NCBI GenBank assembly: GCA_009602725.1
Contig: WELB01000016.1
Location: forward strand, 396,609-460,608
Direction: 5' to 3'
DNA: 64,000 nucleotides
Source: Spirogloea muscicola
Taxonomy: Eukaryota > Streptophyta > Zygnematophyceae > Spirogloeales > Spirogloeaceae
Below are positions 1 to 64,000 of this stretch, piece by piece. The notes below the pieces were generated by a model. It was not told the DNA's origin. It saw only the letters and a list, made by a program, of their open reading frames with translations, and ran no database searches. Both the position numbers and the translations under genes were made by a program. Every line of letters begins with the position of its first letter. The first letter of the stretch is position 1.

Positions 1-1300
1 GCAACTTGGGAATATGTAAATGACTTGTGTGCCTGTTGGCTGCAACAAATAGAGGCGCAATAGCTTGGGAAGAAATTGGGAGGGCAGCATCGAGCGCATC
101 TCGGCACTCTCGCTTGTAAAGTTTGCGTCCCTGCTTATTGAGCTTGTGGCGAAGATGAAATTTGTGGTGGCCTGCGTTGAAGATCTCAGCTGGCATGCCA
201 ACTTCTCAGTCAAGGCCGCGACAACAGTAGAAGTATGACCGGACCCTTAGTCTCGGGCTGCATGTGTCTAGAGGGCAAATGTAGTGCACGATCTAAACAC
301 ATACATTACTGAACCTGCTGCGGACCTCCCGCTCCAGGTACACGCAGTGGACAACCCACACTCTTTTCAGACATTGTCCATTGTAATTTACTTCCATCTT
401 GAAAGCCTGAACACATCAGTACAGCATTATTGACGGTTTGGGCAGCAGTCCTTAGTAACTTCGTGCAGTCGCTCTTGAGGTCACCACGTTCTACCACATC
501 CATGAATAATGAGATTGCTGAATGCCTCGTGAGGCGGCTGGCCGGGCAAAGGTTCTGTGAGAGAGAGCACAACGCACCGAGATGTGGCAGGCTGTATCTT
601 GCAGATTCTGTGCTCGAGTTGGCCAAAGCAAAACCGCTGCGTAATGGGCAGTAGCTTCTTATCACCTTGCAGTGAATGGCGGAGTGGGTGGTATCGAGCA
701 TGCCCTTAACAACTGATGCGCTACACCTGGCATTATTGGTACTCAAGCTCAGAATGTCGCAACTCTGGCTGCCTACCCCTCAAGCCCCACGTATCACCAT
801 GCCTCAATCCCCACGTATCATCTTGGCCCATTCCTGTCCACCTACATCTTGCTGGCTCCTTACAGCCACCCTCTGTGCTGGGAGCCCACTTTCACACGGG
901 GAGAGGCTACTCGTACAACTCCCCAAACCACAGGAAGCCTGCCCTGACTCGACTGAGCCTGACGAAGCGGTCACACTCTAACCCCGTAGAACTGAAACAT
1001 AATCATGTTACTCCAGCGGTCCATCTCACTCCAGCGGTCCATGGCCCACGCCTTGCATCTGCGTGCTGGCCGTGCCCTAGCTGCAGCCTCTGGCTTTCGT
1101 CAAGGGAAATGCCTTCCGGCGGCTAGTCTATCTGATATGCGGCTCCTCACTTAAGTAGAAGTTACAAAGTGATTTGACTACAAATAAATTAAACGAAGGG
1201 GAAAGGAGAGAAGGGGCATCTCCCAATGTTATGTAGGTCTTAAGATGTGCTTGCCTTTGTCCTTGGCCATTTGGCCTTCGTTTATTTCAAATACACGAAA
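1..1300. other. Intergenic, no gene recognised
   Basis: No frame in this stretch resembles a known protein, and the short open frames have no splice context. Around 1040-1140 there is a fragment related to the dispersed repeat family seen again near 8.0, 19.4 and 54.9 kb (it shares a 'cgtgctgg.cgtgc..tag' core and the '.ggctcctcact' end found at 9.9 and 55.4 kb). Confidence 0.5.
63..63. other. No RNA genes or CRISPR arrays seen
   Basis: I found no rRNA, snRNA or complete tRNA cloverleaf and no regularly spaced direct-repeat array on either strand of the window. The position given is only a placeholder. A covariance-model scan was not possible. Confidence 0.3.
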
Positions 1301-1305
1301 TTCCC

Positions 1306-1485
1306 TTCAATGGGGGCAAGGGCTGTGAAAAGCCAGCCTGAAAAAGAATTGACAAAGGTTCGGAAGGGGCCAAATGATGGAGGGGCCTTAAAAGAGAGAG
1401 AAGTGCGCGCCCATAGAGAAGAGGGGCTGGCGAAGCCAGCCCAAAAAAGAATGGACAATGTCCAAAGCCAAAGAAAGAGGAGCGC
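1306..1485 (+). repeat. Dispersed short repeats (families A and E)
   Basis: 1306-1400 is a copy of a repeat whose core reads 'gggctgtgaaaagccagcc' followed by an 'aaaagaattgacaaaggtt' block and 'ggggccaaatgatggagg'. It recurs at 9.7, 28.8 and 37.3 kb, and inverted at 51.7 and 55.5 kb. 1401-1485 is a second module, 'cgcgcccatagagaagagg', with a short inverted repeat of the ggctggc/gccagcc type, repeated at 19.73, 19.82 and 20.37 kb. Neither codes for anything recognisable. Confidence 0.75.
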
Positions 1486-1559
1486 TGGGCAAGCTGGTTC
1501 TCGGCCACTTCGGCGCCCCCTTCAGTCCTTGTCAATTCTTTCGAGCTGGCTGTTCACAG

Positions 1560-2300
1560 CCGTTGCACCCTGAAAAGGATGCGGCTACTGATGTTTAAAT
1601 GAGCGGCTGTAAAAGGCCAGCCAGATGCATACAGGGTGTTCATGACGGAGCCCCCTTTGGGAGAGCCACTTTCCCATACCCTTAAGCCTTGGGCCCCCGT
1701 CAGCGGCACGGTTTGGCGGAAGATGCGGCGCAATGGGGAGGGGAGGGGGACGGGCCCCGCTGACGCGCGGTCCTCAGCGGGGCCCGGCGGAGTCTTGGCC
1801 CGCACGCAAGCCCCCCGGCGCACCTCGGCCCGGGTCGGCACGGGTCATGCTCGCGGCCTCCCCCCCGGCAGAGGCCCGCAGAGGACCCCTGTCCTCTGCG
1901 GCAGCGGGCCGCGGGGCTCGCGGCGAGCCTCGCCGGCGGGGGCCCGCCCGAGCCGGCCGCTCACTCCGGTGCTGCAGAGGATCCTGGCGGGCGTGCCCCC
2001 GCGCGGAGCTTCGCCGCCGCTCGCGGCGGCGGGCGGCGCGCCCCGCCGGCGAGCCTTCTGCTGCTCGCGGCGCATTGCCTCTTCCCCGGCGCCTTCACAT
2101 CTCTGCTCTGCAGCAACGGAGAGCTGTCCGTTGCATTGCGGCGCTTACGGCGGCCGGCCCTGTGGCCGCGGCGCAGGCGCGGGCCACATTGGCCGCCTGC
2201 TCGCTCCTGCTTCCGTTGAGCCGTGGAGGGACGTACTCCTGGCTGACCGCTGGCAGCACCTCGCCCCGGCGGCCGGGCGCTGTGATTGAGGGGCGTGCGT
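1560..2300. other. Repeat family B fragment and GC-rich stretch
   Basis: 1560-1670 carries a copy of repeat family B ('ggctgtaaaaggccagcc' followed by 'gcatacagggtgttcatgac'), seen also at 18.8 and 37.15 kb. From about 1690 to 2290 the sequence is very GC-rich and all frames stay open without protein-like composition, so I treat those open frames as GC artefacts rather than genes. Confidence 0.5.
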
Positions 2301-2773
2301 GTACTGCATTGGCCTGCTCCCGCTGCCTCCGACAAGCCTTTGGAGTCGCATCGTCCAGGCTTACATTGCCAGAATCTGCAGGAGCTTCATCCTGGTGACT
2401 ATTTGCGCACCTCTTGCTCACTCTCATGCCATGAATTCATGAAGTGCATAAAGAGAGGAGATGCAATGATGCCTTGGGGTCGGGCACGGTCAAATCTGCT
2501 ATGAATGTGGAGACTGCTGCACAGGATCACAGCTAATTCTTTGGACATTGTTAACACGCAGTGTGTGGAGAGGGAAAGGGGAAGGGGGGAGGGGGCACGG
2601 CTCCGCCATTGCAACGTATAGTTCCTCATCTGCGCGGGCCTGACGTCACCGACCCCCTCCTCGTACTACGTGACTTTTCACACGCCGGTTCTCGCGAGGA
2701 CTATCATAGTCACTTCAGCAGCACTTTATTTTGTGCCATATCTGGGCTTCGCCAACACCTGAGCTTCCACATC

Positions 2774-5700
2774 ATGGCTCGCTTCCCAGTCCAGCGCCAG
2801 TTGCCACCCGGGTTTCGCTTCAGTCCTACGGATGAGGAGCTCATTGCCTACTATCTCAAGAGGAAGATCAGCCACAAACACATTGACATGAATGTAATCA
2901 ATGAGGTCGACCTGTACAAATGCGAACCATGGGATCTGCCAGGTGAAACATCTCATGCATCACAATTATGCTTTTGCAATTGAGGTGTATTGACTAGCAT
3001 ATGAATCATCATGCAGGTGCTTTGGCTTTGTGCTGTGACATACAAGCTGCGCATTAATGCAGTCTGTTTTCGAAGTATTGCCTCAGAGTGACCTGCGAGA
3101 AAAATCAGTCTTCTGACAGGAAGTGCGAAGTTACAGAAGGATTCTCGTATGTCTAGGATGCTGTAGACTAGTAAGCCAACACACAGAGACATGACCAGAG
3201 CCGGACTTATAATCTGGGGCTGATGTTTGTGTGTTGTTCAGGCAAGTCCTGTTTGGAAGGCCATGACTGGTACTTCTTCAGCCCACGTGACCGCAAGTAT
3301 CCCAATGGTGCAAGGACTAACCGTGCAACAGAGGCGGGATATTGGAAGGCCACAGGCAAGGATCGCCAAGTGTTGTCAAGCAAGAAGCTTATTGGGATGA
3401 AGAAAACGCTTGTGTTTTACCTTGGCCGCGCTCCTAGTGGAGAACGCACTGACTGGGTGATGCACGAGTATCGACTGGAAAGCGATGATGTCAAAGCGCC
3501 AGCCGCTCAAGTAAGACACTGCCAATGAATTGTCCTAGATTGCCCGTGTTTGTTCCACGATCCTCCTTGCTTTTTAATACTTTTTATTTTGTTTTGTACC
3601 TGGATGCCAAATTCCTCACATCAACCATGCTACTTTGCTCTTCTGCAGGATGCATTCGTCCTTTGCCGCGTTTTCAAAAAGAATGGCAATGGGAAGGATG
3701 TTGGAGGCCCAAGTCTGCAAGCGGAGAACATCTACAGCAATCTGCCAGACCTTGAAGTGGAGTCTCCGGACAGCCCAATGCAGCAGGTCTGGGGTGCATT
3801 TTCTGATGGCATTGTGGAAGCCAAGGCCGAGTCCCACACCAGCCAGGAAGTGGAGCACCTGGAACAGCGAAGTCTCCAGAGGGACCTGAAGCTCACAGCC
3901 ATGACATTCGAGCCTTCTCCCTGCGCAAGCACCGATGCAGGTCTTGCCTTCTGTCACAGTGGGGAGTTGGCGGGCCTCGCTCGAGCAGCCGATTCAGCCT
4001 TCAGTGAGGGCGCCGAAGTGTCCAGCCGAGATTTGGAGGTCAGTTGATGGACATTTGGCCTTTTGATCTCTGTGTGATGTAGTCAAATTGTGCTGTAGCT
4101 ATGCTTGCTTGTATGCCTGGACGCCAGACATGCCTTCAAAGTTCCTATTGCCCCTCAACTTGTAGGCATACCTGTGCGCATGCCTGCTTAACAGGAATGT
4201 AATCAACTATTCCTGGTCGTATGCCGCTCTGCCGTTTGCACAGGATGTTGACAGCATGCTCCAGAGCGCCCCTGCACTTGAGGAGCTGGTGGACTTCCCT
4301 GTCATTCCTGGCGAGCTTCCCTTTGATGAGTCAATATTCTCCATGGGCCTGCTCCAGGCAGTGGGAGGTGCTCCTGTTGCAGATGAAAGCTTGGAGGTAG
4401 CTGCACCTTCTCAAGCTTGCGCCACACTGTCCTGCATTTGCTGGAGTCTGACCTGATGATGACCTTGTAGGATGTCTTGACTGGCTGACTATCCGTAGAA
4501 CGCCATTGTTGAACAAGCAGTCAGGCCTTTGGTGCCCAGGTGGACCACTTCCTTGATGTGGACGAAGGCAGTGCCTTCCAAGTCCGCAGCGATGTCACTC
4601 CTGCGGATCTATGGGCCGACTTCGAAGCACTGGCGAATAGTTTCAACGGGACCAGGCAACAACACCTGCCAGCCGCGCCTGTCATGCAAGCTGCAAATGC
4701 GGCTTCAGCTACAAATCTTGCGCGTGCTGGCCAAGCTGCAACTTCATCACATGCCATGCGCGCCACACGTAACGTGCCAGCTGGGTTGGCAGCTCCCTTG
4801 CCCCTTGTGGCTGGCGCGCCTGCTCCACTAGCAGCGCTAGCTATGCCAGCACTGGTTGCTCTGCCCCTACCGCCAGGGGCGCGCAGAGCGCCCGTCAGTG
4901 GCCCAGTGCTAATGAGTGCTCCAAGAGTACCAACAAGAGCTCCTACTGAGCCTGGAGCAAGAGCCCATCTCCTGGACAATCACCAGCAGGCGACCACTTC
5001 GCATGAGTCTGGAGGGCCTCGACCAGTCAATCTCCGGACTCGGACAGATGATGCCGAAAGTGTACATAATGCCAGCACAGCAGCAAGACACTTTAGACTA
5101 GGACCCCATCATCACGCCTATGCTTTGGCAGTACCAAAGGTGGAGTTTGAAGAAGACAGTTTGCAAAGAAGGGAGGTGACTACTGTGGCAATGGGAGTGA
5201 AGCAAGAGGTGAGGATGGAGGCCCCCTTTACAAGTATAGGTGTACAAGCATGCAAGCAATACCTGCGTTCTTCATGTGCTGTGTTCCCGTGCTCACCTTG
5301 TAGGTCTTATGCTTGTGATACTCTTCAGTAGTACAAGCACTGAGCACTCTGATGGCTCTTATTGCGCGTAGGTCGAAGGTGCCACCCATTCGATGACCAC
5401 AGAAACAGAGGACATTCAACTGCAGCAAGCTCTTCTGGCGGATGCCAAAGGAAGTGCAGAGGCGAATCTTCTTTCACGAGATGATACCTCTTATGTTGTC
5501 CAGCCCTCTTCTAGCCTCGATAGTGAAGGTGAGCAACTCTATTTTCCTGATGCAGAAGAGGTCTTGATGTTGATCAACTTGCTGTTCCTGTCACCTGCTA
5601 CCCAGCCCACACATCACGCTAATTACGTTGTGATTGCAGGGAGAGTGACTTTGTAGTCATTGTTATTTTTCTAGGCTGTGTTATACTGACACGGCTCTTA

Positions 5701-6571
5701 GCTTTTCACAATATATGGCCCAGGTGGACTGGGGGCTTCTGGATCGGCGCCGGCTACTTCTCTGAGTCCAGCAGACGAATCCCCTTACCTGGAACAAAGG
5801 GCACCGGGAGCTAGTCCTCTCAACCCCACAGACCGACCAGCGTCTCAAGCAGACCAAGAACAAGTTCCTCCTTATGCGTCGATTCCTCAAGGTATGGGGC
5901 AGAGTGCAGCCACAAAGAACGGGACTAGCGCATATACTGGCTCATCTTCTGCAAGGACTCACCCGCCAGCAGCATTGTGCCAACGCCGACTCCAGGCTTC
6001 ACCGACATCTGCCTTGCCCTCTCAACAACCCTCTGTGTCTTCATCAGCAGCAGGTCAAGTGGTCACATCTTCATCAAGCATACTACGTCAGCAGCCCCTA
6101 CTTGTGGGGTTGATGCGGGTGCTGGCTAGCATTCCAACCCTTCCGGCGAGCGCTGCCGAGCTTCCTCATGCGAGTTCCTTGCGAAGCTCCACATCGGCGC
6201 CAGCAGGATTGTCATTTTGCGGCTCGCCAATGTCACTGGAGAAGGGTGACATGCCGAGGGTTTCTCCCACCGCTGCCACTCACGTTCCTTCTACCACCTG
6301 CCTTCCGTCACCGACAGCCCAATTGGTGGCCAGTACAATGCAGATCGTAGCTGACATTGACAGGTCTAGCCATGATAGCCAATCTCTACGCAAGCGAAAG
6401 GTAGTGGGAATTACAAGCCATCTTGCAATGAACAATGCATTGACTTATTCTTCGACCACGTCGCCATCTCACAGCTGCAATACAGCTCGGAGATGGTGCC
6501 TGGGTTTCTGTGTCGTGACGTTGCTGTTGCTGGGGACTAAATATGTCCTCTCTAGGTGTGTCTTAGGGTAA
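2774..6571 (+). CDS. NAC-domain transcription factor with C-terminal membrane anchor
   Basis: Seven exons join in phase: 2774-2942, 3242-3510, 3649-4038, 4244-4396, 4540-5208, 5372-5528 and 5724-6571 (TAA), giving 884 residues. Residues about 8-158 hold all five NAC subdomains: [15 protein letters not shown] (A), the EPWDLPG block, [14 protein letters not shown] (C), [10 protein letters not shown] with GMKKTLVFY (D), and [12 protein letters not shown] (E). Introns sit after DLPG and at the end of subdomain D, as in land-plant NAC genes. The next ~700 residues are acidic, then Ser/Pro/Gln-rich, typical of activation regions. The last 27 residues are RR followed by a hydrophobic helix (about 861-878) and a short tail. 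This layout matches membrane-tethered NAC factors (NTL/ANAC013/ANAC017 type), which are cleaved from ER or other membranes to enter the nucleus. Release here is inferred. At 884 residues it is long for the family. Confidence 0.93.
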
Positions 6572-7820
6572 GAGTGCGTCAAAGACGACGTCGAGTGCCA
6601 CAGTCATGACCCGATGCTTCGGGAGATACACTGATCTGCATACTTGAAAGTGAGGCTTGTTGAGCAGGCTTGCCTGCTTATTCTCTAATTGCTGACTAGT
6701 AGAGACAGCCTTTGACTTCTGCTGCATTTGTTGCAGATAAGCACCAAAAGCAGGGGCAGGGTATGTGGCGGCAATAGAAGTCTGTATAGACTTGGCAAGG
6801 ATTGTGGCAGATGTCGAGAAATGCCTGGAGTGTGTAAGATAAACTGGTACACTCACAACTTGGCACAGTGCATGGCATCCAAGGGGGCATCATAACAGCT
6901 ATACTGCGCCATGTACACAGCCCTTTTATCTCTATCCAAGTAAATACCGAGGGCTTGTATATTCTTAAGATGAAGTCAGTAGTGGCGCGAGACAACCTCA
7001 GCAGTCCTTCCGGTGAAGATTGACTTCATCTTGATGAATCGTGATGGATCGAAATTTGTGCATTGGCGCTTAACCAATGTGGACAGTTGAGTGCTTTCAA
7101 TTCTCCTGTGACACTGCCTGTGTAGCACAGTGCTGAGCTCATGCGTCTAATGCGTTTTCACACAGATCAAGGTTGCTGTACTCCACTGGATGACAATGAA
7201 AAGCAAATCAGATTGTGGCGGTAAATCTCAGACCTCTTTCCTTTGTACGCTCGAGACAAAGTTGCGTGATGCAAACGAGACCTATACTATCTGGTCGGAT
7301 GGCATGAGAAGTGAAGGAGAATGGTCATACTTGGGCAACAGAGGCTTCCGAGGATGATATTCATCACAACACACGCCGGCGTTATCATGAAGGCAGAAGC
7401 TCAATCATTCTTCGGTGTTCGAGTGTCAGGCTGGCCAGAGGCCAGAGGTTACAGGGCATGTGGCACTTCAGCAGGCCCTCCAATGATTCCACTTAGCCAT
7501 GCTTAAGTCGTTTTGGCTGCAGGGCTGGCATCTCACAAGGTGGTGTCTTTCAGCTTGATGTACTTTTTCATTTGGGGGAGTGAACATGTTTACAAAAATT
7601 ACAAAATTTATAAAATTTACAAACAATGGGAAGCACTGTAAGGTGTGGAAATGTTTATGGCATGAGAGAGCTGCTACATGCTGCAGAGTACTCTTCACAA
7701 GCCATTGGCCCGGGCTTAGAACATGGATTGGACTGCTAGTTAGAGCACTTGGGTGGGAGGAGGGAGAAAGTAGCGGAAACTTAAGGGAAGCTCTGCAATG
7801 CCCAGAAGGAAGGAAAAGCT
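6572..7820. other. 3' region of the NAC gene and intergenic DNA
   Basis: No coding sequence is recognisable. The first few hundred bases are probably the NAC 3' untranslated region. A short AT-rich stretch at 7585-7625 repeats 'aaaattta..aaatttacaaa'. No RNA gene seen. Confidence 0.45.
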
Positions 7821-7824
7821 TGCG

Positions 7825-9070
7825 GGGCGCATGAAATGAAAAGGGAGGCTAACTCAAGCCAATACACAGTTCAAGCAGAGGCGAATGCAAACTAAACAAG
7901 GCTACATGACACAGAGACATAAACTAAGGTGCCTAAGGTGACATTAGTACCCACGGGAGAGCACAAACAAATCGGACAAGCTAACTTGGGGAGCTGGAGC
8001 GCCGCCACGAAAGCTGGAGGCCTGACTTAGAGCGCGCCCTGCACGTTGATGAAGAGCCAATGCTTGCGAGCGCAGCAAACAAAGCGAGAGCCGCATTCTA
8101 TAATATGCAATTAAGGCCTGTGGAATGCTGGAGTGGCCCAAGCTGCCCCCCCCGGCTTTTACGACGCGCATCAACCAGCCGGGCCAGATGCTGGATCAGG
8201 GAGGAAGAGTTGTTAGAGTGTGCATGGTTGGCACATTGGTCGGCATGGGTCACAGAAATTGTACTACAGTTGGGTCCGGCAAACCGGTCAGTGCAGTCCT
8301 CTGTGCGCAGGTGGGTCATGGTGGGCTGTCTGAGCCTCCCAAGGGTCCCTGCACAGTCGCAAGCAGTCAGCTCGCATGGCGCCCAGCCGACTGCTATGGG
8401 TTACTGAGCGGGCATATCAGTGGTATCTATATGCTCTTATGCTCCGGCTCCTTTTGGACCTTGTAAATTTCTTTTGTGGGCTAACTTTTCACAGCCCCCG
8501 CATCCTTTAAGAAAGATCTGCTTTTACAACTATTACAACTCTTCAGCAACTTTTACGAACTTTGTTCATTATTTTTTCCCGGATGGCCTCTCTCACAGCC
8601 ACCGCCCTCTCCTGGAAGCGTCGTTCTCTCTTTTTACAACGGCTGGTGCCCGCGAGACGACGAGGTCCATCGTAGTGGGCAGTGGCTGGCGGAGGAGGCC
8701 CCCGTTTAGTGGCACAAGGGCAATGGAAGCTGGGGGCAGGCTCGAACCACTGACGGCGAACTGTGGGCCACAACATTCAAATCAAGATAGATTGGCGCGC
8801 TGTGCGCATGAGATGAAAGGGAGGCCATACAAGCAAGTACTCGTAAGAATAACAAGGCAGGCTCAAACAGGGACTACGGCAAGAGAACGAGAAACACAAC
8901 TGGGGGACGCTAGTACCCACAATTGAGCACGTACTACTTGCCGCGCTTATCTGTGGCGCCGGAGCACCACCCCACTAGCCAGTGGCCTGGCTTAGTGCGC
9001 GCTCAGCACACTGATGCATGGCTAGAGCCTGGAACGCTGCAGATTAAGCGAAAGCCGGATACCGAGAAGC
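7825..9070 (+). repeat. Two copies of dispersed repeat family C
   Basis: Copies begin near 7825 and 8795 with the terminus 'gcgcatgaaatgaaaaggga' (or gcgcatgagatgaaagggag), continue through 'agtacccac..gagcac', then 'ggcgcc.gagc.ccac', and end near 'gatg..agagcc'. The same layout occurs inverted at 19.37-19.6 and 62.3-62.6 kb and directly at 54.78-55.08 kb. No transposase-like frame is inside. It looks like a non-autonomous element of about 250-350 bases. Exact ends need an alignment of the copies. Confidence 0.65.
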
Positions 9071-9329
9071 AAGCTCGTTACAGCCCTCGCCCCCTTTGGA
9101 AGAGCCACGTCCTTCCGAGGGGGCGGCAGGCTGTGAAGAAGAAGGCGGCGCTGAAGGAAGAAGAAGCTGCAAGGCCAGCCCAAAAACGAAGGACCGAAGG
9201 GGCCAGCTAACGATTGGCTGCTCGATACCGAGACTGGGACGCTGTCGCCGTCCACTTGGTGGTCTGAAGGCAGCCCACGTGTCGACTCGGCCAGTACTGC
9301 TCTACTGCTTGACTTCCTTTTGGAAGTCC

Positions 9330-9960
9330 TTAGCACTCCGGCTCCTTCAGACCTTGTCCATTCTTTTGGGCTGGCCTCTCCCAGCCACCAGTTAATCTGG
9401 CCGCGCTTGCTTTCAAAGGAATGGACAAGGGCTGTGAAACGCCAGCCCGAAAAAGAATAGACAAAGGTTGACAAGAATTGACAAGTCTTAGGACCTCTCA
9501 CAGCCATCAAATTGTTCAGCAAAAGCTGCTCCTCTCTGACACTTCGGCTGCTGACTCGGGTTCAATCAGACTGTAGCCACTTGCACAGCTGTGATTTTAG
9601 CAACCTTACCGGCCCTTGTCCTTCTATGGGCGCGCACTTCTCTTTTTACCCTTGTCCATAACTCCTAGGCTGGCTTTTCTCAGCCCTTGCCCCCTTCAGG
9701 AGAGAAGAAGAAGTGGCTCTCCCAATGGGGGCAAGGGCTGTGAGAAGCCAGCCCGAAAATTGACAAGGTTGATTGATAAAGAATTGACAAGGTTCGAAGG
9801 GGCCAAACTACGAGCTAAGCAGCGACTGCGGGGCCTGAAGAAGAAGTGGCTCTCCCAATGGGGGCAAGGGCTGAAGAGGCTACGGCAGAACGGGGGAGGA
9901 CGGACAACTCAGTAGTTACGAGTGAGGAGCCTCACATCCGACAGACTAGCTGCCGGAAAA
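9330..9960 (+). repeat. Repeat families D and A
   Basis: 9330-9415 is a copy of family D ('tccttagcactcc.gctcc', 'ttgtccattcttttgggctg', then 'ccaccagttaatctggccgc'), repeated at 19.2, 21.05 and 55.33 kb. 9722-9955 holds two tandem family A units, the second running into 'cggacaactcagtagttacg' and 'gtgaggagcctcacatccga', which recurs at 28.94 kb and inverted at 55.4 kb. Confidence 0.7.
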
Positions 9961-10171
9961 CTATCCCCCTGACGAAAGCCGGAGGAGGGCCACTTCTTCA
10001 AGGGCGCGCCATTCTCACTTCTTTCTCAGCCGTTAACCCCTCAGGCCCTCCAACACACAACTTCATTTCCCGTCAAAGAGCCCCCCTGCTACACACTGCC
10101 AGTGACTGTCACATGGTGTTCTTCTTTCATCACTGCGCCCACACTCCCACTCGACTCCCTGCGGTGCCTCC

Positions 10172-13100
10172 ATGGCGCTCACGGCCGCCGCGGCGTCCGC
10201 GGCGCCCGCCGCCGCGNTGGCCAGGGCGTCGTCGGCCGAGCGCGCTGAGGAGGCGGCGGTCGCGGAGCCTCCGGCGGCGGCGGCGTCGGCGGTGGCGGCG
10301 GCGTCCTTCACGCAGGCAAGCTCCTACCTGGCACTCACAGCAGTCGGAGCCACTCAGCAAAGGCAGCTGAGACGCCGTCTCTGCAGGCATCGGCGTAGTT
10401 GTTGTCAACAGCCCGTGGTGTGGCTGGAGTCTCAACTACATATTTAGCCTTCGCATCTAAGACTGGGGCTGTAATCAGCTGGAGCTGACTCTGGGCTGCA
10501 ATTCTTGCAGCGTATCATGGAGAGCCTGCCCAACGAGGAGGGCGCCCGTGGCGCCGGGAGCAGCACCACGTTCCAGGGGCTTCAAGCTGCAGACGCCAGC
10601 TGGCTGAAGCTCCGCACCATGAAGACAGGTCGGCGTGCGTCCACCTGTAGGAAGGCGCCGTGTCTAGCAATCTGACGCTTCTGGTATTGCTGGAAGACGT
10701 GAAGAGATTCTACCGCAACTGGGAAAAAATGTTGAGCCTGTTTGCTAAGACTAATATGACCAGATTACAGAGCTCGTTGATCGGAGGAGGCAAGCTGCAT
10801 TTGAGTTAGTGACTTGCCAATAAACATCACACAAAATGTAACAGATTAGAGAGATTGGTCACAAGCTCACTACAGGTAAATTTTGTTAGGCAGGGACGCA
10901 GGTCCAGCACCACAGGTCGTGACCCGGCTGCCTGGGAGCTGGAAAGACGTGCCCAGTCTCCTAAAGGGTACAACGACGGTGTTCGATGTTGTGGTGTGCG
11001 GCGGCACGCTTGGCGTATTTGCTGCAGTAGCCTTAGCAATGAAGGGCCACAAGGTGGCTATTGTCGAGAGGGGCAAGCTTCAAGGGGTAAGGACAAGTAC
11101 AACTGACCTGTATGGATACGTTGTGCCATTCTGCCATTCATGTTCATGCATGTATACCCGAGGGCGAAGACCATCCAGCCATATACAAGTTTCTTGACAA
11201 GAACATCTTGAGTAGCCTTCTAAGACTATCCTTCACAAGATCTTGCATCTTGACTCTTCAAACAGCTCATTTTTCACGTCCTTGCTCAAGCAACTTGCCT
11301 TGTTCACTATTGGGTAGAGTGATAATTTGAGTTGAGCTGCTGTCGAAGTCATTCTGAGGTTCTGATTCTCAAGCTGCCAGGGAATAACAAGAATGCTGTG
11401 GAAGCAATCTTTTAGCATACCGAATCCAATCTACTGTATCCCTACCTGTTTGACAGCGAATGCAGGACTGGAATATCTCTAGAAAGGAGCTACAAGAGCT
11501 TGCTGACATCGGAGTTCTAACTGCTGCAGAAATTCAGGCTGCGATCTCAATTGAATTCAATCCTGTAAGCTCACGTCCCACCGTGCTTGATGTGGGATAC
11601 TATGTGACTAAGCTGGGCATCGACAAGGTTTTGATTAGTATCGAGAGCTGTCAAGCGTCAAACTGTAGACGTAAGAGACGCATTGAAAGTCTGAAAAACT
11701 GAAGTTGACTTGCTCCGTCATATAGAAGGAAGTATCAGCAGGCTTGCTTATGCATGACTGTTGCGTCCTGTACGAAAAAATTATCTGAGTTGGGGCCATC
11801 CTTGCATGCCTCTTTTGCTTGTATGTCCAGAGCCGATGTGGTTTTCATGAAGGTGGAGAAATTTGGGTGAAGGACATCCTCAACCTTGGCGTCTCGTGAG
11901 CATCGCTACTTATGGCAAGCTTATGTTGCTTCGCATTAGCGGCCCCAACTTTGGCTGCACAGGCTTCTAGTTTAGTACCTGTTAGCACACTAGTGTAAGC
12001 TCTCCGTATCAGTATGTCTGATGTCCAAATTGCTATGCAGACCTGCCAAGGTCGTGGAGAGTGCCAAGCAGCGGTTTCTTGCAGCAGGCGGTGTTCTATA
12101 TGAACTCACCAGTCTCGAGAGCATCACAGTTCAGGATGATGGTGCTGTAAGGAATCCACAAGAATCTTGCTGTTTGCGAGTATACTCTTCCATGTTGCTG
12201 GCTGCTGAACCTACAGCAGATAGACATGCACAGACAGATATTAAAGACGGATTGATGTGGTATGTTTCATGGCTGTAAGGGAGCTGCTTGTGCTTCAAGA
12301 GCATGAAACTCTTTTGTCAACAAAGGGTACTCAACTTAGTGATAAGGTAATTTGCATTTGCCATGCTTCCAGATTGTGTCAATTGAAGGCAGGCCACCAC
12401 TGGTCGCAAGGCTCGTAATTGATGCCATGGGCAATTTTTCACCGATTGTACGCCAGGTATATATACTGGGATCGTGATAGACTTTATTCTGATGTCATTA
12501 TTATGATGTTATGACTGTTGAAAGTAGGCAGTAATTCTGCCGGCTTCCAGGCACTGCTATAGAGCTCCAGCTTGGCAGAGAGAGGTGAAAACAAATCTGC
12601 TTGTGTGACTACAGAGCCTATTAAAAGAGAATTACTCATGAATGAGGGAAACTTGACATGCGCGCTGAGCATCTGCTAAGTCATCCTGCATGCTTGTCAG
12701 AGCAGGTGAGGTGGGGTCGTAAACCAGACGGCGTCTGCTTAGTGGTTGGTGCTTGTGCAAGAGGCTTTGAAGACAATTCAGCAAGTGACATCATTTACAC
12801 TGCCACGCCCATGAGGAGGGTGAATGGGGAGCTTGCCCAATATTTTTGGGAGGTACTGAACACTTGCTCCATTGCACATGTAGCTGAGTATGGCAGGGTG
12901 GTCAATCAAGGATTGGCAGCTATTGGGGTAGTCCTTCTATTTCACAACAGATTGACGAAGCTCAGGAAGCTCTTCACATGACCTGTTCTTGTCAGAAACT
13001 TGGATATCTCCAAATTACCAGCTCTGCTGCTAATGACATGGACATCAGAAATTCTCCACTATGCCCCTCTTTGGTGCTGAGCGTCCAAAATCACTGAGCG

Positions 13101-15197
13101 CTCAGGCTTTTCCAGCTGGATCAGGTCCAACAGACCGAACCACGTACCTCTTCACGTATACAGACGCCCATCCTAAAAGGCCTTCTCTACAGCAGCTCCT
13201 TGAGGAGTACTGGCTTCTTATGCCCCAATATCAGGTGCTCAGTTGGTGACTTGAATGTCTGAGCATGTCCCAGTAGCCGTGTCCTATCTTCCAGGTGTAT
13301 GCTGAGCTGATGTCTGATATGTCAAGTGTATGTCTGGAAAGCCCAGGTCAATGGCATGTGCTTGCAGAACATCATAACTCAGATTGACAACTGTGTCCCT
13401 TCGTCTTCTAGGGTGTCGATTTGGAGCAACTGCAGTTTCTCCGAGTCCTGTTTGGTTTCTTCCCGACTTACCGAGATAGGTGGGTTACACATGGCCTGCT
13501 TATCAGTGCAATACCTCATTCTGTCGAATGAATAGGCAGTGTATGTGCGGAAATGAGAAGTGAAAGACAGCCCTACTTTACTGGTCTTTGAGTTGGAAGT
13601 CGAGCAAGATCTTCTGCAGCGAATGTAATGTTATTATGATATGAAGGAAGATAGTAGTGGTTACAGCATTCTCCTGAACAAGTTTGTTTTGCTTGTGACA
13701 GCCCTTTGCCAGCCCCGTTTGATAGGGTCATGCAGGTGAGTCTGCGCTAACTAGCTGGCACTTGAAGTGTTGCTGTCACATGGGATCCTGATGCGGCCTG
13801 TACTGTGCTTTGTATCCTGAGTTAGTGTGTAGCGCTGGGAATGTATAGTCAACATAAGCTCCTCCACATCTCGCTTGACCTGGACCAAGTTCAGGGGTCC
13901 TTCGAGGTTGTCTTGCTAGAGATTCTTGCTTCTATGCAGGTAGGAGATGCTAGTGGGATCCAGTCTCCTCTCTCATTTGGGGGTTTTGGGAGCATCACTC
14001 GCCATCTCCACCGTATTACTACTGGTTAGCACCTATTGGAAGCTTACACATGCTGTGTGTTTGTGGGAGCAGATCATGTGTGCTGCAAGCGCGCTGTACA
14101 GATCCACATTCCCCTAGTAAAATCATGGAAGGTCTTGTTTGATATTAATAGGTATCAGTGAGGCGCTAGAAGCTGATACTCTGACAAAGGGCAAGTTGGC
14201 CTTAATCAACGCATATCAGGTATTGACAGCACACTAAGACCATCAGGCCAATATTGGACCAATTGAACTAAACAGATCACTCCAGATTGTATCACTTTTG
14301 ATATGTGCAAGTCAGCATGCAAGCCAAGGCTGCTAAGTGCTGTCAAGTCTCGCTTTGTGCCAGCCTAACTTGAGGGGTGCCTGGCTTTTACAACGAGCTA
14401 TGTCTGCAAGAATTGGATCAAGTGTTTCACCTGATTTCATTAATCGCCTCCTTTCCACAAACTTCAAGGCCATGCAGGTATATCATGCTGTGCAATCAGT
14501 CAGATCTCATGATGACGAGTAGTTAGATTAGATTGGACCAGCAATCTCAAGCATGTGTAATAACAGCAGATGAGGCTGTTTCGAGGCTAAAGGAGGGCTA
14601 TCAACTGTTTTTGGCAGATGTTGGGAGACTCTGTGCTCCGCCCGTTTCTTCAGGATGTGACTAAATTTGGTCCACTTGCTCTGACAATGGCTACAATGAC
14701 AGTCACCAAGCCCACCCTCCTTCCAACAATATTCTCTCAAGCAAGCTTCCACTTTCCTTTGGCAATTAAATTACTTGCAATGCTGCCGCTGCTTGCACAT
14801 GCACAATGTGCGTTTGCTAGCTTGCTCCAATTTTGCATGATGCATTGCTCCAGCCAGAGGAAGCTTGACCGCTGTTTCCAGGTCATACATTGAATTTATG
14901 CCATGCTTTGAGCAGGTGGGGTTGGTCGCCCTTATCGACTGGCTTGTGCATTTTGTTGCTCTGGCCTTCTACACGCTCCTATCCATACTTGTCACTCCTC
15001 TGCTCAGGTACTGATCTAGTACAACTCGTCCTGCTCGAAAGGTCATCACTTACGGCTCACATGCTCAGTGCGGCTTATATTTACTTGCGGACAAGTGCAG
15101 GCCTTTAGTGGAGAGGAGTCCACCAAGTCTACGATATACTGGAAGGCGGATATTGGAAGGATGGCAGTATGGAGCAGGCTTAGATTATAAAAGATGA
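10172..15197 (+). CDS. Plastid-type FAD/NAD(P)-binding oxidoreductase family protein
   Basis: Seventeen exons join in phase: 10172-10315, 10511-10628, 10890-11086, 11457-11564, 11831-11895, 12041-12146, 12373-12456, 12706-12852, 13106-13234, 13412-13479, 13702-13735, 13940-14024, 14152-14219, 14364-14477, 14618-14740, 14916-15007 and 15101-15197 (TGA), about 592 residues. An Ala-rich N-terminus suits an organelle transit peptide. A Rossmann motif (FDVVVCGGTLG, near residue 119) is followed by VAIVERG, then FAD-family blocks such as LVIDAMGNFSP, GRKPDGVCLVVG, GDASGIQSPLSFGGFG and MSARIGSSVSPDFIN. A hydrophobic region comes near the end, and the C-terminus GWQYGAGLDYK is highly conserved in the plant orthologues I know. 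The family is annotated in plants as a chloroplast FAD-dependent oxidoreductase of unknown substrate. Introns 1 and 15 use GC donors. The N at 10217 makes exon 1 uncertain. Confidence 0.92.
10217..10217. other. Unresolved base (N) in exon 1 of the FAD gene
   Basis: A single N sits in a gcc/gcg-rich run inside the predicted first coding exon. It may stand for a longer missing segment, so the N-terminal residues are not reliable. Confidence 0.8.
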
Positions 15198-17209
15198 GGG
15201 TAATTGTGCAACCTCTCTGCACCACATAGGGCACAACTGGTCGCACCATATGGTGCTTCGATGATAGAATGTGTAAGGCCATTAATGAGAGGAACAGGTG
15301 CCAGAAGGCAAGGAAGAACCTCAGCAAAACTGTAGCAGCAGCTATGGTTCATATTTCGGATCCCTGCATTTGGATATGCCTGCATCTGTCACTACCTGGT
15401 GGAAGCAGTGTATGTATATGTATAAGTATTGTGCTTCCAATCTTCTGTAGCATTGAAACATTTGGGAAATCACGAAGTGCAGCTTGCTACAATGGGGACT
15501 GAAGATGGCAGCAGTTTATGGCAGAAACAGTACTGGAAATTTAGCTGTTCCAAATAAGTGCAATGGTTGTATGCGTGATCTGTGTGGCTGTGACTGCATA
15601 GCTGGGGTCCCTTGAAGGGCTCTCCAAGTCGCTTTGTTGCCTCCTGCCAGGCATGCCACAAGTATGCAGAAGTGGTGTCTACAACCTCCTGTTGGCGGAA
15701 ACCGCTTAATTGCCTGTGGAGGAGTCACCGTTCCTTGTCAGCAGCTTGTCAAGCTGTGAAGCTGTGCATGCCGTGTGCCAATGATGCTCGACCCTGCCTG
15801 AGTTTAGGCCCTCCTTAGGCTTGGGCGCCCCAGTTTGCCAATATGGGCAATATCAGTGGCATGGATTATTGTAGCAGTGTTATGTATGTTGTGGCTATGA
15901 TAGCAGTCCCGTGGGGAGTTTGCAAGTGCCATCGACTTAGCCGAGGAGCTCATCATTACTATATAGCCTGCTAGTAGGTACAATCAGTATCGAACTACAT
16001 ACATCAAACAGCAGCTGGCAACGCACCAGTGCATAACTGCAGCATCTGCTGTGGCAGTGGTGAGTGCCACATTGAGAGACTTCCATAAGCAGGCAATGTG
16101 CCAGCACCCGCGCTGACTTGATCAAGTGGTTGGCTGGGCTCGCCTTATCCATGAGCATCAGGAGCCTGCAGCTCCATCCTGATGTGCCATTTGGCGTTCA
16201 CTATCGATCAGTGTGGCTGCCTTGTCCTGGCTGCTCAAGGATCACGCGCGTCAGCTAGCAGACGATGGAGATGCTGCAGGTTGGCATTGCATGCTTAATG
16301 TGCTCGAGAACAATAAAGAAATATCTGACAACACCTATCAGCGCAGCTAGCCCTTGTGTTGGGAGACGTATTCTGCAAGTCAAGTTTAAGTTCATCATGA
16401 TGTTGTCATCACGAGGGAGTCCAATGATTGCATGGTAAGACTTACCCAGATACACTTCTCCGAAGCTGTCAGCTAAGCCCTGCTGATGTCTTCTCTTGTT
16501 GCTACCTGTTATCACTTAAAAGTTTGGTAAGTCTATAACTGTTGAGCAACTTTTGCAAAGCACACTGATTAGTTCCTCATAGATCTAGTCACAACGTGCA
16601 TCTGAAGCAACTTGGAGGAAACTTCTCGAGGGCTATCGGCTTAGCAGAATTGCCCAGTAGCTTAAGAATCCTCCTACGCCCCAAGTTGACTGCTAGACCA
16701 AGGTGCTGGCCTGTCTGATGCTAAAGAGGAGCAAGAGAAGATCACAAACCATCATGTGACGGACGTTCTTGGACGATACGGAGTGGATCAAAAGTCTGCT
16801 GTCTGAGATCCACTGCAAGCTAGGTTTGGGACCAGTAGCAATGCTCACTTGCTCTTAAGGTGGTCCAAGAATGGCCCCATGTCAGTGTAAGAATTTGAGG
16901 CACTTCAATGCTGCAGTCTGCACCAGAATCCGGGAAACGAGAATCTCAGTCTGCTCAAACTGACTGCCTTCCTGACTACTGAGATGCTCCTAAACTGGAG
17001 ATGTTGATAGTATGCAGCGACTTAGCACGGACATTGTGAAAGTAGAATAACCTGAATGTGGACCATGCTATTGCAACCTGGCGCATGCTCATGAGCCATA
17101 TGTGATGCTATTACATTCACAGGGACAGGTCCAACGGTGATGGGGAACACCTTGCGTGAATGACCTCCTGATGTTCCTCGCAGCATTTGTAGCCGTTTTT
17201 TGTGCACAA
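15198..17209. other. Intergenic, nothing recognised
   Basis: Downstream of the FAD gene and downstream of the LBD gene (convergent). Short open frames only, none protein-like after splicing attempts. No repeat family copy was recognised. Confidence 0.45.
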
Positions 17210-19062
17210 TCAGCCTAATGGAGGCGACGGATTTCTCGTAGTCCCTTGCTGCTCTACTGACGGTTGTACAGAGTGGTAGTCGGGGTGTAACATAGCCATT
17301 CGGGCCTGCAACAAATGAAGCCCTTGATAGGCTTCCTGCAACTCTTGCTGCAGCCATCATGGCAAGAAAGTCACTCAGCTATCTGCAGCATATGCTGTGA
17401 TTAGCAATCTGACTACTTGGAGATCTAGCAGCACGCACACGTTTTAGTACATATGAGAAGAGGTGCATAAGATGCCCTCCTGTGCAGGAGTCTCACCTCC
17501 AGCCGGTGCACCTGGTCCTGAAGCAAGGTTATGGTACCGACACAGCCATAGATGGGTTCGTTCACCCTTGCTTGAGCCTCGTAAATCAGGCTGAAAGCCA
17601 ACAACAGGCCATTGGTTGAGTACATTGCAGGCAGCAACGTGTCCAGAGCCTGCTCTACGGTCTTTCTCAAGCCGCAGGAGCTGCACGCCCTCGTCGTGAT
17701 CGACCTACATGCCCCCTGAAAACCGATGTAGCATACAAAGTCCAAAGGAAGTGGGGGAAAGAGCTACTAGCCAGGATTGTTGGGTATTGACGAAGTTGCA
17801 CAGTAAGTCGTGCATCAACAGCCAACTGCGCACATCGTGAACCAGTTGGAAGGGCAATAGGTCCAGCCACTCCTACGTGGGCCTCTGGTTTCTAGGTTGT
17901 TAAGCTAGCCGCCAGAGTGACTCAAGAATTATCACGCATCTGCGGGCATTGCCCTAGTACTTTGGCAGCCGACATGCTGAAAGACCAGCTTTCTAGCGGG
18001 TTCTCATTTACGTTTGTGACTGATGCTCAGGCTGCATGCGGCAGATGACGGTACACACGGTGGGCTGAAGGAAAGCAAGCTGCTCTCATTGTCGAGTTCT
18101 ACAGGCTGCCCAGAAAGCAGCACAGTTGCCCTGTATGCGAGGAACTGGCAGCTCCCCGACTTAAGCCAGCCTCGCTCCGATGCGAGGTGCTTTCGCCGTC
18201 AGAAGCTGCAGTGCATGCACTGAGCTGTTGCCAATACTCCGCACATCAGGCCTCGTCAATCAGCTCCGGCATTACCTGCTGCTTCTGAAAGGTACTTTGG
18301 GACAGGTGACTGCTCAGCTCTAGACTAGCGGCGACGGGACACTGTGTGCTCCTCGACACTACATCGATGTTGCCCCTGATGGTGGTCATCACTCGCGACC
18401 AGCGAGCTCCGGCGTAGCAGTCGAGAGGCCAGTAATACTCGGAGGGCCACTGATAGACCAGAGCTGCACATACCAGGGAGCGCTGCTTAGGGAGCCCCTG
18501 CGAGGGCTGCCCTCTGCCAGAGCGCACCTGTTGGCGGTGTCCTCGCGCTGCTCGGGCGGCACGTCCAGCAGCAGCTTGGTGGTGTTGGCGACGCCGAACA
18601 CCCGGTGGACGTGGGAGAACCTCTGCGGCTGGTCCGCCGGGAAGAAGGGCGCGAAGGCGCAGTCCTGCGGGAGCGGGACGACCGGCCGTCTGAGGGTGGC
18701 GGTCAAGGCCGTTGTAACGGGGAGCTCCCGCGCCAGGAAGGCGAATGCGGCTGACGACCCGAAACGAGCGGCCGTGAAGGCCAGCCAGGTGAATGCAGAG
18801 GGCGTCCATGACCACACTAACGGAGCCACAGGCCAGGCAACCAGGGCGCGCCGGATTCTTCCGTCGAGCGGAGCGCCTCACCAACGTCCACTGTACATAG
18901 CTTCGCTACTGATCCAACGATAGGTACTTTCCCCCCAGCTGCGGCGGCGTGGGGGATTGGGAAAAGGGGGGGTAAGATCAGATGGAAAGCGGGGGGGTAC
19001 AGATGGCGGGCTCACGCTGACGCAGCGGCGGCGCAGGAAGCGGCAGGCGGCGCAGGCGGCGG
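17210..19062 (-). CDS. Class I LOB-domain (LBD/AS2-like) transcription factor, 5' incomplete
   Basis: Read on the minus strand, exons are 19062-19016 (5' end cut by the N at 19063), 18664-18528, 17590-17497 and 17347-17210 (TGA). Exon 1 gives ACAACRFLRRRCVS and exon 2 starts DC, so together they form the CX2CX6CX3C zinc block. Exon 2 continues FAPFFPADQPQRFSHVHRVFG, the GAS-block region. Exon 3 holds YEAQARVNEPIYGCVGTI and leads into a leucine-zipper-like stretch (LLQDQVHRLEQELQEAYQGL) that defines class I. Exon 4 adds a short 45-residue tail. All junctions keep phase. LBD proteins are plant-specific DNA-binding regulators of lateral organ and meristem development. No ATG is visible before the N, so the start lies in missing sequence or in an unseen exon. 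Intron 1 contains a repeat family B copy. Confidence 0.9.
18770..18870 (+). repeat. Repeat family B copy inside LBD intron 1
   Basis: The segment with 'ggccgtgaaggccagccagg', 'gcgtccatgaccacactaac' and 'ggagccacaggccaggca' matches the repeat at 37.13-37.25 kb and more distantly that at 1.57-1.67 kb. It lies wholly within the intron between the two halves of the LBD zinc block. Confidence 0.65.
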
Positions 19063-19063
19063 N
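19063..19063. other. Unresolved base (N) at the start of the LBD coding region
   Basis: The N falls just before the ACAAC residues of the C-block, in a gcggcg-rich run. It truncates the visible first exon. Confidence 0.85.
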
Positions 19064-21859
19064 TTCCGCGCCGCGCACGGCGGGCCGGGCCCCCGGCGGC
19101 GCGGCCGCAACCTCGGCCGGGCGCCGACCTGGGGGCCTGACGTCCAGCTTGCCATCATCAGTTGCTGTACCGGGAACATGGTTGCTCTCGGAGTTACTGA
19201 GAGTTCGCTTACTGCTGTCTCAGTCCTTAGCACTCCGACTACTTCAGACCTTGTCCATTCTTTTGGGCTGGCCTCTCCCAGCCACCAGTTAATCTGGCCG
19301 CGCTTGCTCGCTCTCGGAGTTACTCGTCATTGGTCTCTTTGGTCATTGCATCTCTTATCTTTGAGTCTCCGCGCTCCCAGGCACTCGCGATACACCAGCG
19401 TGCTGGTCGTGCATTAGCCCAGGCTAATGTCTTTCGTGGTGGTGGTGTGGCGCCTCAGTTTAGCATGTCAAATATGCATTTGTGCTCACTCGGGGATATT
19501 AGTGTCCCCCTTAACAAGCTCATTACCCAATTAACAGGACATTTGTAAGTCTAGAATTGGCCTCCCTTTCAATTTCATGCGCACCGCGCGCCTTCCTCCT
19601 TTGCACTGACGGGAGAGCTTGCGAGAGAAGGCATGCATTAAAGCGTGGCCAATTCAAGTAAATACATTGTTTAGACCAAAACCCAGTGGATGTGTAGGAA
19701 TACTAGACAAGGTCTAAAGAAAAAGTGCGCGCCCATAGAGAAGAGGGGTTGGCAAAGCCAGCCCAAAAATGAATGGACAATGTCCAAAGCCAAAGAAAGA
19801 GGAGCCGGAGAAAGAGAAAAGCGCGCCCATAGAAAAGAGGGGCTGGCCAAGCCAGCCCTAAAAAGTATGGACAATGTCCAAAGCCAAAGCAAGAGGAGCC
19901 GGAGAAAGGACTACACTACAAAACACTGCAGAACACAGAAACGATGCAGAGGGAAGCTCAGTACCCACAAGTGAGCAGGGGCCGGAAGGCGCCAAAACCA
20001 CACAGCTATGCAACAGAGTGAAACAGAGAGAACTACAGCTGCAGCCTCTGGCCTTGGCCAGGGGACCCGCTACTCGGAGACCAGTTTCTCCGGCCTGCGG
20101 CTGCTCCACAGGGGTCACTGATTGTTTGTAGCTACTTTGATTCCCTGTGTGCTTTAGCCCTTTCCCTAGCCCTTTCCTCTTTCGAACTGGCCTCTCACAG
20201 CCACCGCCCTCTCCTGAAGCGTCCTTCTTCTTCGAATGACAGAGAACAGGCTGGCCTTTCACAGCCACTGCCTTTGATTGGAAGAGCTGTTGCCTTGAGA
20301 GAGTGGTCCTCCCAGTAGGTAGCGATGGCTGTGAATGGACAGCCCAAAAAAGGAAGGAAAAGGCTCGCCCATAGAAAACGAGGGGCTAGCAAAGCCAGCC
20401 CAGAAAAGAATAGTTAATGTCCGCAGGCCTCAAGGGCCACAAAACAGTGCCCGGAAAGACAAAACTACACACCAAGACACGAAATGATGCAGATGGATGC
20501 TCAGTAGCCACGAGTGAGCAACAGAAAATCAGATTAAGCAGGAAAAGCGGCACTCTGCCGAGACCCTGAGGCAGCAGCCATAGCGCGGCCAGCGCACGTG
20601 TGGAACGCATGAGCCAAAAAGCGCTGGAGCGAGACCGCCAGCCCCATTCAAAATTCCTGAGCAAGGGCGCCGGCAGCATTGAAGCCGGGCGAACCTGGCC
20701 GCCGATCGATGGCCTGCCGGGCAAGCCGCTGGAGGGAGGAGGAGGAGCCCAAGAACGGAGACGCTCTTCTACTTGGGGGCCTCTCACAGCCAGAAAGAAA
20801 CAGCTCACGAATGGACAAGGTCCGAACCTGGAGTGAAACGGCAGCTTTTGTCTCAGAAGGTATCATACGTGCCTAGTGGATACCAGACAGACCGGCAAAA
20901 TTGCTCAGGTGGAGGAGCTCTCTACATCTTGAATCTGAAAAGACAGCTTGGCCCCCAAACTCGTGAATCCGACAGAGGGTGCGCCGCTGCGCCCGGGCGC
21001 CCAATCCTGGTGAGAGTCCCCTTGCTGCTGTGTTAGTACATAGCACTCCGGCTCCATTAGACCTTGTCCATTCCTTTGGGCTGTCCTCTCACAGCCACCA
21101 GTCAATCTGGCCGCGCTTTCTTTCAAATCCCGGCCTCGCCCGCATGCCGCTGCGCCAGACCTGCGTGGTTTGCACTTCCCGGACCCTCCAGCTGTTGTAA
21201 GATACCGATTTGGGCTGGCCTTTCACGGCCATCGCCCACTTCGAAATAGCTCCTCCGTTCTCAGCCCTCTTAGTCAAGGGCCAAAACTTCGCTTTGTGTA
21301 ACCTAAATTCCAAATTTGGGTTCTATGCCAAAATCTTTGCTGAACAGTGTAGTGGCTCTACTTGGCCTCCCTTTCAGATCATTTGCACCGCGCGCCTTCT
21401 CTCTTTTGTTGCTGGTGGCCAGGAGGCCGGTTCGAGGTGGGCATCCGAGCCAAAGGCTCAATGGAGCCACATCATCGTGCAACTTGCCGGAAGCGCACCG
21501 GATGGCTAAGAGTGAGCTGCTCGCAGCAGCAACCCTCGGCTAACAAAATTTCACTTCCTTTTCTGCTCAACAACGCCATCCCTTGGGCATAATCAGGCAG
21601 CAAAAGGAAGACAAACGCAATAATTAACGGCGCAGCAGACAGTGCCGGGCTGGCCGACTGCACGGGTTGCGATCAAGTTGCATCCAGTCTCTGTATCAAT
21701 TAACCAAGCTTGCGGATCCAAAAAAGGTCCACAAGAGGAATGAGGAGCAACAGATGCCAACAATGGCTGATGCTCGGCGAATGACTGGGGTATGCCTCTG
21801 CCAGAGAACCACCAGCTACTTGTACAGTGTGTGGACCCCAAAGCGTTGTGATCGAGACT
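19064..21859. repeat. Dense repeat block between the LBD and DUF89 genes
   Basis: No gene is recognised. Components: a family D copy at 19.21-19.31 kb; a family C copy, inverted, at 19.37-19.61 kb; three family E units at 19.73-19.81, 19.82-19.90 and 20.37-20.43 kb; another family D copy at 21.04-21.13 kb; and an inverted family C terminus at 21.36-21.42 kb. Nesting of partial copies in both orientations suggests repeated insertion and truncation. Confidence 0.65.
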
Positions 21860-24800
21860 TCAGGCAAAAACCGGCTCGGCTACAGGCTGTAGCTTTGCCA
21901 CTGGGCGTGGCTTTGTCTGAGCGGCCTCCTTGAAGCTGATGACACAATCATAAAGGCGACCTTCAAGAAATGTGGCAACCTCTTGGTGCTTGATCTGAAC
22001 AGCATGATACAGATCTCAAATGGAGTGGAAGTGAGGCAGGCAACTCGGTGCAAGTTGTAGCAGCATGACCTCCCAATGCCGTCCACGTGGGAAAGGTATC
22101 GGAGCTGAGTGGAGCTAAGGCTGAGCTAAGGTTATGGACTTCGCAGCTTGAGGGGCTAGTTTAACTAAACAGCTAAAGAACTTATTGTCAGGATGGCAAC
22201 GTGCCAATGCTCGTAGTAAAGATTGAGAAGCATCATGTGGTGCACCCTACGCTGACTCGTTCATGTACATACCATGCCAAGGTTTAACGAGTCACACTTG
22301 AAGGAGGCGTACAAGTTGGTCTCAATGGATCGCCCCTGATCAAGTCAACAGATACTCAAGGTTAGCAAGACAAGCAGAGTCAGCATCAAAAGACACCAGG
22401 AACTTAGGCAGTCACAGTTGCACGATATCAGAAGCAGTTGTTGCATATAAGCAGCACAATTGTCTTCACATGAAGGTCATTGAATAATACCATGCCCTCC
22501 AGCACAATGAGGTCGGCATCGTCTGCTACAAATGCTAACTCAGGTGAGATCAACGAGAGATCTATGACCTGCAATTGGACGAGTCCAAAGACAGTCAATT
22601 GAATATCTTTGACACACCAGAGTTTGCCCTGTGTAAGAGCTCGTCTGCTGAAGCAATGGTGATTAAGGGTGTCTTAAAGGCACCAAAGACTACAACGAGG
22701 ATGAATGATAAGGTCCTTGACAGCTTACAGGAAGATCATTGCCTGAGCTCACAACAAGGAGTCTTCCTGCATCTAATGCTTCAGACACGTCAATGTCCAC
22801 CTTCGACTCATCCACCTGCCACAATCACACAGATCTTCCTCTGGAAGGCTGCAATTGCGGGAATCTAATCATGGCGCCACCACTAAGGGAATATCCAGGG
22901 GACCGAAGAGAAGAATGATGATGGTGTTTCAGGGCTTCGGCTATCACACCTTTGACAAGACATCAAGAAGCTCGCTGTAGGTAATGTCGTTGAGGGCTGG
23001 CACCTCATTGGCAGCAAGTGCAACCTGGGAGTCCAGCTTGTCAAGGTAAGCAGAGCCCATTATCACCTCAACAGAACAATCTGTAGCTATGTCTTGGCAG
23101 GATACTGGCTCTGAACTATGGCGCATCGTCAAGTGAACATTGTCAAAGACAAGGAGCAGGTGCCGTGACGATCTGTGTTTGCTGAAATTGTTCCATCTGC
23201 TATCAACATACCTGTGTACCTCGTCGCAGAAGCTCCCTTGCAAGGGGTAAGATGCCGAGAATCACATCAGCTCCAGCATTGTCAACAAAGATAATGGCCT
23301 GCAAACACAACAGCGATGTCTAAGTTGCAGGCTTGGGTGTATCGCTGGATACTGTGCAGGTCAGCTCAACAGACAGCAAGAGCATAGAGTCAGCTTTGCT
23401 GGGTCTACCTTCTTCCATGTCTTCGTCACCCAAACCTCTCTGAGTCTGTCAAGATGATCTATAACCCATGGCCGTTCCAGCATCTTATCCAAGGTCGTCA
23501 AAAATGACATGCCATCTTTGTCAAACAGCTCTGTGGACTGGATATGTAGATGAATAGCATCATCAGATAAATCTAGATTGCCTGCATGGGTGCTGAATTG
23601 ACACCATGGCACTTCTGCATAGAGCAGTATGTGTTATCATGGATGAATTTTGCCAGCAGCACACAATACTCTAAGTGCCATATGATTGTCATTCTACTGA
23701 CTCTATCATAAGCTGTATGCTAGAGTACCACCTTAAGAATCTCAGTCACTTGGATCGTGTGCACGAGGCTTCTGCATGGCAGGGCTTATACACCACAAGG
23801 CTTTGACGACTCAGAATTTGAGCAATACGCACTGCTGGAGCTCCAAGGTCAAAGATGTTGCCCGCAAACACGCCGCGAATGAGATGTTCTAAGCGCTGTG
23901 AAGGATCTTCAACGGCATCGACAAGCTTCAGGATGTCTGGCAACAAGGCAAGGGCCTTGGCGTTCTCTGTCACCTGCACACCTACAAAAGCATCAAGTCC
24001 AGCTGAAGTGCAAGCACAACAAAGGACTCAGCATCGGAAACTTCTCGAAGCAGTAAGGTAGTGAAACAGGAGGCTCCACAGCAGAGTCAGGACAAGCTTA
24101 CTTTAACCTTCCGGAAGATGTCTTCGAAACCAACCTCTCTGAGAACAAGCTCTCGCAACCTGCATAGGACCTGAATATACACCAACCGGTCGCAAACGTC
24201 TCGTCTGGTTAATGAGAGAAGTGGCAGCACCAGGACTGAGGAGTCAGAATCAGCTTAGTGAATTTGTTGAGATGCAATCTTAGTGAGAGGGAAGCAGGAG
24301 GAGGTCAACAGGAATGCTCTCTAGACAGATGGCCAACACTAGAGTCCCACAATGAGCACCAGTTGAGAGTGCAAGCAACATGGCCAGACTGTTAAGGACT
24401 CGCTCCTATATACCGCAAATTCCACCTATGAACATTAAGGGTGGGGACCAACAACACGTCAACACAGTGCATTGCATACCACGATGTCTGGGGGGCCACC
24501 ATTGCTCTCTGGATTGCTCTCGAGCTCGTCGAGTATTGCAGCATATCTGCGTTATGCACTTGCCTTCACAACCAAGTAAATACACCCCTCCCAGGCCAGA
24601 CCTCTCTACAGGAAGTGGCATCTGTACGAAGCAGCAAACTGCACGACGGCTGCTGATTTGCTCTGAATTTCAATGGTGCTCACTGCAATATGGATGCTAG
24701 GAGCAGGCGACTTAGCAGCAGACTGTGAGGCGCCACATTATCCATGACGTCGAAGGCATGGTCTCGATTGAGATGCTCAAAGGCTCCTCGACAGTCGACC

Positions 24801-25471
24801 AGCTCTCACAGGGTGCACGGCAGGGGAGCCGGAGCTCATTGGCCACCTTCACCTCTCAGCAAATCTGGCTGCGCGGCTCTCGGCGTCCGTCACGCTGTCG
24901 TCCGCCGCGGCGCGCTTCCTGCAGGCCGCACTCGCGCCTGGCAGCATGAGGGCCAAGAGAAACATAACATCGCTTGATCCGAAGTGCATATCGTGAGCTA
25001 CTCGGCCTGGACGTCCATAACGAACATGCAGTCTTGCTCCCGGGACTCGCTCGCAGATTGCCAGGAGCTTCTCTCGTTCATCTAAAGCCACGACGTCTTC
25101 GCCAACGAGTGCTGCGATGCTCGGCGTGGCAGCATTGCACTGAACGAGCCGCCGCCAGCATTCCCCACGGACTGAGCCATCAAATACGACAAACGCAGCG
25201 ACATACGACACGGCAGCGGTGCGCCAGAGGCCATCCGAGACTATCCGAGGCGGATCGGAGCGGCGGGAGCGGCGGACGGCCCCACGGCCGCAGCGGCGGG
25301 CGCTCACTGGAAGCTGGGGATGCTGCGGCGGAAGACGTCCACCCAGGTACGCTCGGCAGGCGTGAGCTCGCCGGGCGCGTCGCCGGGCCCCCGGAACGGC
25401 ACCGTGCACGGCCGGTAGCCCGCCGGGTCCGCCAGCAGCGGCAGCGCCACCGGCTGCGACGACGCCTCCAT
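21860..25471 (-). CDS. DUF89 damage-control phosphatase family protein
   Basis: Twelve exons on the minus strand, all in phase: 25471-25308, 24918-24853, 24546-24480, 24170-24102, 23973-23833, 23537-23409, 23298-23212, 23024-22950, 22815-22729, 22568-22491, 22335-22273 and 21994-21860 (TGA), giving 386 residues. Recognisable blocks are [13 protein letters not shown] and [12 protein letters not shown] near the start, [25 protein letters not shown] (from residue 155), [32 protein letters not shown] (D218/N219, the metal-binding pair), [41 protein letters not shown] and [17 protein letters not shown]. The length and block order match Arabidopsis At2g17340-like proteins. The family comprises metal-dependent phosphatases acting on damaged phosphometabolites such as oxidised 4'-phosphopantetheine; the substrate here is inferred. 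The gene is divergent from the M23 gene and their candidate ATGs overlap. Confidence 0.95.
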
Positions 25472-27440
25472 GGCCGCCGCCGCCGCCGCCGCCGCCGCCG
25501 CTNGGCTCGCCGGCGTGGTCGTCAAGCCCGCGGCCGCCGTGCGGCTGTCGAGCCGGGAGCCCGCGGCGGGCGACACGCTGGCGGTGCTGGTAGCCGTGCC
25601 GCCGCCACGCGGGCCCCTCGACCACCTCCACCTCGCCATCAGGTGCGCGCGCCTCCGCTCCCAGACCCCTCCCCTCAGCGGCTTCGACAGCACCAGGGTT
25701 CGAATCTCCGCTCGCTCTTGTCCATCTTTCCCGCCCTTGAGAGGTGGACGCCGCTCCTGCCACTTGGGGAAGCTCAAGTAACACTCTCGGCCGTTGTCGC
25801 GACGTCCCGCGCCGCTTGCCTGAGGCGTGCGCGGCGCTGTGGTGGGGCGGGGGGCTGCACGAAGGGCCCAGGCGGCAGCTCGGGCAACCCCTCGTGCGCG
25901 TGACCTGCGGCGGCGCCGACGTGCCCGCATACCCCACCAAAGGAAACTCCCACCTCTGGCGTGCCCTCGTTCCCACGACGCCGTTGGACAAGCCCGGTGT
26001 GCGCAAGCTCGTCGTAAGCAGCTGCCGCTGCTCGTTGCACTTTGCTTGGCATCCTCATGTGAGTAGGCCAGCTCAACACTTTCTTTGTGACCCATAAGAG
26101 TCTTGGTGTGCCTGAGAAGCTTGATGTCCGTGGTCACAGGTTCGGGTCTCTGACGGTAGGCACCGGGAGTACAGAGGCTCAGTCGATGTCAAGCATCGTA
26201 GCTACCCAGTGGAGTCCATATGGCTCAGCGCGGCAAAATCCGACAGAAAGGGTGCGTCGGCCTCCCCCTTCAACCCCGCTGAACTGCCATCACGAAAGTA
26301 TGGAGGTCGACGAGGGCGCAGGAGAGCATGCTGAACCAGGACAGTGGTGCCTCCTTCCAAATCATCTCGAGCCTGGTTGGCAATTGATGCTCTTACTTAG
26401 TTTTCAGGGACTCCCAAGGAGTGGGAGGCCAAAGATCGGCTGATTGCTACCAGGAGTTTACAGCAACTGTGGTCCTTACCTATGGAGGTTCCTTGCAAGG
26501 AGGAGGTGACTACAGGTTACGGCCTGCAGCGATATTACAACGGCGTCTTTGCTGAGGGGCAAGTTCTGTGGAAGCCATCCTCCAACAACCCTGCTGGACC
26601 GTGGTTCTGCTACATGGGCCATGTTCTTGCTTCCAGAATTTGCACTACAGCCTGAGCCTCTGAGCATGTGTTGCATGGTCTCCACACTTGTTTCTTCAAA
26701 CATAGCTCAGACGGGCCGAAAAGCAATGCAAAGCTTGCTGATGCACAGCACTTTCAGTGGGCTCCATAACAGGTACTATCATAGGGGAGTTGATTATGGT
26801 GCATACACTGGCGAACCAGTGGTAGCCCCTGCAGATGGTACTGTTGAGATGGTTGGCAGAGAATCCGATGGATTCTTGGTCCACGGAAATTGCATTGGGC
26901 TTGATCACGGGCACGGCGTGGTCAGCTTACTCATGCACTTGGATACCGTGCAGTCTGGGTACACATCTGTGACCCACATGGGGGGGTTTGAGGCTGCTTT
27001 CTCTTGTAGGAAAGACTTAACACAATTGCCTGCACATAAAAGCAGCTCTGCACTCTCAAGGAAATTTGCTGGGGCATGTTCCCATGTTCCGTGGTCCTCT
27101 ATGTGCCTCAAATTGCTTTCCGTTTGACTGCACAGGCTTGGAGACGTGGTGCGAGCAGGGCAGCAGGTAGCGACGGTCGGGGACACTGGGGTAGCCACTG
27201 GGCCACATCTGCACTGGTGAGCCACTTAATGGCCATGTCCAGCAACTAGTACTGTCTTTCTTAAAACTATTTCTTATGAGCTCGTGAATATGAAAACCGC
27301 TGCAGATAGGATGCTTTGTGAAGTTGCTGCGTTGCGATTGCTGCAACTCTGATATCAATTGTCATTGCAACAGGGGCCTTTACGTTAATGGGGAGTGTGT
27401 CGACCCTGCTCAATGGATGAAAAGTCAACCTTGGGGGTAG
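25470..27440 (+). CDS. M23 (lysostaphin-type) metallopeptidase with introns
   Basis: Proposed exons in phase: 25470-25642, 25872-26058, 26140-26155 (a 16-base micro-exon, tentative), 26408-26558, 26773-26958, 27136-27216 and 27374-27440 (TAG), about 286 residues. The N-terminal half resembles the beta-rich domain that precedes bacterial M23 domains (REPAAGDTLAVLV, then LWRALVPTTPLDKPG). The catalytic half reads TTGYGLQRYYNGVF, YYHRGVDYG (zinc ligands H179, D183), PVVAPADGTVEMVG, and GDTGVATGPHLHWGLYVNG (H262, H264). All four HxxxD/HxH positions are intact, so activity is likely. M23 enzymes cut peptide bonds in peptidoglycan. The intron after FAEG has a GC donor (26559). The N at 25503 separates the listed ATG from the first protein-like sequence, so the real start and any targeting peptide are unknown. 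A plastid peptidoglycan role is inference only. Confidence 0.85.
25503..25503. other. Unresolved base (N) between the DUF89 and M23 starts
   Basis: It ends a run of gcc triplets immediately after the overlapping divergent ATGs at 25468-25473. Sequence is probably missing here, which would hide the true 5' end of one or both genes. Confidence 0.85.
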
Positions 27441-27553
27441 GATTGGCTCTTCCGTTCAATTCCAACCTTTCTGTACTCTACGTCAACCAACATTCAATGA
27501 AGGTAGTCTGTGTGCCAAAATATTGAGTGGATATCGAGGGGGAGGAGGGACCT

Positions 27554-28417
27554 TCTCATGCATGGCACGAGGCTTTCTTTTGCTCTATTGGCACAGGCTG
27601 ATGCACGCAGCCATGTACAAGTATGGTCGTCCCGTGTTGCGTGACACCGCTGGTTGCATACTGCTCGAGCAGTGAGGTACTTGTCGTGGCGGCTGAATAC
27701 TCATGAGTATCTGGCTTCTCTTGCACAATCAGATATTTGATCCAAACACCAGCCATGTGCTACCATCAGCAGGTGCTGAGGAGCAGGCAGTGCAACTGGT
27801 GGAGTGATACTTGCGGAATGTTGTTGACATAGATTGCACTTATTAGGCGTCAAAAGCCAGGAAGAGACCAGCTGTGAAGCTCATGGGCCAGCCTAGCGCC
27901 GGCGCAGATGCAGGCTTCGGTCAAGAAGGGTCTGCTGAAGTTCTCTTGGACCAGGCTCCCGGAGTCCGCGTGTGTTTTCTGCTTGAGCAAATGGATTATT
28001 CAAGGGCTTGGGGCTTAGCTTTGGGGCTCAAGATATGAGCACTTGCAAGTCTTGGGTTTGGAACAGAATGTTGGCAAATGCGTAATACATGTGAAGGGAT
28101 GGAAAGTGGCGATCGCTCATGTACTTTGTCAGTCAAAGGGCGGCGCAGCTCTGCCAAACCTTCTGGTAAATGGTCAGGGTCCACAAGGCCCGTCTGGCGT
28201 AATTCCTTCCACCCCACAGGCAACATGCAGCTCGCCGCAGTACAAGACCGCCCTTGCAACTGTTCGTGATGTCTACAAGAAACGGCTGCTAGAGGAGTGG
28301 CAAGGCCCTGGCTTCACGCCAGTGTCAGTCCTCCGGCATGGCTTGGTCGTAGCTCTAGCTGCACCCAAGCGGGGAAGAAAGCATTCCCATAGACATGGCG
28401 ATGGCTGTGACAATTGA
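27554..28417 (+). CDS. Unassigned exon-like segments
   Basis: Several segments look coding but I do not recognise the protein. 27596-27669 follows an acceptor and reads LMHAAMYKYGRPVLRDTAG before a GTGAGG donor. 27723 onward follows a cag acceptor. 27846-28038 is an open frame of about 63 codons after a tag acceptor (ASKARKRPAVKLMGQPSAG...), ending in TGA. About 28222-28417 is open and reads QYKTALATVRDVYKKRLLEE in its middle. They could be exons of one small gene downstream of M23, or remnants. Phases between them are not proven. Confidence 0.3.
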
Positions 28418-28429
28418 GCGAGCTCTTCC

Positions 28430-28965
28430 AAAAAGGGCTGTCAAAAGAAAGTGGCTATCACAAGGGGGCGAGGGCTGTGAACAGCCGGCCCGAAAAGAGC
28501 GGACAAGGTCCGAAGGGAGAGCGCCTTTCAAAGCTTTCTTTGTAGGATAATCGTCAAGTAACCTGTACTTGCGAGCCGCAAGTCAGAAAGACCAGCCGCC
28601 GAGAGAAAGAAAGTGGCTCTCCAAAGTGGGCAAGGGCTGTGAACAGCCAGCCCGAAAAGAACTGATGACAAGGAAGGTAAGGTCGAAAATGTAAGCTCAT
28701 CTAAAGGCCAGCCCAAAGAACAAGTGGGCAATGTCCGAAGGGGCCGGAAAGCGGGGCAGCTCAGGTTCCTGGTGGAGAAGAAGTGGCACTCCCAATGGGG
28801 GCAAGGGCTGTGAAAAGCCAGCCCGAAAAAGAATTGATAAATAAGGTTCGAAGGGGCCAAATGATGGAGGGGCCTAAAAAGCGCTAAGCAGCTACTAAGG
28901 GGCCTGAAGATGCTATGTCAGAACGGGGGAGGCTGGACCACTCAGTAGTTACGAGAGAGGAGCCT
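28430..28965 (+). repeat. Cluster of repeat family A units
   Basis: Three family A units in direct orientation lie at about 28440-28505, 28605-28670 and 28780-28965. The last is the longest and ends with 'actcagtagttacgagagag' and 'gagcctcca'. They share 'gggctgtgaa.agccagcc.g' cores. Confidence 0.7.
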
Positions 28966-29289
28966 CCAATGGGAACGGTGGAGGGGGGGAAGAGAAACAA
29001 GAGGGAGAAGAAGGGGGAAGACGATTGGAGACAACGGCTAGTAAGCAGCACGTGACTGCCACCGTGACAACTCCAGCCCCGCCGTCTGCGTGAGCGCCGT
29101 CCGATCTGCCACGGCGGAAGGATCCAGCCGCTTTTACTGGTCGGGGCACCCGCAAGCGGACAAAAGGGCCTTGGGCGCCCCGCGCCCCGCCACCCCCCCT
29201 CCCCCTCCGCGAGTGGCGGTGGCCGTTTAAGCGCGCGCCCCCCCTCCTCCACCCCCCTCCCTCCACCGACTCCTCCCTCTTCCTCACCT

Positions 29290-29415
29290 CTTCCTTCTCC
29301 CGCTCGCTTGCCCCCCTCTCTCCCTCCCTTCCGCTCGCCTCTCTCTCGCTCGCCGGCCCGCTTGCCTTCCCCCTCCTCCCCCTCCCCTCCTCTCTCTCTC
29401 TCTCTCTCTCTCTCT

Positions 29416-29454
<39 letters not shown>

Positions 29455-29558
29455 TCTCGCTCTCTCTCCTTCGCGCTCTCGCTCGCTCTCTTGTACTCGC
29501 GCTCCTCTCTCCTCTCGCAGCTCAGGTTGTCACAGAAGAAGTGAGCTCGCTCTTTCCN

Positions 29559-29627
<69 letters not shown>

Positions 29628-29640
29628 CCTCTCTCTCCCG
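29290..29640. repeat. CT-rich tract with long (CT)n microsatellites
   Basis: Pure (ct)n runs occur at about 29391-29415, 29424-29450 and 29560-29622, inside a wider pyrimidine-rich tract from about 29200 to 29700 (plus strand). The N at 29558 sits directly at the edge of the longest run. On the minus strand this is (GA)n, a common plant promoter motif. It lies 370 bases upstream of the PME start. Confidence 0.85.
29558..29558. other. Unresolved base (N) beside the CT microsatellite
   Basis: It abuts the 60-base (ct)n run, so the array length is probably not true to the genome. Confidence 0.8.
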
Positions 29641-29991
29641 CCCCCACCCCCCTCTCCCTCTCTTCGCCTGTCCTGCCTCCCTCCCTCCCTTCCCCCTCCC
29701 TTTCTCACCACCGGCACGGCCTTCCGCCAGCTCCGGCGCCACTCGAGTGGTCGCCTTGCCTCTCCGGTCCCGTCCTCCACTGCTCTTCTACCCTGTCGCA
29801 TCCCTCCCATTCTTTCCAACGGCCTTGGCCAGCACCTCGGAAGCCGAGGAGGGTGTGGTGCCTTGGCATGGCGGCAGGCCGCCGCGCCGCGCACTGGGCG
29901 GCGGCGCAGCCACCATCACGATGAGGCGCTCCGCCTGCTCAGCTCCTCTTCGGGTCCTCTGGCCCGCAGTCTCTCCACCCCAGCAGGCGCC

Positions 29992-32746
29992 ATGGCGGGC
30001 CATGCCTGGCGGCTCCCAGCCGCGCTCGTCGTCGTCGCTGCAGTCCTCGCCTCCACGACCGCGACTGCCGCCGCCACCGACGGCGCCGGTGGCCGTGAGG
30101 AGGGGCCCCTGTCTCTGGTTGAGGATGCCGTCGGCCAGGCTGAGGGCTCGCAGCGGTCCACCCGCGAGTGGGCTTCCCAGGTGAGGCAGAGCCACTCCAT
30201 TGCTGGCGAGCCCGAGGCGTCGGCACAAACTTTTCAGTGGCTTGGGACTTCCCCGTGGTGCCCAGTTTGCGGCTTTCACAGTGTCCAAGCTGGGCCACCG
30301 CTAGCTGTGGCTGACACAGTCCTTCCTGCTGCCCGAGCACATCCCCAGGTGGTGACGTTCGCGCGACGGATGCAACGCACGCTCTTGCAACATGCGCCGG
30401 TGGACATACCCAACAACCTCGACGAGGTGGACGTCGATGGAGCTGGCAGCGGTAGCAGCAGGGGCAGTGGCGTCCCGCCATCCCGCAGCAGCTACGCAGC
30501 CACGCTCTTCGAGCAGGCGCTGGCCGCCAGTAGCGCAGCGGCAGCGCCATCGCCGCCGCCGCCAGAGAAGATAGACTATCACCACAACCCGGCGGAGAAA
30601 GAGGCCATCCGGCGAGCCGCCAAGCTCGCGCGGTGGCGGCGACACCACGCTTCGTCGGGGGTGCACATTCCCGCACCACACAAGATGGCCATCGACCTGC
30701 GTGCAGTGATCGATGACGGCGACGCAGGGTACAGCGAGCTTGCGAAGGACGCGCACTTCATCCATGTGGCCCAGGACGGTAGCGGAGACGTAATGACCGT
30801 CCAGGGTGCCATTGACATGGTCCCCAAGGGCAACCTGCGGCGGCACATCATCAAGGTCAAGGACGGCATCTACATTGAGGAGATCCTTGTGCCAAAGTCG
30901 AAGCGCTTTGTCACGCTCAAGTAAGTTTGCTGGATGTTTTGTGACTGTTCCCGTGCCAATCCTCGATGTTGCCCATGTGATCATAGTTGTTGAGGTTGGG
31001 ACTTTGCTTGGTGCAGGGGCCAGTCCACGGCGGGCACAATCGTGCTGATGATGCACAACGCAGGGCAGTGGCTCGATTCATTAAATAGAACCCGCGGAAC
31101 GTACCGCTCAGCCAGCGTCACCATCCTTGGTGCTGGCTTCCTTGCATACAACATCACCTTCATGAACAATGCCACGCGGTCAGCTCTCACCTCTTGCTAT
31201 GACCTCCACATGGGCAGCTTGTGGCCGTGGCCCACGCTACACCCAAGAACGATTGCCATGACGGAAGAACAGGCATCTCACAAAGCAACCCGTACAAACA
31301 GTGGAAGATAACTGCTAGTAAACCATGTTAGTGTGCTGCCAGTTTCTTGCCTATTTTGGGCTCGCAAGGTGGCGGCCAGCCTGCCTCGTTCAATGCTTTG
31401 CAGAGGTCTAAGAGGTGGATTGTAATGCTCCCGCTTCTTAGCTGCTCATGTCGACTCATTGGCACTCGCTGTTGCAGACCGCCACCCACTTACTATTTTG
31501 GGCAGGCGCCAGCAGTGCGAGTATCAGCGACCAGTGTGGCCTTCTTCGGTGTACGCTTTGTGAGCTGGCAGGACACGCTGTACGCTCACAAAGGCAAGCA
31601 GTATTATAGGTGAGAGGCCTACTGTTCTCCTTTCTCCCCCATATCACTATGCTGCGTGGCGCTTGGACTCAACTGGCGTGCGCGCTCCTTGTGCTCAAGG
31701 CGACTGAGCAAGGCTGCGGGTGCGGCGCCTCACGTGCAGGGACTGCGAGGTGGTGGGCTCCGTTGACTTCATCTTTGGCAATGCGACGGCGCTATTCGAG
31801 CGCTGCGTGCTGCACGCTAAAGGCATGGGCAACATTGTCGCACAAAAGCGCGGGTGGTACAGTGACCCGACAGGCTTCGTCTTCCTCAACTGCGCGATCG
31901 TCGGCGAGGGCCCTACATACCTCGGCCGCCCTTGGGGCAACTTCTCACGCGTCGTCTACATAAACACACGGATTGCCGGCATCCTCGGCCCTGGGGTGAG
32001 CCACTCTCGCACCACTGAAGTGATCAGCTCTTGAAACACAGGTAGCAGTCTGGCCTAAGTGCTTGATCTGATGATGATGTGATTTGCTTATTCACCTCCA
32101 CCATGCTGCACAGGCGTGGCTGGACTGGGGCAACGACACATCACGGCGGCCGACCGCCTACTTTGCGGAGTACGAGTCGACTGGCCCTGGTGCAAATCAC
32201 GTGCTATTCCCTCGAGCCGCCTGGACGCACACGCTGGACGCCCATGGCGTAGCGCCCTACAACAATCGCGACTACATCCTGGACGCCAATCAGAGCCTGC
32301 CGCTGCCGCCACTGCCTGCGGGCTTCCGACTGTCGCCGCCGCCGCCGCCGTCGCCACCGCCGGCCCCCCCAGCACCTTCACCACCCCCGCCCTCCCCTCC
32401 TCCGCCACCTGCCATTCTTCCCCCGCTCTCAAATCCTCCTCCACAATCGCTGCCGCCTCCACCACCTTTACCTTCGCTGCCCCCGCCACCGCCACCGCCA
32501 CCACCGCCACCGCCGCCGTTGCTGGACGTCACACTACTTCTCCAATCTCCTCCGCCATCGCCGCCTCCACCGTCACCCCCCCCGCTTCTCCCACCTTCGC
32601 CAGACCCAGCGCTCCTTGCAGCCGCTGGCCTGCCGCCGCCTCCTCCTTCGCCACCACCTCCCTCACCGCCCCTCACCGCACTGCCCCCCGACCTCCTGCT
32701 CGCTCAGCCACCCCCGCCTCCGCCGCCTCCGCCGCCAGTCATGTGA
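29992..32746 (+). CDS. Pectin methylesterase with C-terminal proline-rich (extensin-like) domain
   Basis: Exons 29992-30920, 31017-31178, 31478-31609, 31740-31995 and 32114-32746 (TGA) join in phase to 703 residues. I chose ATG 29992 because it opens a clean signal peptide (MAGHAWRLPAALVVVAAVLA). The catalytic domain carries KDGIYIEEI, GQAPAVRVSA, WQDTLYAHKGKQYYR (Q395, D396), GSVDFIFGNA (D417) and YLGRPWG (R471), so the PME active-site set is complete. It would de-esterify homogalacturonan in the wall. Residues 568-703 are almost all Pro/Ser with long proline runs, like hydroxyproline-rich wall glycoproteins; plant PMEs usually carry an N-terminal inhibitor-like domain instead. 30181-30351 (171 bases, gtgagg...ccag) may be a phase-preserving intron, which would give 646 residues. 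A downstream exon near 32905 could extend the tail. Confidence 0.9.
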
Positions 32747-32909
32747 GGCAGCATCTTCACTCGTGGAGCGCATGTGCCTCGTTCACCAACAGTGAGTTCA
32801 TCCTGCTATCAAGCCTTTCTACTTGCCGTCAGCCATACCACGGCATTGGTGTGCATTCGGCAGCCTTCAAGCTTGACAAGACCCTCATAGAGTTCTGCTG
32901 CACGTAGCA

Positions 32910-33119
32910 CGGGCATGCTGCGGGCGTCACGGAGAGGCCCGGCCTGCTGTTGCCGCTGGAACTTCTGCTACCGGGTGGCTACACCATGGAGGCCCTCCCA
33001 CCTTGGCTCTCGAGTTGGCTCTCGAGCACTGCGCCGCAGGGCGTCATGTCGGAGAAGCTCGTACGGATGCTAGTAGTGCTTGCTTCATCAGTAGTCATCT
33101 CGTTGGAAGTGCACCCCTG
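32910..33119 (+). CDS. Possible alternative terminal exon of the PME gene
   Basis: After an acceptor-like 'ctgcacgtag' an open frame of about 70 codons runs HGHAAGVTERPGLLLPLELL and later ALPPWLSSWLSSTAPQG, and ends with a hydrophobic stretch VRMLVVLASSVVISLEV before TGA at about 33117. A gt donor just before the PME stop (CCA|gtcatg) would join it in phase. If spliced, the PME would gain a C-terminal hydrophobic tail suited to a GPI signal or membrane anchor. It could instead belong to another small gene. I infer this from frame and composition only. Confidence 0.35.
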
Positions 33120-33842
33120 AGATTTAGTTTTGTAGTCACGAGCGCAAGCGCAGCGGCGCTCGCGCTCCGCATTCTTTCTTTCCAATATTCTTAATTCAAA
33201 TTTCTCTTCACAGCCACCAGGCTGATCTCTGGCACAATAACAACAGTGCCCCGTTCCAAGGTCACGACAGAGCGTCCCAGGCAGTGATGCGTGGACTACA
33301 GGGCGAGTGTCCAGCACCGAGGCCGGCGGGGTTGACAAGGCGCAGGCCAGGCAGCGGACTGGCAAGCTTCGCCGCCCTTTCGAATTCACCATTGCCCATG
33401 CATTCTATTGGCATGAGCGACGTCCTGAGCGATGGGTGCTCCCCAATGGCGAACCCAGCGGCGTCCCCAGCGCCAGCCGCGTCGGCCGGCGGCGTCGGCG
33501 GAGGCGGCAAAGCTAACCGGCGATATCAGTAGGCAGTAACAGACGGCACGCTTGTCATTGCGTACTTCTAGTTAAGTTAACAGCTCCCCGGGCTAGTCCC
33601 CGAGCAGCCGTGGGGCTGACACGTGGGTGCCTCACCGGCAACCAGCGCCGCGGCCGCCGCCGCCGTCGCCGCCGCCGCCGCCGCAGCCTCGACTGTCCCC
33701 CGGGCCCTCCGGAAGCAGGTCCGTCGCCGGCCCCGTTTCTTGGCCGCCGCTGGGCGTCGCCGCCTACCTACTTGCCTGTGATGCTGACCCTTGAGGTCGT
33801 CCACGGCTCCTCAGCGCGTCTGGACATTCTCGGGTCCAGCTN
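33120..33842. other. Intergenic, upstream of bL12m
   Basis: Open frames at 33284-33532 have mixed composition but no known match and no second exon. 33640-33690 is a gcc/gccg triplet run. Sequence just before the N at 33842 cannot be assigned to the ribosomal protein gene. Confidence 0.4.
33842..33842. other. Unresolved base (N) before bL12m exon 1
   Basis: It lies immediately before gccgccgcc sequence that opens the first recognisable bL12m exon; the presequence start is therefore missing. Confidence 0.85.
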
Positions 33843-34762
33843 CGCCGCCGCCACCACTTGGCGGCGGGCGGTACACGGCGGCGGCGCGGCGCGGGCGCCG
33901 GTGGTGGTGGAACCACACCCGGAGGCCGGCGTGGAGGCGCCGAGCGCGCCGTCGGACAAGGTGCGGCGGCTGGCGGACGAGATCTCCTCGCTCACGCTGC
34001 TCGAGGTCTCCGGCCTCACCTCGCTGCTGCGCCACCGCCTGGGTGCGCCCCCCCCTTCCCCCCCTTCCTCCCTCCCTCCTGCTTCTGCTAAACCTGCAGG
34101 CAGGGGTTTAAGGCAGCTCTTGGCGACTGCCGCTTGGTGCGTGGCGGCGACGGCGCTGAGACGCCGCATGCAACGTGGGCGGTTGTGGGTGGGCAGGCAT
34201 GGGGGACGTGCCGATGAGCATGCCCATGGGCATTGGCATGGGCGGCGGCGGCGGCGGTGCTGGCCCAGTGGCTGTGGCCCCCTCTGCAGCTGCCGAGAAG
34301 ACCTCCTTTGACGTCAAGCTGGAGAAGTTCGACGCCGCGCAGAAGATTAAGATTATCAAGGTTTGTGGCGCTGCCAAGTTGCCGAGGTTGCTGATGGCAG
34401 GGGTTGGATTCAAGTGTTGCCTCGTCTAAAACATTCACAATTCACTCCACTTCCAGTAGAAAGACAGCTTTTATCCGTTTGTGCTGCTGTTAAAGATTAT
34501 CTAGACAAGATCTCTCGATAGCTTCGTTTGTTGGCCACCACTTTGGTGGCTACCCCTGATGGCAGGCACTACCTGCGCTCTGCTCTTGCTTTGCCGCACG
34601 CGCGCGCAGGAGGTGCGCTCCATGACGGCGCTGGGTCTCAAGGAGGCCAAGGATCTGGTGGAGTCAGCGCCCGCGATCATCAAGAAGGGCGTGACCAAAG
34701 ACGAGGCCGATGCCATGCTGGAGAAGCTCAAGGCCATCGGCGCTACGTGCGGTATTGAGTGA
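33843..34762 (+). CDS. Mitochondrial ribosomal protein bL12 (L7/L12), 5' incomplete
   Basis: Exons 33843-34042 (5' end cut by the N), 34197-34360 and 34610-34762 (TGA). Exon 1 ends in the N-terminal dimerisation helices ([20 protein letters not shown], then SLLRHRLG). Exon 2 holds a Met/Gly-rich hinge followed by [20 protein letters not shown]. Exon 3 completes the bL12 C-terminal domain with [20 protein letters not shown] and [20 protein letters not shown]. The '[18 protein letters not shown]' wording is closer to plant mitochondrial than plastid bL12 as I know them. It would form the factor-binding stalk of the mitoribosome. Introns are phase 1 and phase 0. The region before residue [10 protein letters not shown] is Ala/Arg-rich, consistent with a targeting presequence. 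Confidence 0.9.
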
Positions 34763-35908
34763 GGGGCCATCACATGGAAAGGCCACGGAGCACCTCCTTC
34801 TCCAATTCCCCCTCCTCTCAGAGGGCGTCCTCTCGGTGGCCGTCCTGCAGCCGGGCACCTCTTATGGAGGCCTCCATTAAAGCCTCCAACTCGGCAACAT
34901 TGCAGGAGCAAGCTTTTGGGCTCCCCCACCTGTGACATTTGCGCTCGGCGTAATGCGCCGTTGCCGCCTGAACAGGGCCTGGCAGTCAGCCACTGCTGGA
35001 GAGACTAGCCGGGCTGCTTGCCGGCATCCGGTAGTGTGAGCATCAAGTTCGGTGCTTAGAGAGCACCTGGACTCTGCAACAGCAGCTGCTGCTTGGTCCA
35101 TACTGAGTTGCAACTGGCAGGCGAATGCAAAGATAATCGACGGGTCTGCACACAAACATACAGCTGATACAGTCCACCGCCGATGCTCTTTCCGGCCACA
35201 ATGGGCTGTGGCTTGAGAGGGGTCATGCATGGCAGTGGTGGAGTGGCTGCGAGTTTTGGCCATGTGAGCGCGCATCGAAGGCTTGGTGGCATATCTACCA
35301 TGGCCACGCAAGTTCATCAAGCGCGCCAAAAAAATGCATCAGCCATGTGATGTGGACTGTGCGCCCAGCTGGCGTAAGCCACGGTGGCCGCCTCAACAGC
35401 GGCTTCTCCCACTGTGGCATGTCTCCCGCTTGGTACATGTCAGCTTGCTTGCAAGTGAAGTCCCTTCTAGAACACTCATGCATCAAGTGCCATCGGCTTG
35501 GAAGCGGGCAATGACCTTCGACAGGCATTAATTGTTCAAAATGTATATGCCAGCTTTCTATGTCCATAGCTTCAACATAAGAGCACCGACTTTTGCAGAC
35601 TGCTTCCTGCAGATACTAGACAATGGATAAGATAAAGCCTCTGCTTACGCTTGGCAGTTGAGCCAAGCAGTCTGACCAAGCTTGTGCTCGAGGGAGCTTG
35701 TTGAGGGGGTCAAGGTGTGCCTCGATGAAGCCAATGTACATGGGGGGGAGCGGTGGGAGGAGAGGGGTGTTTAAGTGCTCGTTTGGTTGGCCGTAGTGTA
35801 GGCTTAGAGGCCGGGCGTTCTTGCACGTTAAGGTGCCGTCAGCTTGGTTGCCACATTGCGGAGCAGACCAAAGATATAGGCAGCATTAGGGGCAATGGAG
35901 CAGCACCT
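34763..35908. other. Intergenic between convergent bL12m and SmF genes
   Basis: Contains the 3' ends of both genes. No protein-like frame and no repeat copy was recognised. Confidence 0.5.
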
Positions 35909-36963
35909 TCACCCCTGCTCGTCAGCCTCAGCCTCAGCAATCTCCTCATCCTCTGGCACGCCTCTCAAGTACAGGACATTGTTACACCTGCATGTGCCAC
36001 AGAAGGAATGCAAACGTTTTGTGGAGGATCAGCAGCCGTGCCCTCACAATCAATTGCAGAGGGCCTGTCAACGCCAGTATTGTCTTGTGCATTATTGCTC
36101 ATAGAGTTGCCTGATGCCCCCTCCCGCAACTCCGCCGGCTACAGTCTCTCAATAAGATGGCTTGGCGTCTGTCATTGCGAGCTGAGGACCCACTTGCATT
36201 TGATGCTGCCAAATGCAGAGCCCACATGCGAAGTACTTTAATTATTCGTCTAGATCTGTTGAAACAGCCTCCTAGACTGCGAGGACTTCTTAGGGAGACA
36301 AAATGGACAGCGGAGAGGGATAAGGTACTGAGCCTGCCGCAGCCACCTGATCAGGACCTCGCCGAGATTGCCCGTGAACTCGCCGTCGATGAACTCCTCC
36401 GTGCTCGCTAGCTGCAAAGGAGTAACGGCCACGGCTTGTCAGATCCCTTCACCCGTACGGCTGCTGTGCTCTGCAAGGCCATGTGCGAGAGTCCCCTGGA
36501 GACAAGGTGCGGAGGAGTGCAGGCAGGGCCTCGGACCTGGAGGTTCATGTACGAGTCGACGGAGACAAGGTAGCCTGCGAGAGGACCGCCGCAGGAGGCT
36601 GGTGAGCGGTGGCAGTGTCGTGTCGCAGGCACCATGTGCAATGGCAAGGGCAGCGGCAAGCTCTGGCGCGACGCCGCCGCCGCTGCTGCAAGAGACGCGG
36701 CTGACGGTGGGCCCGCTCGTGACAAGCCGTGCGCGCGACGAGGAGAAGGCGCAGGTGGGGAGGGGGGCCTCGCCTTTGTACTCCATGCCCCACTTGAGCT
36801 TCACAATCACCGGCTTGCCCGTGAGGTCGTTGAGGAACGGCTTGGGGTTCACCGGCACCGTCTGCGGCGGCGGCCGCGGCGGCCGCGGCGGCAGGTCAGC
36901 GCCAGCTGGGGCCGCGACGTCTGAGAGCGGCGCGGCAGGGCCGTGTTCTGCGGCGGAGCTCGC
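35909..36963 (-). CDS. SmF: Spliceosomal Sm core protein F, 5' incomplete
   Basis: Minus-strand exons: a first visible exon ending at 36774 ([20 protein letters not shown] then KWGMEYKG), 36574-36537 ([12 protein letters not shown]), 36411-36347 ([20 protein letters not shown]) and 35987-35909 ([15 protein letters not shown]..., TGA). Together they give nearly the whole of SmF with both Sm motifs. The 3-prime three exons join in phase. The intron after EYK begins with gcgagg on the coding strand, so it is a GC-AG intron. In other plants the protein starts only a few residues before PVNPKPF; here a ccgccgcag acceptor lies directly before TVPVNP, so a tiny upstream exon carrying the ATG is likely, near or beyond the N at 36964. 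It acts in the Sm ring of U1, U2, U4 and U5 snRNPs. Confidence 0.93.
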
Positions 36964-36964
36964 N
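36964..36964. other. Unresolved base (N) upstream of SmF
   Basis: It is next to a run of cgg triplets (36968-37000, plus strand) just outside the first recognisable SmF exon. Confidence 0.8.
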
Positions 36965-36966
36965 AC

Positions 36967-37005
<39 letters not shown>

Positions 37006-37127
37006 AGAGGTGAAGGCGCGGTTGAGGGGATGGCGGGATGGCGCAAGGGTTTAAGGATGGCCTTAAACCCTCAGCCCCCTCCCCCCCAAGTCTGGAAGCC
37101 GAGATCTCAACAAAACATGACATGAAT

Positions 37128-37375
37128 GCGGCTGCTGATATCAAAAAGGCGGCTGTAAACGCCAGCCAGGTGGCTGTAAACGCCGGCCAGGCGCATAAAG
37201 AGGGTGCTCATCACTATGGCAGCGGAGCCACAGGCCAGGCAGACAGGGCACAGAGAAAGGGAAGAAACGAAAGAAGTGGCACTCCCAATGGGGGCAAGGG
37301 CTGTGAAAAGCCAGCCCGAAAAAGAATTGACAAAGGTTCGAAGGGGCCAAATGGTGGAGGGGCCTAAGAAATGAA
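37128..37375 (+). repeat. Repeat families B and A in tandem
   Basis: 37128-37255 is family B, with its 'ggctgtaaacgcc.gccagg' unit doubled and then 'ggagccacaggccaggcaga'. 37283-37375 is a good family A copy nearly identical to those at 1.3 and 28.8 kb through 'aaaagaattgacaaaggttc'. Confidence 0.75.
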
Positions 37376-38171
37376 AGGTAATTGCGGGTGTACTGGTAAG
37401 AAGAGCTCTCCCTGGCCCTAGCGTCGCCGCCGCAACCCGGCGGCGGCGGCGACGGGGTGCCATGTCCGGGCGCCAAGCCAGGAAGCCCGCCCACTGCAAG
37501 GTTGGGCTCAGGGTTTAGGCCCGGCCCGGCTGTCGGCGGCAGCGGCGGCAGCGGCGGAGCACAAAGGCGCCAGCCGCGCGCCTGGCAGCCCAGAGTCGAG
37601 AGCGCCGCAGCTGCGTCGAGATCAGGAATGCGGCTGCTGAGTTCCATCTAAGGTGGAATCAAGGAACCTTTGCGGCAGGCGTTCCAGCGCACTTGGGCAG
37701 CTGATACTGCCGGCCTTGGTGCTACCACCATATGGCCGCCGGCACCCCACACGACAAGCTACAGCGGCGTTAAGGCAGCCCGTCCCCAGAGCCCCGGGGC
37801 CTTTATGAGCTTGGTCCGCACTTCTCTGCGCACTGGGCGGGGCCTCGGCTGCCCTCAGCCGCTCCGCCGCCACCACTGCTGCCTTCTCCGCCTGGGGCTC
37901 GAGCGGGCACGCACGATACGTCCAGGTCGCACGCGCTGAACACCCAGGATCTGACTTGCCACCGCGAACGCCGACCCCATGGCAGGATCCTGTCGTATGC
38001 ACTGCTTTACTCACTGCCGGTGCAGCTCGGAGAAGGCAAGGCGGCCCACCATCGACCTAACCCTAACCTTTAAATCCTAACACTAAACCCATGATTGACT
38101 TTCGACAAGAGCGATTGCCACATAGCACATTGAGCATCCAGGAGTTCTGCCATAATGTCATGGCTTCCCTG
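37376..38171. other. Intergenic with a telo-box-like motif
   Basis: GC-rich, with no recognisable gene. 38056-38069 reads cctaaccctaacct, two units of the plant telomeric repeat (aaccctaa). Such telo-boxes occur in promoters of translation-related genes; here it lies just 3' of the Sel1 gene, so a role is doubtful. Confidence 0.45.
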
Positions 38172-39677
38172 TTAGACTGCATACGCATTCTGGCCGGAGG
38201 AGGCTGATGACGCTGCACTTTTCAGCGCGGCAGCCATCATCTGCTCCAGCGCAGCCTCGTGGCCTTGATCTGCAGCAGCCTGGTACCACCGCATCGCCTC
38301 CCTCATCTCGTGCTGCATGGCCACCACGCCGCGCTTGGCCAGGCCCAGGCCCTGCTCATGGCACAGCCCGAGGCAGTACTGCGCTTCCGCGTCGCCCTGT
38401 TCTGCCGCAGCGCGATACCATGACATTGCCACGCCCCAGTCCTGCGCCACGCCCTTGCCAGTTGCGTGGCACATGCCCAGGTTGAGCTGAGCAGCAGCCA
38501 GGCCCTGCTCTGCAGCACGCTGGTACCAGCTTGTGGCTGCAACCATGTCCACCTCACATCCCTTGCCCTCGTCGTAGCATGCGCCCAGCTTGTTTTGCGC
38601 CACTGCGACGCCCTGCTCCGCTGCCGCCCGATACCACTCCACTGCCTCAACCTCATCGCGCTCGCACCCGCGGCCTGACGCCAAGCACGCTCCCAGGTTG
38701 CACTGCGCCATAGCACAGCCCTGTGCCGCTGACAGCCGGTACCACTGCACCGCTGTTACAGCATCCTTGGGCACGCCGCGGCCTCGCTCGTAGCTCGCGC
38801 CTAGATTGAACTGCGCATACATGTGGCCAGCCTCGGCTGCGCAGTGGTACCACACTGCAGCCTGCTCCGGGCTCGCCTCCACACCACGCCCGTGCTTGTA
38901 GCACACCCCCAGATTGTAAGCTGCGCCGCTCTGGCCCTGCTCGGCAGCCTTGCGGTAAAGCTCCGTGGCACGCAAGAGGTCCTTCTTGACGCCCTTGCCC
39001 TCATAATAGCAGTCCCCGAGGCGATACTGTGACTCTGCGTGGCCGCGCGCCGTGCTCGCCTGCAACAGCCGTATGCCCTCGGCGTGGTCTTCAGGCACGC
39101 CCTAGCCCAGGAAGAATTTCAGCGCCAGCTGGCACTCTGCATCCAGGTTCCCGAGGGCCGCAGCGGCACGCAGCCACCTCACAGACTCGGCCCAGTCGCA
39201 GCAGAGCATGGCGAGGCAGACCATGGCCGGGGCGTTGCCTTGCTCAGCGGCTGCACGGTACCACCGCAAGGCCTCGGTGGCGTCCTGCGCCACGCCGCGG
39301 CCGTGCTCCAGCGATGCGCCAAGGTTGAACTGCGCCTGCGCGATGCCCTGCTCCGCAGCTCTCCGGTGCCATGCCGCAGCTTCGCCTGCGTCTGGCACTA
39401 CACCCTCGCCAAGCTCATAGAGCACGCCCAGATTGCACTGCGCCTTTGCATGCCCACCCTCTGCCGCTCGGCGGTACCACGCTGCCGCTTTGCAAGGGTC
39501 TGCAGCGACTCCGCGACCCCGCTCGTAGCAGAGCCCGAGGTCATATTGGTCCTGGGCCACTCCACGCTCTGCGCCCTCCCGGTACGCCTGCAGCGCGTCC
39601 GTCGTCTCAACGTATATGGCCGAGTTGCCCGTGTTGCTGGGCAGGCTGTTGGGTCGGTCCTTCGGGCTCAGCGGCAT
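38172..39677 (-). CDS. Sel1-repeat protein interrupted by one in-frame TAG
   Basis: From ATG 39677 the minus strand encodes about 191 residues with four Sel1-like repeats, then a TAG at 39104-39102. The same frame continues without shift to a stop at 38172 for about 309 more residues with seven or eight further repeats (YDLGLCYERGRGV, YNLGVCYKHGRGV, NKLGACYDEGKGC and similar, each followed by an A.WY..AAEQG helix). The TAG falls in the fifth repeat at the variable position of the 'G.GV' loop (KFFLG-stop-GVPEDHAEG), so repeat register is kept. Sel1-like repeats form alpha-solenoids that scaffold protein complexes. The gene may be a young pseudogene, may be read through, or the base may be a sequencing error. 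An acceptor-like 'ttggcag' lies just before the ATG, so an upstream exon is possible. Confidence 0.85.
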
Positions 39678-39967
39678 GCCAGGCAGATGGCCCTGCCAAC
39701 CAAGAAGAAGCACTCTGGTCCTCTCAATCACATTGCACAGACTCGCCGTCAATGACTTGGCTGCAACTATGGCATACTTGCCAGTACACGTGACTGTAGA
39801 CAAGTCTTTGGGCAGTTAGCCAGCAACCATGACAAGCATCAGTTGCAGCGGATGAAAATTGAGCAACGGCGACAATTTGGCACCCGCTTGGCTGCATGGC
39901 CACAAGTCCAATCTGGCCAATAGCAACTTGTACAAGAGAAGGTGACACTTGGGGAGTGGGCAAGCAC

Positions 39968-42900
39968 CACTTCATCTAGATGCCCGGGATCCTTGCGCTC
40001 GCTGGACCGGCTTCTGAGCACAGCCTCGAGGTATATGGGTAGCAGGGCCGGGGCATGTCGCTCCAGGTGGTCGGCCACAACTCCTGACATGCCATTATGC
40101 GGGAGGCTATGAGAGTATCAGACCAAAGAAAAGGAGGAGGAAAGTAAAAGATCCATGCTTGTAGTTCTGGAAGTCATGGGCTACGAAAAGAAGTGGCTAT
40201 ACTGTTATTCAGCAGTGCAGGGCATGTCAACGGCTAGCGTATTTCAAGGTAGGCGTTCAGGGTCAGGGGCCAGATCAGACCTGAGGCGATGGCGGGCTTT
40301 GTACTTCGGAGAAGGTTGAGTGCCAGCTGGGGGTGCTCGGTAAGGAGCCACGTGGAGGACTCCAGCACCAGCTCCTGCTCCGCGGGGCCAAGCTTGCGAA
40401 GGTATGTCACAATAGCCTGCACTGCGGCATCGCCGTCCGCGTGGCTGCTCTCCGCAGCTGACTCACGTAGCACGGCCAGCGCCCGCTTGTGCAAGCCGCG
40501 ACTCCAAAAGAGCGGCACGAGTAAGTCGCGCCGCCCTGCCGAGACGAGCGCGGCCTCGCTCACAGCTGCATCGCAGAAGTTCTGGCCCCGCAGGAGGTGC
40601 TCAGTGGCAGGTGTCCCCCCACCTTCGCCATCAAGCTTCAGGTGCACCTGCAGCAGCGCCGTATCCAGTAGAGTAGCCGCCGCAGCCGCCGTGCCGCCTC
40701 CGCCCAGCTCCTTGGCGCACGCCACTGCTCCTGGCCCATTGTGGTCAGCAGCGGCTGGCACTGGGACTGCTCCAGCCCTGTCCGCAGCCTGTGCCACTGC
40801 CTCTGCAGCCTCCAGCACCGTCAGCCGCTTCTGGAGGAGGTAGCTCCTTAAGGCTTGCAGCGCTTGCTGGGGGCTACTTGCCCCATCGTCACCATTGGCT
40901 CGGCAACCACCAATAGCATTGTCGCTAACCGATGCGCCACCCAAAGCGGCTAGTAGTGACCCGGGCAAGCGCAGCACCGGCACAGTGGAGGGGTCGCCGA
41001 CGCCATCGTCGTTCTGGGCAGGCTGCACTTGACAAATGTCGGGGTAGAGCGCAAGCACCGCAGAAAGGTCTGGCAATGAGGAGGCCAACTGCGCCAGTGC
41101 CTCTGTGTAGTCGCCCTTGCGAAAAAGATACTGCCCAAAGCTGCAGTAATGGCCCCGCAATCCAGCGTGCTTCTCAGAGCGGTGCAAAAGACAGGATGTG
41201 TAAAGGCAACTGGCACATACTACGACAAGCTGCGCAGCAACTGATCTGATCCTTGGTCGACGATAGATCGAAGGTAAGGTTTCAGCCATGTTAGATAGCC
41301 AGGTTTGGTTGCCTGATTCAAATTTTGGTAGCCTGAATCTGAGCTGAAAACGGGGAAGCACCGGGCCCTTAATAGCACTTGGCAGGCAAGCTGCAATTCA
41401 AGCAAGCAGGGCACCTGGCGTGGACATGCGCCTCTGCTCGAGGCCGCTCCTCGAGCGGCAGATGCTTGCACAGCGACAATGCTTCCTCGTAATTGTTCGA
41501 TGCCTCCAGCTGCTCGACCTGCGGCCGTCGCCGGGGCGGGAGCAGGGTGGGGGCGCGCTTGCCCCCCTCAGCGACAGCCATTGAGCAGCGGATAAGCGAA
41601 GCCAGCATCAGCCCAATATCATCCACTCTGATCCATGTTAGCAGCTGCAGGAGTGTATAATAGACCCTTCATTACATTAATATGTATATGAGTTGACCCC
41701 ATATCTCTTTATCTTTTGTCACCTGCTGCTCGAGAGGCACCAGCGTGAGTAGGTGGACATCCGCGGAGCTGCTGGCAAGGACTGCACCCGTAGCGCTGTC
41801 AACGGCGAGGAGCCGCAGGCCGTCGGCCACCACCAGCGTCTGGACGAGAGGGAAGGGCGGCTCCAGCAGCCTGACCTGGCACAGCGCAAGGCCCCCCGTG
41901 AGGAGTGGCGATACTGCCGCCCGCAAATAGAACATGGGAAGTGCCACGACGCGACCTCCCACGGGGCTCGACGTCACCATGGCAGCCACGGCCGATGCAA
42001 GCGCCATCGTGCTGGGCTCGGCAACTTCGGTTCGGCAAGTGGAGGCATGTAGCCTCACCTCCACGGTGCCCGAATGGAGGAGGCCGACGGCGTACGGTGG
42101 CGACACCGTCACTGCAATGGGTGCCTCCTGCCACTCAAGCCGCTCCCCACTCTCCGCACGTCCGTCCACGCTGAGCACTACCCCTGCAACGTCCTGTGCA
42201 GCCGCAGCAACAGCACCCGCCATCGAAGCCATCAGCTTCTCACCGCCACACCTCGACAGGCATTGCTGACTGGCGCCTGCAGAAGGTGCTGCGCTGAACC
42301 TGCTGCAGCAGCACGCCGCTCCCACTCCCCAGCGGTACAGCCAGGCAGGGCACCGGCCGGCTGCAGGGCGCGGCGTCGACGATGACGGAGCCGTCGTCGG
42401 CGTCCATCAGCACGTACTTGCTGCCCAGGCCAAGGCAGAGCGAGCGCGGGCCGCACCATGCCGCGGCCTGCACGGGTCCGGGCGCGCGCTGCTCATGGAA
42501 GTCCGTGAAGCGCCTTCCGCTGCCTGCCAGGGGCGGCACGCAAGGTGCGTCGTTGGCGGCTCAGAGTATAGATCCGGGGTTTTGGCAAGCGATTCCGGAG
42601 CTTGGGCTGTGGCAGCTCTCACTGTGGCCGGCGCGGCGAGTGAGGGCTCTCACAGTCGAGCTTGTAGAGGAGCAGGCGGCGGTCCTTGACGACGCACAGG
42701 CGGCCGGCGTGGCCGTCCCAGGCGTACATGTACGCGCCGCGTGTCTCATCGAGCTGCTCCGCGGCGGCCTCCAGGCCCGGGAGGGCGTGCAGCCCGACGC
42801 CGTCAGCCAAGTGCAGGAGCAGGCCGTCGGGGTCCACCACGTCCAGCTGCACGACGGCCTTGGTCGCGAAGCCCGTGACGTTATGGCAGGCAGCCGCCGA

Positions 42901-43311
42901 CGAGGACGAGGGCTGCGGCAGTGGCGGCGGCTGGCCAGCATCCGACAGCGGAGGCGGCGGCGGCGGCGGCTGCCGGTCCTTGGCCTGGTCGCCGCGCTTG
43001 AAGGCGCGGAGGCCGTCCCGCAGGGCCGCCCTGAGGGACCTCTGCCGCGGCGGGGTAGCGGTGCCAGACTCATGCGGCGCCGGCGTCTCCGGCTCGGGGC
43101 CGGCGGCGGCGGAGGGCGGCAGCAGGGCTCCACGGTGGTGGTCAGTGCCGTCGCTGGGCTCGCCGGCGGCGGCGGCGGCGGGGGCGGGAAAGACGCGCAG
43201 AGAGCCGTCGGAGCAGCCGACGAGCACGGTGCCGCGCCACAGCGCGGCGCTGGTCACGGTGCCGCCGCAGCCGCGCACAGCGATGGCCGCCTCGAAGACC
43301 GCATGCCCCAT
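39968..43311 (-). CDS. VPS39: VPS39-like HOPS subunit, copy A, C-terminally truncated
   Basis: Minus-strand exons 43311-42654, 42523-42300, 42193-41723, 41518-41415, 41140-40281 and 40083-39968 join in phase. The N-terminal part is a CNH (citron homology) domain with proline- and alanine-rich inserts (FGTVTSAALWRG-type start, then LLHLADGVGLHALPGLE and RRLLLYKL). The middle carries the VPS39 solenoid blocks EEALSLCKHLPLEE, QYLFRKGDYTEALAQL, LYPDICQ and LLDTALLQVHLKLD. The last exon ends at VVADHLERHAPALLPIYLEA plus about 17 residues. Copy B continues for another ~350 residues (clathrin-like repeats and zinc finger), but here only 290 bases separate this exon from the Sel1 gene on the same strand, and I find no further exons. 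No stop is fixed: reading on gives a stop at 39839. HOPS acts in vacuole fusion; a truncated protein may be non-functional or have another role. Confidence 0.85.
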
Positions 43312-43904
43312 GGCCGCTCTCAGCACCTGAGACTCCTCGAGGCACCGCCGCCGCCGCCGCCGCCGCGGCCGCCGCCGCCGCCGTCGCAGCCGCCGCCGGG
43401 GCTCGGGGTGAGGGCCACGGGGGGAGGGGGTCTGGCTCTGCGCGGCCTAGGTTTGGTCGATCATTCGATGGGGCAACGTGACGCCTGATCAACGAGCGAC
43501 GAGTTGGTCCTCGTTTCCGGCTCAACGTTTTGCAGGCCTCCCCGTCCTCGCCGACAGTGGCCGTTTAGAGGAGTGGCGCGCGGCGCGCATGAGAATCAAA
43601 GGGAGGCATATTCGAGCCTCACAAAATCCTGGTAACGGGCCATTGAGCTGGATTAGGGGTTTGATGGGCTCGGGGATCCCGTGTTCAGGATGGAAGGTGA
43701 TTCCACCGCTCTGCTACATATCAGGCAGCCCGAGCGGCAGCCACTTCGACACGTTTCTGTCACTCTCTTCCGACTTGCGGCTGTTGACTTGGGGCGACCA
43801 AGTGGCTCTCATTAGAGATTGCTTGCTTTTAGCTGGAAGAAATATCATCTTAGGTTGTGCATTACCCCAATCCTCGTCCACTTTTTCGGGCTGGCCTCTG
43901 GGAN
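43312..43904. other. Spacer between divergent VPS39 genes, with repeat fragments
   Basis: Starts with a cgccgc run (43345-43395) upstream of copy A. 43585-43665 is a fragment of repeat family C. 43865-43900 ('cgtccactttttcgggctgg') resembles the end of family D. The N at 43904 then abruptly gives way to CNH coding sequence of copy B, so the join is probably an assembly gap. Confidence 0.6.
43904..43904. other. Unresolved base (N) at the start of VPS39 copy B
   Basis: It separates repeat sequence from exon sequence; the first exon of copy B, including the ATG and the first blades of the CNH domain, is missing. Confidence 0.85.
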
Positions 43905-46900
43905 CGGGGCTGCGCCGCCGCCGCCGTACGTGCTGCTGGAGACGCGGGCGGGCTTCGGGCGGCGCTCCGTTGCGCAGCTGGACGTCGTGCAGGCGCGCGG
44001 CCTGCTGCTGCACCTCTCCGACGGCGTGGCGCTGCACTCGCTGCCCGGCCTGGAGCCCCTGGCGGCGCCGCCGCGCACGCGCGGCGCCGCCGTCTACACC
44101 TGGCACGCGTCCTCCGGCGCGCTGGCCGTCGCCGGCCCCCGCCGCCGCCTCCTCATCTACCGCCTCGACGGTGCGCCATTCGCCCCGCCGTTCACTGAGC
44201 GCTGGCCGCTGTCGTCGTCGTCGGATCCTGGTCCTTGCTGCGGGGGCCTGTTGCAGCCATGGCGGCCTGCTGCCTAAACCCTTTAAGCCCTCTTGCTCCG
44301 CTGCCGGCATGCGCTTGGACAGCCGCGCTCCGTCTCGAGCTCCCTGTTTGGGCACCGAGCGCCTGGCACGGCTGTGCCGGGCGACGGCTGCAGAAGCGGA
44401 GCTGCCAATTGTCTCGCGAGAGTCTTATTGCCACCTACCGCCGTGCTGATCGCGACTTTCAGCTGTTCCTTTCGGCTTTAGGATCTGGAGCTTAATTATT
44501 GGCATTGGTTGGCTGTGTAGCGCGAGTTATCAGCTGCTTTTACTGTATGAGATTTGTCAACACATCACAGAAAGTGTGCGCACCCCGGCGTCCAGGCGTG
44601 AGCCGGCAGCTGCACGAGGTGAAGGACATGGCTGCACCCGACGTGGTGAAGGCGCTCGCGTGGGCCGGCCCGGCTGCGGAGCGCCTCTGCCTGGCCATCC
44701 GACGCGAGTACGTGATCCTCGACGTGCACACGGGCACTGTGTCCAACATCTTTCCCTCTGGCTACACCGCTTCGCCGCTGATCGTGCACGCTGGCGGCAA
44801 TCTCCTGCTTGGCAAGGTTGGGCCGGGGCTCCGCACCCAGCGGCCCCTATCTACCTGCACTGGTGCATGCATCAGTGTCAAGGTGTTCTGTACTACCATG
44901 ACTATTTGATGGGCCAGTTGCTAGCTCACTTCAGATCTCTTCATGTTATCAGCTGCAAGGTCTGCTCTAGAGGACTAGCGATAGTGGTGATCACTTATTA
45001 GAATGTTTTACTATCGATGTACCGCTTCAGTTGTATAATTTACCCAGGCAGAATCCTTGTAGAAACACTTCGAGAGGTTTTCTTGGTTTTACTTGAGTTG
45101 CTGCTTTCAGCTCAGGCCTGGCTGCATACTTGCAGGACAGTATTAGCGTGCTCGTGGACTGGCGGGGCAGGCCAATTGGCCACGGAGGTCTGAGTTGGTC
45201 TGAGGCGCCGCTGGCTGTTGCGGTGGTCGAGCCATACGCCCTCGGCCTTCTCTCGCGCTTTATCGAAGTATGTCTCGCGGATGCAGGAGTCTGTCATCAA
45301 CGTCAATCTTGGCACCATCTTGTTTAATCTGACATATCAATTTAGATACATGCTGTCATAAAATGCATCTGTAGTCTTGGTGGACTCGACTGAGGAGCTT
45401 TGGAACAGTCCGCAGCCTGCGTACGCCGACTCGTCCTCCTCCCCTGCCAACTTTGCTGCCGCAGACCACTAGCTCCGGCGATGACAAGCGTACTCGCCGG
45501 CGGCCTCCTTGGCCAGGTCCGCAGCCTGGACCCTCCACATGCCCTCGTCCAGACCCTGGCTGTGAGGGGCGTCACTGTGCTGGCGGCCAATGAAGCTGGC
45601 GTCCTGGCTGCCTCCGAGTCCACCATCTGGCGGCTGCTGCCGGTGCCGTTGGGCTTGCAGGTGAGCTTGCCCTCGACTAATATTGCAGACAGGATATGTA
45701 CGACATTAGTGCGGCGTGAGATAATTGCGAATTCAGGAGTCAATTTCAGGCAGCATTGAGTAATCAGGAGCATCTTGCTACGTGGCTTGAGCCTGAGAGG
45801 TGTCAAGACCACGAGCGCACAAATTGCGGCAGCATACTGAGAGTGTGCAGTGGAGCTAGTTGACCCTCTTCCTTCGGCTTCGCCAGGTGAGCCAGCTGGC
45901 AGGCCTGGGGAAGTTTGAGGAAGCGCTGGCCCTCTGCCAGCGCCTCCCTCCCGAGGATGCTGCGCTGAGGGCTTCAGAAGAGGACTCCATCCACAAGAGG
46001 TGCAGTCTTTGGAGAACTACTGGCTGCACGTTGGCTCGGACTGCTCAGTCTGTCTACTTTTTGAGCTGTAATCTAGAGTTTCATCCTTTAGAGACTTACA
46101 GAATGAAACACAGCCTAAACACTGGCTTGACAGTCGGACGGTATGCAAGTGATTGTCTCAGTGTTACATTCTGGGTGTTGTGATATGCAGGTACGGACAG
46201 CAACTCTTCCAGCAGGGCGATTTCGTAGCGGCCATGGAGCAGTATGATGCGTCCTCCATGGACCTCGTCTCCCTTCTCTCCCTCTTCCCCTCCCTCATCC
46301 TCCCTCGCAGAGCCCTCGCGGTCCTCGGAGCTGCCCAAGCTTTCAAAGGGCAGGCTAGCGGAGGGCACGAGCAAGCATCTGTTGGCGCGTCGGGCTTGTC
46401 CCCTGCCAGCACCAGGCGAGCGCTGCTGGCCCTTGCCGGGAGCCTCAAGCGGCGGCGGAGGGCGGTTGTCGAGAGGGTCGAGGCGGAGGAGACGTCACAG
46501 ATGATCAAGGAGGTGCTAGAAGGTGGCCAAGGCAAGTCACAGAGTAGCTCGATGGGCCTCAACTTGGAGGCTGGCGCGACAGCAGAGGGGCCCTCCATCG
46601 CCAGAGCCACTGCAATAGTCCTTGACACAGCATTGCTCCAAGTCCTTCTGGAGACGGAGGTCGACACGGCGTCAGCGGCCTCTTTTCTGCACGCCCCATA
46701 CTACTGCGACGTAGAGACTTGCCGGAGCTTCTTGGAGGCCAGAGGTGGCGGCAGACAGCTGCTGGTGCAGCTGTATAAAGACAACGGGCTGCACCAAGAA
46801 GCGTTGCAGCTGCTGCACGACCAAGTGGAGGGCGCCGCCACAACCGAGCAGCTGACGGCCTTACTGGACTACCTCAAGGTGAACCTCTCCTTGCACAAAG

Positions 46901-49540
46901 TTGTCATGGACATAACAGAAGCTATAATCTTTAAGCTAGATCCTGTTGGACCTCTGTAAGCTTTGTGTTGCGGCTGTTCTAGACTTAGATGTAGCACCAG
47001 TTGTGCCATACTGAAGCTACAGAGGCCACGAAGGAATTTCTTATGTGGTACCACTTGTAGGATTGACCGATTGACAGGGACTGGGGCCGGCTGCCCGGGA
47101 CGTGCTTGTTGGCAACCTGGCTTGGCTGCTACAAGAGCATCCTGAGCAAGGTTTCTCCCTGCTGACATCCATACGTCCACCCCTGCCTCCAGGTACAATA
47201 TTAAGGTTATCCTGCAGTAAGGGTGCTTCATGCCTTGATTTACACTTGATGATCAGTAGTGCTTGGAGTCATCATAGGTCCTGCTTATATTACGGCTGCA
47301 TGGAATCATAGCACTTGCCATGGCAACATGGCGCAAATTGCCCAAAACAGCACAATTTGTGATTCTGACAAGATGTGGACAAGATGTCTGATTTGGTTGT
47401 AGTTGCTTGTGAAAGTTGCCTGTCTCTGGATCTGCCCTTACATAATCGAGTCATTTGTGGCAGACATTGCGTTGCAGAAATTAAAGCAATTTGCCCCCCA
47501 GTTGCAGTCCTCTTACCTGGAGGCAGTCCTGGTTGGCAGCAGTGCGAATGGAGTTGGTACTCCACAGCGAGAGCTCCAAACCAGACTTGTAAGCAGTACA
47601 CCATTTCAATATAGCTCTTTTGAGCAGAAGCTCTTACCATTTTGGATTTGTTCATCATGCACAGAAGGCCAGTCAAAGCAGGATGACAAAAGACACCATA
47701 AATTTTAGCGAAGTTCATCCCACATACTCAACATCTGTCACGAGCCTGCAGATTCAAGACTTCTTTTTACGCAAGGAAATGGCAACAGGTTGCACTCATT
47801 ACGTCAGCTCTTGACTACTGCAGATCCTCCTTCACCTGAAGGCTGTGCTGCGGGAGGCCACTCGGGGAGACAGCTCCTCTGACAGGAGTACAATGAGTGA
47901 TGCTCGCAAGAAGCTTGTAGCAGCTCTGAGTGGCCCTCCTTTTTTGTATGAAGCTTTATCTATCCTCCCTCACTTCCCAAAGAACAAGCTCTTCCTGGAA
48001 AGGTCACTGATTTTCGCAGCCCTTCAGCAACATTTTGTGGTGCTCGTCATCCTTGCCAGAAAGGTGCGAAGTGGGTCCAATCACAAGGAATGAGTGAGAC
48101 TGTGATCGTGGCATTTTGATATATATTGGGCTCATATGGAGCAGGGCATTCTTAGGTGTTATGAACGGTTGTCCTGATGTATGTTGTGCTGATCAGGAGC
48201 AGGGCCTCAGAGGAAGTTCTTGAGCTGTTATTGTTGGCTGACCAGAACAAGGTGTAGATATCTTCCAGATTGCTAATCATGCCCCCTGCAAGATCCTTGC
48301 TGATCAAGCTCCACTCCTTGTCCTGCAATAGCTGGAGGACTTTGAGAGGGCGGTGGCCTATTGCGATCAGGTTCCTATGAGGGAGGACCCAAGAAAGCCA
48401 CAGCTTGTTTCTTGGCCAGTGGACGATGTCGAATTCCCAGGGCACAATTTTCATATGATGCTGCTCAAGATCTACATTCAGCCGGCATCAGCCTTGACGG
48501 AGTGTGACAGAATTGTAGACGGCATCATGGAAGCAGTTGTTGGACAAACGCGGTCTGAGAATCGAAGGATGGAGGATGTACAACAGGGCTTTATGGATAG
48601 TGACAAGACTCTCAAAGAGGTGGAGCCAAGAGCCAGGACACTGCATGTGGAGCCCAGTAAAGGTGAAGCCTTTAGCGACAGGCTGAGTAGCGAGGAGGAG
48701 GTGGTGGGGGCTAATGAGGACGTGGGCAATGATTTGACTTCTGGCAAGACATTTAGAGGAGACGTCATGCTGGAAGAGGCATTGAGGCTCCTTGACAGGA
48801 GATGGAGTGCACTGAACTTGTTGATGGCCTTGGCTGCACTGCCTGGGGAGGTTAAGTTACAGGTAAGATGGCCAGCCCAAACGTTGCAAAGTCTTGGGGT
48901 TACTGTTTGCATTGGCAGAAATCTGTGTACATGGACTGCACTTGTCTCAGTACTTGAGAGTGTTAAGTCAACTGATCTTACTACTATCATCGTCTTTTGT
49001 GATCATCATGTATGCAAGTGAGCTCGAGGAAGTTGTCGCGGTTTCCCCTTACATGTTTCAATTTTATGTTGCAGCGGCTGTTGGCATTCCTGCAGCCAAA
49101 GCTTTTGAAAGATGGAGACACCCGCCACAACTCAGCTGTGGTGAAAGGACTACGCCGAACTGACAACTTGCAGGCACGGTTGCAATAATCGCAAACAATC
49201 AGCAGTCATTTGACATGCACTTGATTGGTAGATGTACCTAGAATCCTTGATGTATGTTGCCTCTGACTGTTGGTTACTGGAGAGACGTTGTTGTGCTACT
49301 TTGACGGCTTGAGGGCATGATGATCTTGTCGGAAGGAGCCGCAAGAACTGATCCCTGGTCCTGACTCGTTTGGACCAGGTGAGAAGTCAAGTGCTGCAAC
49401 TTCAGAGGCGCTTCGTGCTCTTGACTGAGGACTCCACCTGTGACGTTTGTCACAAGAGGATTGGCCTCAGTGCCTTTGCAGTGTCATTGGGAGGGGCACT
49501 GGTCCACTTCGTGTGCTCACAAGCGCAGCTTAGTGGCTGA
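43905..49540 (+). CDS. VPS39: VPS39-like HOPS subunit, copy B, 5' incomplete
   Basis: Exons in phase: 43905-44170 (5' cut), 44596-44816, 45136-45267, 45409-45660, 45887-45999, 46191-46878, 47078-47192, 47464-47588, 47824-48063, 48332-48862, 49075-49173 and 49379-49540 (TGA), about 980 residues. Blocks: CNH domain (LLLHLSDGVALHSLPGLEPL, RREYVILDVHTGTV, SEAPLAVAVVEPYALGLL), FEEALALCQRLPPED, QQLFQQGDFVAAMEQY, LLSLFPSLILP, VLDTALLQVLLETE, YYCDVETC, NGLHQEALQLLHDQVE, DFERAVAYCDQVP, and the C-terminal zinc-binding end CDVCHKRIGLSAFAV...VHFVC. This is the full VPS39/Vam6 domain order; LSLFPSLILP favours VPS39 over VPS3. It tethers vacuolar membranes through Rab7 and the HOPS complex. Six intron positions match copy A in place and phase. 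The intron after 49173 has a GC donor. An alternative last exon at about 49790 (DSQELLQERSSRTP) is possible. Confidence 0.92.
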
Positions 49541-50084
49541 GCTGCCATTTTTGAGCTTCAGGAATCACCAACGCATCCACCTTCGTTGCTAAGTGCGTCT
49601 TCACAGGCAGATCCATACAGGAGCTTTAATTGCTGATTACTGGAATAGCTGATACCTGAGATTGGTCTTAGCAGGTTTGCGCACATTGGGGCTGGGTTTC
49701 ACATGTAAAATTGTCAAGTGTCAAGTGTATGTTTGCTTAACCAGACCTCAGTCCTCCAAGCTGACTTGGCTCTGATGTGCTTTGGCAGGACTCACAGGAG
49801 TTGCTCCAGGAACGTAGTAGCAGAACACCTTGAGGACGGGCACACTCACTTCTTGTGTCACATGTAAGTCTACCTTCCATGCACAAATGAGTGGCTAATA
49901 ACAAGCCTTGATAACATTGGTTGACATATCAGTCATATAGTACCATGAGCTTCTTGGCATCGTAATTTAATTGAGCTTATTACATTCTGAGACCTGGAGT
50001 ACGAGTCTTACCCTCCACGTGAGATTCATCAGATACTTACAAAACTGTATACTACAGCACTTTGCCCCAAGGTCATGAGACTAT

Positions 50085-50466
50085 GCCGGAGATGGAGCTC
50101 CTCCGCCGGCAGCAAGAGCTGCACCTCTGGCTGAGCAGCTTCAGAGGAGTTAAGTTGGAGTCAAGTACAAGACCGCTTACAACTTCTCAGGGGGATCCTT
50201 GAAGCTCATATAGTAGCGTACGGATCTCTTGACCTCCAAAGCCCCAGCAATCAGCCTCTCTTTGAGAAACGCCTTGCGAAAGGGAAAGGCAAGGGCATGG
50301 GATACCGTAAGTCATACTTGTCAGGTGCTTGATAAGCGGATATTGAGCTGTATATGTACTACTATCTCTCATTGTTGATGTTTGACTTAAGTGCATCGCT
50401 GCCACTTACATCAGTGCCCACTTACGTTAACAAGCGCCACAAGATTGGCACATACCGAGAGGCGCC
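50085..50466 (+). CDS. Unassigned exon-like segments
   Basis: An ATG at about 50092 opens MELLRRQQELHLWLSSFRGV, ending in TGA at about 50203. An overlapping frame from an acceptor near 50190 reads ILEAHIVAYGSLDLQSPSNQ and KRLAKGKGKGMGY up to a gtaagt donor at about 50306. After a catcag acceptor near 50414 the sequence PTYVNKRHKIGTYREAPALA runs to TGA. The last two join in phase. I do not recognise the product; it could be a short gene or the 3' part of one. Confidence 0.3.
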
Positions 50467-50939
50467 AGCCCTTGCCAGTATCGCTGAAGGATACTGACGA
50501 GAATGAAAATCACATGCCGAATCAATTATCAGCAAGCGAGAGGCGCAAGCGACGTCCTTTTCTGCATGGGCACCCCATCGCCACGAGGATACTGGAACTT
50601 CGTTGTACTTGCACGCACAGTGATGGCACTGGCAGCAACACCATTGCCATTGACTCATTCCTTGATGCAGCTGCTGCTAGTTTGTCTGTCATTGAGGCCG
50701 ATGAGGTGTGCGCTCGACCAAGGACTCTTCGTTATGGGAAAGTCGACTGGAAAGGAATACACCTGCTGTCTTGCAGTGCGAGGAGCAACAAAGATGGAGT
50801 TGCAGAAGGTCAATATCCGCATGCAAGCAGAAACCGGCACCTTGGGGCACCTTGCGGGGCACAATCTGATCAGGGCTGGAGACAAGAAAGTAGCACACTA
50901 GGAGGTGTCACGCTGCTAAAGAGTAGAGAGTGATTTCAC

Positions 50940-51860
50940 AAAGGCCAGGTGCAACAGTCTCTGAAGTCCACCTATGGAGGGGTATCTTTTAATATGGATC
51001 GAGGCAATGCCAGCAAATGAGGCCCGCGCTTTGCATTGAGCAAAGAAGTAGCTCTTCCAAAGAACAAGGGCTTGGAATGCCAGCTCACAGGCTGCGGCGC
51101 TTCCGGGGGTAGTTGTTGCGCTGTGGCGTTTGTCATTGCTTCACTGTCGTTGTAGCACGGACCTGTTTAGATTTTGCCTTGAACTTGTCGTGGAAGTGGT
51201 CCCCCATCCCCGACTTCATCAACACCAAAAAGAATCAGCTCCCCAATGTAAGGCAATGGCTGTGAGAGGCCAGCCCAATGGACTAATTACTGAAAGGGCC
51301 GGAAGTTGCAAAGGTAAGGAAATTACTCTTTGTAAGCTCTACAATATTCCTGAATCACACCAGAAAGGTGTGACCAAGCATGAGATATCTTCACGTGTGA
51401 AACCAGGTCAGTCTACTAAATCAGATCGACGGGACTGAGCCACCGACAGGTAGTGACGTGACAAGCTCTCGCACTCCTGCTCTGTCCCGCCAAGAAGGCT
51501 CTGGTGCAATCATCGGTCTTTGGCTTATTGCTTCTTTACGAAGGATACGGAGGTGGCTGCACACGTCGACATGATGGCACGTCATTTGCTTGGTGTGAAA
51601 GGAATCGCGAGCATGGTACCTCCAGCTTCGGTCAGGGAACATGGCCTTTGTGTGCTGTCAATTCTTTTCGGGCTGGCTTCTTACAGCCCTTGCCCACATT
51701 GGGAGAGCCACTTCTCTCCTATTGTGCCACGAATGGCAGCGGTGCACAACCCATCTTGCCGCCCGCGTCGCTCAAAATGAAGCCCCGATATCAGATGATA
51801 AAGCCCAGGAGCCCATTTCAACGGGTATCATCCACCTTGGTATTCAGGCATCACTTAGCG
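50940..51860. repeat. Repeat-bearing intergenic DNA
   Basis: 51640-51715 carries an inverted family A copy ('tgtcaattcttttcgggctg' then 'ccttgcccacattgggagag'). A shorter related piece lies at about 51240-51290. No gene recognised. Confidence 0.55.
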
Positions 51861-52375
51861 ACCTCTATGGGCTGAGTCGTGGTTACTGAGCGGGTCAGCT
51901 TAGCAGCAGGTGATGTACATCTGTCAATGTGCTTGCCTTTGTACGAGGCCACTCAGGCCAACACTCAGAACATACTCTGTTCACCTTGACTAGCCATGGG
52001 AAGCCGTCACCCATCTGACTACGCTTTTCCGCCCGCTGATTATGGGAATCTGCAGTTGCTCCTGGAGGGTATCGAGCGTCAACTTGCAGAAGCCACGGAG
52101 ATTAGGCTCGGGCTTCAGCCCCTTACCGCCCTTCCAGACCTTGTTCATTTCTTTGGGCTGGCCTCTCCCAGCCATTCCGTACGTTGAAAGAGCTATTTCT
52201 CTTTGTGGAAGAAACGTAGCTCTTCCCAAGAAAAGGAGTGTATATGAAGAATGGAGGGCCTGTGTGGCCAAGTACAAAGGCAAGCACATTGACAAATGTA
52301 CATCACCTGCTGCTAAGCTGACCCGCTCAGTAACCACGAGTCAGCACGTAGAGGTCGCTAACTGATGCCCGACGA
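51855..52375. repeat. Imperfect inverted repeat of about 110 bases
   Basis: The left arm at about 51855-51960 (gcgacctctatgggctgagt, later agcagcaggtgatgtacatc) is the reverse complement of the right arm at about 52255-52370 (gatgtacatcacctgctgct, later acgtagaggtcgctaa). The arms are separated by about 300 bases that include a family D-like 'ttgggctggcctctcccagc'. No coding sequence for a transposase. Confidence 0.7.
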
Positions 52376-53240
52376 CCGGATGGCAATCAACAAGCTCTTG
52401 AGCTACCAGCTAAGGCTCGACCAGCTCTCTGATGCAACGCATGAGCCTGAGCTCGCTGCAGACAAGCTGACACTCGATGTCGCAAGAGTGACAAGTAGGC
52501 TGTCGGCATGCCCATCTGAGCTGGAAGCATATCCTCACGTCGAGCATATCCCAGACTTGCAATACTTTCAAGTAGGGTATGGAAGCGAGGACCCATGCAG
52601 CCGAAAGTGTCGATTGCGGCTGGTAAGAGGTGATCACTGCGGGGGTAGTCAGAGTAGTGCAGGAGCTATCTCTGCGCTGCACCTCCCACTGCGTGGCCAG
52701 CAATGTGAGTCGATGCGGAACTCTTGTATGCCTCCGTCACAACTACATCTACCAAGGCTCGTGGGCCTCCGCCAGATCGTACACCCACAATGTCCAGGGT
52801 GCAGAAGTGCTAGAGGCCGAGGGCTGCAAAGGGCCAAGCCGCAAAAGAATGACAAAGTCCAGAAGAGACGGATAGCACATAGCACGTTGGAAGACTGTCA
52901 GTGAGCTACTTATCTTACTATTGCGAGGACCGGCTATACGGGGCAAGATTCGTGTATTGAGTGATGGAGGACCTGGGTGGGCCAAGTACAAAGCCAAGCA
53001 TAAGCACAGATGTACGTAACCTGCTGCTAAGCCGATCGGCTCAATAACCACGATCAGCAAGTAGAGGCCGTTAGTCTATATAACATTCGGACGGCAGATT
53101 CCAATCCCTTCTGCCACCAACTAAAGCTCGTCCAGCTACCTGGTTCAAAGCATGAGCCTGAGCTCGCTGCAAACAGGCCGACAACCAAATGCGGAAGAAC
53201 GACAGATACTCTGCCGGCAAACCCATCTCAGCTGGAAGTA
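52250..53240 (+). repeat. Direct duplication of about 300 bases, spaced about 710
   Basis: The blocks 52255-52540 and 52960-53245 share in order: 'ggccaagtacaaag.caagc', 'acctgctgctaagc', 'agtagaggccgt'-like, 'catgagcctgagctcgctgc' and 'cccatct.agctggaag'. They differ by substitutions and short indels, so the duplication is not recent. The first block is also one arm of the inverted repeat. Confidence 0.65.
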
Positions 53241-53249
53241 CATCCTTAC

Positions 53250-54770
53250 AAGCGCCCGCAAGTTTCTCAGTGAAGCAAGTGGCTACTACAGATGGCCACA
53301 CAATAAGCTCTGTTTGATCAGATGCAGTCGCCCGGTAGTAAGTTGTCATCATGAGCAGATTGCTGGTGGCCCTCCACACCATGGTTTGCACTGCTTGCTC
53401 ATGTCTCTCTTTAGCATGACCAGACAACCCTACTGTTTGCAAATAATCAACCGTCTCTGTCAGTCTACTACACACCCGTACAGTTGCAGCAGCGCTTAGA
53501 TTTGCACTAAGCGCTGCTGTGCTAGGCCTGTCAGGATTGCAGGTCTATTTGCAGTGCGGTAAGGCCAGCAGGTAATTTGTGGCGCTTTGACTGTAGGTAG
53601 ACAATGAGCTCCCCACAAGGACGAAGATGATCAGGAGTGCCGTGATGCAGATCGACAGCGCCCATTGCGTGCATAGTATATTATACCAGCCATTGGCTGG
53701 ATGGAAGCTTGACTTTGACGACCTGATAGCCCACTTAGTCAGCGGCCAGCTCTGCCTGTTTCATCTCGTGCCGCGTCCTTGTTGCCACCACCTTTACGTG
53801 CTCATTATATGCACAAGTCGATTGGTCTGATGCAGTACGGGGTTTTGGGGTGATCAGACATAAGTTCTCAGCCCTTGCATACTACTGAAGACACCTAGCT
53901 CTTGAAAAGGTCGACGAGAGTTTACTTAAAGAGACATCTTCACGAAGGATCTTCAACTTGCTCTACGCAAGCGGTGATGAGAAGAATCATGAAGGGCCTT
54001 CAACCTGCTCTACGCAAGCGCTGATGACAAACAGACTGCACAGGACGGACATCGTTGCGGCCCAACAATCACTGTGGGGTCATTGATGCGAGCTGCAGCA
54101 GGAGCTCAGCAGACTTCCTTGCTCATGGTCCCCCGTCTCGGCAAGCGATTGCCATGCAAGAGGTATTGATCGAGGAAATGTTAGAAATAAGTAAAGGGCG
54201 CTTACGTCAGCACTTGCGCTCAGATCATTAAAGTTTTCGCTATTTGTCCTCCAAAAGCATTAACACTAAAAAGAAGGCATGAGCAATAGTAAGCCATGGA
54301 GTTGAGATTCTTGCTTGCCAGCTTTGCATCTGATTGCTGCTTGGCATGCACCACCGCTCGTCATGGTCTAGATACTTCTAGTACTGTTGACACGCTTTCA
54401 GTAAGTAGTAGTGTTCCGGGTCATCATGGTGTAACCTCCACATAATTTAGTTGACTTTACAGACAGCTATCAGAAATATTGCATGAGCAATTGTGAGTCA
54501 TGTAAGTGAGGCTTTTGCTTGCCGGCTTTGCATCAAACTGCTACTTGGGTTTACAAACTCTCGTCACGAAAGTGGGGTGACGGGAGATGGATAAAGAAAA
54601 GTATCTAATAACGAGTTGTGAGTGTCACACAGTAAGTAAGTTTTACTTATCAACAACTGTCTGGGCTCTGATGGACCATCGATGTCCATGTAAAAAAAGT
54701 AAAAGACTGACACTTGATATTGCATCTGATATCTTGATCATACAGTACAGAAGCTAACACTGGAACAGAG
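53250..54770. other. Intergenic, nothing recognised
   Basis: Less GC-rich than the surroundings. 53930-54010 contains two diverged copies of 'cttcaac.tgctctacgcaag' followed by 'cg.tgatga'. Another diverged pair is 'tgcttgccagctttgcatc' (54310) and 'tgcttgccggctttgcatc' (54510), each after a 'gcatgagcaat' type motif, so there is old local duplication. No gene. Confidence 0.5.
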
Positions 54771-54774
54771 AGAA

Positions 54775-55080
54775 GGCGCGCGGTGCGCATGAAATTGAAA
54801 GGGAGGCCAATTCTAGCCTTACAAATGTCCTGTTAACTGGGTAATGAGCTGGCTAAGGGGGACACTTATATCCCCGAGTGAGCACATGCATATCTGACAA
54901 GCTATACTGAGGCGCCAAACCACCACCACGGAAGCCATTAGCCTGAGCTAATGCACGACCAGCACGCTGGTGTATCGCGAGTGCCTAGGAGCGCTGGAGA
55001 GTCAAATATAGCCGCATTCTATAGCATGCAACGATGGCTTGCGGGACGCTTGAATGCCCTAAGCTACCCGCCCGACCACG
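54775..55080 (+). repeat. Repeat family C copy
   Basis: It begins 'ggcgcgcggtgcgcatgaaa' and matches, in reverse complement, the copy at 19.37-19.61 kb along its length, including 'cacttatatccccgagtgag', 'aggcgccaaaccaccaccac' and 'gcacgaccagcacgctggtg'. These two are the best pair for defining the element's ends. Confidence 0.75.
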
Positions 55081-55334
55081 TCGGCGGGCATCGACATGCA
55101 GTGTCAGGCGATGGAGGAGGGAAGACCACTTCGTTCCGTAGCCGCCGTATATGTCCATGGCGCATGGGAAGAAGTGGTCGCCCGGGGGGTGGTCATTATA
55201 GTGCCTCTCCTTCTTCCTCTCCGCATGATGTGTCGCCCAACCTGGCACAGCCGGTGTGGGTGCCCCTGGTTGGACTGCGTCAATGGGAACGACATCGAGG
55301 AGAAGACGAGGACCACCACTCCAGGGGGTTCAGT

Positions 55335-55635
55335 CCTTAGCACTCCAGCTCCTGCAGACCTTGTCCATTCCTTTGGGCTGGCCTCTCCCAGGGGGATAGT
55401 TTACCGGCAGCTAGTCTGTCGGATGTGAGGCTCCTCACTCATAACTACTAAGTGGTCCATCCTCCCCCGTTCTGCCATAGCCTCTTCAGGCCCCGCAGTC
55501 GCTGCTTAGCTCGTTGTTTGGCCCCTTCGAACCTTGTCAATTCTTTTCGGGCTGGCTTCTCACAGCCCTTGCCCCCATTGGGAGAGCCACTTGTTCTTCT
55601 CTCCCAGCCACCAGTTAATCTGGCCGCGCTTGCTT
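55335..55635 (-). repeat. Nested repeat families D and A
   Basis: A family D copy (55335-55392) is interrupted after 'ggcctctccca' by an inverted family A unit (55400-55600), after which family D resumes with 'ctctcccagccaccagttaa' to about 55635. The repeated 'tctccca' at both edges looks like a target duplication left when A inserted into D. Confidence 0.65.
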
Positions 55636-55890
55636 CCGGGGGGGTGGCCACCACGTACAGACGCCTGACGTAAGGCCTGCCACGCTTCTGGAGGACTTCC
55701 CGGGGAGTCTCATTCGGCTCAGGAAAGTCGACGCTCCTGGACCCCGAGCCGCGGGCCAACGGGGCGCCAGGCTCTCCCGGGTCGTCGGAGAGGGGGGTGG
55801 GTACCCAAGCTGTGCCGAAGAATGGCTTGGGGCATCTCTGCTCCCCACGTGTCGCGCGCTTTGACCAAGGACGGGGCCCCACGTGCGGCT
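55636..55890 (-). CDS. Candidate coding segment abutting a repeat
   Basis: The minus strand holds an open frame whose composition is less repetitive than its surroundings: RCPKPFFGTAWVPTPLSDDP, then SVDFPEPNETPREVLQKRG and YVRRLYVVATPPEA. It runs straight into family D repeat sequence at 55635. It may be a first or single exon of an unrecognised gene cut or extended by a repeat. No second exon found and no family recognised. Confidence 0.25.
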
Positions 55891-55899
55891 CGTGGGCGG

Positions 55900-56860
55900 C
55901 AGGTGCTCCGGCGGCGGCGGCGGCGGCGGCGCGGGCGGGAAGGATTCCAAGATCTTTGACCGGCCGCTGCCTTGACCGGCCGAGTGAGGAGGGGGGCCGG
56001 CTGGGCCTCCCGGTCCGGCCCTTAACCTCCCGTCAAGGGAGCGAGCCCGCCGACCAGCCGGCCCGGGCCTGTTATTTAGCTGTCGGGGCGGGAGGGGGTG
56101 AGTTAGCGCAAGGGCGCAAACGGTTGGCGGAGGCGGCAAGGCCGGGCCTTGGGCCCACCAACCGCAGGGGCTCCCTGGCGGGGCCCCTGGGGCGGGCACC
56201 TGGGCGCGGCACGCAACAGAGAGGTGGGGGGCGCTGCTGGGGCGGGTCTCGGCTGCTGTGGCTCCCCCGGAGGAGGGAGGCAGGGAGGGAGGGAGGGAGG
56301 AAGGGAGGAAGGAGGCGCTGAAGGCCAGAGAGGCGCGCGGCAGAGGCAGGTCGAGGTCGAGGGGTCGACGCGGGAGAGAGCGCAGAGCTCGAGAGGGGGG
56401 GAGGAGAGAGGGATGGAGCGAGCTAGCGTGTGAGGAGGCGGAGACGAAAGGAAGAGGGAGGGGAGGAGGTGGGTGGGGTGGAGACGGAGAGGTAGAGCAC
56501 CGGAGGGACGAGCACTGACTTGACACTGCCGAGTGGGGGACAGGGTGGTGACGAGGGGCCCTTTGAGCTGCCGGCCCGCTGCGGCGCCACCGATGCCGTC
56601 CACTCCACGACGCCAGGCTACGGTGCCGGCGTAGAAGCGTGAAGCGCGAGCAAGGCCTTAGTGAAGGCGGGGGGTGCTTTGAGCCGCTTGTCTGGCCAGG
56701 TTGGCCCGGTGTTGGAGCTTGGACCGCCAGGGGAGGTGGCAAGATCACCAGGGGCTTCTGCAAGCAGTGAGGACACGGAGACAGTAGGGGATCGAGGGAG
56801 CAGGAAGGGAGAGAGGGTGGAGGGAGGGAGGGAGGGAGGGNAGCAGCCAGGCATTGCCGT
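55900..56860. other. GC- and GA-rich stretch with (ggga)n runs
   Basis: Contains cggcgg repeats at 55905-55932, purine-rich gagggag sequence from 56260 to 56500 and a (gga/ggga) run at 56815-56840 ending at the N. The long minus-strand open frame across it is proline/serine-rich low-complexity sequence, which I do not call as a gene. Confidence 0.5.
56841..56841. other. Unresolved base (N) at a ggga microsatellite
   Basis: It directly follows an agggagggaggg run; the true repeat length is unknown. Confidence 0.8.
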
Positions 56861-57036
56861 TGACTGCTGAGCACGGGCCAAGCCAGCAGCTGCCTGAGAT
56901 CCTGCCAGCGCAGCAGGTGGGACTGCCCAAGAGCAGTGGGCGGTCACTAGGCGCAGCGCCAGTTTGGCACCAGTTGGCGAGTTGCAGCACCCAATACTTG
57001 CCAGATGCAGCGGCACAGCAGGCAAGGCCTCGCTGC

Positions 57037-58943
57037 TCAAAGTGCATTGTGCCAGAGCCAGTCCATGAGCACAGGCAGTTCATCTACGGCCTCGACCAGC
57101 TGGCGCTCGTGCGCACGCTCCTCCTCCGCGGCCGCTGCCGCCGCCGCCACAGCAGCCGCCACAGAGCCCAGTGGTGGGGCCTGCGTTAACCGCTGGCCTG
57201 GTGGACCCTCTTTGGCCAGCTGCCAAAATCCACAGCCACTGTCAGATCACATGCCGTTTCACTTAAGCCCTCAACACACATAACCAAGTCAATGGCCTAT
57301 TTACTGTCAATCTTGAGGCTGGAGGCTGCCAAGTCACCTGGAAGATGCTGGCCCAGCTGCGTGCGGCAACCTCGGCCTCAAAAGTGAGCCGCCCAGTGCC
57401 TGCGCGCAACTCTGCGCCGCTCACTTCCTGCAGCTGCCACGTGCGTGCAGCGCCGACAATACGGCACCCCTGGTGCCGCCGCACCCCGCGCACTGTAAAG
57501 GGCCCCCTTCCGACGGTGGCGCCGTCGCCCGCGCTGGTGCCCGCGCCACCATAGTCCACGCCAAAGTCGCTTGGCCACGCCAGGCCGCCCAGCGCGCTGG
57601 CATCAGGCACCGCGCCCGCCACTATCGCTTCCATCGCCGCCCTCTCATCATCCTGCCACCGACCCAACCGAAACAGTAACGTCGCACTGAGCTCATGATG
57701 TTGGCAGCAAGAGAGCTGCTGGCAAAGAAGACCCCCAGCTCGTCCCAAAGGCGCCTAGATGGACTTTACAGCTGCTGGCTCATCGGCAAAAGTGCGCTGG
57801 CTCCCATTGCAAGGGCTTTGGCACACCTTTGTGAGCTACTTTGAAGTTAATGAAATCCATGGAGAATAAGGACCTAGTGTTAGAAGGTCATAATCCTGCA
57901 ACTAAGGCTGGGACACGGGAATGCACCACGATGTTGTCGAGCACAAGCTCAGTGCGGAGGCTCAGCCGCAGGTCGCTGTGGCGACCGACGCACGCCACGT
58001 CCACCACCATGTGTCGCAGCGGCTCCACTTTGACCTGCCGGCCCCCACCCCAACCGCTCGCACTTTACTCTCAATGGTGCTGTCATCAACAGAGGGCCCT
58101 TGCCTTGGTGATCCAATGCAGCTGGCCTTAAGTGCAATGCCAGCCTGGCTACGCAGCGCCGAGGAGGGCTGCAGGGAAAGGCAAGGTTGCCGATGGCAGT
58201 GGCAATGATACCTGCTGGAGGGTTAGGCGTGGCGTTCCACTGCTGCCGCTAAGGGAGGCGCCGCTGCCACCGTCGTCGAGGCCGCAGACAAGCTTCAGCA
58301 GGCAGCGGTCGGGCCGCGTGGCATCCTCCAACTGCAGCAACAGCAATGCTTATGCTTAAGACTAACATTCACAGAGAAGGAGATCAGCACAACCACATGA
58401 GCCCATTACGATGACAAGTCAAGAGACGGCAGGTGCTTGCCTGGATGACATAGCGGTCCTCGCGCTCGACAACAGCGCCCGCTTCAGAAAGCGCGAGCGT
58501 GCGGAGGCGAGCAAAGAAGTCGGCGGGCAGGCTGGTCTCGAGTGTGGGGAAGAGGGGCTGCTGGCTGCCTCCGCCGTGACCACGGCCGCTGTTGCGGCCG
58601 CCGCTGCCGCCCGCACGCAACTCCTGCTCCAGTCGATACGCTGGGAAAGGCCCCATCGCCTGCAGCCGCTCCCTGCATTCGGAGCCGACGCGGCCAAAGC
58701 GGCACCCTGAGGTCACACCGCAGCTCACAGCAAAGATGGGTCGCGACGGCAGAGGCGTAGAGTGCGAAGGTGGACCAGCAGCGCGGCGGCCGGGCCCACG
58801 CAGCGGCGGCGGCCTCACCGGTAATCCTCGGAGGTGTAGAAGAGGAGACGGCCGAAGCGCACGAGCAGCGTGGTCTGGACGGCCTCGTTGGGACGGCGGC
58901 CGGCGGCTGCCGCCAGGTACGCGCGCACGTTGTCCAGCCACCG
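57037..58943 (-). CDS. Multi-exon protein of unknown function
   Basis: Minus-strand exons 58706-58441, 58331-58212, 58034-57927, 57652-57338 and 57180-57037 (TGA) join in phase for 316 residues. Blocks include ECRERLQAMGPFPAYRLEQE, LPADFFARLRTLALSEAGAV, RYVIQ-LEDATRPDRCLLKL, VEPLRHMVVDVACVGRHSDL, LGGLAWPSDFGVDYGG, and an end EEERAHERQLVEAVDELPVL. The first listed intron has a GC donor (58440). Upstream, 58943-58819 reads DNVRAYLAAAAGRRPNEAVQ and TTLLVRFGRLLFYTSEDYR before a GTGAGG donor and is surely an exon of the same gene, but its phase differs by one base from the next exon, so a micro-exon, another splice site or a base error lies between. I do not recognise the family and see no signal peptide or membrane segment. 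The gene is head-to-head with the GH16 gene. Confidence 0.7.
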
Positions 58944-61531
58944 CCACCGCCACCGCCCAGGCCGCCGCCGCCTCCACCACCGCCACCGCGACCGCCGCCG
59001 CCGCCGCCACCGCCGTCACCGCCACCGACACCACCTCCTCCGCCGCCTCCTCGACCACCATCATTTCCTCCTCCGCCGCCGCCAAAGCCCCCTCCACCAC
59101 CATCGCCACCGCCGCCTCCGCCTCCTCCTCCACCACTGCCACCACCATTCGTCCTGCCACCGCCACCGCCGCCGCCTCCACCTCCTCCTCCATCCCCCCC
59201 TCCTCCTCCCTTCCCCCCACCCCCACCTTACAATATTCCGCCGCCACCGTCGCCGCCCCCACCTCCCCCCTCGCCTGCACCGCCACTGGCCCCACCCCCA
59301 CCGCCTGCCCCGCCGACCACTGCGAGCATCTTCGACTCAGGGGGGCCTCTCACCCAGATCACGCCTGCGTACAGCGCAAGCCACTGTCAGATCATCGGCA
59401 ACAATGTGACAATCACATATGACATTCAGGGCGGTAAGATTCGCTTGTTGATTACCTAAGTTGGCCCCAGAGTAACAGACTTGCTGCTGTCCTTCTCTGT
59501 ACCTAGTCACTTGTTCGCTTGCTTGTCAGATTCTGTTTTGGCCCAAGGTTAACAAGGGACAACCTTTTGCTGAGGTCTATCACCTGAGCCTTTGCAATTC
59601 ATTGGACTAGCAGGCTCAAGGTGGATGTCATCAAGTTTATACACCTCTGGTGTATTTCAGACAGTCTTGCAGTGTGCAGCAGGAGATACGACCGGCCTTG
59701 ACACGACATTTTATGTAAGTACCGAGCTTCATTGTTGCAGAGCTTAGACTCTCCTGATTCAAGAAGGCCGGACTGCTCTCCAAATGTAGATCAGCCTGCA
59801 TCTAATCAGTGTACGTTTGTTTGTTACTTGCAGCTCGATTCAAATGGTGGCCCTACCGCAGACCACGACGGGATCAACTTTGACTTCCTCGGCAACTCCA
59901 AAACTTCGGTGCTCACGTCGTGGTACTCCAATGGCGTTGGCTCGCTGCTCAGTGTGCAGCTGCCATTCGACTGCAGCACCGCTCCCCACTTGTACACAAT
60001 CTACTGGGACACCACCCGCATAGCGTGAGTTTGCTGGCGTGGCCCCTCTGACATTCACAGTGACTGTGACTTTGTCCTTGTCCGAGTGGAGCTTCATCTC
60101 CCAAGCCGACAAGCTCCCACCAACCTTTGAGACATGCACTTGCGCGCTTGCAGTTGGTACATAGATGAGGTCCTTGTCCGCAACGTCCCAAACCCAGGGA
60201 CGGGCATGTTTCCAAGCAAGCCCATGTACCTATTCGGCTCTATCTGGGATGCCTCCACGTCCACCCTCCCAGCTGGCATTTACACTGGTCAGACACTGCC
60301 ACCTACTTTCACGACTCCTCCAAGCCCCCTATTTGTACATCACCTCTGCATCAACTCTGTCATGGCAGCAGCCTCCTGCCTCATCCTGCTGTTTTTTCTG
60401 GGTATTCGCCAGCAGTGATAAATGAGGACAGGTTTCACTGACTATGACACACTTCTCTCAGGTATTGGAAACCCCTTCGCGGCCACATACACGTTCCTGG
60501 CTGTGCAGACACCAGTGGGCCCTGGCACAGTGCCGAGCCCGCCGCCCCCTCCACTTCCTCCAGTGCCGGACATCCCCTCTGAGCCCCTGCAGGGCATTCC
60601 CCTAGTTCCCCTTACTACGGACTACTGTGCTGACCACGCTAGCATTGTCGACAACAATGTAGTCATCACCTTCGACCACAGTTGTGGTAAGCTCGTCACC
60701 TGCGCTGACTTTACAAGGTGCTACGTCTTTCAGGGCACTTCTGCAGGTGCTTATGAGCCTCTTTTGCGTCGCAGGCTCCCGATTCCGCTCCACTGTCCAG
60801 TACCCCAGCGGCGCATTCCGTGCAAATATAAAGTGCCCCGATGGTGACTTTAGCGGCCTCGTTCCCAGCTTCTACGTAAGCTCTTCTTGCTAAAATTTCT
60901 TTGTCACAAACCCCCGGATCCTCTGCTTGGCCACTGCACCAGCTAGCTTTTGTTATATCAAATGATTCATGGGTTCTTCAGAATATACTGAGCTTCTGCC
61001 CTCGCCGTGCTTGGCCAGCTATCATCCCTCGAAGGCTCTGGCAATCAGGACGAGATCGACTTTGAATGGCTTGGCAAGGACAAGACTGTTGTACAGACCA
61101 ATTATTACGTCAACGGCGTCGGGGGCCGGGAGGTTCTTATCCACCTCGGATTTGACTGCTCCGCGGCCTTCCATGAATATACTATTCTATGGGACACATA
61201 TCGCATTGTGTAAGTTTCTTCCAACTCTTGTACTTTCACCTCTCTCCAGAATTAGTGCCTCAATACTTGGCCTCTGCAGATAGCATCACCTGACAGGAAG
61301 TGCATAATGTGCTGCTCGCAAAACAGATGGTACATCGACGGCGTCATTGTGCGCGTGGCCCCAAATATAGTTGGCCAGCCTTTTCCGGTTAAGCCGTCCT
61401 TCCTGTATGCCTCCGTCTGGGATGCCTCTAGCATCTGCGGTGGCTGCTGGGCCGGCATCAACACCTGGTCATTGCCGGCGTACTACATGCAGTACCAAAA
61501 CATCACAATCCAGAGTCCCGTTGCACTCTGA
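58932..61531 (+). CDS. Tandem GH16 (XTH/CRH-type) protein with proline-rich N-terminal region
   Basis: Exons (?)-59433, 59614-59714, 59834-60024, 60154-60287, 60462-60686, 60775-60875, 61019-61209 and 61327-61531 (TGA) join in phase. The first holds ~130 residues of Pro-rich sequence, then the start of GH16 domain 1. Domain 1 reads GGSRWMSSSLYTSGVF, GLDTTFYLQLDSN, HDGINFDFLGN and WYIDEVLVRNV. A Pro-rich linker in exon 5 leads to domain 2: GSRFRSTVQYPSGAF, NQDEIDFEWLGKD, YYVNGVGGREVLIHL and WYIDGVIVRV. The corresponding exons are 101 and 191 bases in both domains, so the gene arose by internal duplication. Domain 2 keeps the E-I-D-F-E catalytic core; domain 1 has G-I-N-F-D at the same place and should be inactive. 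The family remodels xyloglucan or beta-glucan in walls. The 5' end is unclear: no ATG precedes the proline region, which overlaps the minus-strand gene's 5' exon. Confidence 0.88.
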
Positions 61532-62724
61532 TGGCTGCTCAAGTCACCAAGTCCTTGCACAAGGTGCAGCGGGTTGCCTTTCTTCATTGATCTTATGAGT
61601 CCTCAAAGCTGGGCCTTGCTAGAGCCTGTGACTGGCCAACTTGTCACTTGCTCTACCTTGCCCCAGCATGCGTTGCTTCATTTATGGACTTGAGGCTGGG
61701 CCTGTGCGCGCGCGCAGCAACAAGCACACAGCCTAGATAACTTACAGTGCTCTCTTGTAAAAGTAGACGTTGGTACCTGCCAACGGAACGTGTTTGTCAC
61801 CCTCTGCCAATGAGACGGCTGCTATCTGGTGCAGACAGTCAGCACGACTGCTGCAGGCCACCATTTGCTGTGCTGGAGAGGGTCTGCTGAGATCTAGTTC
61901 CCTGGCCTGTAGAAGGCTCACGCAAGTGGGCTCGGGCAAGATATGTTATTGACCTTGTCTCATAGCATGCATTATGTAGCAGATGGAGCTTGCACATAGA
62001 GCTGCTCTGATCAGCTACCTGTGTATGCCATCACCGAGACACTTTATCCACTATTATTTCCTTACTGATTTACTTTTGGGATGAGAGAGCATTGCGAGGT
62101 GGGCATATACATGTTCAATCTCAATCATTCAAGATCTGCGCATGTGGGCTGCTATTTGTACACCCTCTAGGAGACCAATCCTACTGTGCACTGTGGACAT
62201 TTACGGGCGGCTGCGGTAAGACATGGTCCTCTCTCCTCCAACAGCTGGTTGACGCGCATCGTCACAGTTGGCGGGCCCGGCTTGCAACACACTAGCTACC
62301 CACAGGTGTTAGTTGCATGTCACAGAATGCAGTTTAATTAGTGGGCTGGGTCGTGCTCTATGGTAGGCCACTGGCTTACGTGGGGGTAGTGCACTCCCCA
62401 AGTTAGCCTGTCGCGCTTGTATGTGGTCACTTGTGGGTTACTAAGTCCTCCTTAAGCCGGCTTTAGCACATTCGTCTTAGTCCCCTGAGCATTGGGCTTC
62501 CCCTTTGTGTAACCCCCATTCCTGCACTAGCATTTGCCTGAGCAGTAAATTGGCTTCAGCTGGCCTCTCTTTCAGTTCATGCGCATCATGCGCCTTCTCT
62601 CGTGTGCATGAATGCGGACTACATAAGAAGAGCCCTTAATTTACTCGCAGGATTGGTGAACAAGGAGACCTGTCTAATATCCTAACTTGCCCACTAGCGA
62701 GGCCGCAATAAGTATAGCAATGTG
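61532..62724. repeat. 3' region of the GH16 gene and inverted family C copy
   Basis: No gene recognised in 61532-62300. About 62330-62615 has the layout of family C in reverse, ending 'ggcctctctttcagttcatg' and 'cgcatcatgcgccttctctc', but is strongly diverged. Confidence 0.5.
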
Positions 62725-64000
62725 CTACTTTTTCCCGCGACCCATGACGGGCTCATAGGCCGTGTAGGGGGTGGGCTTGGCCATCTCCATGCCAGTAAAC
62801 GCAAAGATGAAGAGCGCCGTGTATCCCAGTAAGTACAGAGGCTGGCATCAGTGCAACAAATCAAATCAGACAGATACATCTTGCAAGCAGGTCCACGAAG
62901 GCCAGCACTGAGGGGTCCCAAGGCCTGACGAAGTGCATGTCCAGATTGCAGTCATGGGAAAAAGCAACAGCGCCCTTGAGGAACGTGGAGAGGAGGTTAG
63001 CAGGGAGGGCTACCTCAATGCCGAAGGCAAAGCCTGTGAAGAGACCAGGGAGGAAGAGCCACGATATGGCTCCTGCAAATGGGAGGAGTAGCGGCCATCA
63101 GTAAGTTCCGGTGCTCGATACAAGGTCCTCAGACAAGGTGCATTGCTAAGTCCTGACCCCTCATGTCGTCAATGCTCCTCCACCTCAGCAAACACTGAAC
63201 AGTGAGGTAAGAGTTCCGCAGCTTGGCCAAACACAGCAGGTGCGCGCATGGGGTGTGGCTACCTTGAGCTCCTCTTGGGCCGCCGGCCTCCTTCAGCGAG
63301 GCCTGGAGGTTCTCCCAGAATGTCCCTGAAAGCCCGCTCAGCAGGCGAGGTGAGGAAGATGGGGATTTTTGCAGCACCAAGCTGTCAACGTGAAGCAGCC
63401 ATGACAGCCATTGCCGCATGTTCGTGCAGTGGGCAGCAGAGAGCCCCACCGTCGTCGCCCTCGTGCCAGCTGTGGGCGCCGTCGCCCTTGCCATAGGGGA
63501 AGGTGCCGTCCTGCGACGGCAGGAGCGGAGTCAGACGTACATTAGTGTCGGCCTCAGGAGCCGTTGCACAACAAGAGACAGAGGCCACAATCGTCTACTG
63601 CCAGCGCGCACGGCCATGAGCGCAGCTCTGGTGTGGTCGCCCCAGCAGCTCGCAGCCAAGTGGATCTTCAGAGCACGAAACGGGGTAGGCCTAGAAGGGT
63701 CTCGTGATGCAGCCATCTCAGGGCTTGGGGTTTAGGCAAGCCCTGCTGCCGCGGCCAGCGGCAGCAGGCGCCGGGGCCCCCAGCAGAAGCCCCGTACCTT
63801 TTCAAGGTCCTCGCCGACCGTCGCCCAGACGTCGCGAGGGTCCTCCTCCAGGTCCGGCTCCACTCCCGCCACGCCGTGGCCCGCTCGCGCAGCCTCTCCG
63901 CGGCGCCTTGGCAGCGATGGCCGCCGCAGAGGCGTCGCAGGCCCTTGTGCCGGCCCGGCCGGCAGGCCGCAGCGTGCGGTGGGGCCCGGCCTGGCCGCCG
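62725..64000 (-). CDS. Small two-helix membrane protein, probably plastid, N-terminus off the window
   Basis: Minus-strand exons: 64000-63798 (partial), 63510-63450, 63325-63263, 63072-63014 and 62841-62725 (TAG), all in phase. The first exon is Arg/Ser/Pro-rich, like a transit peptide, then turns acidic (EPDLEEDPRDVWATVGEDLE). Next come PYGKGDGAHSWHEGDDG and TFWENLQASLKEAGGPRGAQ, followed by two hydrophobic helices split by an intron (AISWLFLPGLFTGFAFG and YLLGYTALFIFAFTG), and a hydrophilic tail EMAKPTPYTAYEPVMGRGKK. The 'GGP.GAQG.ISWLFLP' wording and two-helix end remind me of a conserved plant thylakoid protein, possibly an accessory subunit of a photosynthetic complex. I cannot name it with confidence, so no symbol is given. 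Confidence 0.75.

What the first reader, a model, noticed from the sequence alone, without database searches (positions are those of the whole stretch)
58932..61531. Two GH16 domains in one protein, the first catalytically degenerate
Domain 2 keeps DEIDFEW, the nucleophile/assistant/acid-base triad of GH16 transglycosylases. At the aligned position domain 1 has DGINFDF, so all three carboxylates are replaced (E to G, D to N, E to D). The rest of the fold, including WYIDE.LVR, is kept. Matching exon lengths (101 and 191 bases) and phases show it arose by duplication within the gene. A dead enzyme domain kept beside a live one suggests a substrate-binding module derived from an enzyme. I know of no described XTH with this layout.
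Basis: partly seen in the sequence, partly recalled or inferred. Interest (0 to 1): 0.85.

Follow-up and report, generated by a model that had tools for sequence, protein, structure and literature searches.

The report
Dead glucanase domain beside intact one
A green alga, probably from the group closest to land plants, has a gene for a cell-wall enzyme in which a first, disabled copy of the enzyme domain is fused to a second copy with an intact active site; a related gene pair shows the disabled copy strongly preserved, so it probably has a job such as gripping the wall polymer.

Summary
Window 59316-61531 encodes two GH16 domains in one frame through seven GT-AG introns. Domain 2 keeps DEIDFE; domain 1 reads DGINFD. 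Two points change the reading. (1) The domains are EG16-like glucanases, not XTH: the best solved matches are VvEG16 chains and no XET_C is detected. (2) Two other loci of the same genome (C113, C73, about 90% alike in DNA) encode the same tandem, with domain 1 disabled differently (DAITLE, nucleophile E to A) and domain 2 intact. Between them domain 1 has 2 nonsynonymous against 19 synonymous differences (dN/dS 0.026; domain 2 0.063): the dead domain is under purifying selection there. In all three genes one exon encodes the end of domain 1 and the start of domain 2. Exon lengths do not prove within-gene duplication: two XTH genes modelled here share the 101-base exon. The gene's 5' end is not in the window; the assembly looks broken at the poly-proline repeat. 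Likeliest role of domain 1: a glucan-binding module derived from the enzyme. Binding, expression and structure are untested.

The parts
58940..59315 (+). poly-proline (extensin-like) stretch, 101 Pro of 125 residues, in frame with domain 1; true 5' part of the gene not in the window or misassembled
   Evidence: no ATG in frame; 63 bp (58961-59023) 97% identical to C38:151971-152033 and in the same frame
59316..59433 (+). start of domain 1 (end of the first recognised exon, phase 1)
59614..59714 (+). domain 1 exon 1a, 101 bases
59834..60024 (+). domain 1 exon 1b, 191 bases; degenerate motif DGINFDF at 59867-59887
60154..60287 (+). domain 1 exon 1c (WYIDEVLVR ... GSIWDAS); Pro at the place of Trp164 of domain 2
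60462..60686 (+). bridge exon: last strand of domain 1, proline-rich linker (PSPPPPPLPPVP), start of domain 2
   Evidence: same arrangement in C113 and C73
60775..60875 (+). domain 2 exon 2a, 101 bases
61019..61209 (+). domain 2 exon 2b, 191 bases; intact catalytic motif DEIDFEW at 61049-61069
61327..61531 (+). domain 2 exon 2c and stop codon; no XET_C extension detected

Best explanation
A wall protein, probably secreted, of a streptophyte alga: an extensin-like proline-rich part, a catalytically dead EG16-like domain (domain 1), a proline-rich linker, and an EG16-like domain with an intact active site (domain 2). Domain 2 would cut or transfer beta-glucan (mixed-linkage glucan, xyloglucan) by the GH16 retaining mechanism. 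Domain 1 keeps most conserved positions of the domain but, without nucleophile and assistant, should not form the glycosyl-enzyme, and would act as a binding module that holds a glucan chain near domain 2 or anchors the enzyme in the wall. Shown by sequence: the anatomy, the lost triad in domain 1, the intact triad in domain 2, the same layout in two further loci, purifying selection on the dead domain between those two. Inferred: secretion, expression, fold, catalysis by domain 2, glucan binding by domain 1. The binding role is better supported for C113/C73, whose domain 1 keeps both highly conserved Trp (154 and 164 of domain 2 numbering), than for the window gene, whose domain 1 lost Trp164 and has a longer branch.
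For: Both domains match VvEG16 chains best (domain 1 E 1.8e-35, domain 2 E 3.3e-54). Triad intact in 72 of 72 comparison domains; nucleophile and assistant lost in 3 of 3 first domains (DGINFD once, DAITLE twice) and intact in 3 of 3 second domains. The window's domain 1 keeps 15 of 16 highly conserved non-catalytic columns. C113 against C73: domain 1 dN/dS 0.026, 2 nonsynonymous differences seen where about 69 would be expected at the synonymous rate. The nucleophile E-to-A change of C113/C73 is also seen between PDB chains 5sv8 and 5dze at that position. Precedent: GH16_4 holds noncatalytic binding proteins with mutated catalytic residues (PMC6827312, passages).
Against: No binding, expression or structure data. 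The window's domain 1 has a branch about three times that of its domain 2 (1.13 vs 0.35), as relaxed constraint would also give. Of 31 columns invariant in the 9 VvEG16/own-genome rows the window's domain 1 differs at 8 and C113 domain 1 at 7, among them Gln85 and Asn87 (window) and Tyr89 and Gly94 (C113) of domain 2 numbering, so the cleft has changed beyond the triad. No homoeolog of the window gene was found for a selection test. Constraint alone does not say what the domain does, and C113/C73 selection is for their own domain 1, not the window's.
Confidence: 0.58

Rival explanations
1. Domain 1 is a non-binding structural or regulatory part: a scaffold, spacer, dimer interface or cover limiting access to the cleft of domain 2, kept for stability and not for sugar binding.
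For: The dead domain of C113/C73 is constrained, which a structural role would also give; first domains changed residues beyond the triad (8 and 7 of 31 invariant columns).
Against: C113/C73 domain 1 keeps both highly conserved Trp; a proline-rich linker between the domains suggests loosely tethered modules.
Confidence: 0.23
2. In the window gene domain 1 (or the whole gene) is drifting: a leftover of the ancestral tandem that lost its function in this copy only, while C113/C73 keep it.
For: Long branch of the window's domain 1; only one copy found, its counterparts on C38 and C14 would lie in assembly gaps; 5' end not intact in the assembly.
Against: Open frame over the exons, 7 of 7 introns GT-AG, 15 of 16 highly conserved non-catalytic columns kept.
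Confidence: 0.14
3. Domain 1 is active by another chemistry (a relocated nucleophile, or glycosynthase-like use of an activated donor).
For: C113/C73 keep the acid/base Glu with the nucleophile changed to Ala, the pattern of engineered glycosynthases (recalled).
Against: The assistant Asp is lost too; no activated sugar donor is known to me in walls (recalled); the window gene changed all three carboxylates.
Confidence: 0.05

Closest known systems
Plant EG16 endoglucanases (VvEG16; PDB 5dze, 5dzf, 5dzg, and 5sv8, which is deposited as 'probable xyloglucan endotransglucosylase/hydrolase protein 19')
   Same: best PDB matches of both domains; domain 2 has the same EIDFE core; no XET_C detected
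   Different: the matched chains are single domains of 207-209 aa; here a second, dead domain, a proline-rich linker and a poly-proline N-terminal part
XTH (GH16_20)
   Same: same Pfam family; 101-base exon and intron phases shared with XTH genes C49 and C136 of this genome
   Different: no XET_C detected; domain 2 is 34-35% identical to XTH C49/C136 against 50% to VvEG16
GH16_4 noncatalytic binding proteins (beta-glucan recognition proteins; name recalled)
   Same: GH16 domains that lost catalytic residues and are described as binding proteins (PMC6827312, passages)
   Different: animal and fungal GH16_4; here EG16-like and fused to a domain with an intact triad. I did not compare the sequences
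RfGH16_21 of Ruminococcus flavefaciens
   Same: several GH16 domains in tandem in one protein (PMC12484212, one passage)
   Different: bacterial, three domains with a dockerin; the passage mentions no dead domain

Membership tests
EG16 | closer to VvEG16 than to XTH or bacterial licheninases | tested here: met
   PDB search, domain 2: 5sv8 E 3.3e-54, 2uwb 2.6e-31, XET 1umz 6.4e-26, glucanase 1mac 2.6e-24; domain 1: 5sv8 1.8e-35, 2uwb 1.1e-23, 1umz 2.1e-15
EG16 | catalytic EXDXE motif: domain 2 | tested here: met
   DEIDFEW at 61049-61069
EG16 | catalytic EXDXE motif: domain 1 | tested here: not met
   DGINFDF at 59867-59887; domain 1 is EG16-derived by sequence, not an EG16 enzyme
EG16 | broad endo-beta-glucanase activity | not testable with these tools
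   needs an assay
XTH (GH16_20) | C-terminal XET_C extension | tested here: not met
   domain 2 ends at 61531 and Pfam finds only PF00722 at E up to 1. The control is weak: XTH C49 shows XET_C at 15.2 bits, under its cut-off of 31.3
GH16 pseudoenzyme or binding domain | loss of catalytic carboxylates in a recognisable GH16 domain | tested here: met
   3 of 3 first domains lost nucleophile and assistant; PF00722 at 6.5e-32 for the window's domain 1
GH16 pseudoenzyme or binding domain | binds glucan without cutting it | not testable with these tools
   needs binding assays
GH16_4 noncatalytic binding proteins | sequence membership in GH16_4 | not tested
   no GH16_4 sequence was compared

The most novel reading that the evidence does not exclude
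An ancient pseudo-EG16/EG16 tandem in streptophyte algae: the first domain lost its catalytic residues before the gene family split and became a new carbohydrate-binding module made from a GH16 enzyme; in one branch it is further joined to a secreted, DUF642-like, proline-rich N-terminal part (seen on homoeologous contig C38, in the same frame up to the poly-proline, then a gap).
Probability: 0.4. Interest if true: 0.65.

Novelty: new variant of a known kind. Interest (0 to 1): 0.5.

Why it matters
EG16 is described as the evolutionary link between bacterial licheninases and the XTH enzymes that remodel land-plant walls (PMC6827312, passages). A dead EG16-like domain kept under purifying selection beside one with an intact active site, in a probable close relative of land plants, would show a binding module being made from this enzyme lineage, and gives a matched pair of domains for testing which residues serve binding and which serve catalysis.

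Tried and rejected
Viral contigs: 33 stretches matched a pattern, none encodes a relative. Bacterial and archaeal genomes: 63 loci, 65 ORFs, one GH16 stretch per ORF, no tandem and no dead copy among them; the scan finds only carriers of its patterns. PF25475 search of the own genome gave nothing, and its control rang nowhere, although one window piece reaches that family's cut-off. Window flanks 57000-58940 and 62700-64000: no homoeolog, only one 46-bp match for the first. tRNA and Rfam scans of the window: none. Papers: none of the listings I saw names a plant or algal tandem or dead GH16 (20 of 30 shown; 12: 12 of 12; 44: 12 of 218; 45: 15 of 28; 52: 10 of 10; 74: 2 of 2; 75: 12 of 344). 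Listings are titles and abstract starts. Passages opened: PMC6827312, PMC9915684, PMC11096116, PMC12484212, PMC9243642, PMC9065682, PMC11547041, PMC5722204, PMC13417130; PMC13417130 speaks of engineered inactive mutants of ordinary XTHs. Three likely papers (Behar 2018; and, by DOIs recalled, Shinohara 2021 and Cheng 2019) are not held. So absence from print is not shown.

Considered and rejected: two separate genes (one exon encodes the end of domain 1 and the start of domain 2 in all three loci); sequencing error in the motif (three in-frame substitutions, and two other loci with a dead first domain); assembly artefact of the tandem itself (C113 and C73 repeat it). Structure prediction was not run: its rule asks for proteins that the DNA gives letter for letter, and these are spliced, so I did not submit them.
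Full report
What is there. The + strand from 59316 to 61531 encodes two GH16 domains in one spliced frame, preceded by an in-frame poly-proline stretch (58940-59315; 101 Pro of 125 residues) and joined by a proline-rich linker. All seven introns are GT-AG. Both domains are recognised by Pfam PF00722 (E 6.5e-32 and 1.2e-43) and are 47% identical over 170 aligned positions. Domain 2 has DEIDFEW; domain 1 has DGINFDF, each of the three catalytic changes being one base.

Family. Against solved structures both domains match VvEG16 chains first: domain 1 E 1.8e-35, domain 2 E 3.3e-54, with the XET 1umz at 6.4e-26. The top chain, 5sv8, is deposited as 'probable xyloglucan endotransglucosylase/hydrolase protein 19'; that it is VvEG16 follows from its near identity to 5dzg ('VvEG16, endo-glucanase') in these outputs, and PMC6827312 names 5DZF and 5DZG as EG16. 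No XET_C extension was found. PMC6827312 (passages) describes EG16 as mixed-function endo-glucanases/endo-xyloglucanases that link bacterial licheninases (GH16_21) and plant XTH (GH16_20), and names the added XET_C as a key feature of GH16_20. So the domains are EG16-like, not XTH.

Not unique in the genome. The window lies on contig C16 of a 153-Mb genome of 471 contigs. Pfam and protein searches show nine loci of this kind: the window gene; C113 and C73; three single EG16-like genes (C325, C209, C244); three XTH-like genes (C39, C49, C136). Only candidates of a first look are scored, so nine is a lower bound, and I modelled exons only in part for the single genes and not at all for C39 (my pattern failed). 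C113 and C73 are about 90% identical in DNA and each splice to a tandem of two GH16 domains: domain 1 DAITLEF, domain 2 DEIDFEF. So 3 of 3 tandem genes have a first domain without nucleophile and assistant and a second domain with an intact triad.

One gene, not two. In the window, C113 and C73 a single exon (225, 190 and 190 bases) encodes the last strand of domain 1, the linker and the first strands of domain 2 (strands by alignment). A transcript that ended between the domains would lack the last strand of domain 1. No transcript data were available.

Selection. C113 against C73 (Nei-Gojobori): domain 1, 19 synonymous and 2 nonsynonymous differences, dN/dS 0.026; domain 2, 23 and 6, dN/dS 0.063; the stretch before domain 1, only 46 codons, 2 and 4, 0.71. 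About 69 nonsynonymous changes would be expected in domain 1 at the synonymous rate (Fisher p about 1e-11). Domains 1 and 2 do not differ significantly (p 0.44). The dead domain of that pair is thus constrained about as much as the other. For the window gene no homoeolog was found (DNA, 40 of 898 candidates scored; protein, 31 of 31 scored), so its own domain 1 could not be tested.

Which residues are lost. In an alignment with 72 comparison domains (63 bacterial, 9 from VvEG16 and this genome) the three carboxylates are invariant. At 19 columns conserved at 90% or more and intact in domain 2, the window's domain 1 differs at four: the three catalytic residues and Trp164 of domain 2. By its place in the alignment I read Trp164 as the +1-subsite Trp described for GH16_20 and GH16_21 in PMC6827312 (inference). 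C113 domain 1 differs at three (E71A, D73T, F74L) and keeps Trp154 and Trp164. On the stricter set of 31 columns invariant in the 9 VvEG16/own rows, the window's domain 1 differs at 8 and C113 domain 1 at 7, so both changed beyond the triad. The bacterial rows were found with patterns fixed on conserved stretches, so their conservation is overstated; the patterns left room for E to G or A, and no such copy came.

How the layout arose. XTH genes C49 and C136 also have a 101-base exon with the same phases, followed by 221 bases. The exon pattern is therefore older than the tandem. In the tree without XTH rows the three first domains group (support 72/8) and the three second domains group (81/78), neither strongly; holding the window's two domains together costs 6.2 log units (p-AU 0.07), holding the four C113/C73 domains together 6.8 (p 0.10), and all six as one clade 1.8 (p 0.25). 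With XTH rows these forks were unresolved. One ancestral tandem is favoured, not proven; the nucleophile may have been lost once or twice.

The 5' end. The open frame holding the poly-proline has no ATG. On the minus strand just upstream lies a gene with a DUF7903 match (57888-58064, 27.5 bits against a cut-off of 26.5); by eye its exons run from about 57263 to 58935 and into the same repeat. Window 29.5-56.84 kb is matched in pieces by two homoeologous contigs, C38 and C14. Their similarity stops at 56839, beside a single N at 56841, and resumes about 11.8 kb on, beyond the window. C38 continues with a signal-peptide-like start (by eye) and a DUF642-like part (PF04862 at 22.5-22.9 bits, under its cut-off of 27) that runs into poly-proline; 63 bp of that are 97% identical to window 58961-59023, in the same frame and at nearly the same distance (2164 vs 2122 bp), then poly-T and a 9.4-kb gap. 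The other poly-proline matches listed are 65-75% identical; still, this is a low-complexity repeat. C14 has a 7.3-kb gap there. So 56842-58940 is probably misjoined or inserted, and the true start of the GH16 gene is unknown. The GH16 part itself is less in doubt, since C113 and C73 repeat its layout.

Organism. Three copies of several segments at about 84-91% DNA identity, adjacent intact psaA and psaB, and PsaA closest to chains two of which I recall as moss photosystem I (8htu, 6l35; one search names no organism) suggest the zygnematophyte Spirogloea muscicola, for which a recent whole-genome triplication is reported (PMC9065682, passage). This is inference; the 18S search failed.

Mechanism. 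GH16 enzymes use Glu-Asp-Glu on one strand (recalled; PMC6827312 for the motif). Without nucleophile and assistant no glycosyl-enzyme should form, but most conserved positions of the domain are kept. The nucleophile E-to-A change of C113/C73 is also seen between PDB chains 5sv8 and 5dze, made, as I recall, to trap bound glucans. The likeliest role is holding or anchoring glucan for domain 2. For the window gene this is less sure, since its domain 1 also lost Trp164, Gln85 and Asn87 of domain 2 numbering.

Known and new. Dead GH16 domains are known: about 9% of GH16_4, 0.7% of GH16_3 and 1% of other GH16 members lost one or both catalytic residues, and GH16_4 includes noncatalytic binding proteins (PMC6827312). 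Tandem GH16 is known in Ruminococcus (PMC12484212). GH16_20 is reported as expanded in Zygnematophyceae (PMC11096116, passages). A dead/intact EG16 pair in the plant lineage was not found in the listings, most of them shown in part; three papers likely to matter were not held. Hence new variant of a known kind.

Noticed in passing
window 56842-58940: Block with a minus-strand DUF7903-like gene sits between a single N after a GGGA microsatellite and the poly-proline repeat, and is not matched by homoeologous contigs C38 or C14 where they are held; probable misjoin or insertion.
   Followed up: partly
L089 (C38:149900-152040): Signal-peptide-like start, DUF642-like part (below cut-off) and poly-proline in frame, at the place homoeologous to the window's GH16 gene; no second copy found by DNA search.
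   Followed up: partly
window 29500-56839: Matched in pieces by two homoeologous contigs, C38 and C14, mostly at about 80-92% identity: a triplicated genome.
   Followed up: partly
window 37269-37370: Repeat of about 100 bp found on 28 other contigs at 94-99% identity among the candidates scored (40 of 2574), so a lower bound: a young dispersed element.
   Followed up: no
window 40234-41397 (-) and 46153-46959 (+): Two open reading frames with Vps39_1 matches, head to head on opposite strands.
   Followed up: no
window 60288-60418: If intron 60288-60461 were kept, domain 1 would end in a hydrophobic tail (AAASCLILLFFLGIRQQ, stop) that resembles a membrane-anchor signal; perhaps chance.
   Followed up: no
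window 30760-30918 (+): Pectinesterase match (PF01095, profile positions 2-54), another wall enzyme.
   Followed up: no
window 38172-39101 (-): Reading frame with Sel1 repeats.
   Followed up: no
G000:C16 from 460609: The assembly has a 4.6-kb run of N directly after the end of the window.
   Followed up: no
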